NCBI RefSeq assembly: GCF_023016155.1
Contig: NZ_JALKBG010000008.1
Span: 994,501 to 1,058,500, forward strand
Direction: 5' to 3'
DNA: 64,000 bases
Source of the DNA: Aliiroseovarius sp. F20344
GTDB lineage: Bacteria; Pseudomonadota; Alphaproteobacteria; Rhodobacterales; Rhodobacteraceae
The notes under the pieces were generated by a model that worked only from the letters and a program-made list of their open reading frames with translations, did no database searches and was not told the origin of the DNA. Below are positions 1-64,000 of the stretch, piece by piece (position 1 is the stretch's first letter; each line of letters starts with the position of its first letter). A program made the position numbers and the translations under genes.

Positions 1-73
1 TCATCTATGCATTTGCCCCAACTGCGGAAAATGGCTCGCGAAACGTGCATAGCAGATAAACTTTAGGAAAAGA

Positions 74-149
74 TGGTAGGCCCGGAGGGATTTGAACCCC
101 CAACCAAAGCGTTATGAGCGCTCTGCTCTAACCGTTGAGCTACAGGCCC
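74..149 (-). tRNA. tRNA with CAU anticodon, probably tRNA-Ile2
   Basis: On the minus strand a 76-nt cloverleaf can be folded: acceptor GGGCCTG pairs with CGGGCCT (one G-U at each of two positions), T8-A9, the D-stem GCTC, anticodon loop CTCATAA closed by GAGCG/CGCTT, a GGTTCAAATCC T-loop, and an encoded CCA end. The CAU anticodon can be Met or, after lysidine modification, Ile reading AUA. The D-loop AACGGTTAGAGC lacks the longer loop usual in elongator Met tRNA and resembles tRNA-Ile2, so I favour Ile2, but identity was not computed. Confidence 0.9.
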
Positions 150-273
150 ACTGTTTCTCTCGGTGCGCCATAGCTAGCAAACTGGTGCGCAGCGTCAAGC
201 GGGGCGTGGACTCTTAGCCTGCCTTAAGTTATCGGATGCGCAGATTTCTTTAGGCGCCATCCGGGGGATAGAC

Positions 274-1323
274 ATGAGCGACGGCAAGAACGGTATCACC
301 TATGCGGATGCAGGCGTGGACATCGACGCGGGCAACGAACTTGTCGAGCGGATCAAACCCGCCGCAAAACGCACCAACCGTCCCGGTGTGATGGCAGGTC
401 TGGGCGGCTTCGGCGCACTTTTCGATCTGAAAGGGGCTGGTTTCAACGATCCGGTTCTGGTTTCGGCCACGGACGGCGTTGGCACCAAACTGCGCATCGC
501 AATTGACACCGGCAATGTGGACACAATCGGTATCGATCTCGTGGCTATGTGCGTGAACGACCTTGTGTGCCAGGGTGCTGAGCCATTGTTCTTCTTGGAT
601 TATTTCGCAACGGGTCGTCTGGAGACAGACAAGGCCGCGCGGATCATCGAAGGTATTGCCAAGGGCTGCGAGCTGTCGGGCTGTGCGCTGATCGGTGGCG
701 AAACGGCTGAGATGCCGGGCATGTATGAAGACGGCGATTTTGACCTTGCGGGCTTCTCGGTCGGCGCGATGGAGCGCGGCGAAGACCTGCCCAAAGGCGT
801 GCGCGAAGGCGATGTGCTGTTGGGGCTGGCGTCAGATGGCGTTCACTCAAACGGCTATTCGCTGGTGCGTAAATTGGTCGAAGTCTCGGGCCTTGGTTGG
901 GATGCGGAATGTCCGTGGGACGCAAAAATCACGCTGGGCGAGGCGCTGTTGGCGCCAACCCGCCTTTATGTTCGTCAGGCGCTGGACGCTGTGCGCGCAG
1001 GGGGCGTGCATGCTCTGGCCCACATAACGGGTGGTGGCTTGACCGAAAACCTGCCGCGCGTGTTGCCAAAGGGTCTTGCTGCGCTGGTGGATCTGGATGA
1101 ATGGGAATTGCCCCCTGTCTTCAAATGGTTGGCCGCGACCGGCAGTATGTCACAGTCAGAGATACTGAAGACTTTCAATGCAGGACAAGGCATGGTTTTG
1201 GTGGTGGACGCCAAAGCGGCCAATGACGTAGCCGAGCTGCTGACCAAAGCAGGCGAGCGCGTGACTCGCCTTGGCCGCATCCAGAAGGGCGAGGGCGTGA
1301 GCTATCTGGGAACGCTCGCGTGA
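274..1323 (+). CDS. purM: Phosphoribosylformylglycinamidine cyclo-ligase (AIR synthetase)
   Basis: This enzyme closes the imidazole ring of 5-aminoimidazole ribonucleotide from FGAM and ATP, step five of de novo purine synthesis in the cytosol. The 349-residue length is normal for the family. The nucleotide-binding stretch DGVGTKL lies near residues 67-73 and the family signature GGETAEMPG near 141-149. The ATG follows a GGGGGA-type ribosome site. The stop codon overlaps the GTG start of purN by four bases (GTGA), so the two are translationally coupled. The gene reads as intact core metabolism. Confidence 0.97.
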
Positions 1324-1925
1324 GCGATACCCCGAAGAAACGGGTTGCCATCCTGATCTCGGGGGGCGGCTCAAACATGGTGACGTTGGTTAACTCGATG
1401 ACCGACGATCACCCGGCACGGCCTTGTTTGGTGCTGTCGAACGTCCCAGACGCGGGTGGTTTGAGCAAAGCCGAAGCCATAGGAATTCCCACTGCTGTCG
1501 TCGATCATCGCGACTTTAAAGGTGATCGAGAAGGCTTTGAAAAGGCACTGAATTCCAATCTAGAAGCTGCGCAACCCGATATTCTGTGCCTTGCAGGGTT
1601 CATGCGTATTCTGACGCCCACTTTCACCGGTCATTGGGCTGGGCGCTGCCTGAATATCCATCCGTCGCTTTTGCCGAAATACAAAGGCCTGCACACACAT
1701 CAACGCGCGCTGGATGCACAAGATGCCGAGGCAGGCTGTTCCGTGCATGAAGTCACGGCTGAACTGGATGGCGGCCCGATCCTTGGTCAAGCGCGTGTAC
1801 CTGTCGAGGCAGGCGATACCGCAGACAGTTTGGCCGCGCGCGTGCTGGTGCAGGAACACATCCTTTATCCTGCTGTACTACGACGGTTTGCTGACGGGGA
1901 CAGAACGCCCATTTTGTTGCCGTGA
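1320..1925 (+). CDS. purN: Phosphoribosylglycinamide formyltransferase
   Basis: Transfers a formyl group from 10-formyltetrahydrofolate to GAR in purine synthesis. The 201-residue protein has the phosphate-binding GGGSN loop at about residues 15-19, the catalytic Asn112 and His114 in [12 protein letters not shown], and Asp150 in the ELDGG stretch, so all key residues are present. The start is GTG, overlapping the purM stop, which explains the lack of a separate leader. No terminator was seen in the 107 bases before rnd. Confidence 0.96.
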
Positions 1926-2032
1926 AGCTGGCTGTTTGGAACTTGCGCGACGCAGGCTTCCCTTTCGCAGGAAATCCTCGTAAACCCGTGCGAAGCCCTA
2001 GTTTGGTGCGGTAAAGAGCAGGTAGACTTTTT

Positions 2033-3193
2033 ATGATCACGATCACGACGACCGAAGCGCTGGAAGAATTCTGTATCCGCGCCACTTCGCACCCTTATGT
2101 GACCGTCGATACCGAGTTTTTGCGTGAACGCACCTATTACTCGAAACTGTGCCTGATCCAGTTGGCCGTTCCGGGGGATGACGACAATGACGCCGTGCTT
2201 GTAGACCCGCTCGTCGATGGTCTGTCGCTTGAGCCGCTTTATGAGCTTTTCCGCGATGAACGTGTGGTCAAAGTGTTTCACGCCGCGCGACAGGATCTTG
2301 AAATCTTTTTTGTAGAAGCCGGTGTTTTCCCGCGCCCCTTGTTTGACACGCAGGTCGCGGCGATGGTCTGCGGTTTTGGGGATCAGGTTGGGTATGAAAC
2401 ACTCGTGCGTAAGATATCGCGGGCACAGTTGGACAAATCCAGCCGATTTACGGATTGGTCGCGCCGCCCACTGACCGATGCGCAAAAGAAATACGCGCAG
2501 GGGGATGTGACCCATTTGCGCGGCATCTACGAACATCTGGCGGATGAGTTGGAGAAAACAGGCCGTGCCCACTGGGTTCAGGAAGAGCTGTCCGGTTTGA
2601 CCGATCCCGCTACCTACACCATTCATCCCGAAGATGCGTGGAAGCGTTTGAAAACGCGCACGAATTCTGGCCGTTTCCTTGGTGTTGCGAAAGAACTCGC
2701 CCGGTTCCGGGAAGGGTATGCCCAAGCCCGGAATGTCCCGCGAAACCGCGTGATGAAGGACGATGCGTTGCTAGAGCTTGCCTCGACCAAGCCGCGCAAT
2801 ATGCAAGAACTGAACCGCTCGCGGCTTTTGCTGCGTGAAGCGCGTAAGGGCGATATCGCCGATGGGATTTTGAAAGCGATCACCGTGGGCCTAGAGCTTC
2901 CACAAGATAAACTGCCGAAAGTCTCGGACCGCTCGAAAGAGAAGCTTCAGGTGAACCCGGCATTGGCGGATCTGTTGCGTGTTCTTCTGAAAGCCCGTTG
3001 CGAGCAAGAAAAGGTCGCACAAAAGCTGATTGCATCAGCGGCTGATCTGGACGCTCTGGCCGCTGGCAAGCGCGACATGAAGGCGCTGACCGGCTGGCGC
3101 GCCGAAGTCTTTGGAGACGACGCGCAGCGGTTGTGTGACGGAAAGCTTGCGCTTGCTGCCAAAGGGCAACGCGTGGAAGTTTTCGAAGTCTGA
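2033..3193 (+). CDS. rnd: Ribonuclease D
   Basis: A 3'-5' exoribonuclease of the DEDD family acting on tRNA precursors and other stable RNA. The N-terminal exonuclease domain shows the first acidic pair in TVDTEFLRE, the HAARQDLE stretch and the final acidic motif near KKYAQGDV. An HRDC-like helical region follows at about residues 210-290 (RFREGYAQ...NRVMKDDALLELA). At 386 residues it has the usual length. The ATG at 2033 has only a weak AGCAGG site 12 bases upstream. It converges on the lipoprotein gene with 7 bases between stops. Confidence 0.93.
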   Translation: MITITTTEALEEFCIRATSHPYVTVDTEFLRERTYYSKLCLIQLAVPGDDDNDAVLVDPLVDGLSLEPLYELFRDERVVKVFHAARQDLEIFFVEAGVFPRPLFDTQVAAMVCGFGDQVGYETLVRKISRAQLDKSSRFTDWSRRPLTDAQKKYAQGDVTHLRGIYEHLADELEKTGRAHWVQEELSGLTDPATYTIHPEDAWKRLKTRTNSGRFLGVAKELARFREGYAQARNVPRNRVMKDDALLELASTKPRNMQELNRSRLLLREARKGDIADGILKAITVGLELPQDKLPKVSDRSKEKLQVNPALADLLRVLLKARCEQEKVAQKLIASAADLDALAAGKRDMKALTGWRAEVFGDDAQRLCDGKLALAAKGQRVEVFEV

Positions 3194-3200
3194 GACCCAG

Positions 3201-3680
3201 TTAACGGCTGGCTGCGCGGCTGTTCTGTTCACCGACCACGCGAATTGTCCGAACCCCTTGCAGCTTAATGTCTGACACGAAATGCCCGACATAAACCTCG
3301 CGCTGTTTTGGGCGACCAGTTTGGGTGCGGTAGTAGGGTTCAGTGATGCGGAACATGTAGGTCAGTACGCCATTTTCGGCGCGTTCGAAGTTTTCTGGAA
3401 CCAGTTCGGCATCCCAGTATCCAAGTCGCGGCGGCAGGCCTTTTGCACGAATGATCGCGCCACCTTGAGTGCGTAGGATTTGCAGGTCAACAACCTGCGT
3501 AACCAGCCCGCGATTTTCCTGATCTTCCAGAAATCCACCTTCTGGAATGATGGCGACCTCTTCAACACGATTGGAGTTGAACCAGCTGAGCGGATTGAGA
3601 TTCGTATTTCCGCCACATGCGGTCAGCGTCACAATAAGCGCGGACATCAGGGCAGGGGCAGCAAGTCGGCGGAAATTCAT
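3201..3680 (-). CDS. Putative lipoprotein of unknown function
   Basis: I do not recognise a named function. The start at 3680 (MNFRRLAAP) is chosen because it has an AGAGGAG ribosome site and opens a signal peptide of about 20 residues ending in the lipobox LTAC, so the mature protein should carry an N-terminal lipidated Cys. The remaining ~135 residues look like a small beta-rich periplasmic domain (ends RTIRVVGEQN). The longer upstream reading frame has no supporting signals. It is divergent from sufE and convergent with rnd. Alternative: a roseobacter-specific envelope protein. Confidence 0.85.
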   Translation of the reverse strand: MNFRRLAAPALMSALIVTLTACGGNTNLNPLSWFNSNRVEEVAIIPEGGFLEDQENRGLVTQVVDLQILRTQGGAIIRAKGLPPRLGYWDAELVPENFERAENGVLTYMFRITEPYYRTQTGRPKQREVYVGHFVSDIKLQGVRTIRVVGEQNSRAASR

Positions 3681-3810
3681 GTCGGCTCCTCTTTCTCTGC
3701 CCAAAGGGTTAGCCCATGTCGGGGGTTTTGAAAAGACAGCAATCCGATCTGAGACTGGACCTTTTTGCGTGATCGTCATAGGTCAGGGAAGAAAGACGAA
3801 AGGACCCCCC

Positions 3811-4221
3811 ATGGCAAGCCCGGCATTTGAAGAGATTGTTGAGGATTTCGAGTTCCTGGATGACTGGGAAGATCGTTATGCGACTGTGATCGACATGGGC
3901 AAGTCGCTGCCAGATATGGACCCGGCCCTGAAGGTTCCGGCCACCAAGGTGGAAGGCTGTGCCAGTCAGGTCTGGTTGCATCCCGAAATCGCGGACGGAA
4001 CTTTTCATTTTTCGGGCGATAGCGATGCAATGATCGTAAAAGGGCTGATCGCGGTTCTGTCGGCGCTCTACACAGGCTTGCCGCTGTCTGAGATTGCCAA
4101 AGTCGATGCACCAGCGGAACTGGCGCGTCTTGGCTTGAATGAACATCTGTCTTCTCAGCGCTCAAACGGCGTGCGCGCGATGGTCGAACGTATCCGCCAC
4201 TATGCGTCGGAAGCGGCCTAA
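3811..4221 (+). CDS. SufE-family Fe-S cluster assembly sulfur acceptor
   Basis: SufE accepts persulfide sulfur from the cysteine desulfurase SufS and stimulates it. The 136-residue protein shows the family layout, with the acceptor Cys50 in KVEGCASQVW matching the conserved EGC(x)SxVW site. The ATG at 3811 gives the standard N-terminus (FEEIVEDFEFLDDWEDRY); an upstream extension of 88 codons has no family similarity. It stands alone here, with no sufBCDS nearby. Its TAA stop overlaps the TAG stop of the convergent DUF1638 gene. Confidence 0.93.
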   Translation: MASPAFEEIVEDFEFLDDWEDRYATVIDMGKSLPDMDPALKVPATKVEGCASQVWLHPEIADGTFHFSGDSDAMIVKGLIAVLSALYTGLPLSEIAKVDAPAELARLGLNEHLSSQRSNGVRAMVERIRHYASEAA

Positions 4222-4862
4222 CTGCGGTTCAGCGTCTCTAACGACGTCGCCAGATCCCCATAGCCGGTAAACCTGCGCTCATAGGTCAGCCCAAGACGCT
4301 CGGCCGCGTCTTCGGCCATTTGGTTCAATTCCGGATTGTCCGATTGAGCCAGATACATCAGCTTGGTGTAGTGGCCGAAATACATATCCCGAAGCTGGGG
4401 GTGCTTGTCCAAACCCAAGGGCTTGATCACGAAGTTCTCAAACCCACGGGCCAGAAAATCGGTCAGATAGAAGACGTCAATTTCGCCGTCTGTGCGCTTC
4501 TCGAACGCGTCGTTGCCTTCGAAAAATGAATAACAATGCGGCCCGCGGATCATCGTGATGCCCATCTCATCGCAGATCGCATCAAGCTGGCCTCCGGTTC
4601 CGCAATCGGCATAGGCCAGAAATATCTGGTCAAAATCTGCTCTGTGCTTGGCGACAGCGTCGCGCACGGCCTCTGGGATTTTCTCGGGCGTGTTGTGCAA
4701 GATCGCAGGCAGGCAGGTCAGGCTCATGTGATCCCAGCCATTCATGCGGATCAGCGCCAAAATCTCATTCGCCAGCGCGCCGCAGGCGAGGATCAAAACT
4801 GATGCCTTCGATTGCGTCGGTGCCAACCCGTCTTGTGTCAGAGCGTCGTCATTCACGTTCAT
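4218..4862 (-). CDS. DUF1638 domain protein
   Basis: A 214-residue protein of the DUF1638 family, recognised from the LILACGALANEI opening, the YADCGTGGQLD stretch and the GPHCYSFFEG stretch. These carry Cys residues near a predicted nucleotide- or metal-binding fold. The molecular role is not established, but the family commonly sits beside corrinoid methyltransferase genes, as here, which suggests a part in methyl transfer or corrinoid handling. Its start overlaps the stop of the 61-residue membrane protein by four bases (ATGA), so the two are coupled. Confidence 0.85.
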   Translation of the reverse strand: MNVNDDALTQDGLAPTQSKASVLILACGALANEILALIRMNGWDHMSLTCLPAILHNTPEKIPEAVRDAVAKHRADFDQIFLAYADCGTGGQLDAICDEMGITMIRGPHCYSFFEGNDAFEKRTDGEIDVFYLTDFLARGFENFVIKPLGLDKHPQLRDMYFGHYTKLMYLAQSDNPELNQMAEDAAERLGLTYERRFTGYGDLATSLETLNRS

Positions 4863-5044
4863 TTTTCAGTCCTTCCTGACAGGGCGCGCCATGCGATCGA
4901 GGCAAGCATGACCAAGGGCAGCAGCGCCATCGCAACCTGCCCATCCAGCTTTCCAGATGCAGCAGCCCAACCCGCGACGAGTACCGTCAGGCCAGCAGAC
5001 AGGATCACCAAGGCAATCAGGAATATGAAACGTGTTTTGCTCAT
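4859..5044 (-). CDS. Small two-helix membrane protein
   Basis: No family recognised. The 61-residue protein has two hydrophobic segments, at about residues 6-28 and 36-53, joined by a short hydrophilic loop (ASGKLDGQ), and ends with basic and polar residues. Translation is coupled to the DUF1638 gene downstream through an ATGA overlap, the best argument that it is real. A hairpin terminator lies just upstream, between it and the corrinoid gene, so this pair may have its own promoter or depend on read-through. Confidence 0.7.
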   Translation of the reverse strand: MSKTRFIFLIALVILSAGLTVLVAGWAAASGKLDGQVAMALLPLVMLASIAWRALSGRTEK

Positions 5045-5076
5045 CCGATTAATCTGGGGGCTGTGTGCGCAAAAGA

Positions 5077-5104
5077 AAAGGCCCCGCCGCGGGGCAGGGC
5101 CTTT
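5077..5104 (-). terminator. Rho-independent terminator after the corrinoid protein gene
   Basis: On the minus strand the arms AAAGGCCC and GGGCCTTT pair around a GC-rich loop and are followed by TTTTCTTTT. It sits 22 bases beyond the corrinoid protein stop and 33 bases before the start of the 61-residue membrane protein gene. Confidence 0.8.
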
Positions 5105-5125
5105 GAATTTGTGTTTCGCAAAGAC

Positions 5126-5830
5126 CTAGCCCGCGGCAAGCTGGTTGTGCTTGCGCGCCATGTACTCTTTCGCGGTTTCCACAGCGACGGCTGCATCACG
5201 GCAATAGCTGTCTGCGCCGATGGCTTTGCCGAACTCTTCGTTCAAGGGTGCGCCACCAACCAGAACGGTGTAATCGTCGCGAATGCCCTTTTCGACCATC
5301 GTGTCGATCACGACTTTCATGTAAGGCATTGTGGTGGTCAGCAGAGCGGACATGCCAAGGATATCGGGCTCTTCTTTTTCAAGCGCTTCAAGATAGGCTT
5401 CGACCGCGTTGTTGATGCCCAGATCAACCACTTCGAACCCGGCACCTTCCATCATCATCGACACAAGGTTCTTGCCGATGTCGTGGATGTCGCCTTTTAC
5501 AGTGCCGATGACCATCTTGCCCATGCGTGGTGCGCCGGTTTCGGCAAGCAGGGGTTTCAGGATCGCCATTCCGGTTTTCATGGCATTGGCGGCCAGAAGA
5601 ACTTCGGGCACAAACAAGATGCCGTCACGGAAATCGATGCCAACAATTGTCATGCCACCAACCAACGCGTCGGTCAAAACTTGATAGGGCTGCCAGCCAC
5701 GTTCAAGCAGGATGTTGACACCTTCTTCGATCTCTTCTGCAAGACCGTCGTAAAGGTCGTCATGCATCTGCTGCACCAACTCTTCATCGTTGAGTTCGCT
5801 CAGGATGATATCTTCTTCTTGATCAGACAT
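5126..5830 (-). CDS. Corrinoid (B12)-binding methyltransferase protein
   Basis: A free-standing cobalamin carrier protein of the MtbC/MtaC/MetH-like type: an N-terminal helical cap domain (residues ~10-95) followed by a Rossmann B12 domain. The cobalt-ligand motif DIHDIG is at residues 114-119 with His116; the SALLTTTM and LVGGAPLN stretches that line the nucleotide loop follow at about 161 and 190. The start at 5830 has an AGGGA site and fits the family length (234 aa). It carries methyl groups between substrate-specific methyltransferases; here the likely partner is the homocysteine methyltransferase at 7.2-8.2 kb. Confidence 0.93.
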   Translation of the reverse strand: MSDQEEDIILSELNDEELVQQMHDDLYDGLAEEIEEGVNILLERGWQPYQVLTDALVGGMTIVGIDFRDGILFVPEVLLAANAMKTGMAILKPLLAETGAPRMGKMVIGTVKGDIHDIGKNLVSMMMEGAGFEVVDLGINNAVEAYLEALEKEEPDILGMSALLTTTMPYMKVVIDTMVEKGIRDDYTVLVGGAPLNEEFGKAIGADSYCRDAAVAVETAKEYMARKHNQLAAG

Positions 5831-5981
5831 GTGCGTCTTTCCCTGGCTAGAGGTCTGTTTCTTATTCCCTAATGCGGCAAGATGGCGCATTGGGTCTGGG
5901 CAATTTGCGACATGGAGTGCCCTGTCACCGACCTGTTGGCAAATGAATAATATGCGCAAGAAACGTGAATTTCATTTGATT

Positions 5982-5996
5982 GTTCTTCAAATGTTC
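5982..5996 (+). promoter_or_regulatory. LexA box of the alphaproteobacterial direct-repeat type
   Basis: The bases GTTC-TTCAAAT-GTTC are a perfect match to GTTC-N7-GTTC, the SOS operator of alphaproteobacteria. It lies 14 bases before the ATG of the radical SAM gene and 152 bases before the divergent corrinoid gene start. It also argues against the upstream TTG at 5980 as a start, since the operator would then be inside the coding sequence. Confidence 0.75.
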
Positions 5997-6009
5997 TTAT
6001 TTTGATCCC

Positions 6010-7095
6010 ATGGAAAAGGATCATTCCGACAGAATTGACGCCGAGTGTCGACGTGGGCGGGGGGCGGCCTCGAATTCCACGGGTCGATTCGAGGGATTTC
6101 AACGGGTTCGGGTGGATGATGGCTGGGCCGAGGAACCGCTTCCGCCGTTCCGAACCGAGGTTTCAATCGAGCGTCCGAAGTCGGTTGTTTCGCGCAACAG
6201 CTCGCCCGATTTGCGGTTTGATCAATCCCTGAATCCGTATCGTGGTTGCGAACATGGGTGCATCTATTGTTACGCGCGCCCGACCCATGCATGGTTGGGC
6301 TATTCACCCGGGCTGGATTTTGAAACGAAGTTGATCGCGCGCCCCGATGCCGCCAAGCAGCTGGAAACCGAATTGCGGCGTAAGTCCTATCGCGTGGCGC
6401 CGTTGGCTTTGGGCACCAACACTGATCCCTATCAGCCGATCGAGGGACGATACCGGATCACCCGGCAGGTACTTGAGGTGCTCGAGCAATTTCAAAACCC
6501 GGTCATGATCATCACCAAAGGCACGTTGATCGAGCGGGATTTGGATATTCTGTCACGTATGGCGGCCAAAGGTCTGGCGCAGGTCGGCATATCGATCACC
6601 AGCCTGCAGCCTGATTTGTCCCGCAAGATGGAGCCGCGTGTTCCCAGCCCGAAGCGGCGTCTTCAGATGATCGAACGCTTGTCCGGGGCAGGGGTGCCCG
6701 TGCGGGTCATGGCGTCTCCTGTCGTGCCGGGACTGACCGATCACGAGCTAGAACCGATCATGCAAGCCGGGCGCGACGCAGGGGCAGTGGCGGCCAGCTA
6801 CATTCTTTTGCGTCTTCCCGGTGAAGTGGCGGAGCTGTTTCAGGAATGGTTAGAGGAACACTATCCCGACCGCGCAGCGAAGGTCATGAACCGGGTCCGC
6901 GAGATGCGGGGTGGGCAAGACTATCAATCAGAATTTGGTCAACGCATGGTGGGGCGCGGCGTGTTTGCCGAACTGCTGAAGCAGCGGTTTCAAAAGGCCT
7001 GCCAGCGGTTTGAGCTGACCAAACTTATGCCGGATCTGCGCTGCGATCTGTTTGAACCGCCAATCGCGCAGGGCGATCAGTTAAGCCTGTTTTGA
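6010..7095 (+). CDS. PA0069-family (Rv2578c-like) radical SAM protein
   Basis: A 361-residue radical SAM enzyme related to spore-photoproduct-lyase-like proteins. The cluster-binding CxxxCxxC is C80, C84, C87 in CEHGCIYCYARP, preceded by the RGRGAASN opening and NPYRGC typical of this family. GTNTDPYQPIEG and ITKGTLIERD are conserved barrel segments. The substrate is not known; members are often DNA-damage regulated, which agrees with the LexA box directly upstream. ATG 6010 is preferred over TTG 5980 although no clear ribosome site is visible, so the mRNA may have a very short leader. Confidence 0.88.
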   Translation: MEKDHSDRIDAECRRGRGAASNSTGRFEGFQRVRVDDGWAEEPLPPFRTEVSIERPKSVVSRNSSPDLRFDQSLNPYRGCEHGCIYCYARPTHAWLGYSPGLDFETKLIARPDAAKQLETELRRKSYRVAPLALGTNTDPYQPIEGRYRITRQVLEVLEQFQNPVMIITKGTLIERDLDILSRMAAKGLAQVGISITSLQPDLSRKMEPRVPSPKRRLQMIERLSGAGVPVRVMASPVVPGLTDHELEPIMQAGRDAGAVAASYILLRLPGEVAELFQEWLEEHYPDRAAKVMNRVREMRGGQDYQSEFGQRMVGRGVFAELLKQRFQKACQRFELTKLMPDLRCDLFEPPIAQGDQLSLF

Positions 7096-7126
7096 AATTG
7101 ATCTCGTGCCGGACATGCTACGGCAC

Positions 7127-7159
7127 AAAAAAAGGGCGCGCGACCTGCGAACGCACTTT
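7127..7159 (-). terminator. Possible terminator after the homocysteine methyltransferase gene
   Basis: On the minus strand a short stem (GTGCG with CGCGC, one wobble) in a GC-rich stretch is followed by CCTTTTTTT. The stem is weak and partly bulged. A second palindrome, GTGCCG with CGGCAC at 7106-7126, lies beside it but has no T-run in the right place. Confidence 0.4.
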
Positions 7160-7175
7160 TAATGTGAAAGTGCCG

Positions 7176-8192
7176 TTAACCGCGGCGGCGGCGATTGCGG
7201 CGCGCAGGTTGCGCAGCATCATCCCCGGTGCCATCCGATGCTGATGAAAACCCACCAATCGCTTCCGAGATTTCGTCCAGCGTCGGGCGCGAGCCGCGTG
7301 CGGGGCGGGTTTCAAGCGCCTCGCGCATGGCCTTCAGGTGTTCGGGTGTCGTGCCGCAGCAGCCGCCGATGATCTTCGCGCCACAATCACGGGCCAGAAC
7401 GGCATAGTCCGCCATCAGCTCTGGCGTTCCGTCATAGTGGATATGGCCGTCAACATATTGCGGAATGCCAGCATTGCCTTTGGCGATGATCGGGCGCTCG
7501 GTTCCTTGTGCCGCGAAACCAAGAACGGTCCGCAGCAAATCTGCCGCCCCAACGCCACAGTTGGCCCCAAAGGCCAGGGGTGGATTGGGTAAGGTTTCGA
7601 CCAATTTAGCCAGTTCGGCTGAGGTCAGCCCCATCATAGTGCGTCCGGCGGTGTCGAAGCTCATCGTGCCGCACCAGGGCATGCCGGTCAACTCGGCCGC
7701 GCGGGCGGCGGCTTTGTATTCGTCAGGCGCTGAAATGGTTTCGACCCACAGCACATCTGCACCACCTTCTTTCAGGCCCTCGGCTTGTTCGTGGAACATC
7801 TCGACCGCGCCATCAAAGGTCAGCGATCCCATTGGTTCCATGATTTCGCCGGTCGGCCCGACCGAGCCCGCAACGATCACAGTCCGACCCGATGCATCGG
7901 CGACTTCACGCCCGAGTTCAGCGCCGACACGGTTCAATTCGCGGACGCGATCCTGTGCGTCGTGCAGTTTCAGGCGCGAGGCATTGCCGCCAAACGTGTT
8001 GGTCAGGAAGATGTCTGATCCCGCTTCAACCGGTCCACGATAGAGCTCGCGGATGTTTTCCGGCTTGTCGACGTTCCACAATTCCGGCGCATCGCCCGAT
8101 GTCAGGCCCATGTTGAACAGGGTCGTGCCCGTGGCACCATCCGCCATCAGCCAATCGCGTTCGTTCATCAGTTTTGTTAGGGCATCTGTCAT
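7176..8192 (-). CDS. Homocysteine S-methyltransferase family protein (betaine-homocysteine methyltransferase-like)
   Basis: A zinc-dependent methyltransferase that moves a methyl group to homocysteine to make methionine. The 338-residue protein has the DGATGTTL opening and the zinc ligands Cys212 (GANCG) and Cys278-Cys279 (GGCCGTTP). Relatives in roseobacters are usually annotated as betaine-homocysteine methyltransferase. With the corrinoid protein and DUF1638 gene nearby, a role as the homocysteine module of a split cobalamin-dependent methionine synthase is at least as likely. The C-terminus (PARRNRRRRG) is basic. The ATG has a GGAG ribosome site. Confidence 0.9.
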   Translation of the reverse strand: MTDALTKLMNERDWLMADGATGTTLFNMGLTSGDAPELWNVDKPENIRELYRGPVEAGSDIFLTNTFGGNASRLKLHDAQDRVRELNRVGAELGREVADASGRTVIVAGSVGPTGEIMEPMGSLTFDGAVEMFHEQAEGLKEGGADVLWVETISAPDEYKAAARAAELTGMPWCGTMSFDTAGRTMMGLTSAELAKLVETLPNPPLAFGANCGVGAADLLRTVLGFAAQGTERPIIAKGNAGIPQYVDGHIHYDGTPELMADYAVLARDCGAKIIGGCCGTTPEHLKAMREALETRPARGSRPTLDEISEAIGGFSSASDGTGDDAAQPARRNRRRRG

Positions 8193-8344
8193 GGGTGTCT
8201 CCGTTCACCGCTTGTTTGCGCGCTACCTGCCATGGAACGCCCGCAGGTGCAAATGCAATGCATTCATGTTGGCTTTGAGCCGAATTCACAATGCGAGCGA
8301 CACAAACTTGAGGGGTTTGCTGATAGAGCAGCTTGGTGGCGGCG

Positions 8345-10300
8345 TTAGCGGTGTTTTGAAAGTACCCCTGCTTCTGCTTTGCGACAGATCTCCCGTGTTA
8401 CGTCCAATGCGCCAAGAGCAAGGGCGATCCGCGAGGGCGCTGCCGCATAAAGCGTTTCCCAGCGCGGCGCGAATGAGGTTTTGAACTGGCGTAGCCCCGC
8501 AGCGCCGGTGATCTGATCCAGTTTAAGGCGTGCGCGGTGAAAGAGCCACGGTTCGTCCATTTGACCTTCAAGGGGAACGGCGGCCAGCGACAGACGGGTA
8601 CAACCTTCCCGCCCGGCCTGAGCAATCGCGAATACCAGCAGGGCATGCATGGTGCCGTCGGGCGCATCGGCGCACATGCGCATCAGGTCCAAAGCTTGCT
8701 CTGACGCGTTTTCATGGAGTGTCAGAAACCCAATCACGTCGTGATTTTGTCTGGCCAGATACACACGGGCATGGGGCAGGTGGTCTGGGTGCCATTGGCC
8801 CATGGAAAACCCGCGTTCTCCGCCTCGAAGGCTGCACCAATTGTCCGCAATCCTCTGCATTTGGGGCAATGGCAGGTCGGCACCCGCCTCGCGGATCTCG
8901 ATACCGGCCGTTTCGGCCTGCCGCAGTTTTCGGCGTAGCTGTCGTTTGTCGGACCCCGACAATGTGAAACCTGTTGGATCAATCCAGCCCTCGCGCGCGA
9001 TGGGCAAGACCTGCCATCCCGCGTGGCGCGCAGCCACCGCCCATCGCCCCCCGGCCTTATAAAGGAAAGGGGACAGGAAGCTTTGATTTGCCAGCGCCTT
9101 CAGCGATCTGAGCAGGGATGTATGATCGAGTTTTTGGGCTAGTGGATCGGACAGGACCAATAGGCTTTGCCCCGAAGATGCGCCCATTGCAGCGGCCACG
9201 CCCTGGTCAGAGGTGATCAAGGACAAGCGACCTTGGCGTAGAAGCCCAGCCTCGGCCCGTGGGGCGTCCGTGATGGTTTTCGCAATATGCGGTGGCAGGG
9301 TTGGGGCTGATTTGATCGGCCGAAGCTTAGCTCCTTCATGTGGGCCAGCTGCCAAGCGCCTCTTATTCGGTCCGCGGATCACAACCAGCGCGGCGAGAAC
9401 GGCTGGAACGGCATAATAGATGGTACGGAACGCGAGAATGGCGGCCAAAAGAGGCTCTGCTTCGAGCGTAGGAAGAAGTGCCAGAAGGGTCAGTTCAAAT
9501 GCCCCCATGCCACCGGGGGCGCTGCTGATCAGGCCCGCGCCCAAGGCCAATAGATACGCTGCGATCAAGGGCAACAGGGCGACGTCGCAGCCTTCCGGCA
9601 TGACCATCCACAAGGCGATCCCTGCCGCCGCCGTGTCAATTAGTGCCAAAGCAAGGAATGCGCCCATCGCCTTTAGGGGTGGGATATGCAGCGCCATCAT
9701 GAACGAAGGGCGCAGCACCGAGAGCGCTGAAAACATACCAGCGACAGCTAAGACCAGCCAAGCAATCCAGTCGGCCCACGGCGTTGTCATAGGAACCGTC
9801 AACACAATGAGGGCTGCGACCACAGCCCATGCAGACAGGAAAGACACTGCAACAATGGCTGAAATGCGCACCGCTTGAATCAAAGACAGGTCAGGCAGCA
9901 TGCGCCAGCGCACAAAGGCGGAAGAAACAACGCCAAGGCCAACGGTTTGGGACAAGGCGATTGAAGTGATTCCCGAGCGCTCTGCCGCTTTTATGGACAC
10001 ACCCGTTCCGATCAGGCGGTGGACAACCCCATCATAGCGGCCAAGTGCCCAAAACGAGATCGTAGAAAAGACAGCGGCCCCAAACCACTGAGACAGAGAA
10101 ACGGTTTTGAGAGAGGCGTAGATATACGCCACATCCAGCCCTTCGATGCGCTGCCACAGCAAAATCACAAGTCCAAGGGTCAGCCCGAAGGGAAGAAGCT
10201 GGCGTAAAGCCATGCGCCGCAGATCCAGCCCGCTTTCAGCACTGCGCGCCAAAGCTGTGGCAAAGCCACGCTTGCGACCGTTTAACGAACTGTCATCCAA
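8345..10300 (-). CDS. MprF-like integral membrane protein with C-terminal DUF2156 domain
   Basis: The N-terminal half (to about residue 310) holds roughly eight membrane segments of the lysyl-PG flippase type (UPF0104-like), and the C-terminal half is a soluble DUF2156 domain as in aminoacyl-phosphatidylglycerol synthases, with GFLTLHENASEQALDLMRM recognisable. At 651 residues it is shorter than typical ~850-residue MprF. It probably modifies or exports an aminoacylated lipid, but substrate cannot be told from sequence. The start is TTG, directly after an in-frame TAG and 9 bases after GGGGAA, so the unusual codon is well supported. Confidence 0.82.
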   Translation of the reverse strand: MDDSSLNGRKRGFATALARSAESGLDLRRMALRQLLPFGLTLGLVILLWQRIEGLDVAYIYASLKTVSLSQWFGAAVFSTISFWALGRYDGVVHRLIGTGVSIKAAERSGITSIALSQTVGLGVVSSAFVRWRMLPDLSLIQAVRISAIVAVSFLSAWAVVAALIVLTVPMTTPWADWIAWLVLAVAGMFSALSVLRPSFMMALHIPPLKAMGAFLALALIDTAAAGIALWMVMPEGCDVALLPLIAAYLLALGAGLISSAPGGMGAFELTLLALLPTLEAEPLLAAILAFRTIYYAVPAVLAALVVIRGPNKRRLAAGPHEGAKLRPIKSAPTLPPHIAKTITDAPRAEAGLLRQGRLSLITSDQGVAAAMGASSGQSLLVLSDPLAQKLDHTSLLRSLKALANQSFLSPFLYKAGGRWAVAARHAGWQVLPIAREGWIDPTGFTLSGSDKRQLRRKLRQAETAGIEIREAGADLPLPQMQRIADNWCSLRGGERGFSMGQWHPDHLPHARVYLARQNHDVIGFLTLHENASEQALDLMRMCADAPDGTMHALLVFAIAQAGREGCTRLSLAAVPLEGQMDEPWLFHRARLKLDQITGAAGLRQFKTSFAPRWETLYAAAPSRIALALGALDVTREICRKAEAGVLSKHR

Positions 10301-10444
10301 CTATTTCACTTCCCCGTATCTCACGCATCACGGCTTATGGCCTCGCACAGTATTCTGTGATGCGACGAAAGAAGTCTTAACAGTTTCAATTTTAAGGAAA
10401 TTTTTGGCTGGAAGTGAACGCGTGGATGTCGATCGCAATAATCG

Positions 10445-10474
10445 AAAAAAGGCGCACCCAGCAGGCACGCCTTT
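10445..10474 (-). terminator. Rho-independent terminator of the DUF1476 gene
   Basis: On the minus strand AAAGGCGTGCC pairs with GGTGCGCCTTT (two wobble pairs) around the loop TGCTG, followed by a T-run. It lies 23 bases past the DUF1476 stop codon. Confidence 0.85.
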
Positions 10475-10497
10475 CACATCACAGAAAGAAGGGCTTA

Positions 10498-10809
10498 TTA
10501 GCCTTCGTTCATGATCTCTTGTTTTGTTTGGGCCAGAAGCTCGGCGCGTTTGGCGCGAACTTCGTCAGCGCTGACGTTGCCCAGATCACCGGTTACTTTG
10601 CGCACGACGTCTTCGTGGCCGGCTTCTTCAAAATCCGAAACGATGACTTCGCGGGCATAGGCTTCGGCATCATCACCGGTTTTGCCCATCTTCTCAGCGG
10701 CCCAAAGCCCAAGCTTCTTGTTTGCACGGGCCTCGGCCTTGAAGATCATTTCTTCGTCATGGGCAAATTTGGCTTCAAAGGCGCTTTCGCGGTCGTCAAA
10801 GGTGGTCAT
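10498..10809 (-). CDS. DUF1476 protein (ATPase inhibitor zeta-like)
   Basis: A 103-residue, highly charged helical protein of the DUF1476 family, recognised by MTTFDDRESAFEAKFAHDEE at the N-terminus and the KLGLWAAEKMG core. In Paracoccus the family member is the zeta subunit, an inhibitor of the F1-ATPase whose extended N-terminus enters the enzyme; the same job is likely here but not proven. ATG 10809 has an AAGGGA ribosome site; the much longer open frame upstream has no support. It is divergent from purC. Confidence 0.93.
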   Translation of the reverse strand: MTTFDDRESAFEAKFAHDEEMIFKAEARANKKLGLWAAEKMGKTGDDAEAYAREVIVSDFEEAGHEDVVRKVTGDLGNVSADEVRAKRAELLAQTKQEIMNEG

Positions 10810-10961
10810 GGTATTCCCTTGTCTTGGTCTTGCAGCTGGCAAGGCTAGGGGCCCGCAGCCGCGTTCCTGTCTGATATGCCAATCACAAGCGCGTATCGCA
10901 ACCCCGCTAGCGCTCTCACAGCGGTGATTTCCTGTATTTCTTGATTCAGTGGGCGATATTC

Positions 10962-10990
10962 TTGCCCCTTTTCTGCCTTTCCCGTATAGG
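10962..10990 (+). promoter_or_regulatory. Putative sigma-70-type promoter of purC
   Basis: TTGCCC at 10962-10967 and TATAGG at 10985-10990 are separated by exactly 17 bases. Transcription would begin near 10997, giving a GC-rich leader of about 70 bases before the purC ATG. The leader contains a CGGGC/GCCCG hairpin. Confidence 0.55.
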
Positions 10991-11066
10991 GCGGGCAACG
11001 GCGAAGACTCACCCGGGCAGGGGGCCCGTGGCGAAGGTGGCCGCCAAACCTGACGCGGGGGACCCC

Positions 11067-11831
11067 ATGGCACGGCGCAAGAAGCTTTACGAAGGCAAGG
11101 CAAAGGTTCTTTACGAGGGCCCCGAGCCCGGAACGATTGTTCAATATTTCAAGGATGATGCGACCGCGTTTAATGCGGAAAAGAAGGACGTCATTGAAGG
11201 TAAAGGTGTTCTGAACAACCGCCTGAGCGAGTTCTTCATGAAGGGCCTCACTCAGATCGGCGTGCCGAACCACTTCCTGAAACGCTTGAACATGCGTGAA
11301 CAACTTGTCCGCGCCGCCGAGATTGTGCCGCTGGAAGTCATCGTGCGCAACTATGCGGCTGGGTCGATGGCCAAGCGTCTTGGTCTTGAAGAAGGCATGC
11401 AACTGCCGCGTCCGATTGTCGAATTTTCGTATAAAGACGACAGTTTGGGTGATCCTCTGGTGCCTGAAGAATACATCGTCGCCTTTGGTTGGGCGTCTCA
11501 GCAGGACATGGACGACATCGTTGCCATGGCGCTTCGTGTGAACGACTTCATGTCTGGCACCATGTATGGCGTTGGCATCAAGCTGATTGACTTTAAGATC
11601 GAGTTTGGCCGTGTATACGAAGGGGATTTCCAACGCTTGATCGTCGCTGACGAAATCAGCCCCGACAGCTGCCGGTTGTGGGACATCGAAACTGGCCAGA
11701 AGCTGGATAAAGATGTGTTCCGCCAAGACCTTGGCAGCCTGAATGATGCTTATACCGAGGTTGCGCGCCGGTTGGGGGTTTTGCCCTCGAACGTGACGCA
11801 CGCAGCCACCAAACCGACCCTGATCAACTAA
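11067..11831 (+). CDS. purC: Phosphoribosylaminoimidazole-succinocarboxamide synthase (SAICAR synthetase)
   Basis: Joins CAIR and aspartate with ATP in purine synthesis. The 254-residue protein begins with the family's KKLYEGKAK(V/I) phosphate loop and contains the [11 protein letters not shown] and LIDFKIEFG(R) signatures that bind substrate and magnesium. ATG 11067 follows GCGGGGGAC; an upstream in-frame extension is not conserved. It is followed by purS after 12 bases and then purQ, a purine operon. purL, which would complete FGAM synthase, is not in the window. Confidence 0.97.
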
Positions 11832-11843
11832 GGAATTGTGCGC

Positions 11844-12074
11844 ATGAAAGTACGTGTTGATGTGATGCTGAAAACCGGCGTTCTGGACCCTCAGGGCGAG
11901 GCCGTGCGCCACGCGCTTGGCAACCTTGGCTTTGACGGTGTCGAGAAGGTCCGTCAGGGCAAAGTGATCGAGCTGGACGTGGCCGAAGGCACCTCGGAAG
12001 AGAAGATCAAAGAGATGTGTGAGAAGCTTCTGGCCAACACCGTGATCGAAAACTACGCCATTCAGGTGCTGTGA
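11844..12074 (+). CDS. purS: FGAM synthase subunit PurS
   Basis: The small subunit of the three-part phosphoribosylformylglycinamidine synthase, which bridges PurQ and PurL and helps pass ammonia. The 76-residue protein matches the family along its length (VMLKTGVLDPQGEAV, then NTVIENYAI near the end). ATG 11844 is chosen over GTG 11838 because AGGA at 11831-11834 is then nine bases away. Its stop overlaps the purQ start. Confidence 0.95.
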   Translation: MKVRVDVMLKTGVLDPQGEAVRHALGNLGFDGVEKVRQGKVIELDVAEGTSEEKIKEMCEKLLANTVIENYAIQVL

Positions 12075-12742
12075 TGAAGGCAGGTGTCATTGTCTTTCCC
12101 GGCTCAAACTGTGACCGCGATCTGGCGGTAGCGTTCGAACGCGCGGGTGCCCAGGTCCAGATGATCTGGCACAAAGAAACCGAGCTGCCCACCGATCTGG
12201 ACATCGTGGGTGTACCGGGTGGGTTCTCGTTCGGGGACTATCTGCGCTGCGGGGCCATCGCGGCCCAATCGCCGATCACCCGTTCGTTGATCAAACACAC
12301 TGAACGTGGTGGCTATGCCATTGGTATCTGCAACGGCTTTCAGGTGCTGACCGAAACCGGCATCCTGCCCGGTGCCTTGATGCGCAATGCGAACCTGAAG
12401 TTCATCTGCAAACCCGTTGGTTTGAAAGTGGAAACCACCGACTGTGCTTTCCTTTCCGGCTATGAGCAGGGGCAAGAAATCACCGTTCCCGTGGCGCACC
12501 ATGACGGTAATTACAACGTGACGGATGAAAAGCTTGCCCAGCTGCGCGCGGAAGGCCGGATTGCGTTTACCTATACCGACAATCCTAACGGTTCGACCGG
12601 TGATATTGCAGGCGTGATCTCGAAGAACCGACGCGTTCTTGGCATGATGCCGCACCCGGAACGCTGTGTGGATGAAATGCATGGCGGGACTGACGGGGTG
12701 GCAATGTTCCGCTCGTTGGTGGATAGCGTCGTTGCGGCCTGA
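12074..12742 (+). CDS. purQ: FGAM synthase glutaminase subunit PurQ
   Basis: A class I glutamine amidotransferase subunit that releases ammonia for PurL. Cys86 in GICNGFQ is the nucleophile, with the His and Glu of MMPHPER near the C-terminus. The VPGGFSFGDYLRCGA segment is characteristic of PurQ. The ATG at 12074 shares a base with the purS TGA (TGATG); GTG 12071 is also possible. The histidine kinase gene follows after only about 5 bases, an unusual neighbour that may share the transcript. Confidence 0.96.
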   Translation: MKAGVIVFPGSNCDRDLAVAFERAGAQVQMIWHKETELPTDLDIVGVPGGFSFGDYLRCGAIAAQSPITRSLIKHTERGGYAIGICNGFQVLTETGILPGALMRNANLKFICKPVGLKVETTDCAFLSGYEQGQEITVPVAHHDGNYNVTDEKLAQLRAEGRIAFTYTDNPNGSTGDIAGVISKNRRVLGMMPHPERCVDEMHGGTDGVAMFRSLVDSVVAA

Positions 12743-12747
12743 TTGTG

Positions 12748-14556
12748 ATGGGGCCTGAAGCGCCCTATCTTTCCCCTATGGGGGACGAAACCACACACAG
12801 ACCACCCAGCCCGCGGCCTCCGCGGCCGGGGGTGAGCATGAGAGCGCGGCTGGTGCTGATCGCGCTGATCACGCTGGCCGTGGCGGTTGTCTTTTTCTCC
12901 AACAAGCTTCTGACCGAGCGGTATACCGAGACGACCCGAAATCGCGCCGAACTGCGTGTGGCGCTCTATTCCGGTAACCTGATCAGCGAATTGCAGCGAA
13001 ATTCGGTTGTTCCGCTGCTTTTGTCGCGCGATCCGGCCTTTATTTCTGCGCTCAACAGCTCGGACTTCTCGCAAAGTACCGCGCGATTGATCTCCTATCT
13101 GGATGAGATCGAGGCAGCGTCCCTGTTGCTATTGGACCGCGATGGGCGCGCGGTTGCGACGACAAACCGTGAAATTCTTGGATCGCAACACCGTTCAGAC
13201 CCGTATTTCATCGAAGCGCTTCGAAGCAACGACACTGTGTTCACAACGGTTCAGACCGAAGCCGGGCAATATGTTTTCACTTATTCACGCAAGATCGAAC
13301 AGGCCGGGAATACGCTTGGCGTGATCGTGGTGGGCGTGGATCTGCGCAAGTTTGAAACAAGCTGGGCGGGGATCTCGGACGCAGTGCTGGTCACGGACAG
13401 CGAAGGCAATGTCATCCTGTCCACCGAACCGCGCTGGCGGGGCAAACCGGAAGGTGAGGCTTTGGCCACCATTTCCGCCACCGAAGCCATCCGCCGATCT
13501 GCCCGGCAGGCCATCGACTGGTCCGGGCTTCCCGCCGAAGTGCTCTATCTTGGCGAAGCAGTTATGCGTCACGAAACACGCGTGCCGTTTCAGGGGTGGC
13601 GCATGACGTCGTTCACCTCGTACGCGTCGGTGCGTGAGAAGGTGAATACGGTTTTGTCCTTGGAAATCATGGCCTTCGCCATGATCCTGTCCTTCCTGTT
13701 CTATCTGATCAGCCGCCGTGCCCAATGGCGCAGCGCTGAGTTTGCACAGGAATCAGCGGAGCTTCGTCAGCTGAACGTTGCCCTTCAGCGCGAGATTTCG
13801 GAACGTAAGCGCGCCGAAGAAAACTTGCAGGTTGCAGAGCAGACCTTGGCGCAAAGCTCAAAACTGGCCGCCTTGGGCGAAATGTCGGCGGCTGTCAGTC
13901 ATGAGCTGAACCAACCGCTTGCTGCGATGAAGACCTATCTGGCGGGTGCGCGGCTGCTACTTCAACGCGACCGTCCGAACGAAGCGCTGTCCAGTTTTCA
14001 GCGGATTGATGACCTGATCGGACGAATGGGGGCGATTACCCGCCAATTAAAATCCTACGCGCGCAAGGGCGGTGATACATTTGAACCCATGGACGTACGT
14101 GATTGTGTTTCCTCGGCTTTATCCATGATGGAGCCGCAGCTAAAACGGCGCGAAATCCGCATAACGCGCAATATTCCGCGCGATCCGGTGATGGTGATGG
14201 GCGATCGGTTGCGTTTGGAACAAGTCCTGATCAATTTGCTTCGCAATGCACTGGACGCGACCAAATCTGTCGATCTGCCTCAGGTCGATATCATCGTCAG
14301 TCTGGGCGACTACGCGCTGATCACGGTGCGTGATAACGGAGACGGCGTGAACGATTTGGACAGTCTATTTGAACCCTTCTACACAACCAAGGCTCCGGGT
14401 GATGGGGTTGGGCTGGGGCTGGCGATCTCGTCCGGTATCGTGTCCGACCTTGGTGGTCGTCTGACCGCACGAAATGGTCAGGACGGAGGGGCTGTATTTG
14501 AAGTTGAGCTTCCTATCTTGAAAGAGGAAGACGCCAATATTGAAGCCGCCGAGTAG
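12748..14556 (+). CDS. DctB-like sensor histidine kinase
   Basis: A membrane sensor kinase with a periplasmic double-Cache-type sensor between two membrane helices (residues ~33-52 and ~305-325), a coiled linker (ELRQLNVALQREISERKRAEENLQ), the dimerisation His in AAVSHELNQPLAAMK, and an ATPase domain with the N-box LINLLRNALDA, DNGDGV and GVGLGLAIS motifs. This is the DctB architecture for sensing C4-dicarboxylates, but ligand choice is inferred. The start is uncertain (ATG 12748, GTG 12745 or ATG 12778), and none has a strong ribosome site. The cognate regulator follows after 32 bases. Confidence 0.87.
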   Translation: MGPEAPYLSPMGDETTHRPPSPRPPRPGVSMRARLVLIALITLAVAVVFFSNKLLTERYTETTRNRAELRVALYSGNLISELQRNSVVPLLLSRDPAFISALNSSDFSQSTARLISYLDEIEAASLLLLDRDGRAVATTNREILGSQHRSDPYFIEALRSNDTVFTTVQTEAGQYVFTYSRKIEQAGNTLGVIVVGVDLRKFETSWAGISDAVLVTDSEGNVILSTEPRWRGKPEGEALATISATEAIRRSARQAIDWSGLPAEVLYLGEAVMRHETRVPFQGWRMTSFTSYASVREKVNTVLSLEIMAFAMILSFLFYLISRRAQWRSAEFAQESAELRQLNVALQREISERKRAEENLQVAEQTLAQSSKLAALGEMSAAVSHELNQPLAAMKTYLAGARLLLQRDRPNEALSSFQRIDDLIGRMGAITRQLKSYARKGGDTFEPMDVRDCVSSALSMMEPQLKRREIRITRNIPRDPVMVMGDRLRLEQVLINLLRNALDATKSVDLPQVDIIVSLGDYALITVRDNGDGVNDLDSLFEPFYTTKAPGDGVGLGLAISSGIVSDLGGRLTARNGQDGGAVFEVELPILKEEDANIEAAE

Positions 14557-14588
14557 CGGCCAAAACAAGAATCGCACAGGAGAGCGAC

Positions 14589-15923
14589 ATGGCACAGGCA
14601 ATTAAAATCGCGATCGTCGATGACGAACAGGATATGCGGCAATCCATTTCTCAGTGGTTGTCCCTGTCAGGGTTTGAGACCGACACGTTCCCGTCGGCAG
14701 AAGACGCGCTGAAAGCCATTGGACCCGACTATTCCGGCATTGTAATCTCGGACATTCGTATGCCCGGTATGGACGGGATGGGCTTCCTGAAAAAGCTTAT
14801 GAGCCAGGACAGCAGCTTGCCAGTGATCATGATCACGGGCCACGGCGACGTGCCGATGGCGGTCGAAGCCATGCGCGTTGGGGCCTATGATTTCCTTGAA
14901 AAGCCCTTCAACCCCGATCAGCTGACCAAACTGGTGAAAACAGCGTCACACAAGCGACGCATGGCGATGGATGCGCGTGCCTTGCGGCGCGAGCTGGGGG
15001 ATGGCAATACGATCATGAAAAAACTGATCGGCGCTTCGCCAGTCATGTCCCGCCTGCGCGAGGATATTCTGGATATTGGCCAATCGGATGGCCACGTGCT
15101 GATAGAAGGCGAAACGGGCACGGGTAAGACCTTGGTGGCCCATGCACTTCACGCGGTAGGGGCCAAGGCAGGTAAGCGCTTTGTCGTGACATCTTGTGCC
15201 GGTATGGAAGAAGACGAGCTTACGCGCCGTCTTTTCGGTCCAATTGACGAAGGCGGGGCGATCCCGCTGGTCGAAGAAGCCCGCGGCGGCACCTTGGTGT
15301 TGGAAGACATCGAAGGCATGCCAATGGATCTTCAAGCACGGCTTCTAACTTGGATGAATGATCAAGGTTCACCCGCTGAAACCCGCGTTGTTGCGATCTG
15401 TAACCTGCAAGAGCAAGGCAAGACATGCGAGGATTGCCTGCGCCCGGATCTGTTCTATCGCCTTGCTGCAATGAAAATCACTCTGCCACCGTTGCGTCAG
15501 CGAGGCGAAGATATCCTGATGCTGTTCACGGTTTTCGCGGATCAGTTCGCCGATGAATATGGCTGTGCTGCGCCCGGGGTCAGCGCGCAAGAAGCCGCAC
15601 AGCTTTTGCAGGCTCCGTGGCCGGGCAATATTCGTCAGCTTGAAAACATCGCCGAACGCGCGGTGCTCCAGTCACGCCGCGGGTCTGGCACGATCTCATC
15701 CTTGTTGATGTCGGATCACGACGAGGTTCAACCAGTGATGACAACCGAAGGCAAGCCCTTGAAGGAATATGTGGAGGCGTTTGAGCGGATGTTGATCGAC
15801 AACACGATGCGTCGCCACAAGGGATCGATCGTTGGTGTGATGGAGGAGCTTTGCCTGCCACGCCGTACGCTGAACGAGAAGATGGCCAAATACGGACTGC
15901 AGCGCTCTGACTATCTAAGCTAA
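14589..15923 (+). CDS. DctD-like response regulator with AAA+ and Fis-type HTH domains, lacking GAFTGA
   Basis: A 444-residue NtrC-type regulator: receiver domain with phospho-acceptor Asp55 (SDIRMPGMDG), AAA+ domain with Walker A GETGTGKT at 174-181 and arginine fingers in RPDLFYRL, and a Fis-like DNA-binding helix-turn-helix at the end (LCLPRRTLNEKMAKYGL). The GAFTGA loop expected after LFG (residue 217) is absent, and Walker B reads TLVLEDI instead of TLFLDEI. Activation of sigma-54 polymerase by the usual mechanism is therefore doubtful. It probably works with the DctB-like kinase just upstream. The neighbouring TDT transporter is a possible target. Confidence 0.88.
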   Translation: MAQAIKIAIVDDEQDMRQSISQWLSLSGFETDTFPSAEDALKAIGPDYSGIVISDIRMPGMDGMGFLKKLMSQDSSLPVIMITGHGDVPMAVEAMRVGAYDFLEKPFNPDQLTKLVKTASHKRRMAMDARALRRELGDGNTIMKKLIGASPVMSRLREDILDIGQSDGHVLIEGETGTGKTLVAHALHAVGAKAGKRFVVTSCAGMEEDELTRRLFGPIDEGGAIPLVEEARGGTLVLEDIEGMPMDLQARLLTWMNDQGSPAETRVVAICNLQEQGKTCEDCLRPDLFYRLAAMKITLPPLRQRGEDILMLFTVFADQFADEYGCAAPGVSAQEAAQLLQAPWPGNIRQLENIAERAVLQSRRGSGTISSLLMSDHDEVQPVMTTEGKPLKEYVEAFERMLIDNTMRRHKGSIVGVMEELCLPRRTLNEKMAKYGLQRSDYLS

Positions 15924-16003
15924 GGCGCAGATGCGGCCCGACTTGAAGAGGGATGCTGGATCGTTTACGCTAATCATTGCGATGTTAAGCAATGGAGGGC
16001 GGA

Positions 16004-16783
16004 ATGCCAGCATCACCGAACAAGCTTAAACGGCATTTGGCTGGGAAGAACCTTCAGATTGGTCTTTGGCTGAACCTGGGCGATGTGTCCGCAACTGAAA
16101 TTGCGGCCTCTGCCGGGTTCGACTGGTGCCTGATTGATGGCGAGCACGCCCCTTATGATCCCGTCACAATCCAAAACCAGTTGCGCGCAATGGCGGCGTT
16201 TGACAGCGTACCTGTTGTCCGTGTTCCCATTGGTGAAGATTGGATCATCAAACAAGTGCTTGATATCGGGGCGCAAAGCCTGCTGGTGCCGATGGTGGAT
16301 ACACCGGAGCACGCAAAGCAAATGGTTGCGGCGACCCGATATGCTCCTGAAGGACGGCGCGGTATGGGGGCGGCTGTGGCGCGGGCGTCTGGCTGGGGCC
16401 GCGTTGCGGATTACGGCACCAACATCAATGATGAGATCTGCCTGATCGTGCAGGCCGAAACCCGTTTGGCGATGCAAAATATCGACCAGATTGCAGCAGT
16501 CGAAGGTGTAGATTGCGTCTTTATTGGGCCGGCTGATCTTTCTGCCGATATGGGCCATCGCGGCAATCCCGGCCACCCAGAGGTGAAAGAGGCCATTGCC
16601 GACGGCATCGCGCGTATTCTGGCTGCTGGGAAGGCTGCGGGCATCTTGCACTACGACAGTGCAAACTTTGCCTACTATCGTGATCTGGGTGTGACCTTCC
16701 TTGGAGTGGGCTCCGAGGCCTCATTGTTGCGGGCAGCCGTTCAAGAAACGCTGAAAGATGCGAGGCGGGCAGTCTCGGACTGA
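16004..16783 (+). CDS. HpcH/HpaI-family aldolase
   Basis: A class II metal-dependent aldolase of the HpcH/HpaI family, which cleaves or forms 4-hydroxy-2-oxo acids to give pyruvate and an aldehyde. The 259-residue protein has the LIDGEHAPYD motif with its acidic residue and active-site His, the AQSLLVPMVDTPEHA stretch, the RR(G)MGAAVARAS loop and the FIGPADLSADMG motif. ATG 16004 is preferred over 15992 because GGAGGG at 15994-15999 then serves as ribosome site. The natural substrate is unknown; it is followed by the transporter gene on the same strand. Confidence 0.9.
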   Translation: MPASPNKLKRHLAGKNLQIGLWLNLGDVSATEIAASAGFDWCLIDGEHAPYDPVTIQNQLRAMAAFDSVPVVRVPIGEDWIIKQVLDIGAQSLLVPMVDTPEHAKQMVAATRYAPEGRRGMGAAVARASGWGRVADYGTNINDEICLIVQAETRLAMQNIDQIAAVEGVDCVFIGPADLSADMGHRGNPGHPEVKEAIADGIARILAAGKAAGILHYDSANFAYYRDLGVTFLGVGSEASLLRAAVQETLKDARRAVSD

Positions 16784-16879
16784 CACCTATGTGACCGCGT
16801 GCGACAATTCTGCGCTGAGGGGGAGGCTTTCGTTTTGCCAGCGCGCGCGCTACATCGGGGCAAGCCGAAAGGATATGAT

Positions 16880-17878
16880 ATGAGCAAAACGCCGCATTTT
16901 CCGCCTCCGCCTCCAATCCCCGAGAAGACCCGCCTGTTCCAACGAACCCCTCCGGCAATCTTCCCGCCGATCATGGGGCTGTTCGGGCTGGGTCTGGCAT
17001 GGCGCCGCGCCGCTGAAGGCTTTGGCGTTCCAGCGGCCTTTGGGGATATGATCCTTGGGGCTGTCACGCTTCTTTATCTATTTTGCCTCGTAGCTTACGT
17101 GGCAAAGTTTATGCAAAGACCCGCCACATTCTTTGAGGATCTGAAAATCCTGCCGGGACGTGCAGGCATCGTCGCCCTGGCGCTTTCAGGATACCTTATG
17201 GCGACCACGGTGGTTCCCTTTTCAACGACTTTGGCAGGCGTGATTTTCGGCTTGGCGCTGGCCGTGCATGTGGTTGTCGCCCTGCGCGTCGCCTACACTT
17301 TGATCACCGGCCCGATTGAGGCACGATCGGTCACCCCGGTCTGGCATCTGCTCTTTGTAGGTTTCATCATTAGCCCGCTGGCGGCACTGTCTTTGGGGCT
17401 TTACGCCTATTCGACCACCGTGTTTTGGGTCAGCCTTGCCATCGCGGTCGCGATCTGGGGCGCCAGCCTTGCGCAGTTCGTGCGGGCAAGTGTACCCGCG
17501 CCCTTGCGTCCGCTTCTTGCCATCCATCTGGCCCCGGCAAGCGTTCTGGGAACGGTCGCCTTTCTTATTGGACAGCCGCTGATGGGGATTATCCTGGGGC
17601 TTCTGGCTGTGTTGATTGCCTCGGTTCTGATCCTGCGCGCGCGCTGGCTAGCAGAAGCTGGCTTCAGCCCACTCTGGGGGGCGTTTACCTTCCCGCTCGC
17701 TGCCTTTGCGACACTGCTTCAGATGCTGAACCTTGTGGTGGCGTCGGACCTTTTGCGCATCCTATCAGGCCTTGTGCTTGTGGCCGCCACGCTGATCATC
17801 CCACCCATTGCCTACAAGGTGCTCATGATGTGGTCCAAGGGCGTGTTGGCGGTGAAAACCAACGCCGCTCAGGCCTAG
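16880..17878 (+). CDS. SLAC1/TehA (TDT) family transporter
   Basis: An integral membrane protein of 332 residues with about ten hydrophobic segments, of the tellurite-resistance/C4-dicarboxylate transporter (TDT, SLAC1-fold) family; IFPPIMGLFGLGLAWRRA is the typical opening. Members pass anions such as malate, tellurite or chloride, and this one's substrate is unknown. ATG 16880 has an AAAGGA site; the frame upstream is not hydrophobic and not conserved. A second family member lies at 55.0-56.0 kb. The TAG stop overlaps the convergent YjbR gene stop in CTAG. Confidence 0.85.
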   Translation: MSKTPHFPPPPPIPEKTRLFQRTPPAIFPPIMGLFGLGLAWRRAAEGFGVPAAFGDMILGAVTLLYLFCLVAYVAKFMQRPATFFEDLKILPGRAGIVALALSGYLMATTVVPFSTTLAGVIFGLALAVHVVVALRVAYTLITGPIEARSVTPVWHLLFVGFIISPLAALSLGLYAYSTTVFWVSLAIAVAIWGASLAQFVRASVPAPLRPLLAIHLAPASVLGTVAFLIGQPLMGIILGLLAVLIASVLILRARWLAEAGFSPLWGAFTFPLAAFATLLQMLNLVVASDLLRILSGLVLVAATLIIPPIAYKVLMMWSKGVLAVKTNAAQA

Positions 17879-18234
17879 CCGTTGGCCTGATCCTCAAAAG
17901 GGGGCAGGGCGGCTTGCGCCTTTTTGGTCAGGCTGCCCCGGATCAACGCGTAGGAGCGATGAATGCGGTGGGTTAGCTCCGCTTCATCCGCATCAAAGGG
18001 TAGGTTCACCCATGAGCGGTGGAAATAGGGGGCTTTTACGCCGACGCCCGCTTCGATTAACATCGTGGCAGTCTCGATATCCGGGGTTTTCACAGAAATC
18101 CCGGGTGTCTTTGCGCCAATGGCCGCAAAAATCTTACCGCCAATCTTCCACACATCATGACCGGGGCCAAAAGGCTCGGACCATTCTGCGCCCGGAAGCG
18201 CGTTACAAATCGTTTTCACTTGGTCACGTGTCAT
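17875..18234 (-). CDS. MmcQ/YjbR family protein
   Basis: A 119-residue protein of the MmcQ/YjbR family, a double-wing fold sometimes described as DNA-binding but with no settled function. The family pattern is clear: ALPGAEWSEPFGPGHDVWKIGGKIFA at the start, then SVKTPD, and APYFHRSWVNLPFDAD. It is divergent from the cysS leader region and convergent with the TDT transporter, with a 4-base stop overlap. Confidence 0.92.
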   Translation of the reverse strand: MTRDQVKTICNALPGAEWSEPFGPGHDVWKIGGKIFAAIGAKTPGISVKTPDIETATMLIEAGVGVKAPYFHRSWVNLPFDADEAELTHRIHRSYALIRGSLTKKAQAALPPFEDQANG

Positions 18235-18279
18235 GGGATCACGCTAACAGGCTTGGCAGAGGCAGGGAAGGGTGCTAGC

Positions 18280-18333
18280 GTGCGCGACATGAAACGGAAA
18301 AGCATCATCATTATTTGCTGCATTACCTGCTGA
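18280..18333 (+). CDS. Putative cysteine-rich leader peptide upstream of cysS
   Basis: A 17-codon reading frame, MRDMKRKSIIIICCITC, starts at GTG 18280 seven bases after AAGGG (18268-18272) and ends at TGA 18331-18333. An internal in-frame ATG at 18289 is an alternative start. Three of its last five codons are TGC (Cys), 93 bases before the start of the gene that charges tRNA-Cys. Cys codons are rare, so this clustering is unlikely to be chance. The arrangement is that of a leader peptide on which ribosomes pause when charged tRNA-Cys is low. The function is inference; nothing here shows it is translated. Confidence 0.6.
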   Translation: MRDMKRKSIIIICCITC

Positions 18334-18341
18334 GATACTCA

Positions 18342-18391
18342 GGCGGGCCGTTCTTCTATTCCATACATGTCAGGAACTTGCTAAGCCCGCC
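18342..18391 (+). promoter_or_regulatory. GC-rich hairpin between the cysteine leader and cysS
   Basis: GGCGGGC (18342-18348) is the exact complement of GCCCGCC (18385-18391), and inside it GTTC (18350-18353) can pair with GAAC (18374-18377). There is no T-run, so it is not an intrinsic terminator. The first arm begins 8 bases after the leader stop codon, close enough for a ribosome paused on the TGC codons to cover it. An alternative small stem CCCG/CGGG uses the second arm. Confidence 0.5.
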
Positions 18392-18426
18392 GCGGGAACA
18401 CCTATGCGCGGACGCACGAGGATAAC

Positions 18427-20067
18427 ATGACGGACATCAAGCTTTACAACACGATGGCGCGGGCGAAGCAGGACTTCATCCCGATCGACCCCAATAACGT
18501 GCGCATGTATGTCTGTGGGCCGACGGTCTATGACCGCGCCCATCTGGGTAACGCGCGCCCGGTTGTGGTGTTTGATGTGCTTTATCGCCTGCTGCGCCAT
18601 GTCTATGGGCCGGATCACGTGACCTATGTGCGCAACTTCACCGACGTGGATGACAAGATCAACGCAACCGCGTTGGCGCGTAAGGAAGCGGGCGCGGCGG
18701 GCACGCTTGAGGAACTGGTTCACGAACGCTCGAACGAGACGATCGACTGGTATCTGAACGACATGCGCGCGCTTGGGGCGATGGACCCGGATCAAATGCC
18801 CCGCGCGACCGAGTTTATCGGGCCGATGATCGACATGATCGAGGATCTGATCGCTAAGGGCCACGCCTACCCAGATGGGGCAGGGCATGTGCTGTTCTCG
18901 GTCAAAAGCTACGAGGATTACGGCCAACTGTCCGGTCGCTCGGTCGATGACATGATCGCCGGCGCACGTGTCGAGGTCGCGGATAACAAGCGCGACCCGA
19001 TGGACTTCGTGCTGTGGAAGCCGTCCACCGATGATCTGCCCGGCTGGGACAGCCCGTGGGGCCGAGGCCGCCCCGGTTGGCATATCGAATGCTCGGCGAT
19101 GAGCCACGACCTGCTGGGCGCGTCTTTTGACATACACGGTGGCGGCAATGACCTTCAGTTCCCGCACCATGAAAACGAGATTGCCCAGTCGAAATGCAGC
19201 CATCCCGATGCAGGCTTCGCGAATTACTGGCTTCACAACGAGATGCTACAGGTCGAGGGCAAGAAGATGTCCAAGTCTCTGGGGAATTTCTTCACCGTAC
19301 ATGATCTGCTGGAGCAAGGTGTGCCTGGCGAAGTGATCCGCTTTGTCTTCCTTGGCACCCATTATCGCAAGCCGATGGATTGGACCGAGAAGAAACGGGC
19401 CGAGGCGGAAGCGACCCTAAAACGTTGGCGCAAGCTCACTGCCGGAATTGAACCCGGTCTTGTAAATCCAGATGTGCTTGCCGCTCTAGGGGACGATCTG
19501 AATACGGCTGGCGCAATCTCAGAACTCTATAAGTTAGAGAGGATCGTTAACCGGCAACAAGCAGTGCCAAATGAACCAATAGATTTGCACAAAGGTGTGC
19601 TTGCAAACTTCTTGGCTTCAGCTCAGGTGATGGGCTTGCTGACGGATGAAATGGGCGATTGGGTTGGTTCGAGCTCAAGAGATGCAGGTTATGAGGACAT
19701 CCTCGAAAACCTTTTAGTAATACGAACAGCTGCACGTGCAGCTAAAGATTGGTCGCGAGCTGATATCCTGCGTGATGGTTTCAAGAATGCGGGAATCCGT
19801 ATTGTTGATACACCTGATGGACCAAAGTGGTCCATCGAGCGCGATGAGTTGGATTCGCAGCCGTACTTTCACGCTGTCAGGTCTGCATATTCAAGCGGTG
19901 ATAAAGTTGCCTACGAAGAGCAGCTTCAGATCGCAAAACGCGCGGGCGTAATTTTTTCAGAAACCCAAGACCCAAGTGTCGCACCGGCATGGAGAGGGAA
20001 ACCTGATGCGGAATTCATCTTGGAGAAGTTGGAACTTCTGAGGTCCAAATTGGAGGGGCTGCAATGA
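18427..20067 (+). CDS. cysS: Cysteinyl-tRNA synthetase with C-terminal extension
   Basis: Charges tRNA-Cys with cysteine. Class I signatures are present: HLGN at residues 39-42, KMSKS in [13 protein letters not shown] near 278, and zinc ligands Cys30, the Cys of WHIECSAMS, and the HH of FPHHENE. At 546 residues it is about 75-80 longer than usual: the protein normally ends soon after the (D)GPKW stretch (~residue 460), here followed by a charged helical tail. From about base 19430 codon use becomes visibly more AT-rich than in the 5' part and in cimA, suggesting a mosaic gene. The ATG has GAGG five bases upstream, and the stop overlaps cimA (ATGA). Confidence 0.95.
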
Positions 20068-21683
20068 CCGAACGCCTCTATCTCTACGACACAACCCTGC
20101 GCGACGGGCAGCAAACGCAGGGCGTGCAGTTCTCGCTCACAGAAAAACAGCAGATTGCCGAGGCGCTGGACGTGCTTGGCGTGGACTATATCGAGGGCGG
20201 CTGGCCCGGCGCGAACCCCACGGACAGCGACTTTTTCGACGCCGCGCCCAAGACGCGCGCGACCTTCACTGCCTTTGGTATGACCAAGCGGGCAGGGTAC
20301 TCGGCAGAAAACGACGACGTGCTGGCAGGCGTGATGAATGCGGGCACCTCTGCGGTCTGTCTGGTGGGCAAAAGTCACGATTTCCACGTCACAACCGCGC
20401 TTGGCATCACGTTGGATGAGAACGTGGAAAACATCCGCGCAACAATGGCTTACATGGTCAAGGAGGGTCGCGAGGCACTCTATGATGCCGAGCATTTCTT
20501 TGATGGCTACAAGGCCAACCCTGACTATGCACTGACCTGTGTGAAAGCCGCCTATGACGCAGGCGCGCGCTGGGTTGTGCTGTGCGACACCAATGGCGGA
20601 ACGCTTCCCCATGAAGTGCACGAGATCACCAAGGCGGTGATCGCGGCAGGTATCCCGGGTGACCATCTGGGCATCCACACCCATGACGACACTGGCAATG
20701 CCGTGGCGTGTTCTCTGGCGGCTGTCGATGCGGGAGCGCGCCAGATCCAAGGCACGCTGAACGGGCTGGGGGAACGCTGCGGCAACGCCAATCTGGTGAC
20801 GTTGATCCCGACGCTTTTGTTGAAAGAACCCTATGCGAGCCAATTTGAAACCGGTGTTTCAAAGGACGCTCTTGAACGGATCACCATAATCTCGCGCCAG
20901 TTGGACGACATCCTGAACCGTGTCCCGAACAAATCCGCGCCTTTTGTCGGCGCGTCGGCCTTTGCACATAAGGCCGGGTTGCACGCGTCCGCGATCTTGA
21001 AGGACCCGACCACCTACGAACACATCCCACCCGAAACTGTGGGCAACACGCGTATCGTGCCCATGTCAAACCAAGCAGGGCAGTCAAATCTACGCGCGCG
21101 TTTGGCCGAGGCTGGGATCGAGGTCGAAAAGGGCGATCCGCGCCTTGGTGACATCCTGAATCGCGTGAAAGAGCTGGAAGACCAGGGTTATGCCTATGAC
21201 GGGGCACAAGCCTCGTTCGAGTTGGTTGCACGTGACGTTCTGGGTCAACTGCCGCAGTTCTTTGAAGTGAAACGCTACAAGGTCACCGTTGAGCGCCGCA
21301 AGAATAAGCGCAACCAAATGATAAGCCTGTCCGAGGCCATCGTTGTCGTGAAAATCGGCGATGACAAGAAGCTGTCGGTCTCGGAAAGCATGGACGCATC
21401 CGGCACCGATCGTGGCCCGGTGAACGCGCTGGCCAAGGCGCTGGCCAAGGATCTCGGCCCCTATCAAGCGATCATCGAAGACATGCAACTGGTTGATTTT
21501 AAAGTGCGTATCACCCAAGGCGGGACCGAAGCACAGACCCGCGTCATCATCGACAGCGAAGATGCAGCGGGCCACCGCTGGTCCACGGTCGGCGTCAGCC
21601 CAAACATCGTCGATGCGTCGTTTGAGGCACTTCTGGATGCGATCCACTGGAAACTTTTGCGCGACGGGGCCACCCCGGTATGA
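20064..21683 (+). CDS. cimA: Citramalate synthase
   Basis: Condenses acetyl-CoA and pyruvate to citramalate, the first step of threonine-independent isoleucine synthesis. The 539-residue length, the DTTLRDGQQ motif at residues 9-17, the [11 protein letters not shown] metal-binding stretch near 203 and a C-terminal LeuA-type allosteric domain (from ~residue 410, [16 protein letters not shown]) fit CimA rather than 2-isopropylmalate synthase. It overlaps cysS upstream and the phytoene-synthase-like gene downstream by ATGA junctions, so the three are one translation-coupled operon. Confidence 0.92.
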
Positions 21684-22474
21684 GCGACGCCTATGATCCC
21701 ATCGCTTCCTGTGCTGAACAAGTCTACAAAGGCGACCCGGATCGGTTTCTGGCGACGATGAGCGGCACGGTGGAAGAGCGTAAACGCCTGTTTCCGCTCT
21801 ACGCGTTCAACCTTGAAGTCGCGCGCGCGCCCTACATGTCGCAAGAGCCGATGGTTTCGATGATCCGTTTGCAGTTTTGGCGCGATGTCGTGACCGCAGC
21901 CGTGGATGGCACAGAGGCACCGCGCCACGATGTGGCAACGCCTCTGTCGCAGTTGATCATCTGGGGGGATATGCGGGCCGCGCCTTTGCTGCGGATCATC
22001 GAAGCGCGCGAGGGGGAAGTACAGGGGGATCGCCCGCAAAATTTGGATGATATCCGCGCATATCTTCGCGCAACATCTGGGGCATTGATGCTGGCAGGTG
22101 GTCAGCTTTGCGGGATGACCGAATTTGCCGGGGATTATGAAATTGATACCGCCTTGGAAAATTTGGGCGAAGCCACGGGGGCGGCCAATTGGCTTTTGGC
22201 GCAACCTGCATTGAACAAGTCCGGTCGGGGCCATATGCCACCGAGTGATGATACGATCCGCCAGCTGTGTGATGCTGGGTTGAAGCAGTTCAAATCCGCG
22301 CGCAAAGCCCTTGGGCGGCAAGGAAACCCCGCGCTGCGCAGCGCTTGGCGGGCGCGGGCGATTTTGGCGCAAGCGGCCAAGCAGCCATCCTTGGTGGCAG
22401 AAGGCGCGCTTGGCAGCGCCGAGTTCACCCGGCGCGGCCATATGCTGTGGTTGGGTCTAACCCGTCGTTGGTAA
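21680..22474 (+). CDS. Squalene/phytoene synthase-like protein (NDUFAF6-like)
   Basis: A 264-residue protein of the trans-isoprenyl synthase fold. The fold-defining helices are present (FPLYAFNLEVARAP, RLQFWRDVV), but the Asp-rich DxxxD motifs of true phytoene synthases are not clear (ATSGALMLAGGQLCG replaces the usual second region). It more resembles the alphaproteobacterial group related to the mitochondrial complex I assembly factor NDUFAF6, so an enzymatic role in carotenoid synthesis should not be assumed. It is translation-coupled to cimA. Confidence 0.8.
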   Translation: MSDAYDPIASCAEQVYKGDPDRFLATMSGTVEERKRLFPLYAFNLEVARAPYMSQEPMVSMIRLQFWRDVVTAAVDGTEAPRHDVATPLSQLIIWGDMRAAPLLRIIEAREGEVQGDRPQNLDDIRAYLRATSGALMLAGGQLCGMTEFAGDYEIDTALENLGEATGAANWLLAQPALNKSGRGHMPPSDDTIRQLCDAGLKQFKSARKALGRQGNPALRSAWRARAILAQAAKQPSLVAEGALGSAEFTRRGHMLWLGLTRRW

Positions 22475-22486
22475 GCCCGCTTGTGG

Positions 22487-22651
22487 TCACCCGACATGCC
22501 ACCGTTGGTTCCACCGACGCAGCTCAGTCTTGGCGTCCCGAATCCGGTCGCATTCCCGTTGTTTGCCAGTGCGGATCGTAGGTTTCTGACCTTCGGTGTG
22601 ATGGTCCATCCGAGTCGCCGTTCGGAAGGAAGATGATAGTATTGAAAGCAT
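22487..22651 (-). CDS. Small basic protein, unknown function
   Basis: A 54-residue reading frame (MLSILSSSFRTATRM...RRWNQRWHVG) with an AAGGAG ribosome site seven bases before its ATG and a plausible promoter 35 bases further up. The protein is basic and rich in Arg, Lys and Thr, with no membrane segment or family that I recognise. It is divergent from the LysR gene, a position often held by a regulator's target. It could be missed by gene callers because of its size. It is not DUF1127, whose C-terminal signature is absent. Confidence 0.6.
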   Translation of the reverse strand: MLSILSSSFRTATRMDHHTEGQKPTIRTGKQRECDRIRDAKTELRRWNQRWHVG

Positions 22652-22685
22652 TTGCGGTCTCCTTCTCAAGGTGTTGATGTTCGTA

Positions 22686-22714
22686 AAATAAGGTTGAAAT
22701 TCTCGTTCAGGCAA
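22686..22714 (-). promoter_or_regulatory. Putative promoter of the 54-residue protein gene
   Basis: On the minus strand TTGCCT and TTATTT are separated by 17 bases, giving a transcription start near 22680 and a leader of roughly 25-30 bases before the AAGGAG ribosome site and ATG at 22651. Confidence 0.45.
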
Positions 22715-22733
22715 AGCAGTATGATTTTCATAT

Positions 22734-22750
22734 TGTAAGTAGAGGTTACA
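22734..22750 (+). promoter_or_regulatory. LysR-type binding site (TGTAA-N7-TTACA)
   Basis: A perfect 5-base inverted repeat with the T-N11-A pattern recognised by LysR-family regulators, ending two bases before the LysR ATG and lying about 20 bases upstream of the -35 of the divergent small gene. It would suit both autorepression and control of the small gene. Confidence 0.55.
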
Positions 22751-22752
22751 TA

Positions 22753-23637
22753 ATGGATTGGAGGTCTCTGCCATCCTTGGCCACGTTGCGCGCTTTCGAA
22801 GCCGCAGCCCGTCATCAAAACCTAAGTGGGGCGGCGCGCGAGCTAAACGTCACCCATGCCGCGATCAGCCAGCACGTGCGTCGGTTAGAGGAGGAGCTTG
22901 GCGAAGCACTTTTAACGCGACAAGGGCGCGGCATGGCGTTGACAGATGCAGGGCGTTTATTGGCTGAAACCCTCAGCACCGGGTTTGCAACAATCCAAGA
23001 TGGGGTCGATCAAGTCAGGCAACGTGGTTTGGACAGGGCGGTCCAGATCTCGGTGACGCCTGCATTTGCATCCCATTGGCTGATGCCACGGATCGGCGCG
23101 TTTTGGGCTGAATTTCCTGAGGTCAAGATCAACATAAATCCCAGTATGGAATTGATTGATCTGCGCCGGGATGGGGTCGACCTTGCGGTGCGCTATGGCG
23201 ATGGAAACTGGCCGGGGCTTGAGGCCGAGCTTTTGACGGATGGAGAGTTTGTCGTCGTGGCGCATCCCGATCTAGTGCAAGGGCGGCAAGTCGGTAAGCT
23301 GTCGGATTTGGTTGATCTGCCATGGGTCATGGAAACCCATATGATGGAACGCCGCCGTATTGTGGAGAAGGAAGGCATAGATCTAAGCGAAGTCGCTTTG
23401 ACAACCATGCAGACCAGCGGATTGGTCATGTCAGCTGTGACCGCAGGGCTTGGCGTTTCCGTACAGCCGAAATCCTTGGTGGAAGCGCAGATCGCAGCGG
23501 GAAATGTCGTATCGCTTCACCGGTTCACACAATGCGAGTTGGGCTACTACATTGTCACAAGACCGGGCGGCTTAACCGAGAACGCCGAGATCTTTCGAAA
23601 ATGGCTGCGGCGCAAAGGGGCTGAGGTTGCGAATTAG
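22753..23637 (+). CDS. LysR-family transcriptional regulator, GcvA type
   Basis: A 294-residue LysR regulator with an N-terminal winged helix-turn-helix (LRAFEAAARHQNLSGAARELNVTHAAISQHVRRLEEELG, residues ~12-50) and a two-lobed periplasmic-binding-protein-type effector domain (from ~residue 92, VQISVTPAFASHWLMPRIGAFW). The sequence style is that of the GcvA branch common in Rhodobacterales. The effector is unknown. An inverted repeat TGTAA-N7-TTACA lies immediately in front of the start and a small gene is divergent from it. Confidence 0.93.
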   Translation: MDWRSLPSLATLRAFEAAARHQNLSGAARELNVTHAAISQHVRRLEEELGEALLTRQGRGMALTDAGRLLAETLSTGFATIQDGVDQVRQRGLDRAVQISVTPAFASHWLMPRIGAFWAEFPEVKININPSMELIDLRRDGVDLAVRYGDGNWPGLEAELLTDGEFVVVAHPDLVQGRQVGKLSDLVDLPWVMETHMMERRRIVEKEGIDLSEVALTTMQTSGLVMSAVTAGLGVSVQPKSLVEAQIAAGNVVSLHRFTQCELGYYIVTRPGGLTENAEIFRKWLRRKGAEVAN

Positions 23638-23860
23638 CAAGCCGAGGCCAGTCTGTATGTGCAATTACATGCTGGCGATTGAAACGAGTCAACAAGGCAC
23701 AGTTTGGTATTGTTGTGCCAATCGTATCGTTCTTTCGGATGAGGTTTTGTATTTTCTTTGTTTCGCAGGGTGGTCAGGAAATCCACCACAGGTAGAGGGT
23801 GGATGCCTTTGCCTCTTATCCTATAGTCTGCGATATGAATTAGACTAAGGGCAAAGATAG

Positions 23861-24310
23861 ATGTGGGTCGTTTTCGGTTATGTGATCGGGACAGTGATAG
23901 GTGTTTTTTCGTCGCGTTTTCTTTCAGGAGTTCTGCACGGATGGTTTGATCTTGGTATGGGGCATAGCCTCGCCAAACTTGGGGTTCATGGAATATTTCT
24001 TTGGGTTATCCTCGGTTTGCTTCCTTCTGTTTTTGGGGCTGTGGGAGCGGGTTATGCGTTTTATCGAATGAAAGATCGCGTGGCGACGACCAGAGAGGTG
24101 AGGTCATATACTCTCGCGCTAGCAGTTTCATGTACTACTATCTTCTATCTGTTCATCATCCTAAGTGGCGCGTGGTTTGGATTGATTCAGGCAAATGCGT
24201 TTTTCATCATCGCCACGCTCACCATTCCGCCTGCGGTAACCATTTTGCTGTTCTGGATCGTGTTCCCATGGTCAGTTCGTTCATATCTTTTCCTGCGCCC
24301 CTATTGGTAA
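23861..24310 (+). CDS. Hypothetical membrane protein with about four helices
   Basis: No family recognised. The 149-residue protein has hydrophobic segments at roughly residues 3-25, 44-68, 83-103 and 110-133 with an amphipathic RMKDRVATTREV loop between the second and third. Codon use is more AT-rich than in flanking core genes, and the 223 bases before it hold no convincing gene. It sits next to a broken eda fragment, which suggests an inserted accessory stretch. The ATG has only a partial AAGGG site at a loose distance. Confidence 0.65.
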   Translation: MWVVFGYVIGTVIGVFSSRFLSGVLHGWFDLGMGHSLAKLGVHGIFLWVILGLLPSVFGAVGAGYAFYRMKDRVATTREVRSYTLALAVSCTTIFYLFIILSGAWFGLIQANAFFIIATLTIPPAVTILLFWIVFPWSVRSYLFLRPYW

Positions 24311-24349
24311 CAGGAAGAGGTTTGAGCCTTCTATGTTAGAAGTATGTGA

Positions 24350-24463
24350 TTAAGCCAGCACTGCTGCCTCAGCCGCCATTGTGCAGATCTCGTCCCAACC
24401 AACAGCACCAACAAAGTTCCTTGGCACGACCCAGGAACCGTCCATACATATGATCTTGGGTAG
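24350..24463 (-). pseudogene. Remnant of a second KDPG aldolase (eda) C-terminus
   Basis: Thirty-seven in-frame codons and a TAA stop match the C-terminal 38 residues of the intact Eda encoded at 24824-25465: GSWVVPRNF against GSWVAPGNL, GWDEI against DWDGI, and MAAEAAVLA against LAAEAATLTA, about 20 of 37 residues identical by eye. There is no start codon or N-terminal three quarters, and an in-frame stop lies a few codons upstream. The Dabb gene separates it from the intact copy. Confidence 0.75.
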
Positions 24464-24490
24464 TTTCGGTGGTTGCACGTTGCGGCTGGA

Positions 24491-24799
24491 TCAACACTCA
24501 AGGTCAAACACGATGATGCCGTCCGCACCTCCGACGCACAGCTCACATAGGCGCTGACCCAGTGCCTGATGTTTCGGATGATCTGCATAGTGCTGAAGCG
24601 CGGACTGATCTGTGAAACGAATGACGAATCCTGCCTTGAACGCCTGAGATTTCTGTTCGAAATCGCGGTTGGGACCGTGTTGGAAGCTTATCACGCCCGG
24701 AAAATCGGCACATAGATCAGCGAGGCCCTGAAGGACCTTTACTGTTTCGGCTGGATCTGCGTCAGGGCGAAATCGGCAAAAACCGCAGTGCAAAATCAT
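24491..24799 (-). CDS. Dabb (stress-responsive A/B barrel) domain protein
   Basis: A 102-residue dimeric alpha/beta-barrel domain protein: MILHCGFCRFRPD at the start, then FPGVISFQHGPNRDFEQKS and FVIRFTDQSALQHYADHPKHQAL are the family pattern. Functions in this family range from degradation enzymes to unknown stress proteins. It lies 24 bases after eda on the same strand, so it is likely cotranscribed with edd-eda. It is bordered on the other side by the eda remnant. Confidence 0.85.
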   Translation of the reverse strand: MILHCGFCRFRPDADPAETVKVLQGLADLCADFPGVISFQHGPNRDFEQKSQAFKAGFVIRFTDQSALQHYADHPKHQALGQRLCELCVGGADGIIVFDLEC

Positions 24800-24823
24800 G
24801 TGTTCTTGCCTTTCGGGAATTGA

Positions 24824-25465
24824 CTACGCGGTTAGGGTTGCGGCCTCAGCTGCCAATTTGCGGATTCCGTCCCAATCTCCGGCTTCGACCAGATTTCCTG
24901 GTGCAACCCATGATCCTCCGACACAGAGCGTGTTGGGCAAAGACAGATAGTCCATTGCATTCTTCAAGCTCACGCCGCCAGTTGGGCAAAAACGGATTTG
25001 GGGCAGGGGCGAGGATAAGGACTTCAGGAAGGGCACGCCGCCCGCGGCTTCTGCTGGAAAGAACTTTTGAACGGTATATCCACGCTCCAACAGCCTCATG
25101 CTTTCGCTGGCCGAGGTCGCGCCGGGCAGAAGTGGCAGATCGTTGGCTTCGCAGGCATCCAGCAACCGGTCTGTTGCGCCGGGGGAGACGCCAAAGGTTG
25201 CGCCAGCTTTCTTGGCGCGCTCGACGTCATCGGATGTCAGCAACGTGCCAGCCCCAACCACGCCCCCGTCGATCTGCGCCATTTCAGCAATCACATCAAG
25301 CGCGGCTGGTGTGCGCAAAGTCACTTCCAGCGCGGGTAGGCCACCTGCAACCAAAGCGTCTGCCAGAGGCGCTGCGTGGGCCACTTGCTTGACCACCAGC
25401 ACAGGCACAACGGGGGCCAGACGGCAGATTTTTTCGGCGGCGTCACTTGCCATTTCGGGTGTCAT
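24824..25465 (-). CDS. eda: 2-dehydro-3-deoxy-phosphogluconate (KDPG) aldolase
   Basis: The second Entner-Doudoroff enzyme, splitting KDPG into pyruvate and glyceraldehyde-3-phosphate. The 213-residue class I aldolase has the catalytic Glu47 (LEVTLRTP) and the Schiff-base Lys134 (VQKFFPAEAAGG), with the phosphate-binding FCPTGGV downstream. ATG 25465 gives the standard length; the upstream frame runs into edd. It lies 13 bases after the edd stop on the same strand. Confidence 0.95.
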   Translation of the reverse strand: MTPEMASDAAEKICRLAPVVPVLVVKQVAHAAPLADALVAGGLPALEVTLRTPAALDVIAEMAQIDGGVVGAGTLLTSDDVERAKKAGATFGVSPGATDRLLDACEANDLPLLPGATSASESMRLLERGYTVQKFFPAEAAGGVPFLKSLSSPLPQIRFCPTGGVSLKNAMDYLSLPNTLCVGGSWVAPGNLVEAGDWDGIRKLAAEAATLTA

Positions 25466-25478
25466 ATCAATCAGTTCC

Positions 25479-27281
25479 TTATGAGATCGACGAAGCGCCT
25501 TCGGTGGCCGGGCGCGCGGCACGGCGGAAGGTTTCAAACAATTCGCGGCCGCAACCATCGTTATTGTCGCTGAGATCAACCTGAACGGCTGGTCGATCAG
25601 TTGCGCCCTCGGACAGGACTTCCAGCGTGCCATTGGAGGCATCAAGGCGAATTATGTCGCCATCTTGAATGCGTGCGATGGGTCCGCCATCAGCTGCTTC
25701 CGGGGCCACGTGAATGGCAGCAGGCACCTTTCCGGACGCGCCGGACATGCGCCCATCAGTGACAAGCGCGACGCGCTGGCCGCGTGATTGCAGAACGGAC
25801 AGGGTCGGTGTCAGGCCATGCAGCTCTGGCATTCCATTGGCGCGGGGGCCTTGGAAGCGCAGAACAAAAATGATGTCGCCGGTCAGTTCGCCTGCTTTGA
25901 AGGCTGTTTTGACGCTTTCCTGATCGTGAAAGATCCGCGCGGGGGCTTCGATGATATGCCGATCGGGGTCCACTGCGGATATCTTGATCACGCCTTGACC
26001 AAGATTGCCTGACAGCTGCACCAAGCCTCCGGTTTTCTGGAAGGGGTCACTGGTTGGGCGCAGGATTTTGTCGTTCAGGCTTTCGCGGGGCGCAGGTTCC
26101 CAGCGCACACGGTCACCATCCAGCTTGGCTTCTTGAGCATAAGCTGTCAGATCGCCTGCATTGGTGGTCGCATCGGGATGCAGCAAGCCCTCTTCCAGAA
26201 GGTTGCCGATCATGTAACCCAGACCGCCTGCGGCATGGAAATGGTTCACATCCGCCAATCCGTTTGGATAGACGCGCGCCATCAGCGGCACCAGAGCAGA
26301 GATGTCTGCAAAATCTTCAAGCGTCAGGATGACCCCTGCGGCACGCGCCATTGCTGGCAGGTGCAGCACAAGATTTGTCGACCCCCCCGTCGCCATCAAC
26401 CCGACCAGCCCGTTCACAAAGGCTTTTTCATCCAGAACATGACCTACTGGTGTGAATTGATCGGTACCGGGCGCAATCGCGAGGGCGCGCCGTGTGCCTT
26501 CGGCCGTAAGCGCGTCGCGCAACGGCGTATGCGGCGTGACAAAGGACGATCCTGGCAGGTGAAGCCCCATGAATTCCATCAGCATCTGATTGGTGTTCGC
26601 GGTGCCGTAAAATGTGCAGGTGCCGGGGCCGTGATAGGCAGCCATTTCAGACGCCATAAGCTCTTCCCGCGTGGCGTCGCCGGTTGCGAACTTCTTTCGC
26701 GTTTCAGCCTTTTCATCGTTCGAGATACCCGACACCATCGGACCGGCAGGCAAAAACACCGTCGGGATATGGCCAAAGCTGGCCGCAGCGATCACAAGTC
26801 CCGGGACGATCTTGTCGCACACGCCCAGATAAAGGGCGGCGTCAAAGGTGTTGTGGCTCATCGCGACCGCAGCAGCCATGGCAATCACGTCGCGTGAAAA
26901 CAGGCTCAGCTCCATCCCGGTTTCGCCTTGGGTGACGCCGTCACACATGGCGGGCACGCCGCCCGCTACTTGTGCGGTGGCCCCTTCTTCGCGGGCGATG
27001 CGTTTGATCAGGTCCGGGTAGGTCGCAAAAGGCGCGTGGGCAGACAGCATGTCATTATACGCGGTGACGATGCCCAGATTTGGGGCACGCCCTTTCGCCA
27101 GTGTCGCTTGGTCCACACCAGCACCTGCATAAGCATGGGCTTGTCCCGAACAGCTTAGATGTGCGCGGCGCGGGCCTTCGTCGATCGCGCGCGAGATCTT
27201 TTTAAGATACGTGGCGCGACTGTCGTGTGAACGTTCGGCGATGCGATCGGTGATGGCAGTAAGGGTCGGATGGGTGGCCAT
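25479..27281 (-). CDS. edd: 6-phosphogluconate dehydratase
   Basis: Dehydrates 6-phosphogluconate to KDPG with a 4Fe-4S cluster. The 600-residue protein matches the IlvD/Edd family: the Cys-containing [20 protein letters not shown] segment, the second Cys in [10 protein letters not shown], and [17 protein letters not shown] are clear. The start at 27281 (MATHPTLTA) has an AAGG site and gives the family length; a 58-residue upstream extension is not conserved. A LacI-type operator lies 75 bases upstream. With eda it gives sugar catabolism by the Entner-Doudoroff route. Confidence 0.96.
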
Positions 27282-27355
27282 GTGGTGCCTTTCCAAGTGC
27301 ATACGATTGCGCGATGCGATCAGGTTATCGTCTTTGCGCCTCTGATAACAGCAAA

Positions 27356-27369
27356 TGGTAGCGCTAACA
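27356..27369. promoter_or_regulatory. LacI-family-type operator upstream of edd
   Basis: TGGTAGCGCTAACA fits the LacI/GalR-family operator pattern TGnTAnCGnTAnCA at every fixed position, with the central CG of the AGCGCT core. It lies 75 bases upstream of the edd start and 143 bases before rlmI, so it most likely controls edd-eda. No LacI-family gene is in the window. Confidence 0.6.
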
Positions 27370-27511
27370 ATAGTCAGAATTGCCGCAATCGGAAATTGGT
27401 CGAGTTTCGCCGTGACTATCGAAACAAAGGGTGACGGACCGGTGTCCGGTCGCAAATCCGCTTTCCGTTACCGTCGCCACAAGGTAGGGAGGGGCCAACG
27501 TCCAATCAAAC

Positions 27512-28744
27512 ATGGCAGACCCTCTGATGTCCGAGACACCTGAAGACCACACAGACCGCCCGGTCATTCGGCTGAAACCCAAAGCCAATGCGCGTGCCAT
27601 TCGTCATGGTGCCCCGTGGGTGTATGACAACGAGTTGGTCACAGATCGCCGAACCAAGAAAATCGCCGCGGGTAGCATCGCAACGCTTGAGGATGCAGGC
27701 CGCGAAGTGATTGGAACTGTCGCGGTCACGCCGGGGTCTCGCATTTTCGCGCGTATTCTGGATCGTGCGCCCGATGTTCAGATCGACAGCGCGTGGTTTG
27801 AGCAAAAGCTCCAAGCGGCGCTGGATCACCGGACCCGATTGTATGACAAACCTTTCTACCGTCTTGTCCATGCCGAAGCTGACGGGCTGCCAGGGGTGAT
27901 CATTGATCGGTTTGGGGATGCGGCGGTCATTCAGCCCAATGCTGCATGGGCCGAAACCCATCTTGATCTTTTGACCAATGCTTTGGCGAAGATCACCGGC
28001 GTCACAACCATTTTGAAGAATGCCTCAGGCCGCGCGCGGCAATTGGAAGGGCTGGACGCTGAGAATACGGTGCTTCTTGGGGATGTGCCGGAGGCTCCGA
28101 TACATGTGTCCATGAACGGGGCCACGTATCTGGCGGACCTGACCGGGGGCCAGAAAACCGGCCTTTTCTATGATCAACGCCCCAACCATGCATTCGCCGC
28201 AAATCTGTCAAAGGATGCCCGTGTGCTGGACGTGTTCTCTCATGTTGGTGGGTTCTCTTTGGCGGCGCTTGCAAGTGGTGCGTCATCGGCTTTGGCTGTG
28301 GATGGCTCAGCGCCCGCCTTGGCGCTGGCAGAAGGCGGCGCAAAAGCTATGGGTGCCTCGGATCGTTTCGCAACCCGTCAGGGCGATGCGTTTGATGAGC
28401 TGGCTGCTCTGAATGAAGAGGGCGCGCAATTCGACGTGGTCATCTGCGATCCGCCCGCATTTGCGCCGTCCAAAAGGTCGTTGGAGACCGGTCTTCGCGC
28501 CTATGAGCGCGTGGCGCGGTTGGCTGCGACGCTGGTCGCCCCCGGAGGCTATCTTGGCCTGTGTTCCTGTTCACATGCCGCCACGATCGAGAAGTTTCGA
28601 AATGCCTCGATCCGGGGGATTGGGCGTGCGGGTTGCAGTTCTCAGCTGATCCATACGGGCTTTGCTGGGGCGGATCACCCGATGCATCCGCAATTGGCCG
28701 AAAGTGGATATCTGAAATCGATCTTCTTCCGGATCCTTCCGTGA
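27512..28744 (+). CDS. RlmI-like 23S rRNA (cytosine-C5) methyltransferase
   Basis: A 410-residue class I SAM-dependent RNA methyltransferase of the RlmI/YccW type, with an N-terminal PUA-like domain (residues ~20-95, HGAPWVYDNEL), the central EADGLPGVIIDRFGD segment and a Rossmann domain with VLDVFSHVGGFSLAAL (SAM) and the catalytic-region CDPPAFAPSK. The ATG at 27512 is used; ATG 27527 is possible, neither has an ideally spaced ribosome site. The stop overlaps the GTG start of the PIN gene (GTGA). Confidence 0.88.
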   Translation: MADPLMSETPEDHTDRPVIRLKPKANARAIRHGAPWVYDNELVTDRRTKKIAAGSIATLEDAGREVIGTVAVTPGSRIFARILDRAPDVQIDSAWFEQKLQAALDHRTRLYDKPFYRLVHAEADGLPGVIIDRFGDAAVIQPNAAWAETHLDLLTNALAKITGVTTILKNASGRARQLEGLDAENTVLLGDVPEAPIHVSMNGATYLADLTGGQKTGLFYDQRPNHAFAANLSKDARVLDVFSHVGGFSLAALASGASSALAVDGSAPALALAEGGAKAMGASDRFATRQGDAFDELAALNEEGAQFDVVICDPPAFAPSKRSLETGLRAYERVARLAATLVAPGGYLGLCSCSHAATIEKFRNASIRGIGRAGCSSQLIHTGFAGADHPMHPQLAESGYLKSIFFRILP

Positions 28745-29283
28745 AAGTCCTGATCGACGCCTGCGTTCTCTACCCAACCGTCATGCGCGAGATGGTGATG
28801 GGGGCCGCCGGGCAGGGGATGTTCACCCCGCTTTGGTCCCCACGTATTCTAGAGGAATGGGCCCGTGCCGCAGCCAAGCTTGGCCCAGAGCAAGAAGCCT
28901 TTGCACGCGGTGAAATTGCGCTTTTAAACGCGAACTGGCCCAAATCCAGCATCACCCCGAACGAAGGTGTGACCGCACGACTTTGGTTGCCCGACCCCAA
29001 TGACATTCACGTACTTGCGGCAGCGATCACGGGTGGGGCGGACGTGCTTTTGACGATGAACAACGCCGATTTCCCGCGCCATACACTGGCCGAAGAAGAC
29101 CTGCGCCGCGACGGGCCTGACTTGTTTTTGCGCAACCTCTTGGACACGCACCCAGAGCAAATCCAAGAGGTTGCCGACAAGGTTCTGTCACAAGCAATTA
29201 CGCTTTCCGGGGAAGATTGGACCATGCGCCGTTTGATGAAAAAGGCGCGCTTGCCGCGACTTGGAAAAGCGTTGGAGCGCTAG
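28741..29283 (+). CDS. RSP_2648-family PIN domain protein
   Basis: A 180-residue protein with a PIN ribonuclease-like fold: LIDACVLYPT carries the first acidic residue, LPDPNDIHVLAAAITGGADVLLTMNNADF the later acidic cluster typical of PIN nucleases. It corresponds to the PIN family described in Rhodobacter as RSP_2648. It starts with GTG inside the rlmI stop, and no antitoxin-like gene precedes it, so it is probably a translation-coupled RNA-processing factor rather than a toxin; that is inference. Confidence 0.85.
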   Translation: MKVLIDACVLYPTVMREMVMGAAGQGMFTPLWSPRILEEWARAAAKLGPEQEAFARGEIALLNANWPKSSITPNEGVTARLWLPDPNDIHVLAAAITGGADVLLTMNNADFPRHTLAEEDLRRDGPDLFLRNLLDTHPEQIQEVADKVLSQAITLSGEDWTMRRLMKKARLPRLGKALER

Positions 29284-29964
29284 TTAGCCCCACTTCGCCT
29301 CGTTTTTCTCGATCGCAGCAATCCGGTCCGCAGATTTCGGGTGGCTCATCAGCCATGCAGGCATGACGCCCGCCCGCGATTGGGTCAGAGTATCAAGCTT
29401 ATCAAACAGGCTTTTCTGTCCATCCGACCCGATACCTGACTTGATCAGCAGGGCGGTTGCATAGGCGTCCGCTTCGTATTCGTCGCCCCGACTTAGACCT
29501 GCCGCCACCATCTTGGTGAGGATCCGCGCGACATACACACCCGCGCCGGGCAGAAAGCGCGAGATCATCATGGTTAGGACGGTCCGCAACGCATTCTGAC
29601 CTGAAAAGTCGATCATACGCTTTCGCGCGTGGCCCAGTGCGACATGCCCTAGCTCATGCGCAATCACGCTCGCTATCTCATCCGCTGTGACGCGGCCTTG
29701 CCGGTATTCATCATAAAACCCACGCGTGATGAAAATCCGCCCATCAGGGGCGGCCAAGCCGTTTACGGGCTGAATTTCATAGATGTGAACGGGGATGTCC
29801 GCCAGATCCAAGGTCTTTGCCATCTGGTCGGTTTTGGCTTTCAGCACCGGATCTGCCAACCGGGTGGATTTCGAATCCAGTTCGCGATGGGTGCGCCAAA
29901 CTGAGAAACGATAGAGGATCAATCCATAGATTAAGGGCAGGAGGATGGGCAGAAGCTTTGTCAT
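29284..29964 (-). CDS. M48-family zinc metallopeptidase
   Basis: A membrane-anchored protease of the HtpX/M48 group. One hydrophobic segment (residues ~3-21) anchors the N-terminus; the zinc site HELGH is at 103-107 and the third ligand lies in SRGDEYEADAYA near 155. The start at 29964 is chosen because it opens directly with the hydrophobic anchor; the longer frame is not plausible. The 226-residue length fits a compact M48 protein. Its stop directly abuts the PIN gene stop. Confidence 0.9.
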   Translation of the reverse strand: MTKLLPILLPLIYGLILYRFSVWRTHRELDSKSTRLADPVLKAKTDQMAKTLDLADIPVHIYEIQPVNGLAAPDGRIFITRGFYDEYRQGRVTADEIASVIAHELGHVALGHARKRMIDFSGQNALRTVLTMMISRFLPGAGVYVARILTKMVAAGLSRGDEYEADAYATALLIKSGIGSDGQKSLFDKLDTLTQSRAGVMPAWLMSHPKSADRIAAIEKNEAKWG

Positions 29965-30020
29965 GTCGCCTATATGGGCACAAAACGCTGGCTGGAAAAG
30001 GGTTAGATGCTCAGCCGTGA

Positions 30021-30644
30021 TTATGCCGCCGCATCGGTCCCATGTTTTTCCTTGGCCCTTATCATCGCGCGGATCCACAGGACTGCGCCCGCCGCGACTG
30101 CGAGGGCGGCCAAAAGCCCCGCTAAATTGCCCATGAGGCTGGCAAGGCTTTCAATCCGCGAGGCGAACATGAACCCAAGCCCGACGTAAAGCGTGACCCA
30201 GACAACCTCGCCCAAGACATCCCAGATGGCGAAGCGAACCCAGCCCAGGCCGGTTGCACCTGCCGCGAAGTTCACCCATGGCCCCAAAGGCGCTACGGCC
30301 CATGTGGACAGAAAAACACCTATGCCGCCCCGGCGTTCGACAAGGGAGTGGGCCTTACTTAAAACAGCCTTTCGGGCGGGCGTTTGGGTGATTTTTTCTA
30401 GTGCAGGCGCGCCGCCGATCCGCCCGATCGCAAAGCCCGTTTGATCCCCGATCACAGCCCCTGCAAACGCAGCGGATACGACGTTGAGAAGGGCAAGGTC
30501 ACCCGCGGCGGCAAATGCCCCGCCTGCCAACATCATGAGCGATGTTGGGATGGGCAGGGCGAGACAGGATAGAAAGGCCGAGGCAAACACAACCCACGGG
30601 CCATAGTCGGATAGCAGCGTGAATACCAACTCGGTCGAGATCAT
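30021..30644 (-). CDS. DedA-family membrane protein
   Basis: A 207-residue integral membrane protein of the DedA/SNARE-associated family, involved in lipid flipping and envelope homeostasis. It has the GxFxxRFxP-like region as VFLSTWAVAPLGPWVNFAAG and the early SCLALPIPTSLMMLAGGAFAAAGDL segment. Its start overlaps the stop of the upstream 122-residue gene by ATGA, so the pair is coupled. Confidence 0.9.
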   Translation of the reverse strand: MISTELVFTLLSDYGPWVVFASAFLSCLALPIPTSLMMLAGGAFAAAGDLALLNVVSAAFAGAVIGDQTGFAIGRIGGAPALEKITQTPARKAVLSKAHSLVERRGGIGVFLSTWAVAPLGPWVNFAAGATGLGWVRFAIWDVLGEVVWVTLYVGLGFMFASRIESLASLMGNLAGLLAALAVAAGAVLWIRAMIRAKEKHGTDAAA

Positions 30645-31009
30645 TGTGATTGGTCCCTGTCGGGCGAGTTTGTCCGGTGATTTGCAATGGCCAGTTCGAT
30701 CTCTTTGATCAGATATTCGACGGACATCCCTTTGATCTCAGCCAAGCGTTTCAGATTGCGGCCTTTAGGGTCATTGTCACCAAGCGCCAGTGCTTCGAGC
30801 ATCACATCGCGGGGCACCTGCCAAGAATAGGCAACGTAGCGCGGTGTCATCCATCCTGCGATAGGTTGATCGATATGGGCAGGATCGTTCCAATAAATCC
30901 AGCTAGTGATCGAGCGCGCACCAAAGAAAACGCCAGCGGACAGGGCTAGGGCCAGAACCACTGTCGCAACAGGCGCTGCGGCCCACATGCGGCGGATATT
31001 AGAGATCAT
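30641..31009 (-). CDS. Hypothetical single-pass membrane protein
   Basis: A 122-residue protein with one hydrophobic helix at about residues 12-30 (APVATVVLALALSAGVFFGA) and a soluble part containing WNDPAHIDQPIAGWMTPRYVAYSW and a helical, acidic tail. No named family recognised. ATG 31009 has AAGGAG seven bases upstream and is preferred to GTG 31015. It is coupled to the DedA gene by overlapping stop and start, suggesting a joint role in the membrane. Confidence 0.8.
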   Translation of the reverse strand: MISNIRRMWAAAPVATVVLALALSAGVFFGARSITSWIYWNDPAHIDQPIAGWMTPRYVAYSWQVPRDVMLEALALGDNDPKGRNLKRLAEIKGMSVEYLIKEIELAIANHRTNSPDRDQSQ

Positions 31010-31141
31010 CGTCACGCTCCTTATGCCATATTAAACGAAGGGCGCTGATTTTTCCGTCGCCAATCTCTGCGACATTTCGCCGGGTGACGCGCGCGCGGTA
31101 TTTTGCGGATATGCCGACAAGATCGCAAAAGGAAACGCTCC

Positions 31142-31465
31142 ATGTCAAAAGCCCGCTCAATCTGGTTGTTTCGCAAGATCGCTTCGGTCGAGGGCTGGAG
31201 CTATCTGCTGCTCTTGTTCATCGCGATGCCCCTGAAATATTGGGGCAATATGCCAGATCTTGTTCCTATCGTCGGCATGGCGCATGGCTGGCTGTTCATT
31301 GCATATATCGGCAGTTTGATCTACGCATCAGCCTATGGCGGTTTGTCATTGGTGCGCACAAACTGGGCGATCCTAGCAAGCCTGCTTCCCTTCGGGACCT
31401 TCGTACATGATCCCTATCTAAAGCGGGAAGAAGACGCTGTGCGTTTGGCTGATGTGACGCCTTAA
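31142..31465 (+). CDS. DUF3817 membrane protein
   Basis: A 107-residue membrane protein of the DUF3817 family, with three hydrophobic segments; the ASVEGWSYLLLLFIAMPLKYW opening and the MAHGWLFIAY and SLLPFGTFVHDPYLKRE segments are the family pattern. Function unknown. ATG 31142 is chosen since it begins the conserved region. Its TAA stop overlaps the TAA stop of the convergent VWA gene within TTAA. Confidence 0.9.
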   Translation: MSKARSIWLFRKIASVEGWSYLLLLFIAMPLKYWGNMPDLVPIVGMAHGWLFIAYIGSLIYASAYGGLSLVRTNWAILASLLPFGTFVHDPYLKREEDAVRLADVTP

Positions 31466-32646
31466 CGCCCAAGTTCTTTCATGCCGCGTTCAATCCCGTC
31501 GATGGTCATTGGCACCATGCGGTTTTCGAAGATCTGGTTGATCATCTGAACTGATTGAGTGTAGCGCCAATGTGTCTCGGGCAGGGGATTGATCCACATA
31601 TTGTCCGGCCATTGTTCGCGGGCGCGTTCCAACCAAACCTGTCCGGTTTCGTCATTCCAGTGTTCGTTGGCCCCACCGCGATAGGCGATTTCATACGGGC
31701 TCATCGAGGCATCACCGACGAAGATGCACTTATAGTCTGATCCATAGGTGCGCAGAACCTCCCATGTGGGGGTTTGGTCATTCCAGCGGCGGGCATTGTC
31801 GCGCCAAACACCTTCGTAAAGGCAATTATGGAAATAGTAGTATTCTAGATGTTTGAATTCGGCCCGGGCGGCTGAGAAAAGCTCTTCCACCAGTTTGATA
31901 TACGGGTCCATGGATCCGCCAACATCAAGGAATAACAATACCTTGACGGCGTTTCTTCGTTCTGGCCTGGTCTTTACATCCAGATAGCCATGTTCAGCCG
32001 TGGCGCGGATGGTGCCGTCCAGATCCAGCTCATCATGAGCGCCGTCGCGCGCCCAGTTGCGCAGGCGTTTCAAAGCGACCTTGATGTTGCGGGTGCCCAG
32101 CTCAACTGAATCGTCCAGATTGCGAAATTCGCGCTTGTCCCAAACTTTCACCGCGCGCTGATGGCGCGAGCGATCCTGCCCAATGCGAACGCCTTCGGGA
32201 TTGTAGCCATAGGCGCCAAAGGGCGAGGTGCCGGCCGTACCAATCCACTTGTTGCCGCCTTGATGGCGGCTTTCTTGTTCCTTCAGGCGCTCTTTCAGCG
32301 TCTCCATCAGCTTGTCAAAGCCGCCCAAAGCCTCGATCTCGGCCTTTTCCTCGGGCGTCATGAACTTCTCGGCCATCTTCTCAAGCCATTCTTGCGGAAT
32401 GTCGACGGCTTCCAGCATCTCGTCAGAGGAAATGGCTTCAAGACCTTCAAAGCTGGCCGCAAAGGCGCGGTCGAACTTGTCCAAGTTACGTTCGTCTTTC
32501 ACCATTGCGGTGCGTGCGAGATAGTAAAAACCTTCAATGTCATACGTGACCAACCCGGCCTTCATTGCCTCAAGGAAGGACAGATACTCCCGAAGGGAGA
32601 CCGGCACGTTGGCGGCGCGTAGGTTTTCAAAGAAAGGCAGGAACAT
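31462..32646 (-). CDS. VWA domain protein (CoxE-like)
   Basis: A 394-residue cytosolic protein: an N-terminal helical region (LREYLSFLEAMKAGL, EKFMTPEEKAEIEALGGFDKLM) and a C-terminal von Willebrand A domain (from ~residue 235). The metal-site motif reads DVGGS, so the usual middle Ser of DxSxS is Gly; a later GDASMS supplies another acidic site. Such proteins work with MoxR-type ATPases as metal-insertion or remodelling chaperones, and a MoxR ATPase gene lies 2.3 kb upstream on the same strand. The start at 32646 opens MFLPFFENLRAANVPVS, typical of the family. Confidence 0.88.
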   Translation of the reverse strand: MFLPFFENLRAANVPVSLREYLSFLEAMKAGLVTYDIEGFYYLARTAMVKDERNLDKFDRAFAASFEGLEAISSDEMLEAVDIPQEWLEKMAEKFMTPEEKAEIEALGGFDKLMETLKERLKEQESRHQGGNKWIGTAGTSPFGAYGYNPEGVRIGQDRSRHQRAVKVWDKREFRNLDDSVELGTRNIKVALKRLRNWARDGAHDELDLDGTIRATAEHGYLDVKTRPERRNAVKVLLFLDVGGSMDPYIKLVEELFSAARAEFKHLEYYYFHNCLYEGVWRDNARRWNDQTPTWEVLRTYGSDYKCIFVGDASMSPYEIAYRGGANEHWNDETGQVWLERAREQWPDNMWINPLPETHWRYTQSVQMINQIFENRMVPMTIDGIERGMKELGR

Positions 32647-32658
32647 GGCTGGAAGCTC

Positions 32659-32856
32659 TTAGTAATCGCCCGGAACAGCATTCAAAGCCGGTCCAAGATT
32701 GCGTTCGCCAATAATCACAAGGAATATCACAATCAGCGCAAGGCCAATGCCGTAGACCGCGCCATATTGCGCCATGTCCAACCGATTGCCGCCCCGTTTC
32801 TTCGCGCGTAGCACGCCGAAAACAGCACCCAAAACCAATGCAACAATAACGACCAT
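32659..32856 (-). CDS. Small two-helix membrane protein
   Basis: A 65-residue protein with two hydrophobic helices (residues ~2-16 and ~37-54) separated by a basic loop (RAKKRGGNRLD). No function recognised. ATG 32856 has a GAGG site. It is 12 bases before the VWA gene on the same strand and so probably cotranscribed with it. Confidence 0.75.
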   Translation of the reverse strand: MVVIVALVLGAVFGVLRAKKRGGNRLDMAQYGAVYGIGLALIVIFLVIIGERNLGPALNAVPGDY

Positions 32857-32907
32857 CTTCGCATCCTCGGCTAAGGGGGCCATGCAGATATGGCCCGTTT
32901 ATCCTGC

Positions 32908-34326
32908 CTAACCTGGTGCGATGGCTGCGATTTCCTGAAGCCGCGCTCCAACCTGGGCGTTCGATCCGAAGCCATACCGTGCCCAGCCAAGACTGTCGAG
33001 CCGTACGCGCTGTGCTTCGTCAATTCTTCCCATATGTTCCAAGGCTTCGGCTTTGATCATCAGCAACGTCGCCAAAAGAGCGGCGTTCTGCGCCTGTTTT
33101 ACAGCTGGTAGGTGGCGGTTGATGGTTTCCACTGCCTGATCGGCATGGCCAGCAGAAAGCGCATAGGCAGAAAGCTGAACGCCCATATGTGCGGCATGAA
33201 GCTCGGTCCCGCTGCGGGACAAGTATATCGCCTCGGCCTCGCGGAAGGCGGCAAAGGCGGCTTGGCTATCCGTTTGCATGCTCAGACGGCCTTGAGCAAA
33301 CAGGCTGAATGCAAGGCGTGTGTCTTGCCACCCGCGCTGACGTGCAATCGATACAGCGCGCTGTGCGGCGGCTTGGCGGCTTTGCTTTGGCTTATGCCGC
33401 CCCAATGCATCAACAATCGCCTGTTTCCATGCAGTGGGAGAGCCTGGCGTGATGCGCGGTGAACCAGTTCCTCCGGCTGGATTGATCCGCTCAAGCACGG
33501 CTGGAAGGCGTTGCGCAACCTCGGCCCGGGACATGCCCGACTGAAGTTCAGGCGCGTAGTATGCGCGTAGGATCAGCATATCGAATCCCGTCAGGACCGT
33601 GTGGAAATTGTCATCGTTAAAGACGCTGTTTTCCAGCCGATAGAGATCGTTCACCGGGCCAATCGCCTGTGCGATCTCTTCATGTAGACAGTCCCGCATT
33701 TCCTGCGGACTGACATCCGAAGGCAAGAAGACCGACATTTTGGTGCGTTGGCGCAGTTTGGTCCAATCGGTTTGGGCGGTACCACGTGCGCGAAGGTATT
33801 CGCCCCAGCCCGAGACATTGGGTGCGACAAAACAGGCTGCATGCGGAACATGCTTTTGCAGTTTGCGTTTCGGGATCATCTCGATCGTGATGAGGCCTGA
33901 CGCACTGGCCCTTCCGCGCTTGATGTTGATCCCAGCTTCGCGGCGCAAACGTCCCAACAGGTGTTCCAAATCCGCCTGCATATGTTGCGGAGCCTGGCCT
34001 TTGACGGCAACGGTAATGGGCGTTTCAAAGCGGGATAGGACGGGCAGGGTGCGCCCGCTTTCTAGTTCAAAGCTCAGGTCCAGAAAATCCCCCATAATCA
34101 AGCTGTTGGCGCGGACGGGTGCGCTTGTTCTGGTCTGAGAAAAAGCCTTCATTGGGGGCAGCTGACTTGGCAGCCTGATGGTTTGCGCAACAACCGCACC
34201 ACCGCCCGAGCCACGCTGAACGGCCTGCTGCGGATCAAAACCTTTGTCCTTTGACATCGGAGCAACGCAGCCCGACAGCCCTAGAAGGGCAAGGGTGATC
34301 AATGATACACTGAACTGGGACCGCAT
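32908..34326 (-). CDS. DUF2927 lipoprotein with helical repeats
   Basis: A 472-residue secreted lipoprotein: signal peptide with lipobox LSGC near residue 20, a DUF2927 domain in the middle (CFVAPNVSGWGEYLRAR, DCLHEEIAQAIGPVNDLYRLENSVFNDDNFHTVLT) and TPR-like helical repeats in the last 150 residues (AAFAAFREAEAIYLSRSG and following). The DUF2927 region has a Cys and an acidic cluster like a metallopeptidase-related fold, but the function is not established. The start at 34326 is set by AAGGAG seven bases upstream. Confidence 0.87.
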   Translation of the reverse strand: MRSQFSVSLITLALLGLSGCVAPMSKDKGFDPQQAVQRGSGGGAVVAQTIRLPSQLPPMKAFSQTRTSAPVRANSLIMGDFLDLSFELESGRTLPVLSRFETPITVAVKGQAPQHMQADLEHLLGRLRREAGINIKRGRASASGLITIEMIPKRKLQKHVPHAACFVAPNVSGWGEYLRARGTAQTDWTKLRQRTKMSVFLPSDVSPQEMRDCLHEEIAQAIGPVNDLYRLENSVFNDDNFHTVLTGFDMLILRAYYAPELQSGMSRAEVAQRLPAVLERINPAGGTGSPRITPGSPTAWKQAIVDALGRHKPKQSRQAAAQRAVSIARQRGWQDTRLAFSLFAQGRLSMQTDSQAAFAAFREAEAIYLSRSGTELHAAHMGVQLSAYALSAGHADQAVETINRHLPAVKQAQNAALLATLLMIKAEALEHMGRIDEAQRVRLDSLGWARYGFGSNAQVGARLQEIAAIAPG

Positions 34327-34928
34327 AGCCGGCTCCTTCCACAACAATGCAGTCCCGCACCTGAAGGCGGTGTTCTGCAGGCGCGTTGTGTTGAAGAGAG
34401 CGTTTTAGTGAATGCGTACAAATTGAACCTCGGTCTGATTGTAGATCCAAGGTCAGGCCGCACATGACGCGCAGGCCTGCGATCCTGTCCGGGCGGAACC
34501 CGCACAAGCTCGTACTCGTTCGAAGTGATATCCTGAGCTTCGGCAGGGGTGGTTTCATGTACCCCAGACCCAATTTCCAGCAACAAACCAGCTTTGCAAC
34601 CGTCCCACGGGTCACACAGCGCCGGATCGCCGCGCGATATCAGCGTTCGAACGGAAATGTAGGCATTGTCTCCCATAACAATACAAACACACCGTTTTCA
34701 TGCCCCCCCAGGCAAGCTTTGATCCTACTGCAGCGGTGCGGTTGGACCAAGACAAACCATCCAATTCTGGCGGTGAGCGTCCGAAAAAAGTGAAATGGGT
34801 CAATATGTTGTAGGGTGGTGTTCAACACATACTAGGCCAGCAGCCTGCCAATGGGGCTTAAACTGCGAATCGCTTGTGATTGACCGGATGACGTTGAAGG
34901 CGACGAGCTTGTGGGCCTGCGACGCGGC
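34327..34928. other. Intergenic region of 602 bases, no supported gene
   Basis: Between the DUF2927 lipoprotein and the MoxR ATPase. The best open frame runs on the minus strand from 34676 (GDNAYISVRTLISRGDPAL...) for up to 125 codons with core-like codon choice in its first 90 codons, but it lacks a ribosome site, matches nothing I know and overlaps the lipoprotein start. It may be a decayed gene or a lineage-specific one. No terminator or RNA gene was recognised. Confidence 0.5.
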
Positions 34929-35774
34929 TTAACGCCCGCTGCGCGCCATAAAGGCCAGCCGTTCGAACAGGTGAACGTCTTGCTCGTTTTTCAGCAATGC
35001 ACCGTGCAGTGTCGGCAATGCATTGGCCCCGTCGCGTTTCAACTCAGCTGGATCAATGTCTTCGGCCAGCAACAATTTCAACCAGTCCAGAACCTCTGAC
35101 GTGGAGGGTTTCTTCTTCAAGCCGGTTTGCTCGCGGATTTCATAGAACTGGGTCAGCGCTTCGGTCAGAAGGCGGGGTTTGATCCCCGGGTGATGCACCT
35201 CGACGATTTTAGCCATCGTCTCGGCATCAGGGAAGCGAATGTAGTGAAAGAAGCAGCGGCGCAAGAAGGCGTCCGGCAGCTCTTTTTCATTGTTCGATGT
35301 GATGATGATGATCGGGCGGTGTTTTGCGCGAATGGTCTCGCCAGTCTCGTAGACATGGAATTCCATCTTATCGAGCTCTTGCAGCAAGTCGTTCGGGAAC
35401 TCAATATCCGCTTTGTCGATCTCGTCGATCAACAGAACAATACGTTCATCCGCCTCGAATGCGTCCCAAAGCTTGCCGCGTTTGATGTAGTTTTTCACAT
35501 CATGCACGCGCTCATCGCCAAGCTGGCTGTCACGCAACCGGCTTACGGCATCGTATTCGTAAAGCCCTTGCTGAGCCTTGGTGGTGGACTTGATGTTCCA
35601 TTCGATCATCTTGGCCCCCAAGGCGCTGGCAACCTGCAACGCAAGCTCGGTTTTACCTGTGCCGGGTTCGCCTTTTACCAGAAGGGGACGTTCCAGAGTG
35701 ACCGCCGCGTTCACTGCGACTTTCAGATCATCGGTGGCGACATAGCTGTCGGTTCCGTCAAAACGATTGGTCAT
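34929..35774 (-). CDS. MoxR-family AAA+ ATPase
   Basis: A 281-residue AAA+ ATPase of the MoxR type, acting as a chaperone with VWA proteins in maturation of metal enzymes or complexes. Walker A GEPGTGKT is at residues 35-42, Walker B reads VLLIDEIDKAD, sensor 1 lies in IIIITSNNEKELPDAFLRRCFFHY. ATG 35774 is preferred over ATG 35780 because GAGGG is then correctly spaced. The nearest partner is the CoxE-like VWA gene further down the same strand. Confidence 0.92.
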   Translation of the reverse strand: MTNRFDGTDSYVATDDLKVAVNAAVTLERPLLVKGEPGTGKTELALQVASALGAKMIEWNIKSTTKAQQGLYEYDAVSRLRDSQLGDERVHDVKNYIKRGKLWDAFEADERIVLLIDEIDKADIEFPNDLLQELDKMEFHVYETGETIRAKHRPIIIITSNNEKELPDAFLRRCFFHYIRFPDAETMAKIVEVHHPGIKPRLLTEALTQFYEIREQTGLKKKPSTSEVLDWLKLLLAEDIDPAELKRDGANALPTLHGALLKNEQDVHLFERLAFMARSGR

Positions 35775-36098
35775 TCTCATCCCTCACATCAGGTTCGTGC
35801 GATTGGGGTGAGGTAACCGTCACGTCGCATTTTGGCAAGGCCAGAGCTTTCTGACGCTGCGATTGTTCACGGAAATCAAGAGGCGTGACCAGTTCACCGA
35901 CAAAAACGCGCATAGGTTACGTGAAAGATGTCATGCGCTATCAGTAGCTTAACCTAAGAGATAGGTAAGCACGCCATGGTTGGGTTTTTCATACGTGACA
36001 TTCCCTGTTAGCGGGTGTAAACGGGCGCCATAAGTAGCGGGTGTCCACTGGCGAGAAGGTTCGACAGGGACCACAGCCCGGAAGAAGAGGGAGTTGGT
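35775..36098. other. Intergenic region and dksA leader (324 bases)
   Basis: Holds the divergent upstream regions of the MoxR gene and dksA. It contains an imperfect 26-base tandem repeat beginning TAGCGGGTGT at 36009 and again at 36035, each followed by a variant of AC-GGCG, just in front of the dksA ribosome site. No gene or terminator was seen. Confidence 0.5.
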
Positions 36099-36521
36099 AT
36101 GAAAGCCGAAACTTTCCTGCCCGACGATTATCGGCCAGCCGAAGACGAACCATTTATGAATGACCGGCAGATGGAGTATTTCCGCCGCAAGCTTGAAGCT
36201 TGGAAGGCCGAACTGCTTGATGAAAGCCGTCACACAATCGAAGGTCTGCAGGGCAACACGCGCAATATCCCCGATATTGCAGATCGTGCGTCCGAGGAGA
36301 CCGATCGTGCACTAGAACTGCGCACGCGTGATCGTTCGCGCAAGCTGGTTGGCAAAATTGATCAGGCTTTGCGTCGTATCGAAGAAGGCGAGTATGGTTA
36401 TTGCTCGGAAACAGGTGATCCAATTTCGCTGAAACGTCTGGATGCACGTCCGATCGCCACGCTGAGCCTTGAGGCGCAAGAGCGTCACGAGCGCCGCGAA
36501 AAGGTTCATCGCGACGATTGA
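36099..36521 (+). CDS. dksA: RNA polymerase-binding regulator DksA, single-cysteine type
   Basis: Binds the secondary channel of RNA polymerase and, with ppGpp, adjusts transcription during starvation. The 140-residue protein has the coiled-coil tip DxxDxA as D59, D62, A64 and the C-terminal globular domain. Only one of the four zinc-finger cysteines is kept: Cys102 in YGYCSETGDPIS; the second of that pair is Thr and the later CxxC is replaced by TLSLEAQ. This matches DksA of Rhodobacter sphaeroides, which works without zinc. AAGAGGGAG precedes the ATG. Confidence 0.94.
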   Translation: MKAETFLPDDYRPAEDEPFMNDRQMEYFRRKLEAWKAELLDESRHTIEGLQGNTRNIPDIADRASEETDRALELRTRDRSRKLVGKIDQALRRIEEGEYGYCSETGDPISLKRLDARPIATLSLEAQERHERREKVHRDD

Positions 36522-36598
36522 TCGTTGGTCGGGGCATGACAATTTGTCCCGATAGCGGCGCAATTTGTCACGTTACGCGAATTGAAAAACCATGTCAC

Positions 36599-36628
36599 AA
36601 AGGCGGCGGGCTCTCTGCCGCCTTTCTG
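36599..36628 (+). terminator. Rho-independent terminator downstream of dksA
   Basis: AAAGGCGGC pairs with GCCGCCTTT around a 9-base loop, followed by CTGCTTT. The T-run is short but the stem is perfect. It lies about 80 bases past the dksA stop. Confidence 0.7.
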
Positions 36629-36693
36629 CTTTGGTGAGGTGCGCACAGGGTGACCGCCTGCGACATGGACCTGAACAGGGACAGAGGGAAAGC

Positions 36694-37866
36694 ATGATCA
36701 CAGATCAGCCGATCACCATTCTGGGCGCTGGAATAGGCGGGTTGGCTGCGGCTGCGGCCTTGGCCCAGTGCGGTGCAACGGTCACGGTCCTTGAGCAAGC
36801 CCCCGAAATCACCGAGGTCGGAGCCGGTCTGCAGGTCAGTCCCAATGGTGTCAGGGTGCTGGATGCTCTGGGGCTGGGCGACAAAGCGCGCGCCGATGCC
36901 ACGCAAAGCCGAGGTGTCTGGCTGCGGGACGGGGTGTCAGGCCACGGCGTGCTTGATCTGGACTTTCGCATGCTGAAATCAGACGACACCTTTTTGCTGT
37001 ATCATCGCGCGGACCTTCAAAGATTGCTGTTTGATGCCGCGCTTCAGACAGGTGCAACCATCCGTTGCGGGCAGCGTATTGAGGCCGTTCAGCCCGGCCA
37101 GGATGGCACGACGGTTACTCTGCAGGGGAAAGCCCCTGAAAACATGGGTTTTGTCATTGGCGCAGACGGATTGCATTCGGTCATGCGGCCTGCGCTGAAC
37201 GGGCCAGCCACGCCGAAATTCACGGGGCAGGTGGCATGGCGCGCTTTGGTGCCCGCGACCGGGCGCGAACAGGCAGAGGCCACGATCTTTATGGGCCCCG
37301 GGCGCCATATGGTGACCTATCCGCTGCGTGGCGGAAGTGTCGTCAATATCGTCGCTGTCGAAGAGCGAACTGACTGGGCTGATGAAGGCTGGTTTCACAA
37401 GGATGACCCCGCAAATCTGCTGTCAGCGTTTTCCGGCTTCTGTGACGATGCGCTTGCACTTTTGGAGCGGGTCGAGATCGCGCATCTTTGGGGGCTATTT
37501 CTGCATCCCGTGGCTGCCAATTGGCATCAAGGGCAGGCGGTTTTGCTCGGCGATGCGGCCCATCCTACGTTGCCTTTCATGGCGCAAGGGGCCGTGATGG
37601 CGCTTGAGGATGCATGGGTGCTGGCAGATTGCCTAGGTCGCCACGGGATTGAGCGCGGTCCAACGGCCTATCAGGCTTTACGAAAACCTCGCACTGAAAG
37701 GATTGTAGCCGAGGCACATAAAAACGCACGGAACTATCACTACAGCAATCCATTGTTGCGCAAAGCTGGCCATGCGTCCTTGCGCCTTGCCGGGCGGTTT
37801 GCACCGCAGCTGCTGATGCAGCGCTATGATTGGATCTATGACGAGGATGTCACGCGCCGCACCTAG
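36694..37866 (+). CDS. FAD-dependent monooxygenase (salicylate/3-hydroxybenzoate hydroxylase-like)
   Basis: A 390-residue class A flavoprotein hydroxylase: GAGIGGLAAA at the N-terminus binds ADP of FAD, GADGLHSVMRP is the DG motif, and LLGDAAHPTLPFMAQGAVMALEDA is the GD motif that binds the ribityl chain. The closest group is hydroxylases of aromatic acids such as 3-hydroxybenzoate 6-hydroxylase, but the substrate is not determined. ATG 36694 has an AGAGGGAAAG site. The TAG stop overlaps the convergent PEP-mutase-like gene in CTAG. Confidence 0.9.
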   Translation: MITDQPITILGAGIGGLAAAAALAQCGATVTVLEQAPEITEVGAGLQVSPNGVRVLDALGLGDKARADATQSRGVWLRDGVSGHGVLDLDFRMLKSDDTFLLYHRADLQRLLFDAALQTGATIRCGQRIEAVQPGQDGTTVTLQGKAPENMGFVIGADGLHSVMRPALNGPATPKFTGQVAWRALVPATGREQAEATIFMGPGRHMVTYPLRGGSVVNIVAVEERTDWADEGWFHKDDPANLLSAFSGFCDDALALLERVEIAHLWGLFLHPVAANWHQGQAVLLGDAAHPTLPFMAQGAVMALEDAWVLADCLGRHGIERGPTAYQALRKPRTERIVAEAHKNARNYHYSNPLLRKAGHASLRLAGRFAPQLLMQRYDWIYDEDVTRRT

Positions 37867-38681
37867 TCCGACAAAAGTCCATCCACTGTGTCGCCAGAGA
37901 TGCCATGCCCAAGCCGGTTGAAGTCGCCTTCATCAAACATGTCCTGCGCGGCGTCAAAAATCACCTTATGTGTGGCTCGTGCCAAGGCGGACCCCAGCGA
38001 AATCCTTGCAACACCTGCTTTTGCGAAATCCGCGCGGCTGTGCGCGGTGAACGGACCTGCGGCCAAGGCGTTCACGGGCAAGTCGGTTGACGCGCAGATC
38101 GCCGCTTGGTCCTGAAGTGTGCCGGGCAGGGGAATGTACAGACAATCTGCCCCAGATGCCTCGTAGCCTTTCAGGCGGGCCATGGCTTCGGCCAAGTCAT
38201 ACTGTCCGTTCATTACCCCATCTGCACGGGCGACCAGTACAAAATCTCCGGGCAGGGCGCGGGCTGCAGCGCTTGCTGCGCGGATCCGCTCGATCGCCAG
38301 ATCGCGCTCATATGGGGTTGCGGCAGGCAGCGCCGTATCCTCGATCGAGATACCGGCAAGTCCGGCTTCATATGCCAGTCGTACGGTTTCCGCACAGGTC
38401 TCAGGCGTATCCCCAAAACCGTTTTCAAAGTCGCCCGAGACTGGGACGTTTACAGCCGCCACTAAATCCTGAGCATGGGCCAGCGCTTCATCGCGTGTCA
38501 CATGCCCCATGTCTGGCCGACCCAGAGTAAACGCATGCGCTGCTGATGAGGTGGCAATGGCCTCGGCCCCTAAGGCGGCGAGCATCTTTGCGCTTCCGAT
38601 GTCCCAAGCGTTGGCCAGAATGAAGGGGTTGCCTTTTTGGTGCAGGGCGCGGAATTGGGTGCCGCGATTTCGATCTGTCAT
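37863..38681 (-). CDS. Isocitrate lyase/PEP mutase-superfamily protein
   Basis: A 272-residue barrel enzyme of the PEP mutase/isocitrate lyase superfamily: ANAWDIGSAKMLAALGAEAIATSSAA, the metal-binding SGDFENGFGD, and GISIEDTALP are the signature stretches. The KKCGH catalytic loop of isocitrate lyase is not present, so it is a carbon-carbon or carbon-phosphorus lyase of unknown substrate. Its start overlaps the stop of the upstream aminotransferase gene by ATGA, so the two act together. Confidence 0.88.
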   Translation of the reverse strand: MTDRNRGTQFRALHQKGNPFILANAWDIGSAKMLAALGAEAIATSSAAHAFTLGRPDMGHVTRDEALAHAQDLVAAVNVPVSGDFENGFGDTPETCAETVRLAYEAGLAGISIEDTALPAATPYERDLAIERIRAASAAARALPGDFVLVARADGVMNGQYDLAEAMARLKGYEASGADCLYIPLPGTLQDQAAICASTDLPVNALAAGPFTAHSRADFAKAGVARISLGSALARATHKVIFDAAQDMFDEGDFNRLGHGISGDTVDGLLSD

Positions 38682-39865
38682 GCGTGTTCTCCTTCAAGAG
38701 CCAACTCACCAGCAAAGCGGATCAGCCGCTCGACCGCTTCCTGGAATTTATCGTCTTCGATTGTCATTGCGATGCGGATATGCCCGGCTGCTGCACGGCC
38801 AAAGCTTTCACCGGGCATCACTGCGATGTGTTCTTCATCCAGAAGTCGAAGGGCAAATTCCTCGCCCGACAGTCCGGTCGCGCGAATGTCGACCATCAGA
38901 TACATCGCGCCGCCAGACGGAATAAGTAATGCCGCTTCTTGCCCTCGGAAAAGCGTGGTGGCTGCATCGCGTCGGCGTCGAAAGGGTTCAGCAATCTTTG
39001 CTTCAAATCCAGCACCTTGTTTCAGTGCAAACAGTGCGGCGTCTTGGATGAAGCCAGCCACACCATAATTGGTGTTAATGGCAAGCGTTGCCAGATGAGC
39101 GATTGCAGCTTCCGGTCCGACAATCCATCCCAACCGACTGCCTGTCATGGCGTGGCTTTTGGACATAGACCCAACCACCAAGGTGCGCTCGGCCATACCG
39201 GGCAGGGCGCGCGGGCTTTGATGTGCGCCTGCCCAAACCTGACTGTCATATACCTCGTCCGAGATCAACCAGAGGTCCTCATGCTGGCATATCTCGGCAA
39301 TGCCCTGAAGGCTGGCGTCGGAATAGATCACGCCTGTGGGGTTGTTCGGTGTGTTGATAAGAAGACTTTTAGCGGTTTTCGCCGCCTGACCTAAGGCCGC
39401 AAGGTCTGGCTGAAACCCTTCAGACGACCGCGCGGACACGGAAACAGCTTTCGCACCAACCGCCCGAACTGTGCCGGGATAGGTCGCGTAATGCGGATCG
39501 ATGAACAGTGCGGTGTCACCTTCGTCGCAGGCGGCCATATGGGCGGCAAACAGCGCAGCCTGACCGCCCGGCGTGATCAGGACATTGCTACGGGTTGTCG
39601 GCACACCGCTTTTAGCTTCGACCCGCGCGGCCACGGCGTCGCGCAATGTAGGTGTGCCGGGAATGTCTGCATACCCTGTATGCCCGCCCAGCGCTGCCTT
39701 GTGCATTGCATCTAGAATGGACGGATCCGTACGGATATCATGTTCGCCAATGGTCAGCTCGGTCACATCAACGCCCGCGTGCTTCATGGCGCGCGCTTTA
39801 TAGAACACGCCCCAGCCGTCATCCCCACCGTCCAGAATATTTTGAATGCGCGTTGAAAGCTGCAT
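38678..39865 (-). CDS. Pyridoxal-phosphate-dependent aminotransferase, class I/II
   Basis: A 395-residue fold-type I aminotransferase. The Schiff-base Lys is in GSMSKSHAMTGSRLGW, the cofactor aspartate in INTPNNPTGVIYS...LISDEVYD and the substrate carboxylate Arg near GHIRIAM. The sequence fits the general AspC-like class without a clear substrate. Coupled by ATGA to the PEP-mutase-like gene, it may supply or consume a 2-oxo acid handled by that lyase; this is inference. AGGA precedes the ATG. Confidence 0.9.
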   Translation of the reverse strand: MQLSTRIQNILDGGDDGWGVFYKARAMKHAGVDVTELTIGEHDIRTDPSILDAMHKAALGGHTGYADIPGTPTLRDAVAARVEAKSGVPTTRSNVLITPGGQAALFAAHMAACDEGDTALFIDPHYATYPGTVRAVGAKAVSVSARSSEGFQPDLAALGQAAKTAKSLLINTPNNPTGVIYSDASLQGIAEICQHEDLWLISDEVYDSQVWAGAHQSPRALPGMAERTLVVGSMSKSHAMTGSRLGWIVGPEAAIAHLATLAINTNYGVAGFIQDAALFALKQGAGFEAKIAEPFRRRRDAATTLFRGQEAALLIPSGGAMYLMVDIRATGLSGEEFALRLLDEEHIAVMPGESFGRAAAGHIRIAMTIEDDKFQEAVERLIRFAGELALEGEHA

Positions 39866-40037
39866 GGCGCGGTCCTTATGTGTTTGTTCTCAACTCAAAG
39901 GAGCCCCGGCGCCAACGCTTTGTCAAACCGGGAAACCGATCAGCAGGGCGACGAGCGAAGAAATCCGCGCATGAATCCGGGCTTCCTTGCAGAAAACGCA
40001 TCTGCCCCCTTTCCAAATGCCCCAACCCATGAGATAG

Positions 40038-41522
<1,485 letters not shown>

Positions 41523-41546
41523 GAACGTGCGGATCGGGATCCACCC

Positions 41547-42707
41547 ATGACGCCCGGCGCGCGCGTTTCTGCGGCTATTGAAGTGCTCGACAGCTATTTG
41601 TCGGGCACTCCGGTTGAACAAGCGCTTACAGGTTGGGCGCGCAATCATCGCTTTGCTGGGTCGAAAGATCGCGCGGCCATTCGCGATCATGTGTTTGATG
41701 CTGTACGGCGTTTGCTGTCGTCTCAGGCGCTTGGGGGTGGCACGGATGGCCGCGCCACAATGATCGGGCTTTTGCGCGGGCAGGGTCGGGATCCGTCCGA
41801 GCTTTTCACGGCAGAAGGCCACGCCCCCTCACAGCTGTCACAAGATGAGCTTGCGTCCACTGATGATATGGACCGCGCTCAGCGGCTGGATTGCCCAGAC
41901 TGGTTGCTGCCCCTGTTTGACGAGAGCTTAGGTCAAAAGGCCGACAAGGTTTTGGACAGCCTGCGTCAACGCGCGCCTGTGTTCGTTCGGGTAAATCTGG
42001 CCCGCTCCAGCCGGGAAGATGCAGCAAATATGCTGGCCGAAGACGGAATAGTCTCGCGGCCAAGTGACCTCGCTTTGATGGCGCTGGATATTTTAGAAAA
42101 TCCACGTAAAATCAAGGTGTCACGCGCCTTTCTTAATGGCTATGTGGAGATGCAGGATGCTGCGTCTCAGGCGGTTATTGAGGCTTTGGACATTCAACCC
42201 GGCATGCGGGTTTTAGATTACTGCGCGGGCGGTGGCGGCAAGGCCTTGGCCATGGCTGCCTTGGGGGCAGAAGTGACCGCCCATGACCTTTCTTGGGACC
42301 GTATGAAAGACATTCCAAGCCGTGCTGAACGTGCTGGAGTCTCGATCAAACGTGTGCGTGAGAGCGAACTCAACAAACTGCCCCCGTTTGATCTGGTGCT
42401 GGCTGATGCGCCCTGTTCTGGAAGCGGAGCTTGGCGCCGCGCACCGCATGGTAAATGGCTGCTGACCCCTGAGAAACTTGTGCAGATCCAATCTGCCCAG
42501 AAAGACATCCTTCGCAAGATCCCGGCCTACCTTACGCAAGAGGGTGTCTTGGCCTATGCCACCTGTTCGGTCTTGCAATGTGAGAATGGGGATCAAGTAC
42601 AGGGTTTCTTGGGTGAGAGCCACGATTTCCATCTGATATCGGAACGCCAATTCACTCCTTTGGACGGTGGGGATGGGTTCTATCTTTCCCAACTAAAACG
42701 CGGATAG
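41547..42707 (+). CDS. RsmB/NOP-family RNA (cytosine-C5) methyltransferase
   Basis: A 386-residue SAM-dependent methyltransferase: a NusB-like N-terminal part (to ~residue 130) and a Rossmann catalytic domain with VLDYCAGGGGKALAMA (SAM), the Cys in DAPCSGSGAWRR and the nucleophilic Cys of YATCSV. This is the arrangement of RsmB-type enzymes that methylate 16S rRNA, though it is shorter than E. coli RsmB. It lies 24 bases after guaB on the same strand. Confidence 0.9.
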   Translation: MTPGARVSAAIEVLDSYLSGTPVEQALTGWARNHRFAGSKDRAAIRDHVFDAVRRLLSSQALGGGTDGRATMIGLLRGQGRDPSELFTAEGHAPSQLSQDELASTDDMDRAQRLDCPDWLLPLFDESLGQKADKVLDSLRQRAPVFVRVNLARSSREDAANMLAEDGIVSRPSDLALMALDILENPRKIKVSRAFLNGYVEMQDAASQAVIEALDIQPGMRVLDYCAGGGGKALAMAALGAEVTAHDLSWDRMKDIPSRAERAGVSIKRVRESELNKLPPFDLVLADAPCSGSGAWRRAPHGKWLLTPEKLVQIQSAQKDILRKIPAYLTQEGVLAYATCSVLQCENGDQVQGFLGESHDFHLISERQFTPLDGGDGFYLSQLKRG

Positions 42708-42747
42708 CGCTTGAATATAACAACTTAAGGTTGCTAACATTTCTTTG

Positions 42748-42763
42748 TTAATCAGAGCTTAAC
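42748..42763 (+). promoter_or_regulatory. CtrA-type binding box upstream of cckA
   Basis: TTAA-TCAGAGC-TTAAC is an exact match to the CtrA consensus TTAA-N7-TTAAC known from Caulobacter. It lies 44 bases upstream of the cckA start codon. CckA is the kinase that feeds phosphate to CtrA, so this would be a feedback site. Confidence 0.65.
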
Positions 42764-42806
42764 TCTCTTCTTCCAGAAAAGAGCTCGTTACAAAGAAAGA
42801 AACGCT

Positions 42807-45257
42807 GTGCAGACATCTGCCTTCACCTCGCACCCCTTTACGCTCGCGGCAAATCGTCTGGCCCCAAAAACGTTTGCGCTTCTTCTGATTGGGGCCGTAA
42901 TGCTCGGGGCTTCATGGTTCGTTGTGATGCCGATAATCGGGCTTGGTCTGATCGTCACTGGGCTTACATTTGTTTGTCTGGCGGTGATTGTACGGCTGGT
43001 CTTTGTGCTTCAGCGACTGCAACGCGACCGGGTGATGCGTGTTATCACGAATGTCGTTGAAAATGACTCGGTCTCGGTGTGCCTGACAGACCCCGACGGG
43101 GCCGTGATCTATCAAAATGACGCGGCGCGCCAGCTTATGGGGCGCCCAAATGGAGATGTCCTGTCGGTACAGTTGGCGGATCATTTTGCGGCACCCGCAT
43201 CGGTCCTTTACCGCCTTCAGACCCGCGCTCAAGCCAAAGGCTCAGCCAGCGAGGATGTGAGCTCGTCTCAAGGGCTCATGCGCATATCAGCGCATCTTGT
43301 GGAAGATCGCGGGTATCTGTGGCGGTTTGAGAAGCTAACAGATCGCGGGGTACAAGGCCGCGCGGGCGAACACATCAATCTGCCGATGTTGAAAGTGTCA
43401 AAAACCGGTACTGTTCTTTATATGAACGACGCCGCGCGAAACCTTCTGGGCGGGCGTGAAACGACAATTGACCGAATTTTTACAGAGCTTCCGATTCAGC
43501 CAGGCACAATCATGCAGGTTTCGGGTCGGGAAGGGGCAGTTCCGGCATTGATCTGCGAGGTTCCGGTTGCAGCCGGACGACGCGAGATCTATTTGCTGCC
43601 GCCAAACGCGGCCCCAGAGCTTTCATCAGAAGAATGGGCCTTTATCGACGGCCTTCCTGTTCCCTTACTGAAGCTTGATGTCGGGGGGCGTATCACCATG
43701 GCCAACCGTCGCGCGCGTGATTTGCTGGGGGATGACAAGGCAATCGGGTCGCTCATGGCTGATCAGGTCGAGGGGCTGGGACGTTCCGTTTCGGAATGGC
43801 TGCGCGAAGCACATGCTGGGCGGCACCTAGGTCGGTCCGAAATTGTGCGTGCCACAAGGTCGGATGAGGATGTTTTCATCCAGATTTCACTGGCGCAAAT
43901 CACGGAAGAAAATGGCACGGCGCTGGTGGCAGTGCTTCAAGACGCGACCGAACTGAAATCATTGGAAGCACAGTTTGTCCAAAGCCAGAAGATGGAAGCG
44001 ATTGGGCAGCTCGCCGGTGGCGTTGCGCATGATTTCAACAACTTGCTGACTGCAATCTCCGGGCATTGCGATCTTCTGATGATGGGACGGGATGAAAAAG
44101 ATCCAGCCTACTCAGATCTTTCACAGATCATTCAAAACTCCAATCGGGCGGCGGCTTTGGTGCGGCAATTGCTGGCGTTTTCACGCAAACAGACATTGCG
44201 GCCCGAGAAGCTTTTGCTCACGGAGTCTCTATCCGATCTGACACATCTTTTGAACCGGCTGGTGGGAGAGAAGATCAATCTTCAGCTCGACCACGACGCG
44301 GCGCTTTTGCCAATTCGCGCGGATCGTCGCCAGCTGGATCAGGTGATCATGAACCTTGTGGTGAACGCTCGCGATGCGATGGACCAGGGCGGGACCATTC
44401 GTGTCGAGACGCGAAATGTTATCCTGGAAAGCGCACTTCAACGCGATCGCGCCAGTGTACCTGCTGGTGACTATGTGACCATCCGGGTGATTGATCAGGG
44501 CACAGGTATTCCTGCGGACAAACTCTCTAAAATATTCGAACCATTTTTCACCACCAAGAAAGCGGGCAAGGGCACGGGGCTGGGCTTATCCATGGCCTAT
44601 GGGATCGTGAAACAGATGGGCGGATACATCTTTGTGGATACGTTGCCCGATCGAGGAACGACTTTCACGCTCTACTTCCCTGTCAGCCGTGACGATGATG
44701 CCATGGAAGTGTTTGAAGGGGGGAATCCGGCAGAGACTTTAGCACCTGAGCTGTATAAGGGTCGCGATATTGAGTTACCTCTAAACGCAGAAGGACAACC
44801 AAAGCTATCGACCGGACAGTCAATAGACGAAGCACCAATCGGCGCGACATCCCAGATGGTGCCTACGGTGGTTTCCGGCGCGGAAAATACTTCCGGCGGT
44901 GTGGTTCTTTTGGTCGAAGATGAAGCGCCGGTCAGAGCCTTCGCATCGCGCGCCCTTAAGATGCGAGGCTTTACGGTTCTGGAAGCTGATTGTGCTGAAG
45001 AAGCCCTGCAAACGCTTGAAGACACAGCCCTGAAGGTGGACGTGTTCGTTACGGATGTAATTATGCCCGGAATGGATGGCCCAACATGGGTGGCGAAGGC
45101 TCTGGACGTTCGCCCCGACGTGAAAGTCGTGTTTATGTCGGGCTATGCAGAGGATTCGGTGTCCGACCACCAAGCCCGTATTCCAAACTCGGTTTTTTTA
45201 CCCAAACCGTTCTCGTTGACCGATCTGACTGCGACAGTCAGTGAGCAAATGTTCTGA
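42807..45257 (+). CDS. cckA: Hybrid histidine kinase CckA
   Basis: The membrane kinase that starts the CckA-ChpT-CtrA relay, which in Rhodobacterales controls motility, quorum-linked functions and gene transfer agents. The 816-residue protein has two N-terminal membrane helices (~23-41 and ~45-68), PAS-like regions (to ~370), a HisKA His in [15 protein letters not shown], ATPase motifs [14 protein letters not shown] and [10 protein letters not shown], and a C-terminal receiver with phospho-acceptor Asp in [13 protein letters not shown]. The start is GTG with a poor ribosome site. A CtrA box lies upstream. Confidence 0.93.
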
Positions 45258-45428
45258 TCATTCCATTCTTGGATAAGGATAACTTCAATGGTTCAGAGTT
45301 TCTTTAGTTATTGAAATAAAAGGTATTATAGAAGGTTTGAAAGCTTCAAAAAATCCTATCATCTTACGTTAAGAACTTGGTTACCAATACGCACTACATT
45401 CAAGTTTAGTGAAAACTTTACTTGAAAT

Positions 45429-45443
45429 GTTCTCATTATGTAC
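45429..45443 (+). promoter_or_regulatory. LexA-type box upstream of recA (one mismatch)
   Basis: GTTC-TCATTAT-GTAC fits GTTC-N7-GTTC with one change in the second half-site. TTGAAA at 45422-45427 just in front could be the -35 element, so LexA here would cover the promoter. The recA ATG is 82 bases downstream. Confidence 0.6.
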
Positions 45444-45524
45444 TCATACAGTGGTGAAGAACAAGGCAAGAACAACCCTTTGATTGCCGCATGCAGGCGG
45501 GTATGGAATAAGTGAGGGCAAGAC

Positions 45525-46601
45525 ATGGCAACAGCGGATATTTTCGAGATGAAAAAAGACAGCGACAAGCAAAAGGCGCTTGATAGCGCTCTGGCCCAGA
45601 TCGAGCGACAGTTCGGCAAGGGCTCGATCATGAAACTTGGCGCGGATAATCCAGTGTCCGAAATTGAATCGACGTCCACCGGGTCCTTGGGGCTGGACAT
45701 CGCGCTTGGTATTGGCGGTCTGCCCAAAGGCCGGATTGTTGAAATCTACGGTCCTGAAAGCTCGGGTAAGACGACATTGACGCTGCATTGTGTAGCGGAA
45801 GAACAGAAGAAAGGCGGCGTTTGTGCATTTGTTGACGCCGAACACGCGCTGGACCCGCTCTATGCGAGGAAGCTGGGTGTGGATCTGGATGAGCTTCTGA
45901 TTTCGCAGCCCGACACGGGTGAACAGGCGTTGGAAATTGTGGATACGCTGGTGCGTTCGGGCGCAGTGAACATGGTCGTGGTCGACTCGGTTGCGGCTTT
46001 GACGCCGAAATCTGAACTCGAGGGCGACATGGGCGACAGCAATGTCGGCGTGCAGGCTCGTTTGATGAGCCAAGCGATGCGTAAGCTGACCTCGTCGATC
46101 GCACGTTCAAACTGCATGGTGATCTTCATCAACCAAATCCGGATGAAAATCGGTGTGATGTTTGGCAGCCCGGAAACCACCACCGGCGGCAACGCGCTGA
46201 AATTCTACAGCTCGGTTCGACTGGATATCCGCCGTATTGGCGCGATTAAAGATCGCGATGAAGTGGTTGGCAACGCAACCCGCGTGAAGGTTGTGAAGAA
46301 CAAGGTAGCGCCGCCCTTCAAACAGGTTGAGTTTGACATCATGTATGGTGAAGGCATCTCGAAAATGGGTGAGCTTCTGGACCTTGGGGTCAAAGCTGGC
46401 GTGGTTGAGAAATCGGGCGCTTGGTTCAGCTATGGTGACGAGCGGATCGGGCAGGGGCGTGAAAATGCCAAGACCTACCTGAAGGAACACAACCGCACAG
46501 CGCTTGAGATTGAGGACAAGATCCGCGCTGCACATGGGCTGGATTTCGATATGCCCGAGGGCGAAAAGAACGAAGATGATGACGGGTTGCTTGAGGCCTG
46601 A
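45525..46601 (+). CDS. recA: Recombinase RecA
   Basis: The DNA strand-exchange ATPase and LexA coprotease. The 358-residue protein has Walker [11 protein letters not shown], the Walker B region [15 protein letters not shown], the DNA-binding loop following [19 protein letters not shown], and the acidic C-terminal tail ([14 protein letters not shown]). It is intact. A LexA-type box lies upstream and a strong terminator follows. Confidence 0.98.
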
Positions 46602-46621
46602 TCACAGCGGATAATTTGATC

Positions 46622-46650
46622 AAAGGATCGGCTTCGGCCGGTCCTTTTTT
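46622..46650 (+). terminator. Rho-independent terminator of recA
   Basis: AAAGGATCGGC pairs with GCCGGTCCTTT (one G-T wobble) around TTCG and runs into six T residues. It lies 20 bases past the recA stop. Confidence 0.92.
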
Positions 46651-46740
46651 CATTGTGTACACGCGACATGGCCTGTGCTGTGGACAGCACGCGCGCGCAG
46701 GGGTAAACGAAAGCAACAGCGCATAAAAGACGAGATAAGA

Positions 46741-49386
46741 ATGGCCAGCCTCAACGATATCCGTTCAACCTTCCTGAACTACTTCGAACGCGAAGGACAC
46801 ACGATCGTGGACAGCTCTCCGCTTGTGCCGCGCAACGACCCTACGCTGATGTTCGTGAACTCGGGCATGGTGCAATTCAAAAACCTCTTCACCGGAGTGG
46901 AAAAGCGCGATTATGTCCGGGCGACAAGCGCGCAGAAATGTGTGCGAGCCGGTGGTAAGCACAACGATCTGGACAACGTAGGTTACACAGCGCGTCACCA
47001 CACATTTTTTGAGATGTTGGGGAATTTCAGCTTTGGCGACTACTTCAAATCTGAAGCCATTCCTTTTGCGTGGAACCTGATCACCAAGGAGTTCGGGATC
47101 CCGAAAGAGAAGCTTTATGTCACCGTTTATCACACGGATGACGAAGCTTATGACATCTGGAAAAAACTGGGCGTGCCGGAAGAGCGGATCATCCGCATCG
47201 CCACCTCTGACAATTTCTGGCAGATGGGGCCGACTGGCCCTTGCGGTCCGTGCACCGAGATTTTCTATGACCACGGCGAACACATCTGGGGTGGGCCTCC
47301 CGGTTCGCCCGAGGAAGATGGCGATCGTTTTATCGAGATCTGGAACATCGTGTTCATGCAAAACGAGCAGTTCGAGGACGGCTCGATGGTCGATCTGGAC
47401 ATGCAGTCGATCGACACAGGCATGGGACTGGAACGCATCGGCGCGCTGCTACAGGGCAGCCATGACAACTATGATACCGACCTGTTCAAGGCGCTGATCG
47501 AGGCTTCGGCACATGCGACCGGCGTAGACCCCTTTGGGGACAAGAATGTGCATCACCGCGTGATTGCGGACCACTTGCGCTCGACATCCTTCCTGATTGC
47601 GGACGGAGTGATGCCGTCCAACGAAGGTCGCGGATATGTGTTGCGCCGGATCATGCGCCGCGCGATGCGTCACGCGCATCTACTGGGCGCCAAAGACCCT
47701 GTTATGCACCGCTTGGTGCCGGAGCTGGTAGCTCAGATGGGGCAGGCTTACCCTGAGTTGGGACGCGGTCAGGCGATGATCGAAGAAACGCTGTTGAACG
47801 AAGAAACGCGCTTCAAAAAGACGCTGGATCGCGGCTTGAAGCTTCTGGATGACGAGGTGTCCAACCTTAAGGAAGGTGCTGATCTTCCGGGTGAAACCGC
47901 ATTTAAACTGTACGATACTTACGGTTTCCCGCTGGATCTGACGCAGGATGCATTGCGCGAAAAGGGTCACGGGGTTGATCAGCCTGGCTTTGATGCAGCG
48001 ATGGAAGAGCAGAAAGCACGCGCGCGCGCGGCTTGGTCCGGTTCGGGCGAAGCGGCGGATGCGACCATCTGGTTTGATGTGGCCGAGGAACATGGTGTGA
48101 CCGAGTTCCTAGGCTATGACACTGAACATGCCGAAGGGCAGGTTTTGGCGCTGGTGCAGGATGGCAAGCCCGTCGACACTGCGAAGGCTGGCGACGAGGT
48201 TATGATCGTCGTGAACCAAACGCCGTTTTATGCTGAAAGCGGTGGCCAGGTGGGTGACACCGGCTTGATCCGCACCGAAAGCGGGTCAGCCCATGTGACC
48301 GACACCAAAAAGGTGGCCGATGTGTTCATCCACGTAGCGAAAGTCGATGAGGGAGAGGTCGCACGCGGGCAGGGCGCAGAGCTGGCCGTGGATCACCTGC
48401 GTCGCACCGCTATTCGCGCCAACCACTCGGCAACGCACCTGTTGCACGAGGCGCTTCGCAATGAGTTGGGTGAACATGTCGCGCAGCGCGGCTCTCTGAA
48501 TGCACCCGATCGTTTGCGCTTTGATTTCAGCCACAACAAGGCGGTTAGCGCGCAAGAGCTTGGCAACATAGCCCGCGAGGTGAACACTTATATCCGTCAA
48601 AACACACCCGTTGAAACCCGGATCATGACGCCGGACGATGCGCGCGACATCGGTGCGCAGGCGCTGTTTGGTGAGAAGTATGGCGACGAGGTCCGTGTGG
48701 TCTCGATGGGTCATGCGGCAACTGGCAAGGGTTCGAGCGGCGAGACCTATTCGATCGAACTCTGTGGCGGCACTCATGTGAAGCAGACCGGCGATATCGG
48801 TATCTGTGTAATCTTGTCAGAAGGTGCAACCGCTGCTGGGATTCGTCGGATCGAAGCACTGACCGGTAAGGCGGCTGTGGCCCATATCGATGCCGAAGCG
48901 ACACGCGGGTCCGAACTTCAGGGCATGTTGAAAGCCAAACCGGAAGAGGTCGTGGACCGCGTGAAGGGCCTGATGGATGAACGCAAAGCGCTCCAGAACG
49001 AGATCTCGGCCCTAAAGCGCGAATTAGCGAAAGCCGCCGGGGCTGGCGCAGAAGCCAAGGATATCAACGGAGTGAAATTCCTGGCTATGTCGATATCCGG
49101 CGTCGGCGGGAAAGACCTGCAAGCGCTCGTGAATGAACAGAAAGACTCGCTGGGATCCGGAGCAGTTCTGATCATCTCGGACAATGAGGGCAAAGTTGCC
49201 GTGGCCGCTGGCGTGACCTCGGACCTGACCGACAAACTGTCGGCCGTGGATCTGGTAAAGGCTGCAGTGCCCGAACTGGGCGGCAAGGGCGGCGGTGGCC
49301 GTCCCGAGCTGGCACAGGGCGGCGGTGCAGATGCGTCCAAAGCGGATGATGCGATTAAAGCTGCCGAGGCTGCCATCGCAGGCTAA
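46741..49386 (+). CDS. alaS: Alanyl-tRNA synthetase
   Basis: Charges tRNA-Ala. The 881-residue class II synthetase has the catalytic domain with [18 protein letters not shown] and [19 protein letters not shown], the editing domain with [12 protein letters not shown] and [13 protein letters not shown], and a C-terminal oligomerising region ([25 protein letters not shown]). ATG 46741 fits the conserved N-terminus; a 22-residue upstream extension is not conserved. A strong terminator follows. Confidence 0.97.
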
Positions 49387-49404
49387 ACCGCCCTTTCCAA
49401 TCAC

Positions 49405-49445
49405 AAAAAGGCCGCGTATCGTTTCCCTGATACGCGGCCTTTTTA
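49405..49445 (+). terminator. Rho-independent terminator of alaS
   Basis: A perfect stem of 16 pairs, AAAAAGGCCGCGTATC with GATACGCGGCCTTTTT, closes an 8-base loop. It is the strongest terminator in the window and separates alaS from the DUF1330 gene. Confidence 0.95.
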
Positions 49446-49460
49446 TTCGGAGAACTGCCC

Positions 49461-49748
49461 ATGCCCGCCCTTTGGATTGCTCACGTCACTGTCACGGATG
49501 AAGAGGCTTACGCGAAATACGCCAAGCTTGCCGGACCTGCGATTGCCAAACATGGTGGCTATTTCATTGCTCGCGCTGGTCGCTATGTGCAGCTTGAAGG
49601 CAAGGATCGCCCGCGCAATGTTGTGGCGAAGTTCGAAAGTGTGGAAGCGGCTGAGGCTTGTTATCATTCACCTGAATACCAAGAAGCACTCAGTCATGCG
49701 CGCGACGCGTCAGAGCGAGAATTGCTGATCGTCGAAACGGATGAATAA
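49461..49748 (+). CDS. DUF1330 family protein
   Basis: A 95-residue ferredoxin-like (dimeric alpha/beta barrel) domain protein of the DUF1330 family: MPALWIAHVTVTDEEAYAKYAKLA, then HGGYFIARAGRYVQLEG and FESVEAAEACYHSPEYQEAL are the family pattern. Function unknown. A GGAG site sits 12 bases before the ATG. It lies alone between the alaS terminator and a bidirectional terminator, so it must have its own start of transcription, possibly inside the terminator spacing, or rely on read-through. Confidence 0.9.
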   Translation: MPALWIAHVTVTDEEAYAKYAKLAGPAIAKHGGYFIARAGRYVQLEGKDRPRNVVAKFESVEAAEACYHSPEYQEALSHARDASERELLIVETDE

Positions 49749-49777
49749 TCCCGTCTAAGGCACAGAAATTAATAGAA

Positions 49778-49797
49778 AAGGGGCCTTTCGGCCCCTT
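49778..49797. terminator. Bidirectional terminator between DUF1330 and typA
   Basis: AAGGGGCC and GGCCCCTT pair around TTTC. On the minus strand the stem is followed by TTTTC, favouring typA; on the plus strand the following bases CATTATTCTC are a weaker run. Confidence 0.85.
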
Positions 49798-49821
49798 CAT
49801 TATTCTCAATTTGGAAACGCT

Positions 49822-51642
49822 TTACTGAGCGGCGCGGGCTTGGCGCTTGCGCTCGTGCGGATCCAGATAGCGTTTGCGCAGGCGCACATTTTCTGGCGTC
49901 ACTTCGACCAGTTCATCATCGTTGATATAGGCGATGGCCTCTTCCAGAGACAGGGTGACGGGTGTGGTCAGGCGGACCGCTTCGTCGGTGCCCGAGGCAC
50001 GCACGTTGGTCAGCTTCTTGCCTTTCAGCGGGTTCACTTCTAGGTCGTTCTCACGCGAATGCTCGCCAATGATCATGCCTTGATAGACATCGACTTGTGC
50101 GCCGATGAACATCTTGCCGCGATCTTCAAGGTTCCACAGAGCAAAGGCCACCGATTGTCCGTTCTCCATCGAGATCAGTACACCCGCGCGGCGGCCAGGA
50201 ATTGCGCCTTTATGCTCGGTCCAGCCATGGAACACGCGGTTCAATACGCCGGTGCCGCGGGTGTCGGTCAGGAATTCGCCGTGATAGCCGATCAGGCCAC
50301 GCGAAGGCACATGCGCGATGATACGCGTTTTGCCAGCGCCAGCGGGTTTCATTTCGACCAGTTCGCCTTTGCGAGCGCCGGTTAGTTTTTCGATCACGGC
50401 GCCGGAATACTCGTCATCCACATCAATTGTGGCTTCTTCGACGGGCTCCATACGGACACCGTTTTCTTCTTTCATGATCACCTGCGGGCGCGAGATCGAC
50501 AGCTCGAAGCCTTCGCGACGCATGTTTTCGATTAGAACACCCATCTGAAGTTCACCGCGGCCCGAAACTTCGAAGGCTTCTCCGCCGGGGGTATCAGCGA
50601 TCTTGATGGCGACGTTCGATTCCGCCTCTTTCATCAGGCGGTCACGGATGACGCGCGACTGAACTTTCTTACCGTCGCGACCTGCCAAGGGGCTGTCATT
50701 GATCCCGAAGGTCACGGTGATGGTGGGCGGGTCAATCGGCTGGGCGTCCAGCGGAGTATCAACCGCAAGCGCACAGATCGTGTCGGCCACAGTGGCTTTT
50801 GCCATGCCTGCGATCGAAACGATATCGCCTGCTTGTGCCTCTTCGATGTCTGCCTCTTCCAACCCGCGGAACGCGCGGATTTTGGTGACACGGAACTGTT
50901 CGATTTTTTGGCCAATGCGGCTCAGGGCTTGCACCGTTGCGCCGACTTTCAGCGTCCCGCTTTCCACGCGACCTGTCAGGATACGACCCACAAACGGGTC
51001 CGATCCCAACGTGGTGGCCAACATACGGAAATCTTCGCCCTGATGGGCGATCTGCTTGGGGGCAGGGACGTGGTTGACGATGAGGTCAAACAGAGCATGG
51101 AGGTCTTTGCGCGGTCCATCCAGCTCGTGATCGGCCCAGCCCGAGCGGCCCGAGGCATACATATGCGGGAAGTCCAGCTGATCTTCGGTGGCCTCAAGGC
51201 TGGCGAAGAGGTCAAAACATTCGTCCAGCGCGCGGTCGGGTTCCGCGTCGGGTTTGTCCACTTTGTTCAGAACAACGATGGGGCGCAGACCCAGCGCCAG
51301 CGCTTTCGAGGTCACGAACTTCGTCTGAGGCATCGGGCCTTCAGCGGCGTCTACCAGCAGGACAACTCCGTCCACCATCGACAGGATGCGCTCAACCTCG
51401 CCGCCGAAATCGGCGTGGCCGGGGGTGTCGACGATGTTGATCCGAGTGTTCTTCCATTCCACCGAGGTCGGCTTGGCGAAAATCGTGATGCCACGCTCGC
51501 GCTCAATCGCGTCATTGTCCATGGCGCGTTCGGCCACAGCTTGGTTTTCCCGGAAGGCTCCGGACTGTTTCAGAAGTTCGTCAACAAGGGTCGTTTTGCC
51601 GTGGTCAACGTGGGCGATGATCGCAATATTGCGCAGGTCCAT
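49822..51642 (-). CDS. typA: Ribosome-associated GTPase TypA/BipA
   Basis: A translational GTPase that helps 50S assembly under stress. The 606-residue protein has G1 [14 protein letters not shown]2 [12 protein letters not shown]3 [12 protein letters not shown]4 NKVDK, an EF-G-like domain set and the TypA-specific C-terminal part. ATG 51642 is preferred to GTG 51651 because AAGG is then eight bases upstream. Confidence 0.96.
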
Positions 51643-51744
51643 AAGGGCCACCTTCGAATGAAAAGGGATAAGTTAGGGCGCGCATAGCCCGGTTGCGGCG
51701 TGATTGCCAGTAGAAATGCGCGCAGGCGCGGGTATTTCGCCTGT

Positions 51745-52074
51745 TCAGTGCTGAGCGGATTGCGAAAACAGGTGGATGACGAGGATCCCGCCGAGGATCA
51801 TGGACAGCCCGAGTAGCGCGGGTGCATCCAGCTTTTGACCAAAAAGGGCATATCCAATGGCGGCGATTAGGACGATGCCCAAACCGGACCAGATGGCGTA
51901 AGCGACTCCAACGGCCATATATTTCAAGGCCCAGCCCAGCAAAATGAAACTGATCGCATAGGCGACGACAACCGTAAGTGACGGCCAGAGGCGTGTGAAC
52001 TGGTGGCTTGCTTGAAGCGCAGTGGTGCCAATGGTTTCCGCAATGACAGCAAGGATCAAAATGAGGTACGGCAT
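51745..52074 (-). CDS. SMR-family multidrug efflux transporter
   Basis: A 109-residue four-helix proton-coupled exporter of cationic compounds. The conserved Glu is in AVIAETIGTTALQAS (residue 13), with the later GVAYAIWSGLGIVLIA signature that fits EmrE/QacE-type members. Such proteins act as antiparallel dimers in the inner membrane. The gene stands alone between typA and the Lrp regulator. Confidence 0.93.
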   Translation of the reverse strand: MPYLILILAVIAETIGTTALQASHQFTRLWPSLTVVVAYAISFILLGWALKYMAVGVAYAIWSGLGIVLIAAIGYALFGQKLDAPALLGLSMILGGILVIHLFSQSAQH

Positions 52075-52128
52075 GGTTCGGCTTTCGTTTTCGTCACGCT
52101 AGCGCGAATCCGGCGTTTTGATCTGGCC

Positions 52129-52587
52129 TTAAAGCGACAATTCAGTCGTTTCCTTCAGCTCTTCCATGACGAAACTGGCGGACACATCACTCAGCTCGAC
52201 CTTCTCGATCAAGCGTTGATACAGGGCGTCATAGTCCTGCACATCGCGAACGCGCGCATGGATGAGGTAGTCCAAATCGCCGGTCATCCGGTACGCTCCG
52301 AGGATCTCTGGCATCAGCTTTACCGCGCGCGAGAAGCGCGTAAGCCATTTCGGGTCGTGGTTGGATGTGCGCACTTGAATGAACACCGACAAGCCCAGCC
52401 CAAGTTTTTGCGGATCAAGAAGTGCCACGCGTTTCCGGATCAGCCCGCTTTCCTGCAAATTTCGCATACGTCGCCAGCAGGCGTTGCGCGACAAGCCAAC
52501 ACGCGCCCCAAGATCTTCAAGACTTTGGTCTGCATCATGTTGCAGGGCGCTCAGGATTTTTCGATCAATTGTGTCAATGTCCACCAT
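52129..52587 (-). CDS. Lrp/AsnC-family transcriptional regulator
   Basis: A 152-residue regulator with an N-terminal helix-turn-helix (IDRKILSALQHDADQSLEDLGARVGLSRNACWRRMRNL) and a C-terminal RAM ligand-binding domain (from ~residue 65). Ligand unknown, probably an amino acid. ATG 52587 is chosen as the family start; the longer frame has no similarity. It is divergent from the DUF6356 gene, which may be a target. Confidence 0.93.
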   Translation of the reverse strand: MVDIDTIDRKILSALQHDADQSLEDLGARVGLSRNACWRRMRNLQESGLIRKRVALLDPQKLGLGLSVFIQVRTSNHDPKWLTRFSRAVKLMPEILGAYRMTGDLDYLIHARVRDVQDYDALYQRLIEKVELSDVSASFVMEELKETTELSL

Positions 52588-52696
52588 ACCAGTAAAATAT
52601 CGGGATGGTGTCACAATATCAATCAGTTTAGGCGCAACATTGGGAAATTCTCTTGTCGAAGTTAAGTATTCTGTAAGCACGCAACAGGAGACACCC

Positions 52697-52903
52697 ATGT
52701 TCAATCGTATCTTCATCGAACATCCCCAGTCGGTCGACGAGACATATTTCCAGCATGCTCGGTTTGCTGCGACGTTCAGCTTTTGGCTCTTTTTGGCGGC
52801 AGGCGCGGCCCTTATACACGCGATTATTCCGGCAGCGTTTGAGAAAACGGGCAGCCGCATCATCGCAAAGCTTTACGCAAAGACCCATAACCGGGGACAG
52901 TAA
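52697..52903 (+). CDS. DUF6356 small membrane protein
   Basis: A 68-residue protein with one hydrophobic helix (SFWLFLAAGAALIHAIIPAAF). MFNRIFIEHPQSVDETYFQHARFA is the typical opening of this family, seen in many roseobacters near capsule or unrelated genes. Function unknown. CAGGAG lies six bases before the ATG, and the glutamine amidotransferase gene follows after 9 bases. Confidence 0.82.
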   Translation: MFNRIFIEHPQSVDETYFQHARFAATFSFWLFLAAGAALIHAIIPAAFEKTGSRIIAKLYAKTHNRGQ

Positions 52904-52912
52904 GGGGGCATT

Positions 52913-53689
52913 ATGTGCCGTTGGGCCGCCTATCTAGGTGAACCTATTTTCATGGAAGAGGTCGTCGTTCAGCCCGGCCATTCCTTGATCCAGCAAAGCC
53001 AAGAAGCAGAAGAAGCCAAAACCGCCATCAATGCGGATGGGTTTGGCTTGGCGTGGTATGATCACAGGCCGGAACCGGGGCTCTATCGAGATGTGCTTCC
53101 GGCTTGGTCCGATCCGAACCTGCGTGCCATTGCACGGCAGGTGAAATCGCCCTTGTTTCTGGCGCATGTGCGCGCATCCACGGGATCCGCAACCAGCCGC
53201 AACAATTGTCACCCCTTCGCCTATGGGCGGTGGAGCTTCATGCACAATGGACAAATCGGGGGCTTTGAGCAATTCCGAAAGCGTGCGGACATGTTGATCC
53301 CTGATGCGCTTTACAGTCAGCGTAAGGGGGCGACGGATAGCGAAGTTCTGTTTTTACTTACGATTGACGCAATCGGGCAGGGGGCGGACGTGCCAGAAGC
53401 TCTGACGCAAGCGACGCAAGCGCTTCTGGCCTTATCGCACGCGCACGGCACCAGCCCGCATCTGCGCTTGTCTGCGGCAATGTCGGATGGTCAATCGCTT
53501 TGGGCCGCAAGATGCGCCTCCGATCAGCATGCACCGTCCGTCTATTACCGTTGGTCCGAAAGCCGGCAGGGCTGGGCGGTGGTGTCCGAGCCCTTGGATC
53601 AAAGTGAAGGGGATTGGACTTGCCTGCCCCCCGGTCACATTGCGCAGTTTTCCGGTAAGGAAGTTGCGGTCACGGCGTTTCAGCCATGA
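52913..53689 (+). CDS. Class II glutamine amidotransferase
   Basis: A 258-residue Ntn-hydrolase amidotransferase. Cys2 (MCRWAAYLG) would be the N-terminal nucleophile after Met removal; NADGFGLAWY, HVRASTGS and the oxyanion-region NCHPFAYGRWSFMHNGQIGGF match the EgtC/YafJ-like group. The acceptor substrate is unknown. The AGTAAGGGGG site precedes the ATG. Confidence 0.92.
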   Translation: MCRWAAYLGEPIFMEEVVVQPGHSLIQQSQEAEEAKTAINADGFGLAWYDHRPEPGLYRDVLPAWSDPNLRAIARQVKSPLFLAHVRASTGSATSRNNCHPFAYGRWSFMHNGQIGGFEQFRKRADMLIPDALYSQRKGATDSEVLFLLTIDAIGQGADVPEALTQATQALLALSHAHGTSPHLRLSAAMSDGQSLWAARCASDQHAPSVYYRWSESRQGWAVVSEPLDQSEGDWTCLPPGHIAQFSGKEVAVTAFQP

Positions 53690-53700
53690 CCTGATGCGGC

Positions 53701-54504
53701 TTAAGCATCCTCGTTCTGCGACCAGTCAGGTTTGCGCTTTTCGATAAAGGCTTGGATGCCTTCGGCCGTGTCACGCAGCATCATGTTTTCGGCCATGACA
53801 CCGCCTGCAAAGTCATAGGCGTCTTCCAAGCCCATCATCGCCTGATCATAGAAAGCGGATTTCCCGATCCTCACGGCAGCGCCTAGTTTCGATGCTACAG
53901 TCTGTGCAAGCTCATCTGTGGCGGCGCGCAGGTTTTCATGCGGGACAACCCGGTTGACCAAGCCAACCTCGCGGGCGCACTCTGCGTTGATGAACTCACC
54001 CGTTGTCAGCATCTCAAATGCGACTTTACGCGGGATGTTACGTGACAAGGCCACCATGGGGGTGGAGCAGAAAAGACCGATATTAACCCCGTTCACGCCA
54101 AACCGCGTGCCTTCCGCGGCAACGGCCAAGTCACAGGTGGCCACCAGCTGGCAGCCCGCGGCGGTGGCGATCCCGTGAACCTCGGCGATGACGGGTTGGG
54201 GTAGGCGGGGGATCAGGGTCATGACTTCGGCGCAGCGTGCGAAAAGGTCCGCGAAATAAGCGCGTCCCCCATCCTCGGCGGCGCGTCCGGCCGTCATTTC
54301 TTTCAGGTCATGGCCTGCGCAGAACACCTTTCCAGCTCCGACGATCACGATGGCCCGAATGCTGTCATCGTTCGCCAAGGCCAAAAGCTCTGCCTTAAGC
54401 GCGGCAAGCATCGCATCAGACAGTGCATTCAATGCGCCGGGGTTGTTTAGCGTCAATCGCGCAACTGACGCTGCGTCCTCGCGGATCAGAAGTGGTTCTG
54501 CCAT
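53701..54504 (-). CDS. Enoyl-CoA hydratase/isomerase family protein
   Basis: A 267-residue crotonase-fold protein acting on acyl-CoA. The oxyanion-hole stretches are FCAGHDLKEMTAG and the ATAAGCQLVATCDLAVAAEGTRFG region. A single catalytic acid around GLVNRVVPHENL is in the usual place. The actual reaction is not determined. GGGAGG precedes the ATG, and the start is divergent from the thioesterase gene. Confidence 0.92.
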   Translation of the reverse strand: MAEPLLIREDAASVARLTLNNPGALNALSDAMLAALKAELLALANDDSIRAIVIVGAGKVFCAGHDLKEMTAGRAAEDGGRAYFADLFARCAEVMTLIPRLPQPVIAEVHGIATAAGCQLVATCDLAVAAEGTRFGVNGVNIGLFCSTPMVALSRNIPRKVAFEMLTTGEFINAECAREVGLVNRVVPHENLRAATDELAQTVASKLGAAVRIGKSAFYDQAMMGLEDAYDFAGGVMAENMMLRDTAEGIQAFIEKRKPDWSQNEDA

Positions 54505-54560
54505 CTTGTCCTCCCATCATGTCCGGCCCACGATAGGCGGGAAGTGACATAGGGGAAACC

Positions 54561-54986
54561 ATGCAGTTGAAAATGACGCAACGTGATTTGCAGGCCTTTC
54601 TGAAATCTGAGTTTCCGCAAGTGGCGGATGATTTTGAAGTGGCCGAGGTCGCCCCCATGCGCGCCACCATCCGCAAACGCATCGGGGACAAGCATTTACG
54701 GCCCGGTGGAACGGTGTCCGGCCCAACCATGTTCGCCTTGGCGGATGTGTCAATGTATCTGGCGATCCTTGCCATGATCGGTCCAAAGGCTTTGGCGGTT
54801 ACGACCAACTGCTCGATCGACTTTATGCGCAAACCGGCGTCAAACGCAGACCTGCTGGCCCATGCGACACTGCATAAGTTGGGGCGGGTCTTGGCCGTGG
54901 GGGACGTTCTGATTTACTCGGAAGGCGATGACCGCCCCGTCGCCCGTGCCAGTTTGACATACTCGATCCCGCCGGAACGGGCTTGA
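54561..54986 (+). CDS. PaaI-family hotdog-fold thioesterase
   Basis: A 141-residue hotdog protein: the HLRPGGTVSGPTMFALADVSMYLAIL segment supplies the catalytic region on the central helix, followed by NCSIDFMRKPASNADLLAHATL and SLTYSIPPE. Members hydrolyse acyl-CoA. Substrate unknown. It is divergent from the enoyl-CoA hydratase gene and so may share control with it. Confidence 0.9.
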   Translation: MQLKMTQRDLQAFLKSEFPQVADDFEVAEVAPMRATIRKRIGDKHLRPGGTVSGPTMFALADVSMYLAILAMIGPKALAVTTNCSIDFMRKPASNADLLAHATLHKLGRVLAVGDVLIYSEGDDRPVARASLTYSIPPERA

Positions 54987-55044
54987 CCCTCAAGGGGGAA
55001 AGGCGCACCCATAAAGGGAATGCAATATGTTCCCCGAGGTCCCG

Positions 55045-56034
55045 ATGAGCACCGAAACTGCCCCCCAAGATCAAATTCCTTCTGAATTCAGCCGCTTGGC
55101 ACATTTCCCCGTGACCTTCTTCGCCATTGTGATGGGGCTTATGGGGTTGACCATGGCTTTGCATGCCGGCGCGCCGTCCATGCCGGTATTGGAAAACGCG
55201 TCGTCGCTGGTTTTATTGATCGGGGCGGCGGTTATGATCATTACAGCGATGATCTATGTGGCCAAGACGCTGCGGCATATGGGAATGGTGATAGAAGAGT
55301 GGCATCATCCAGTGAAGCTTGCGTTTTTCCCGACGATCTCAATCTCGCTCTTGCTGCTTGCAACGGCCACGTATCCACATAATGCGACCCTTGCCGAATG
55401 GATCTGGCTGGCCGGAGTTGCTGGGCAGGGTGTTCTGACGATCGCGGTGATTTCGGGCTGGATCAGTCACCGCTCGTTCCAGGTGGGGCATCTGACGCCC
55501 GCATGGTTTATTCCGGCTGTGGGGAACGTGATTGTACCGGTTCTGGGTGCCCGTATGGGGTATATCGAGACGTCATGGCTATTTTTCTCGGGCGGAATGC
55601 TCTTTTGGATCGTGCTGCTGACCTTGGTGATGAACCGACTGATCTTTCACGACCCGATTGTCGCGCGATTGTTTCCTACGATGGTGATCCTGATTGCGCC
55701 GCCGGCCGTGGCGTTTCTGGCCTATATTGCGATGACCGGAGAGGTTGATGGCTTTGCGCGTATCTTACTGAATGCGGGATACATTTTTGCAGCCCTTGTG
55801 GTGGCGCAGGTGCCGCGACTCGTGAAATTGCCCTTTGCGCTAAGCTGGTGGGCGCTAAGTTTCCCAATCGCCGCACTTGCCATCGCGTCTTTCCGCTTTG
55901 CCCAACTTGATGGATCGCGGGCTCATGAGCAGATTGGGTTCTTGCTGCTTTTGGTGCTGTGTGTGGTTGTTGCGGGTCTGATCTACAGGACCGGCAAAGC
56001 CATTGTTCGTGGCGAGATCTGCGTGCCGGAATAA
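55045..56034 (+). CDS. SLAC1/TehA (TDT) family transporter
   Basis: A second membrane transporter of the tellurite-resistance/dicarboxylate type, about 329 residues with around ten hydrophobic segments (FSRLAHFPVTFFAIVMGLMGLTMALHAG at the start). It is only moderately similar to the copy at 16.9 kb. Substrate unknown. ATG 55045 has GAGG five bases upstream; ATG 55027 with AGGGA seven bases upstream is an equal alternative. It converges on the DUF1127 gene's terminator. Confidence 0.85.
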   Translation: MSTETAPQDQIPSEFSRLAHFPVTFFAIVMGLMGLTMALHAGAPSMPVLENASSLVLLIGAAVMIITAMIYVAKTLRHMGMVIEEWHHPVKLAFFPTISISLLLLATATYPHNATLAEWIWLAGVAGQGVLTIAVISGWISHRSFQVGHLTPAWFIPAVGNVIVPVLGARMGYIETSWLFFSGGMLFWIVLLTLVMNRLIFHDPIVARLFPTMVILIAPPAVAFLAYIAMTGEVDGFARILLNAGYIFAALVVAQVPRLVKLPFALSWWALSFPIAALAIASFRFAQLDGSRAHEQIGFLLLLVLCVVVAGLIYRTGKAIVRGEICVPE

Positions 56035-56060
56035 AAAAATGGCCGGGGAAAACCCCGGCC
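56033..56060 (-). terminator. Rho-independent terminator of the DUF1127 gene
   Basis: GGCCGGGG and CCCCGGCC form a perfect 8-bp stem with an AAAA/TTTT loop; on the minus strand it runs into ATTTTTTT. It may also stop transcripts from the transporter on the plus strand, but no T-run is present there. Confidence 0.88.
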
Positions 56061-56082
56061 CAGGAAGAGGTCCGTTTTGGTA

Positions 56083-56316
56083 TCACCCGCGCCAGAAGGG
56101 CTTTTCCGCCTCAAGCTGCGCATCCGTTTTGGTGAGACCAATATCTTTACATAGATGATCTGGCAGGTCCTTCAGGGCCTGTCGGGTACTAAGTCGTACG
56201 CGCCATTTGGTGATGGTCACGGCGACGACAAGTGCCAGTTCCGCGAAGGCGGGCAATGGGCGTTGTGTGTCTAGAAAGGCGAGCCGGTCATGCCGGTACG
56301 TGTTTCCGTGTTCCAT
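56083..56316 (-). CDS. DUF1127 small protein
   Basis: A 77-residue protein with the DUF1127 C-terminal signature LPDHLCKDIGLTKTDAQLEAEKPFWR. Such proteins are short, basic and stress-linked; some bind RNA or affect phosphate and carbon metabolism. ATG 56316 has GGAG six bases upstream. It is divergent from the MocR-type regulator, with two operator-like repeats between them, which makes it a probable target. Confidence 0.88.
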   Translation of the reverse strand: MEHGNTYRHDRLAFLDTQRPLPAFAELALVVAVTITKWRVRLSTRQALKDLPDHLCKDIGLTKTDAQLEAEKPFWRG

Positions 56317-56332
56317 CTTGAACTCCAAGAAT

Positions 56333-56378
56333 TGTATTGATACAAAGTGACGTTAATGTCATGGTGTATTGATACAAA
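56333..56378. promoter_or_regulatory. Duplicated operator between DUF1127 and the MocR-type gene
   Basis: TGTATTGATACAAA occurs twice, at 56333-56346 and 56365-56378, 32 bases (about three helical turns) apart and in the same orientation. Each copy contains the inverted repeat TGTAT-TG-ATACA. Direct repeats of this kind in front of the gene are typical of MocR-family binding. Confidence 0.65.
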
Positions 56379-56410
56379 CCATGTGCACTGCACACAATTG
56401 GAACATTGAT

Positions 56411-57829
56411 ATGGGTACAATATTTTCAGAAGAGCTTTTAAGCGGGCAGGGGCCGAAGTATCGGCGGCTTGTCGACGGATTGGTGGACGCCATCAAAACA
56501 GGCGCTTTGCCGGAAGGTGAAAAGCTCCCCCCAGTACGCGATTTGGCGTGGGAGCTTAAGATCACCCCAGGCACCGTTGCGCGCGCTTATTCAATCCTGG
56601 GGGATGAAGGCTGGGTATTGGCAGAGGTCGGGCGTGGCACTTATGTCCAACCCTTGAAGCAACGCAGATCTCCGAAGGCATCGCTGGGGTCAGGGTATCT
56701 GAAACGTCAGGCGCATGCGCTGCATAGTGAACCGGAAACGGATTTTCTGTTTGCTCCGCGCCTTCCTGACGTTGGTCAGGTCAACATCATAAAGGAAGCC
56801 ATTCATGCGGCGACGGATCTGCCGGATACGCTTCTTCTGCGCTATCCATTCCATGGATCACAAGCTTACCTGCGCGAAGCTTTGCTGGACCACATCCCGG
56901 AAAGTGAACGGGGCGGGCTAAGCGCGGACGACATCGTTGTGACAAACGGCGGTCAGAACGCGATCATGCTGTCTATGCAAACCTTGCTTGCCGAAGGCCC
57001 GCGCGTCGTCATGGTAGAAGAACATTCTTACCCAGGGCTTCGACGCGCTGTGGAGCTGTTGGGGGCGAAAGTCGTTGCGGTGCCGATGGATGAGCGCGGC
57101 ATTGATCCGCAGGCGTTGGAACATGTCGCGCGCAGCTCGCAAGCCAGTCTTTTGTTTACGATGCCAGAAGCACATAACCCGACATGCCGCGTGACGGATG
57201 AAGCCAGACGGCACGAGGTTGCAGATGTCGCGCGCAAATTGGGTTTTCATGTGGTGCAGGATGATTGCTATCGCTTGGGGCCTGCGCGTGCGCCCAGCTA
57301 CCGATCGCTGTTGCCCGAGCAATCCTGGTTCATCTCGTCATTTTCGAAAACCATCTCGCCAGCGTTAAGGGCAGGGTATGCGGTGACGCCGTCCAACTGG
57401 GCGGGGAAACTGCGGCGTGTGGTGGATGTGAACTATTTTGGGATTTCATCACCAACGGCTGAGATCTTGTACCAAGTGCTGACGCATCCGGATCTCGAAC
57501 GCTCCATGTCCGATATGCGGCGCAGAAACCGGGAGTATATTGAGATCGCGGTGAACATGCTCGGCCGGTACGAACTGGGGTGGAGTCACGACGTTCCGTT
57601 TTTCTGGCTTAAGCTGCCCCTAGGGTGGCGCGTATCAAACTTCTGTCAGAAGGCCGAAAACAAGGGTATTCGTGTGCGGCCCGGGGATGATTTTGCTTTG
57701 CGCGATGGGCCTTCCCCGCAAGCAGTCCGGATTTCAGTGAACGGGCAAATGCCTTTGGATCGGTTCCGGTCGGTGCTGTCTGAATTGGTCGAGCTTTTGG
57801 ACAATCCGACCGATACCTTAAGCGCGTAG
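56411..57829 (+). CDS. MocR-type GntR regulator with aminotransferase-like domain
   Basis: A fusion of an N-terminal winged helix-turn-helix (PVRDLAWELKITPGTVARAYSILGDEGWVLAEVGRGTYV) and a class I aminotransferase domain that binds PLP; the Schiff-base Lys is in SSFSKTISPALRAGY. Such proteins usually sense PLP or an amino-acid derivative. I use ATG 56411 since it is followed by the conserved GPKYRRLVDGL; ATG 56381 is also possible (482 residues) and would run over the downstream end of the repeat region. Autoregulation is likely. Confidence 0.9.
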   Translation: MGTIFSEELLSGQGPKYRRLVDGLVDAIKTGALPEGEKLPPVRDLAWELKITPGTVARAYSILGDEGWVLAEVGRGTYVQPLKQRRSPKASLGSGYLKRQAHALHSEPETDFLFAPRLPDVGQVNIIKEAIHAATDLPDTLLLRYPFHGSQAYLREALLDHIPESERGGLSADDIVVTNGGQNAIMLSMQTLLAEGPRVVMVEEHSYPGLRRAVELLGAKVVAVPMDERGIDPQALEHVARSSQASLLFTMPEAHNPTCRVTDEARRHEVADVARKLGFHVVQDDCYRLGPARAPSYRSLLPEQSWFISSFSKTISPALRAGYAVTPSNWAGKLRRVVDVNYFGISSPTAEILYQVLTHPDLERSMSDMRRRNREYIEIAVNMLGRYELGWSHDVPFFWLKLPLGWRVSNFCQKAENKGIRVRPGDDFALRDGPSPQAVRISVNGQMPLDRFRSVLSELVELLDNPTDTLSA

Positions 57830-57978
57830 GGGCTGAATCGCGATGAAACAAATGGGGTAAAATAATACCTTATTTATAACATACTGATAATGAACATTAA
57901 AATAGGCCATACTGCGCTTGACCCGCCCCGTAAAATCACTAAAACCACCCCATCCGAAACCCAATCAGGGCTGAATCA

Positions 57979-58443
57979 ATGAAAACCTTCTCTGCAACGC
58001 CTGCAGATATCGACAAAAAGTGGATCATCATCGACGCCGAAGGCGTTGTACTTGGTCGTCTTGCATCGATCATCGCTATGCGTCTTCGTGGCAAACACAA
58101 AGCCTCGTTCACGCCGCACATGGACATGGGTGACAATGTCATCGTGATCAATGCGGACAAAGTACAAATGACTGGCAAGAAGCGCACTGACAAAGTGCAC
58201 TACTGGCACACCGGTTACCCGGGCGGTATCAAGTCGCGCACGGCCGGTCAGATCCTCGAGGGTGAGCACCCCGAGCGCCTGCTGAACAAAGCTGTGCAGC
58301 GCATGCTGCCAGGCGGCAAACTGAGCCGTCAGCAGATGACCAACCTGCGCATCTACGCCGGCGCCGAGCACCCCCACGAGGCCCAGAGCCCCGAAGTGCT
58401 GGACGTCAAGTCGATGAACCCCAAAAACACACGTGAGGGCTGA
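57979..58443 (+). CDS. rplM: Large-subunit ribosomal protein uL13
   Basis: A 154-residue ribosomal protein of the 50S subunit with the family stretches [27 protein letters not shown] and [12 protein letters not shown]. It lies two bases before rpsI, the usual L13-S9 pair. The 149 bases before it hold an AT-rich stretch that could hold the promoter; no L13 leader structure was recognised. Confidence 0.97.
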
Positions 58444-58445
58444 TC

Positions 58446-58934
58446 ATGACTGAAGAGATCAAATCGCTGGACGAGCTGAACGCCGTCGCAGAAGGCACCG
58501 AAGCTGTTGTTGAAGTTGCCGCCCCCCGTGAGCCCGTCCGTGACGAGCTGGGTCGTTCTTATGCCACCGGCAAGCGTAAAGACGCTGTTGCTCGCGTGTG
58601 GATCAAGCCGGGCTCCGGCAAGGTCACCGTGAACGGTAAAGAAATGGACAAATACTTCGCACGCCCCGTGCTGCAGCTGATCGTTCGTCAGCCCGCACAG
58701 GTTGCTGGTGTTGAAGGCGAATTCGACGTTGTTGCCACCGTTAAAGGCGGTGGTCTGTCGGGCCAAGCTGGTGCCGTTAAGCACGGGATTTCGAAAGCTC
58801 TGCAGCTTTACGAACCCTCGCTGCGTGGCGCACTGAAAGCTGCTGGCTTCCTGACCCGTGACTCGCGTGTTGTTGAACGTAAGAAGTTCGGCCGCCGTAA
58901 AGCACGTCGTTCGTTCCAGTTCTCGAAGCGTTAA
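58446..58934 (+). CDS. rpsI: Small-subunit ribosomal protein uS9
   Basis: A 162-residue protein of the 30S subunit ending in FSKR, whose basic tail reaches the P-site tRNA. The S9 core [21 protein letters not shown] starts near residue 38; the first ~35 residues are an acidic extension seen in alphaproteobacteria. Follows rplM directly. Confidence 0.97.
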
Positions 58935-58957
58935 TCGCCGGGAAACAGATTTTGGGA

Positions 58958-58989
58958 AGGGCTGCCGGTTCGGCGGCCCTTTTCTTTTG
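58958..58989 (+). terminator. Rho-independent terminator after rpsI
   Basis: AAGGGCTGCC pairs with GGCGGCCCTT (one wobble) around GGTTC and is followed by TTCTTTTG. Confidence 0.87.
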
Positions 58990-59056
58990 CTCGGGTTCGA
59001 TTTGCATCTGTTTGATGTTGCGGGGGGCAAGGCGATGGCCTATATCCCGGCTTTAG

Positions 59057-59133
<77 letters not shown>

Positions 59134-59150
59134 GTTTCCAAAAATGAAAC

Positions 59151-59891
59151 TTACGCGCGATACCGATCTACGAAGTTTTTCAGGATGTTAGCCGGCGCGT
59201 GTACGTCGGCGGCGTGGACCATGTCGACCAGCGCATTGGCTTCTTCCGGTGGGAAATAGCCGTGGTGCTTGTAGATACCGATCCGGGTTTCGAAGTTATG
59301 CGCGTCTGCTTCTGGATGGAACTGTGTAGCATAGACGTTCTGGCCGAAGCGGATCATCTGGAACGGGCATGGCGTTGAGGTAACCAATTGCACACAGCCC
59401 TCGGGCAAGCGTTGCATGGCTTCCTTGTGGCCAACAAAAGCCTCGAACGCGTCGGGGATTCCGTTCATCAACGGATCTGCGCGTCCATCGTCTGTCACGC
59501 GACAGGGGCTAGCACTGACGGGTTCTCCGAATTGTTCTTTGGAGACAGAGCCCGCTTCAAGGTGATGACCTAGAATGCCGATCCCGTAGCAACAGCCCAA
59601 AAATGGAATGTCGCGGTCCGTGATCTGAGGCATCAAAGACAGGCATTCCGCTTCAATCTTGGCTTCGATCTTGGATTTCTTTTCGGGCTCATCCGACACG
59701 CAGCCGGGGCCGCCGCCTACGATGACACCTGCATAGTTGGACAGGTCCAGATCAGCGGGAATGTCGTCCTGATCCAAGCGGATGCGGTGGACCTGATCTA
59801 CGCGCAGGCCTCCTTTTGTCAGAAATGCTTGGAACTCGTCATCCGAGGCGTCGGTCTCGGGGCGCAGTTGCAGGATCAAGAAGGGTTTCAT
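59151..59891 (-). CDS. Class I glutamine amidotransferase (GMP-synthase-like)
   Basis: A 246-residue protein with the triad-type glutaminase fold: Cys in FLGCCYGIG, His and Glu in ATQFHPEAD. The arrangement resembles the stand-alone glutaminase domain of GMP-synthase-like proteins; the synthetase half is absent. Substrate unknown. GAGG precedes the ATG. Confidence 0.87.
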
Positions 59892-59960
59892 CGGGGCCTC
59901 GAATTGCGTTCAGGACTTGATGCCAAAGCGGGGCAGGCGGGTCAACACCACCCCAGATAC

Positions 59961-59985
59961 AAAAAAAGCGCCCAAGCGGCGCTTT
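59961..59985 (-). terminator. Rho-independent terminator after the DUF882 gene
   Basis: AAAGCGCC and GGCGCTTT pair around a 5-base loop, followed on the minus strand by TTTTTTT. It lies 24 bases past the DUF882 stop. Confidence 0.9.
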
Positions 59986-60009
59986 CTTCAACATCAATGT
60001 AAGTTGGGC

Positions 60010-60591
60010 TTAGCGGCCCCAGGTGCGGACCACGCCGCAATCCATATGTACAAAGTTCGAGCCGGAGTAGCGCCCAACACCGCCACCACGACAGGCGACA
60101 GCTGCTTTGAACATTTGGTTCACCGAACGCGACTTTAGCCGAAGATCAGCGGCCTGACCTTTCATGTGAAGCGAGTTCTTCGCAACACCACGCGAGCGCG
60201 AGCGGAGCATGGCGTTGGTTTTCGGCGAGCGATAGCCCGACAGCATCGTATAGGGTTCGCGAACATCCATCAGACCATGGGCGGCTGCCATAATGTCGAT
60301 TGTGCGCGTGTCGATCTTGATCGAGGTGTCAGTCCGCCAATCACGCATGAAATGGTTGATCTCTTTCAAGCCATCTTTGATGTACTTGCCTTCGATCCAG
60401 TAAATCATGTTGATCGTTTCGCCGGTGCGGCCGGAATACATGGCCAGACGGCGTACATCGCCGCCACCGCGTAGAAAACCTGCTGCATTGGCATACATGG
60501 GGGCGGCTGTTACTGCGGAAGCTGCAAAAGCCCCCAATAGTCCGCGCCGTGTGATGCCCGATTTCAAGCCGTTCGAAGTCCCGTAGGTCAT
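60010..60591 (-). CDS. DUF882 (YcbK-like) exported peptidase-fold protein
   Basis: A 193-residue protein exported by the Tat route: TRRGLLGAFAASAVTAAP is a twin-arginine signal. The mature part is the DUF882/peptidase M15-like fold with the metal-binding SLHMKGQAADLRL and NFVHMDCG stretches, which acts on or resembles D,D-endopeptidases of peptidoglycan. It is divergent from the L,D-transpeptidase gene, and both concern the cell wall, so they may be co-regulated. Confidence 0.9.
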   Translation of the reverse strand: MTYGTSNGLKSGITRRGLLGAFAASAVTAAPMYANAAGFLRGGGDVRRLAMYSGRTGETINMIYWIEGKYIKDGLKEINHFMRDWRTDTSIKIDTRTIDIMAAAHGLMDVREPYTMLSGYRSPKTNAMLRSRSRGVAKNSLHMKGQAADLRLKSRSVNQMFKAAVACRGGGVGRYSGSNFVHMDCGVVRTWGR

Positions 60592-60954
60592 AGTCGTAGC
60601 GTGTCCCGTCGCTTGCCTGTCTTCAATCCCGTTTGACTCTGTGGTCAGTTCAGGTGTGTGTGCCTATACCCCAGGCGTGCCTTCTTATGGCACAACTCGA
60701 ATCGTGCGCCAAGCAGAGTTTTCAGTCGCTTAACGGGTTCAAGAAAAATCGGCAGGAATTTGCTGAAAATCCTGAAACTTTGGTTAACCGTGACCCCTCT
60801 GCAGCAATCCGGAAAGGATTGGTAAGGATATCCTGAGGTGGTGGCCAAAGTTATTCACAAAACCATCGGGAGTTTTCCTGATTGTGAATAGACAGTCGAA
60901 CCAAGATGTTGGAATACTGTTTTTCAGCACGATTGATATCATTTCGGACCGAAC
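60592..60954. other. Divergent intergenic region (363 bases), no gene recognised
   Basis: Separates the DUF882 and L,D-transpeptidase genes. It must hold both promoters. A palindromic AGGATATCCT at about 60826-60835 and the short hairpin AATCC-GGAAA-GGATT are visible, but no consensus operator is clear. Small open frames here are short, have no ribosome sites and appear spurious. Confidence 0.5.
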
Positions 60955-62580
60955 ATGACGAAAACATTGCCTGCGCGGACTCGTTCGCCATTTTATAAAT
61001 TTGCCCTGGCAGCGATTGGCGCTGCGACTTTCAGCTTTAGTTCGCCTTCGGTTGTGGCGGCGCAAAGTGCTGTGTCTGCCTTTGCGCAAGCTGTTGCAGA
61101 GGCCGCGGCCCGCGAAGGTGAAGTGGCCGCGTTTTATCGGGCAAACGCCTATCAGCCGATCTGGACTGGATCGTCTCAGGATGATCTTGCCCGCCGCAAA
61201 GCGCTGCTAGCCGCCTTGGCAGGGGCCAGCGACCACGGCTTGCCGGTCGTTGATATTGATGATCTGAAAAACCGCATGGCGAATGTCGCATCGGTCCGGG
61301 AGTTGGGAGCGCTTGAGGTTGAGCTGTCTAAACTTCTTGTCTCATATGCACAAAGCATCAATTCGGGCATCCTGAAGCCGTCAAAGGTCGACAGCGGCAT
61401 TGTTCGGAAAATCGATCGGAAAGATGGGGCGGTTATCCTGTCCGAGTTTGCGGGGGGAACGCCCGCGCGATACCTGAAAACTCTGCCTCCGAAGAATGCC
61501 GAATATGCCCGCCTGATGCGCGAGCGCCTGCGCCTTGAACAGCAGATTCAACATGGCGGATGGGGCGAGGTTGTTTCGGCCAAGTCTTTGAAGCCGGGTG
61601 AAGTTGGGAATGCTGTAATTACGCTTCGTAACAGATTGGTTCGTATGGGATATTTGAACCGGTCTGCAAGCCGTTCATATGACGCATCTATTCAGAAAGC
61701 GGTTCAGCAGTTTCAAGCCGATCACGGTTTAAACGATGATGGTGTGGCTGGGGCCGGGACCATCAAAGAAATCAACGTCTCGCCCGAGAAGCGCTTGGCG
61801 TCGATCCTTGTCGCGATGGAGCGCGAGCGCTGGACGAATTTCGAACGTGGTCAGCGTCATGTCTGGGTGAACCTGACAGACTTTACGGCCAAGGTGGTGG
61901 ATGGCGGCAGCGTCACATTCCAAACGCGTTCAGTCATCGGGAAAAACGTATCTGACCAACGCAGTCCCGAATTTTCGGACGTAATGGAGTTCCTGGTGAT
62001 CAATCCCACTTGGAACGTTCCACGCTCGATCGCGACAAAAGAGTATCTGCCGATGCTCAAACGCAATCCCAATGCGGTCAGCCATCTGAAGCTGATTGAT
62101 CGCCGTGGGCGTGTTGTGAACCGTGGGGCTGTGGACTTCAGCAAATTCACCGCGCGCAGTTTCCCGTTTGCAATCAAGCAGCCGCCCTCGTCACGAAATG
62201 CACTTGGGCTTGTAAAGTTCATGTTCCCGAACAAGCACAACATCTATTTACACGACACTCCGTCAAAAAGCCTTTTTGCACGGGAAGTTCGCGCCTTTAG
62301 CCACGGCTGTATTCGTCTAAGCGATCCGTTTGATTTTGCCTATACTTTGTTGGCCAAGCAAAGCAGCGACCCAAAGGCGACCTTCCATAAGGCGTTGAAC
62401 ACAAGACGGGAAACGCGGATAGATTTGGAACAACCCGTTCCGGTGCACTTGGTCTATCGGACAGCCGTTGCACCTGCGAAGGGCCGCGTGAACTATCGTC
62501 GCGACATTTATGGGCGTGATGCAAAAGTTTGGGCCGCTTTACAGAACGCCGGGGTAGCACTTCGCGCCGTGGACGGTTAA
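60955..62580 (+). CDS. L,D-transpeptidase (YcbB-like)
   Basis: A 541-residue periplasmic enzyme that makes 3-3 cross-links in peptidoglycan. It has an N-terminal signal or anchor (SPFYKFALAAIGAATFSFSSPSVVAA), a YcbB-type scaffold domain (ANAYQPIW), a peptidoglycan-binding module (LRNRLVRMGYLN...AVQQFQADHGLNDDGVAG, ~residues 223-264) and the YkuD catalytic domain with His in HDTPSKSLF and catalytic Cys in AFSHGCIRLSD. The ATG has no evident ribosome site. Confidence 0.93.
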   Translation: MTKTLPARTRSPFYKFALAAIGAATFSFSSPSVVAAQSAVSAFAQAVAEAAAREGEVAAFYRANAYQPIWTGSSQDDLARRKALLAALAGASDHGLPVVDIDDLKNRMANVASVRELGALEVELSKLLVSYAQSINSGILKPSKVDSGIVRKIDRKDGAVILSEFAGGTPARYLKTLPPKNAEYARLMRERLRLEQQIQHGGWGEVVSAKSLKPGEVGNAVITLRNRLVRMGYLNRSASRSYDASIQKAVQQFQADHGLNDDGVAGAGTIKEINVSPEKRLASILVAMERERWTNFERGQRHVWVNLTDFTAKVVDGGSVTFQTRSVIGKNVSDQRSPEFSDVMEFLVINPTWNVPRSIATKEYLPMLKRNPNAVSHLKLIDRRGRVVNRGAVDFSKFTARSFPFAIKQPPSSRNALGLVKFMFPNKHNIYLHDTPSKSLFAREVRAFSHGCIRLSDPFDFAYTLLAKQSSDPKATFHKALNTRRETRIDLEQPVPVHLVYRTAVAPAKGRVNYRRDIYGRDAKVWAALQNAGVALRAVDG

Positions 62581-62635
62581 ATCCTTTGCAACGGTGGTCG
62601 GGCAAACGGGCCTGATCCCATCAAAGGAGCGCTGA

Positions 62636-63742
62636 ATGACATTCACCCTTTCAGATATCGCGGCCTCGCTTGGGGCTGAATTTCAAGGCGATGGAAGCAT
62701 TGCCTTGTCTGGCGCTGCCGAGCCGCAGGACGCTGGACCTGATCAGCTTGCCTTAGCGATGGACCCTAAGTACGCCGATGGAATTGCCCAAGGGAACGCC
62801 CGAGCCGCGCTATTATGGGACGGTGCCGATTGGAAGGCGCTTGGTCTGGAAGGTGCGATCTGCATGACGCGTGGGAAAACTGCGATGCCTCTGCTGACCC
62901 GTGCGCTTGATCCGGGGCTTGGGCTTGTGCAGGGCATCCATCCCTCTGCCGTGGTGGATGAAACCGCTCAGATTGGCCGCGGCGCGCGGATCGGTCCGCT
63001 GGCAGTGATCGGTCCGGATGTGAAAATTGGGGATAATGCGCAGATCGGGGCACATGCGTCGGTCGGGTACGGAACCGCTATTGGGGACGATCTGATCCTT
63101 CATCCCGGCGCGCGCATTGCGCATCTTTGCACCATTGGAAACCGTTATACCGGCCAATCGAATTCGGTCGTTGGTGGGGACGGGTTTTCCTTTGTCACGA
63201 TGGATAAAGAAAGCGCGGTCGAGAGCCTTCGCGGCAATATGGCCGAAGGTGAAGCAGCCGGTTCAGTCGAGGGCAGTGCCCATTGGGCGCGCGTGCATTC
63301 CTTGGGTGGGGTCGAAATCGGTGACGATGTCGAGCTGGGTGCAGGGTCGACAATTGATCGCGGCACCATCCGCGCCACCCGCATTGGGCGCGGCACCAAG
63401 ATCGATTGTCAGGTTCAAGTTGGGCACAACGCGGAAGTTGGCGAAGACGTCATGATGTGCGGCAATGTCGGCGTGTCCGGATCCGCCAAGATCGGCAATC
63501 GCGTGGTTTTAGGCGGCAAAGTCGGCGTCAGCGATAATATCTTCATCGGGGATGACGTGATAGCCGGTGGCGGTACCAACATATATACAAACGTTCCTGC
63601 CGGTCGTGCCGTTTTGGGCAGTCCAGCTGTGAAAATCGAGACCGAGATGGCCATTCGTCGCGAATTGCGCCGCCTGCCACGTCTGGCCGAGACGCTACGT
63701 GAACTTCAAAAAACGGTTACAAAACTCGTGGACAAGGACTAG
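62636..63742 (+). CDS. lpxD: UDP-3-O-(3-hydroxyacyl)glucosamine N-acyltransferase
   Basis: Third step of lipid A synthesis. The 368-residue protein has the N-terminal uridine-binding domain and a left-handed beta helix built from hexapeptide repeats (from ~residue 105), with the catalytic His in VQVGHNAEVGED. AAAGGAG precedes the ATG. The acyl donor is an acyl-ACP, and an ACP gene follows after 27 bases. Confidence 0.95.
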   Translation: MTFTLSDIAASLGAEFQGDGSIALSGAAEPQDAGPDQLALAMDPKYADGIAQGNARAALLWDGADWKALGLEGAICMTRGKTAMPLLTRALDPGLGLVQGIHPSAVVDETAQIGRGARIGPLAVIGPDVKIGDNAQIGAHASVGYGTAIGDDLILHPGARIAHLCTIGNRYTGQSNSVVGGDGFSFVTMDKESAVESLRGNMAEGEAAGSVEGSAHWARVHSLGGVEIGDDVELGAGSTIDRGTIRATRIGRGTKIDCQVQVGHNAEVGEDVMMCGNVGVSGSAKIGNRVVLGGKVGVSDNIFIGDDVIAGGGTNIYTNVPAGRAVLGSPAVKIETEMAIRRELRRLPRLAETLRELQKTVTKLVDKD

Positions 63743-63769
63743 ATATTCGCCAACGCGAAAGGGAACCAC

Positions 63770-64000
63770 ATGTCTGACACTATTCAGGACCGCGTCATCG
63801 CCATCATTGCAGAGCAGGCCGTGCTTGAACCGGGCGATGTAAATCTAGACCAAACTTTGGAAGACTTGGGCATTGACAGCCTGGGTTTGGTGGAAAGCAT
63901 CTTCGCCATCGAAGAGGCCTTTGATATTTCAGTACCTTTTAATGCCAATGACCCGAAGGACAGTGAGTTTGACATCTCGTCCGTCGCATCGATCATACGT
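63770..64000 (+). CDS. Acyl carrier protein (partial, cut by the window end)
   Basis: The first 77 codons of an acyl carrier protein are visible, running in frame off the right edge. Ser37 in LGIDSLGLVESIF is the phosphopantetheine attachment site, and the acidic helix II region fits. It is not AcpXL by its flanking residues as far as I can tell, but its place after lpxD suggests a part in lipid A acyl synthesis. AAAGGGA precedes the ATG. Confidence 0.88.
   Translation, partial: MSDTIQDRVIAIIAEQAVLEPGDVNLDQTLEDLGIDSLGLVESIFAIEEAFDISVPFNANDPKDSEFDISSVASIIR

Follow-up and report, generated by a model that had tools for sequence, protein, structure and literature searches.

A leader peptide rich in cysteine and isoleucine codons as a candidate attenuator of the cysS-cimA genes in Rhodobacterales

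Introduction

In E. coli, thrL and the ilv leaders provide cases of a single leader that carries codons for at least two amino acids tied to the genes lying behind it. The trpL leader of Sinorhizobium meliloti contains Trp codons, and leaderless polycysteine frames have reportedly been found in mycobacteria. The closest described system is the uORFC-8-2 motif, of which 145 examples were listed in front of cysS in Rhodobacterales, with tandem Cys codons, two stems, a U-run and attenuation as the predicted function (PMC8632094, RNA Biology 2021). In mycobacteria, the cysteine genes of the cys operons are preceded by short frames in which Cys codons follow one another close to the stop (PMC1262725), and an alphaproteobacterial leader peptide of 14 residues, S. 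meliloti trpL, is encoded by an RNA that begins at the AUG (PMC7298713).

Here we describe the region in front of cysS in a stretch of 64,000 nucleotides from Aliiroseovarius sp. F20344, hereafter the window. The leader found there shares with uORFC-8-2 the position upstream of a Rhodobacterales cysS, an AUG-initiated uORF, tandem Cys codons and a predicted ribosome-mediated attenuation, and as far as the published account of the motif can be compared the two are almost certainly the same element (PMC8632094). The element is therefore already known as a published prediction from 2021, and the preliminary description of the window, which knew of no such leader for cysS in this group, has to be amended in this respect; the present comparison adds the isoleucine half and the link with cimA, neither mentioned in the main text of that paper, and corrects the start and the terminator given in the preliminary description. 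We propose, with a probability of about 0.7, that the leader is a ribosome-mediated transcription attenuator of cysS-cimA that senses Cys-tRNA and probably Ile-tRNA.

Results and Discussion

The gene for cysteine--tRNA ligase, cysS, occupies 18427..20067 of the plus strand (TIGR00435, 449.5 bits, cut-off 340) and is followed on the same strand by cimA at 20064..21683 (TIGR00977, 599.4 bits, cut-off 450), encoding citramalate synthase of the isoleucine pathway; the start codon of cimA and the stop codon of cysS overlap by four bases in the ATGA at 20064. A Shine-Dalgarno-like GAGGA of cysS was identified by sequence inspection at 18418..18422 (plus strand), and on the other side of the leader region a YjbR-family gene is encoded divergently (17875-18234, minus strand). 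The leader ORF, MKRKSIIIICCITC followed by a stop, lies at 18289..18333 of the plus strand in a frame that is conserved in relatives and is probably leaderless. It has 14 codons from the ATG at 18289, ends in ICCITC-TGA and has its stop codon at 18331-18333. Three TGC codons fall within the last five and the cysS ATG lies 93 bases past the leader stop, both in agreement with the preliminary description. The latter had also placed a ribosome binding site at AAGGG (18268-18272), seven bases before a GTG start at 18280; the positions are right, but the roles are not, as the conserved start is the ATG at 18289 and AAGGG is inside a putative promoter. Counted from this ATG the TGC-TGC pair (18316-18321) represents codons 10 and 11 (13 and 14 from the GTG), whereas the tandem Cys codons of uORFC-8-2 are usually given at positions 14 and 15 (PMC8632094). 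A scan of the window with Rfam 15 returned only two tRNAs above the gathering score and no riboswitch, T-box or other RNA family.

When regions of up to 330 bases upstream of cysS from 110 loci were compared, as the preliminary description had suggested, a short frame ending in Cys codons proved to be kept in relatives. A leader score, which rates short frames for Cys and Ile close to the stop and was defined after the first results had been viewed, reached at least 8 in 82 of the 110 loci; dinucleotide shuffles of these regions gave an expectation of 0.35. In this sample about 21 loci come from the genus of the window and two (L097 and L002) from one genome. The leader loci with names are mostly Rhodobacterales, together with a few MAGs named only Alphaproteobacteria and one Neomegalonema (L061). 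A covariance model trained on 76 of the leader sequences matched 310 of 394 genomes of the family, nearly all of different genera (E <= 0.01). In the genome of the window it scored only at the cysS site (E 2.5e-25, a training sequence; next-best E 1.95). Among 289 genomes drawn from the class, strong scores were obtained in the window's own genome and three others of its family, and the six weak matches outside the family (E 1.6e-4 to 0.009) had cysS or cimA at none of their loci. Judged by this comparison, the conserved leader peptide with tandem Cys codons before cysS is real and has the features of a ribosome-mediated attenuator, so that the conserved frame, the Cys pair and these features support its preliminary assignment as a candidate cysteine attenuator. 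Selenocysteine insertion or readthrough at the TGA with the help of the hairpin was rejected, since 10 of 80 leaders end in TAA and no common continuing frame was visible by eye.

The last nine residues of 80 leaders (720 residues) comprise 302 Ile, 219 Cys and 87 Thr, with few Phe, Val, Met, Asn or Leu. Ile is near-invariant at codon -3 (78 of 80), and Cys occupies codon -4 in 67 and codon -5 in 63 of the leaders. The preliminary description overlooked the Ile codons and named cimA without connecting the two. If the leader were instead an attenuator of cysS responding to Cys only, as published for uORFC-8-2, Ile would be a filler against structure and cimA a mere neighbour. We consider this rather unlikely, although cysS is the first gene, Cys is frequent at -4 and -5, and the main text of PMC8632094 names only cysteine; the words 'isoleucine', 'citramalate' and 'leaderless' are absent from it. 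Literature searches on the motif itself, on leader peptides and isoleucine in connection with citramalate synthase and on cysS attenuation, with thin coverage of subscription journals, yielded beyond that paper only work on methanogen valine production. Codon -3, moreover, is ATT in 75 of the 80 leaders while the cysS genes favour ATC (1026 vs 368), which implies a base-level constraint at this position besides the amino acid, as a filler would have. Against a mere filler stand the excess of Ile over Cys, its near-invariance at -3, the rarity of other residues with AT-rich codons (Phe, Asn, Leu, Val, Met) and those leaders without CC that still retain I and C.

The order of I and C varies, with 59 arrangements among the 80 leaders, which fits a reading of codons and not a fixed arrest peptide; the latter is disfavoured on the same count. 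Ribosome arrest by the peptide as such, or an action in trans like that of the S. meliloti trpL peptide, appears very improbable. The peptide is indeed short, hydrophobic and Cys-rich, and a trans-acting leader peptide from an AUG-starting RNA sets a precedent (PMC7298713), but the many arrangements and the N-terminus, which differs from locus to locus in the leader listing, indicate that a composition is conserved and not a set sequence.

The leader is associated with cimA. Among the 82 leader loci, cimA follows cysS in all 77 with enough DNA, and in the remaining five the DNA ends within 586 bases of the cysS match; no leader was found in any of the 10 loci that lack an adjacent cimA and have enough DNA on both sides, which again speaks against a leader concerned with Cys only. 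At the genome level, we compared 80 of the 310 model-positive genomes with 80 of the 84 model-negative ones, which include some with divergent leaders: cimA was present in 79 of the former (74/74 of the near-complete) and in 61 of the latter (54/64 of the near-complete), with a Fisher p of 0.0003 for the near-complete genomes, not corrected for kinship. On a FastTree phylogeny of cysS with 91 rows and poor resolution (34 of 88 inner branches open), leader and cimA change together in a mean of 4.5 of 5 starred independent pairs and never in opposite directions (p 0.0625), and the leader is absent from 8 of the 75 rows that have cimA. In the two genomes with a relocated cimA that were examined (L117, L118) no such leader precedes it, as would be expected if cimA were only a neighbour. 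One locus, L066, lacks both the leader and a close CimA (best match 31% identical) and retains GTCAGGCGGGCC and the promoter-like element described below. As a separate observation, made by eye at one site (L139), the frame MSGVLVIVRNWRMGR lies upstream of the acetolactate synthase gene (TIGR00118) in the window's genome, with a GC-rich hairpin and TTTTTT after it, so that leaders with Val/Leu/Ile codons may be read by ribosomes at other places in this genome.

Directly upstream of the leader we identified a putative promoter, P1 (18253..18281, plus strand), with a -35 hexamer TTGGCA (18253-18258), a 17-base spacer and a -10 hexamer TAGCGT (18276-18281), from which transcription is expected to start at about 18288-18289, at the leader ATG. 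The pattern TTG-N17/18-TA, whose hexamer ends 6-8 bases ahead of the leader ATG, is conserved in 67 of 80 leaders (1.4 expected from shuffles); a strict sigma-70 consensus scan detected no promoter at P1. Furthermore, a Shine-Dalgarno-like 4-mer precedes the leader ATG in 2 of 80 loci and the start of the cysS match in 64 of 80. The geometry of P1 and the missing Shine-Dalgarno sequence at the leader ATG suggest that the leader is probably translated from the 5' end of the RNA. S. meliloti trpL resembles it in the length of the peptide, 14 residues, and in the RNA starting from AUG, which is reported there and deduced from promoter geometry here; that leader serves trp genes (PMC7298713).

Folding and covariation point to a candidate terminator stem, hairpin T (18326..18347, plus strand), made of CCTGCTGAG, the loop ATA and CTCA, a bulged G and GCGGG. 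Its 5' arm spans 18326-18334, the leader stop codon forms part of the hairpin, and on its 3' side follows a U-rich tract, TTCTTCTATTCC (18351..18362, plus strand), recognised by T enrichment across loci. In the window the hairpin folds with -10.8 kcal/mol. Local folding of the segment from -12 to +20 relative to the end of the stop codon gave a mean z of -1.98 over 77 loci (65 of them below -1), compared with -0.73 for the longer stretch from -45 to +66. On alignment A1 (76 rows) 83.4% of the cells of hairpin T are paired, against 78.9% after shuffling and 18-48% after sliding, and the covariation score is 0.228 against 0.164 after shuffling (reached in 0/500) and 0.052-0.104 after sliding; two of the five measures, pairs and pair types, do not beat the shuffles (411/500 and 366/500). 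Two-sided changes are confined to the inner, stop-codon stem; in the outer pairs (columns 17-20) only one of the two sides varies, and at columns 21 and 22 pairing is kept in 47% and 56%, respectively. Codon -2 is mostly N-[C/T]-C and codon -1 mostly TGC, CGC, CAC or GGC, which matches the needs of the hairpin, so that Thr, Ile or Pro at -2 and Cys or Arg at -1 are probably set in part by its pairing.

The share of T is 58% and 48% in the six-base bins beginning 18 and 24 bases past the stop, and a stretch of eight bases with at least five T follows the GCGGG arm in 62 of 77 leaders, whereas a control stretch located more distally has one in 2 of 76. A run of at least four T is present in only 18 of 76 loci, and a strict terminator scan of the window gave no site; the three bases CCG sit between the stem of hairpin T and the tract. 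Hairpin T is a likely, still candidate, terminator. The absence of a T-run noted in the preliminary description holds after GCCCGCC but not for hairpin T, which the U-rich tract follows. A translational or Rho-dependent output, concluded there, gives way to transcription termination as the simpler one, given the U-rich tail, though the window copy fails the strict scan.

The preliminary description had found GGCGGGC eight bases past the stop and its complement GCCCGCC after a further 36 bases, and the observation is correct. These are the arms, at 18342..18348 and 18385..18391 (both plus strand), of a conserved helix that we call P2a, and the 5' arm overlaps the 3' arm of hairpin T. The covariation check proposed for them gave a mixed result: P2a (columns 36-42/85-91) is paired in 91.1% of cells with two pairs changed on both sides, but in the set that contains it two measures stay within the shuffles. 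This set, the stop-codon stem, P2a and its inner stem together, is 78.7% paired (73.1% shuffled, 34-46% slid) with a score of 0.190 (0.117 shuffled, 0/500; 0.052-0.096 slid), and the two measures in question were reached in 157/500 and 43/500; the inner stem (columns 47, 53-56 with 72-76) is weak, with 61-63% paired. An open helix search in 57 less redundant sequences returned as its two best helices columns 17-22/36-41, which span the leader stop codon, and 36-42/85-91, which are P2a; the two are mutually exclusive. RNAalifold on A1 gave an almost empty consensus structure, and the 155-base fold of the window was no better than shuffles (z -0.28). As a conserved pairing that shares bases with hairpin T, P2a is predicted to exclude its formation. 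A role of P2a as a terminator was rejected, as it is followed by no U-rich stretch. Its 3' arm is transcribed after the terminator, unlike an antiterminator, which is made before the terminator, and hence P2a comes too late for the usual kind of competition. Of the traits of a classical attenuator, a leader rich in the regulating amino acid is present and the order of antiterminator before terminator is absent.

These pairings leave room for a leader that works through Rho-dependent termination or through cysS translation, with P2a or a pyrimidine-rich loop as the working part. The U-tract is weak and the terminator scan empty, a pyrimidine-rich stretch lies at 18349-18362, and P2a is not only paired in most cells but keeps its arms in L066, where the leader is lost. 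We nevertheless regard such a mode of action as improbable: hairpin T with a nearby U-rich tract recurs in 62 of 77 loci, and the Shine-Dalgarno site of cysS lies 26 bases past P2a, inside neither helix. With respect to known elements, uORFC-8-2 is described with two prominent stems and a 3' U-run (PMC8632094); here two conserved helices were found that exclude each other, with the U-rich tract after hairpin T and not after P2a. The mycobacterial leaders, as presented in PMC1262725, have no conserved terminator hairpin, precede cys biosynthesis operons and come with no mention of an Ile run, in contrast to the conserved hairpin and U-rich tail found here before an aminoacyl-tRNA synthetase gene and an isoleucine-pathway gene.

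We also considered which bases a waiting ribosome would cover in the attenuator that we favour. Counted from the first base of the codon in the P site, the E. coli ribosome extends about 15 bases to its front edge. By this rule the front edge would stand at 18328 or 18331 during a wait for Cys at 18316 or 18319, and at 18334 during a wait for Ile at 18322. The 5' arm of hairpin T would thus be masked in part from the Cys codons and in full from the Ile codon at -3; most of the Ile run is too far upstream to mask the hairpin. Contrary to what was first supposed, a stall at TGC-TGC would therefore not cover GGCGGGC, since that arm begins only at 18342; the front edge would stand at about 18328-18331 and part of the hairpin T 5' arm would be covered instead.

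In the proposed mechanism, RNA from P1 would begin at or next to the AUG and the ribosome would directly enter the leader of 14 codons. A shortage of Cys-tRNA, read at codons -5 and -4, or of Ile-tRNA, read at codon -3 and perhaps also in the preceding Ile run, would make the ribosome wait with its front edge over the 5' arm of hairpin T, which would then be blocked; the polymerase would continue into cysS-cimA, and the freed GGCGGGC could pair with GCCCGCC. With both tRNAs charged, the ribosome would finish and depart, hairpin T would form before its U-rich tail and transcription from P1 would stop. Direct masking by the ribosome would thereby take the place of an earlier-made antiterminator. 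We are rather more confident of an attenuator that senses Cys than of the proposal as a whole, and the chance that Ile is sensed as well comes near to even without quite reaching it.

Moreover, cysS may not depend on P1 alone. A promoter-like element, TTCCAT, 17 bases, TAAGCC (extended TGC-TAAGCC), at 18359..18387 of the plus strand is a candidate internal cysS promoter by its conserved pattern. Defined as TTYY, then TGnTA or TAnTA, within 120 bases of cysS, this pattern was counted with a spacer of 17 bases in 60 of the 80 loci with the leader, where 0.6 would be expected, and in 9 of the 18 without it, where the expectation is 0.2. Other spacer lengths served for comparison: those of 13-15 and of 18-21 bases gave 0-2 loci, and those of 16 and 22 in 25 and 26 leader loci, which we take as the same sites one T later and as the U-rich tract, respectively. 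From a start at about 18394 such a promoter may supply cysS independently of the leader, bypassing the attenuator. Transcription from downstream of 18333, which the preliminary description had regarded as fatal to the leader, is hence a live possibility for part of the transcription. The element might even produce most of the cysS mRNA and leave to the leader a minor or condition-specific part, which we hold to be doubtful. Besides the recurrence of the 17-base spacer, the missing -7 T is typical of alphaproteobacterial promoters, most of which lack it in one analysis (PMC8407463); however, the -35 is not TTG, and the presence of the leader in hundreds of genomes together with the conserved P1 argues that both are under selection. 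Within the attenuator model, this second promoter would provide a basal, unattenuated supply.

Conclusions

Our analysis suggests a correction, namely a Cys-plus-Ile leader tied to cysS-cimA instead of a Cys-only leader of cysS. In the E. coli thrL and ilv leaders the amino acids that are read belong to a common pathway, whereas the present leader would combine a signal for a synthetase (Cys) with one for a biosynthesis pathway (Ile). Tentatively, and at odds somewhat below even, we suggest that one leader reads the unrelated Cys and Ile and so links the supply of the Cys-tRNA synthetase, in most of the family, to the enzyme that opens the citramalate route to isoleucine, with the ribosome starting at the very end of the RNA and the internal promoter as a back-up. 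If this is true, a single attenuator would join a tRNA synthetase to the pathway of another amino acid in abundant marine bacteria.

A promoter-like element, TTCCAT-N17-TAAGCC, lies in front of cysS at positions 18359-18387 of the window, and a pattern of this type was found at 60 of the 80 loci that carry the Cys/Ile-rich leader and at 9 of the 18 leaderless ones. In the upstream region of cysS at L066, a locus from a genome that lacks a close CimA (citramalate synthase), the leader is absent, while the promoter-like element is retained, as are the P2a arms (GGCGGGC and GCCCGCC, 18342-18348 and 18385-18391 in the window).

Among the Neomegalonema loci, L061 has the leader followed by a longer and different downstream region, while L064 holds an apparent leader remnant with neither start nor stop. 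Two matches each to the covariance model were observed in a few genomes (G123, G165, G261, G268, G302, G304, G309 and others).

The genome to which the window belongs has another candidate leader, MSGVLVIVRNWRMGR, upstream of acetolactate synthase (locus L139, bases about 1180-1503). It is accompanied by a GC-rich hairpin plus six consecutive T, and the whole arrangement looks like a classical ilv-type attenuator.
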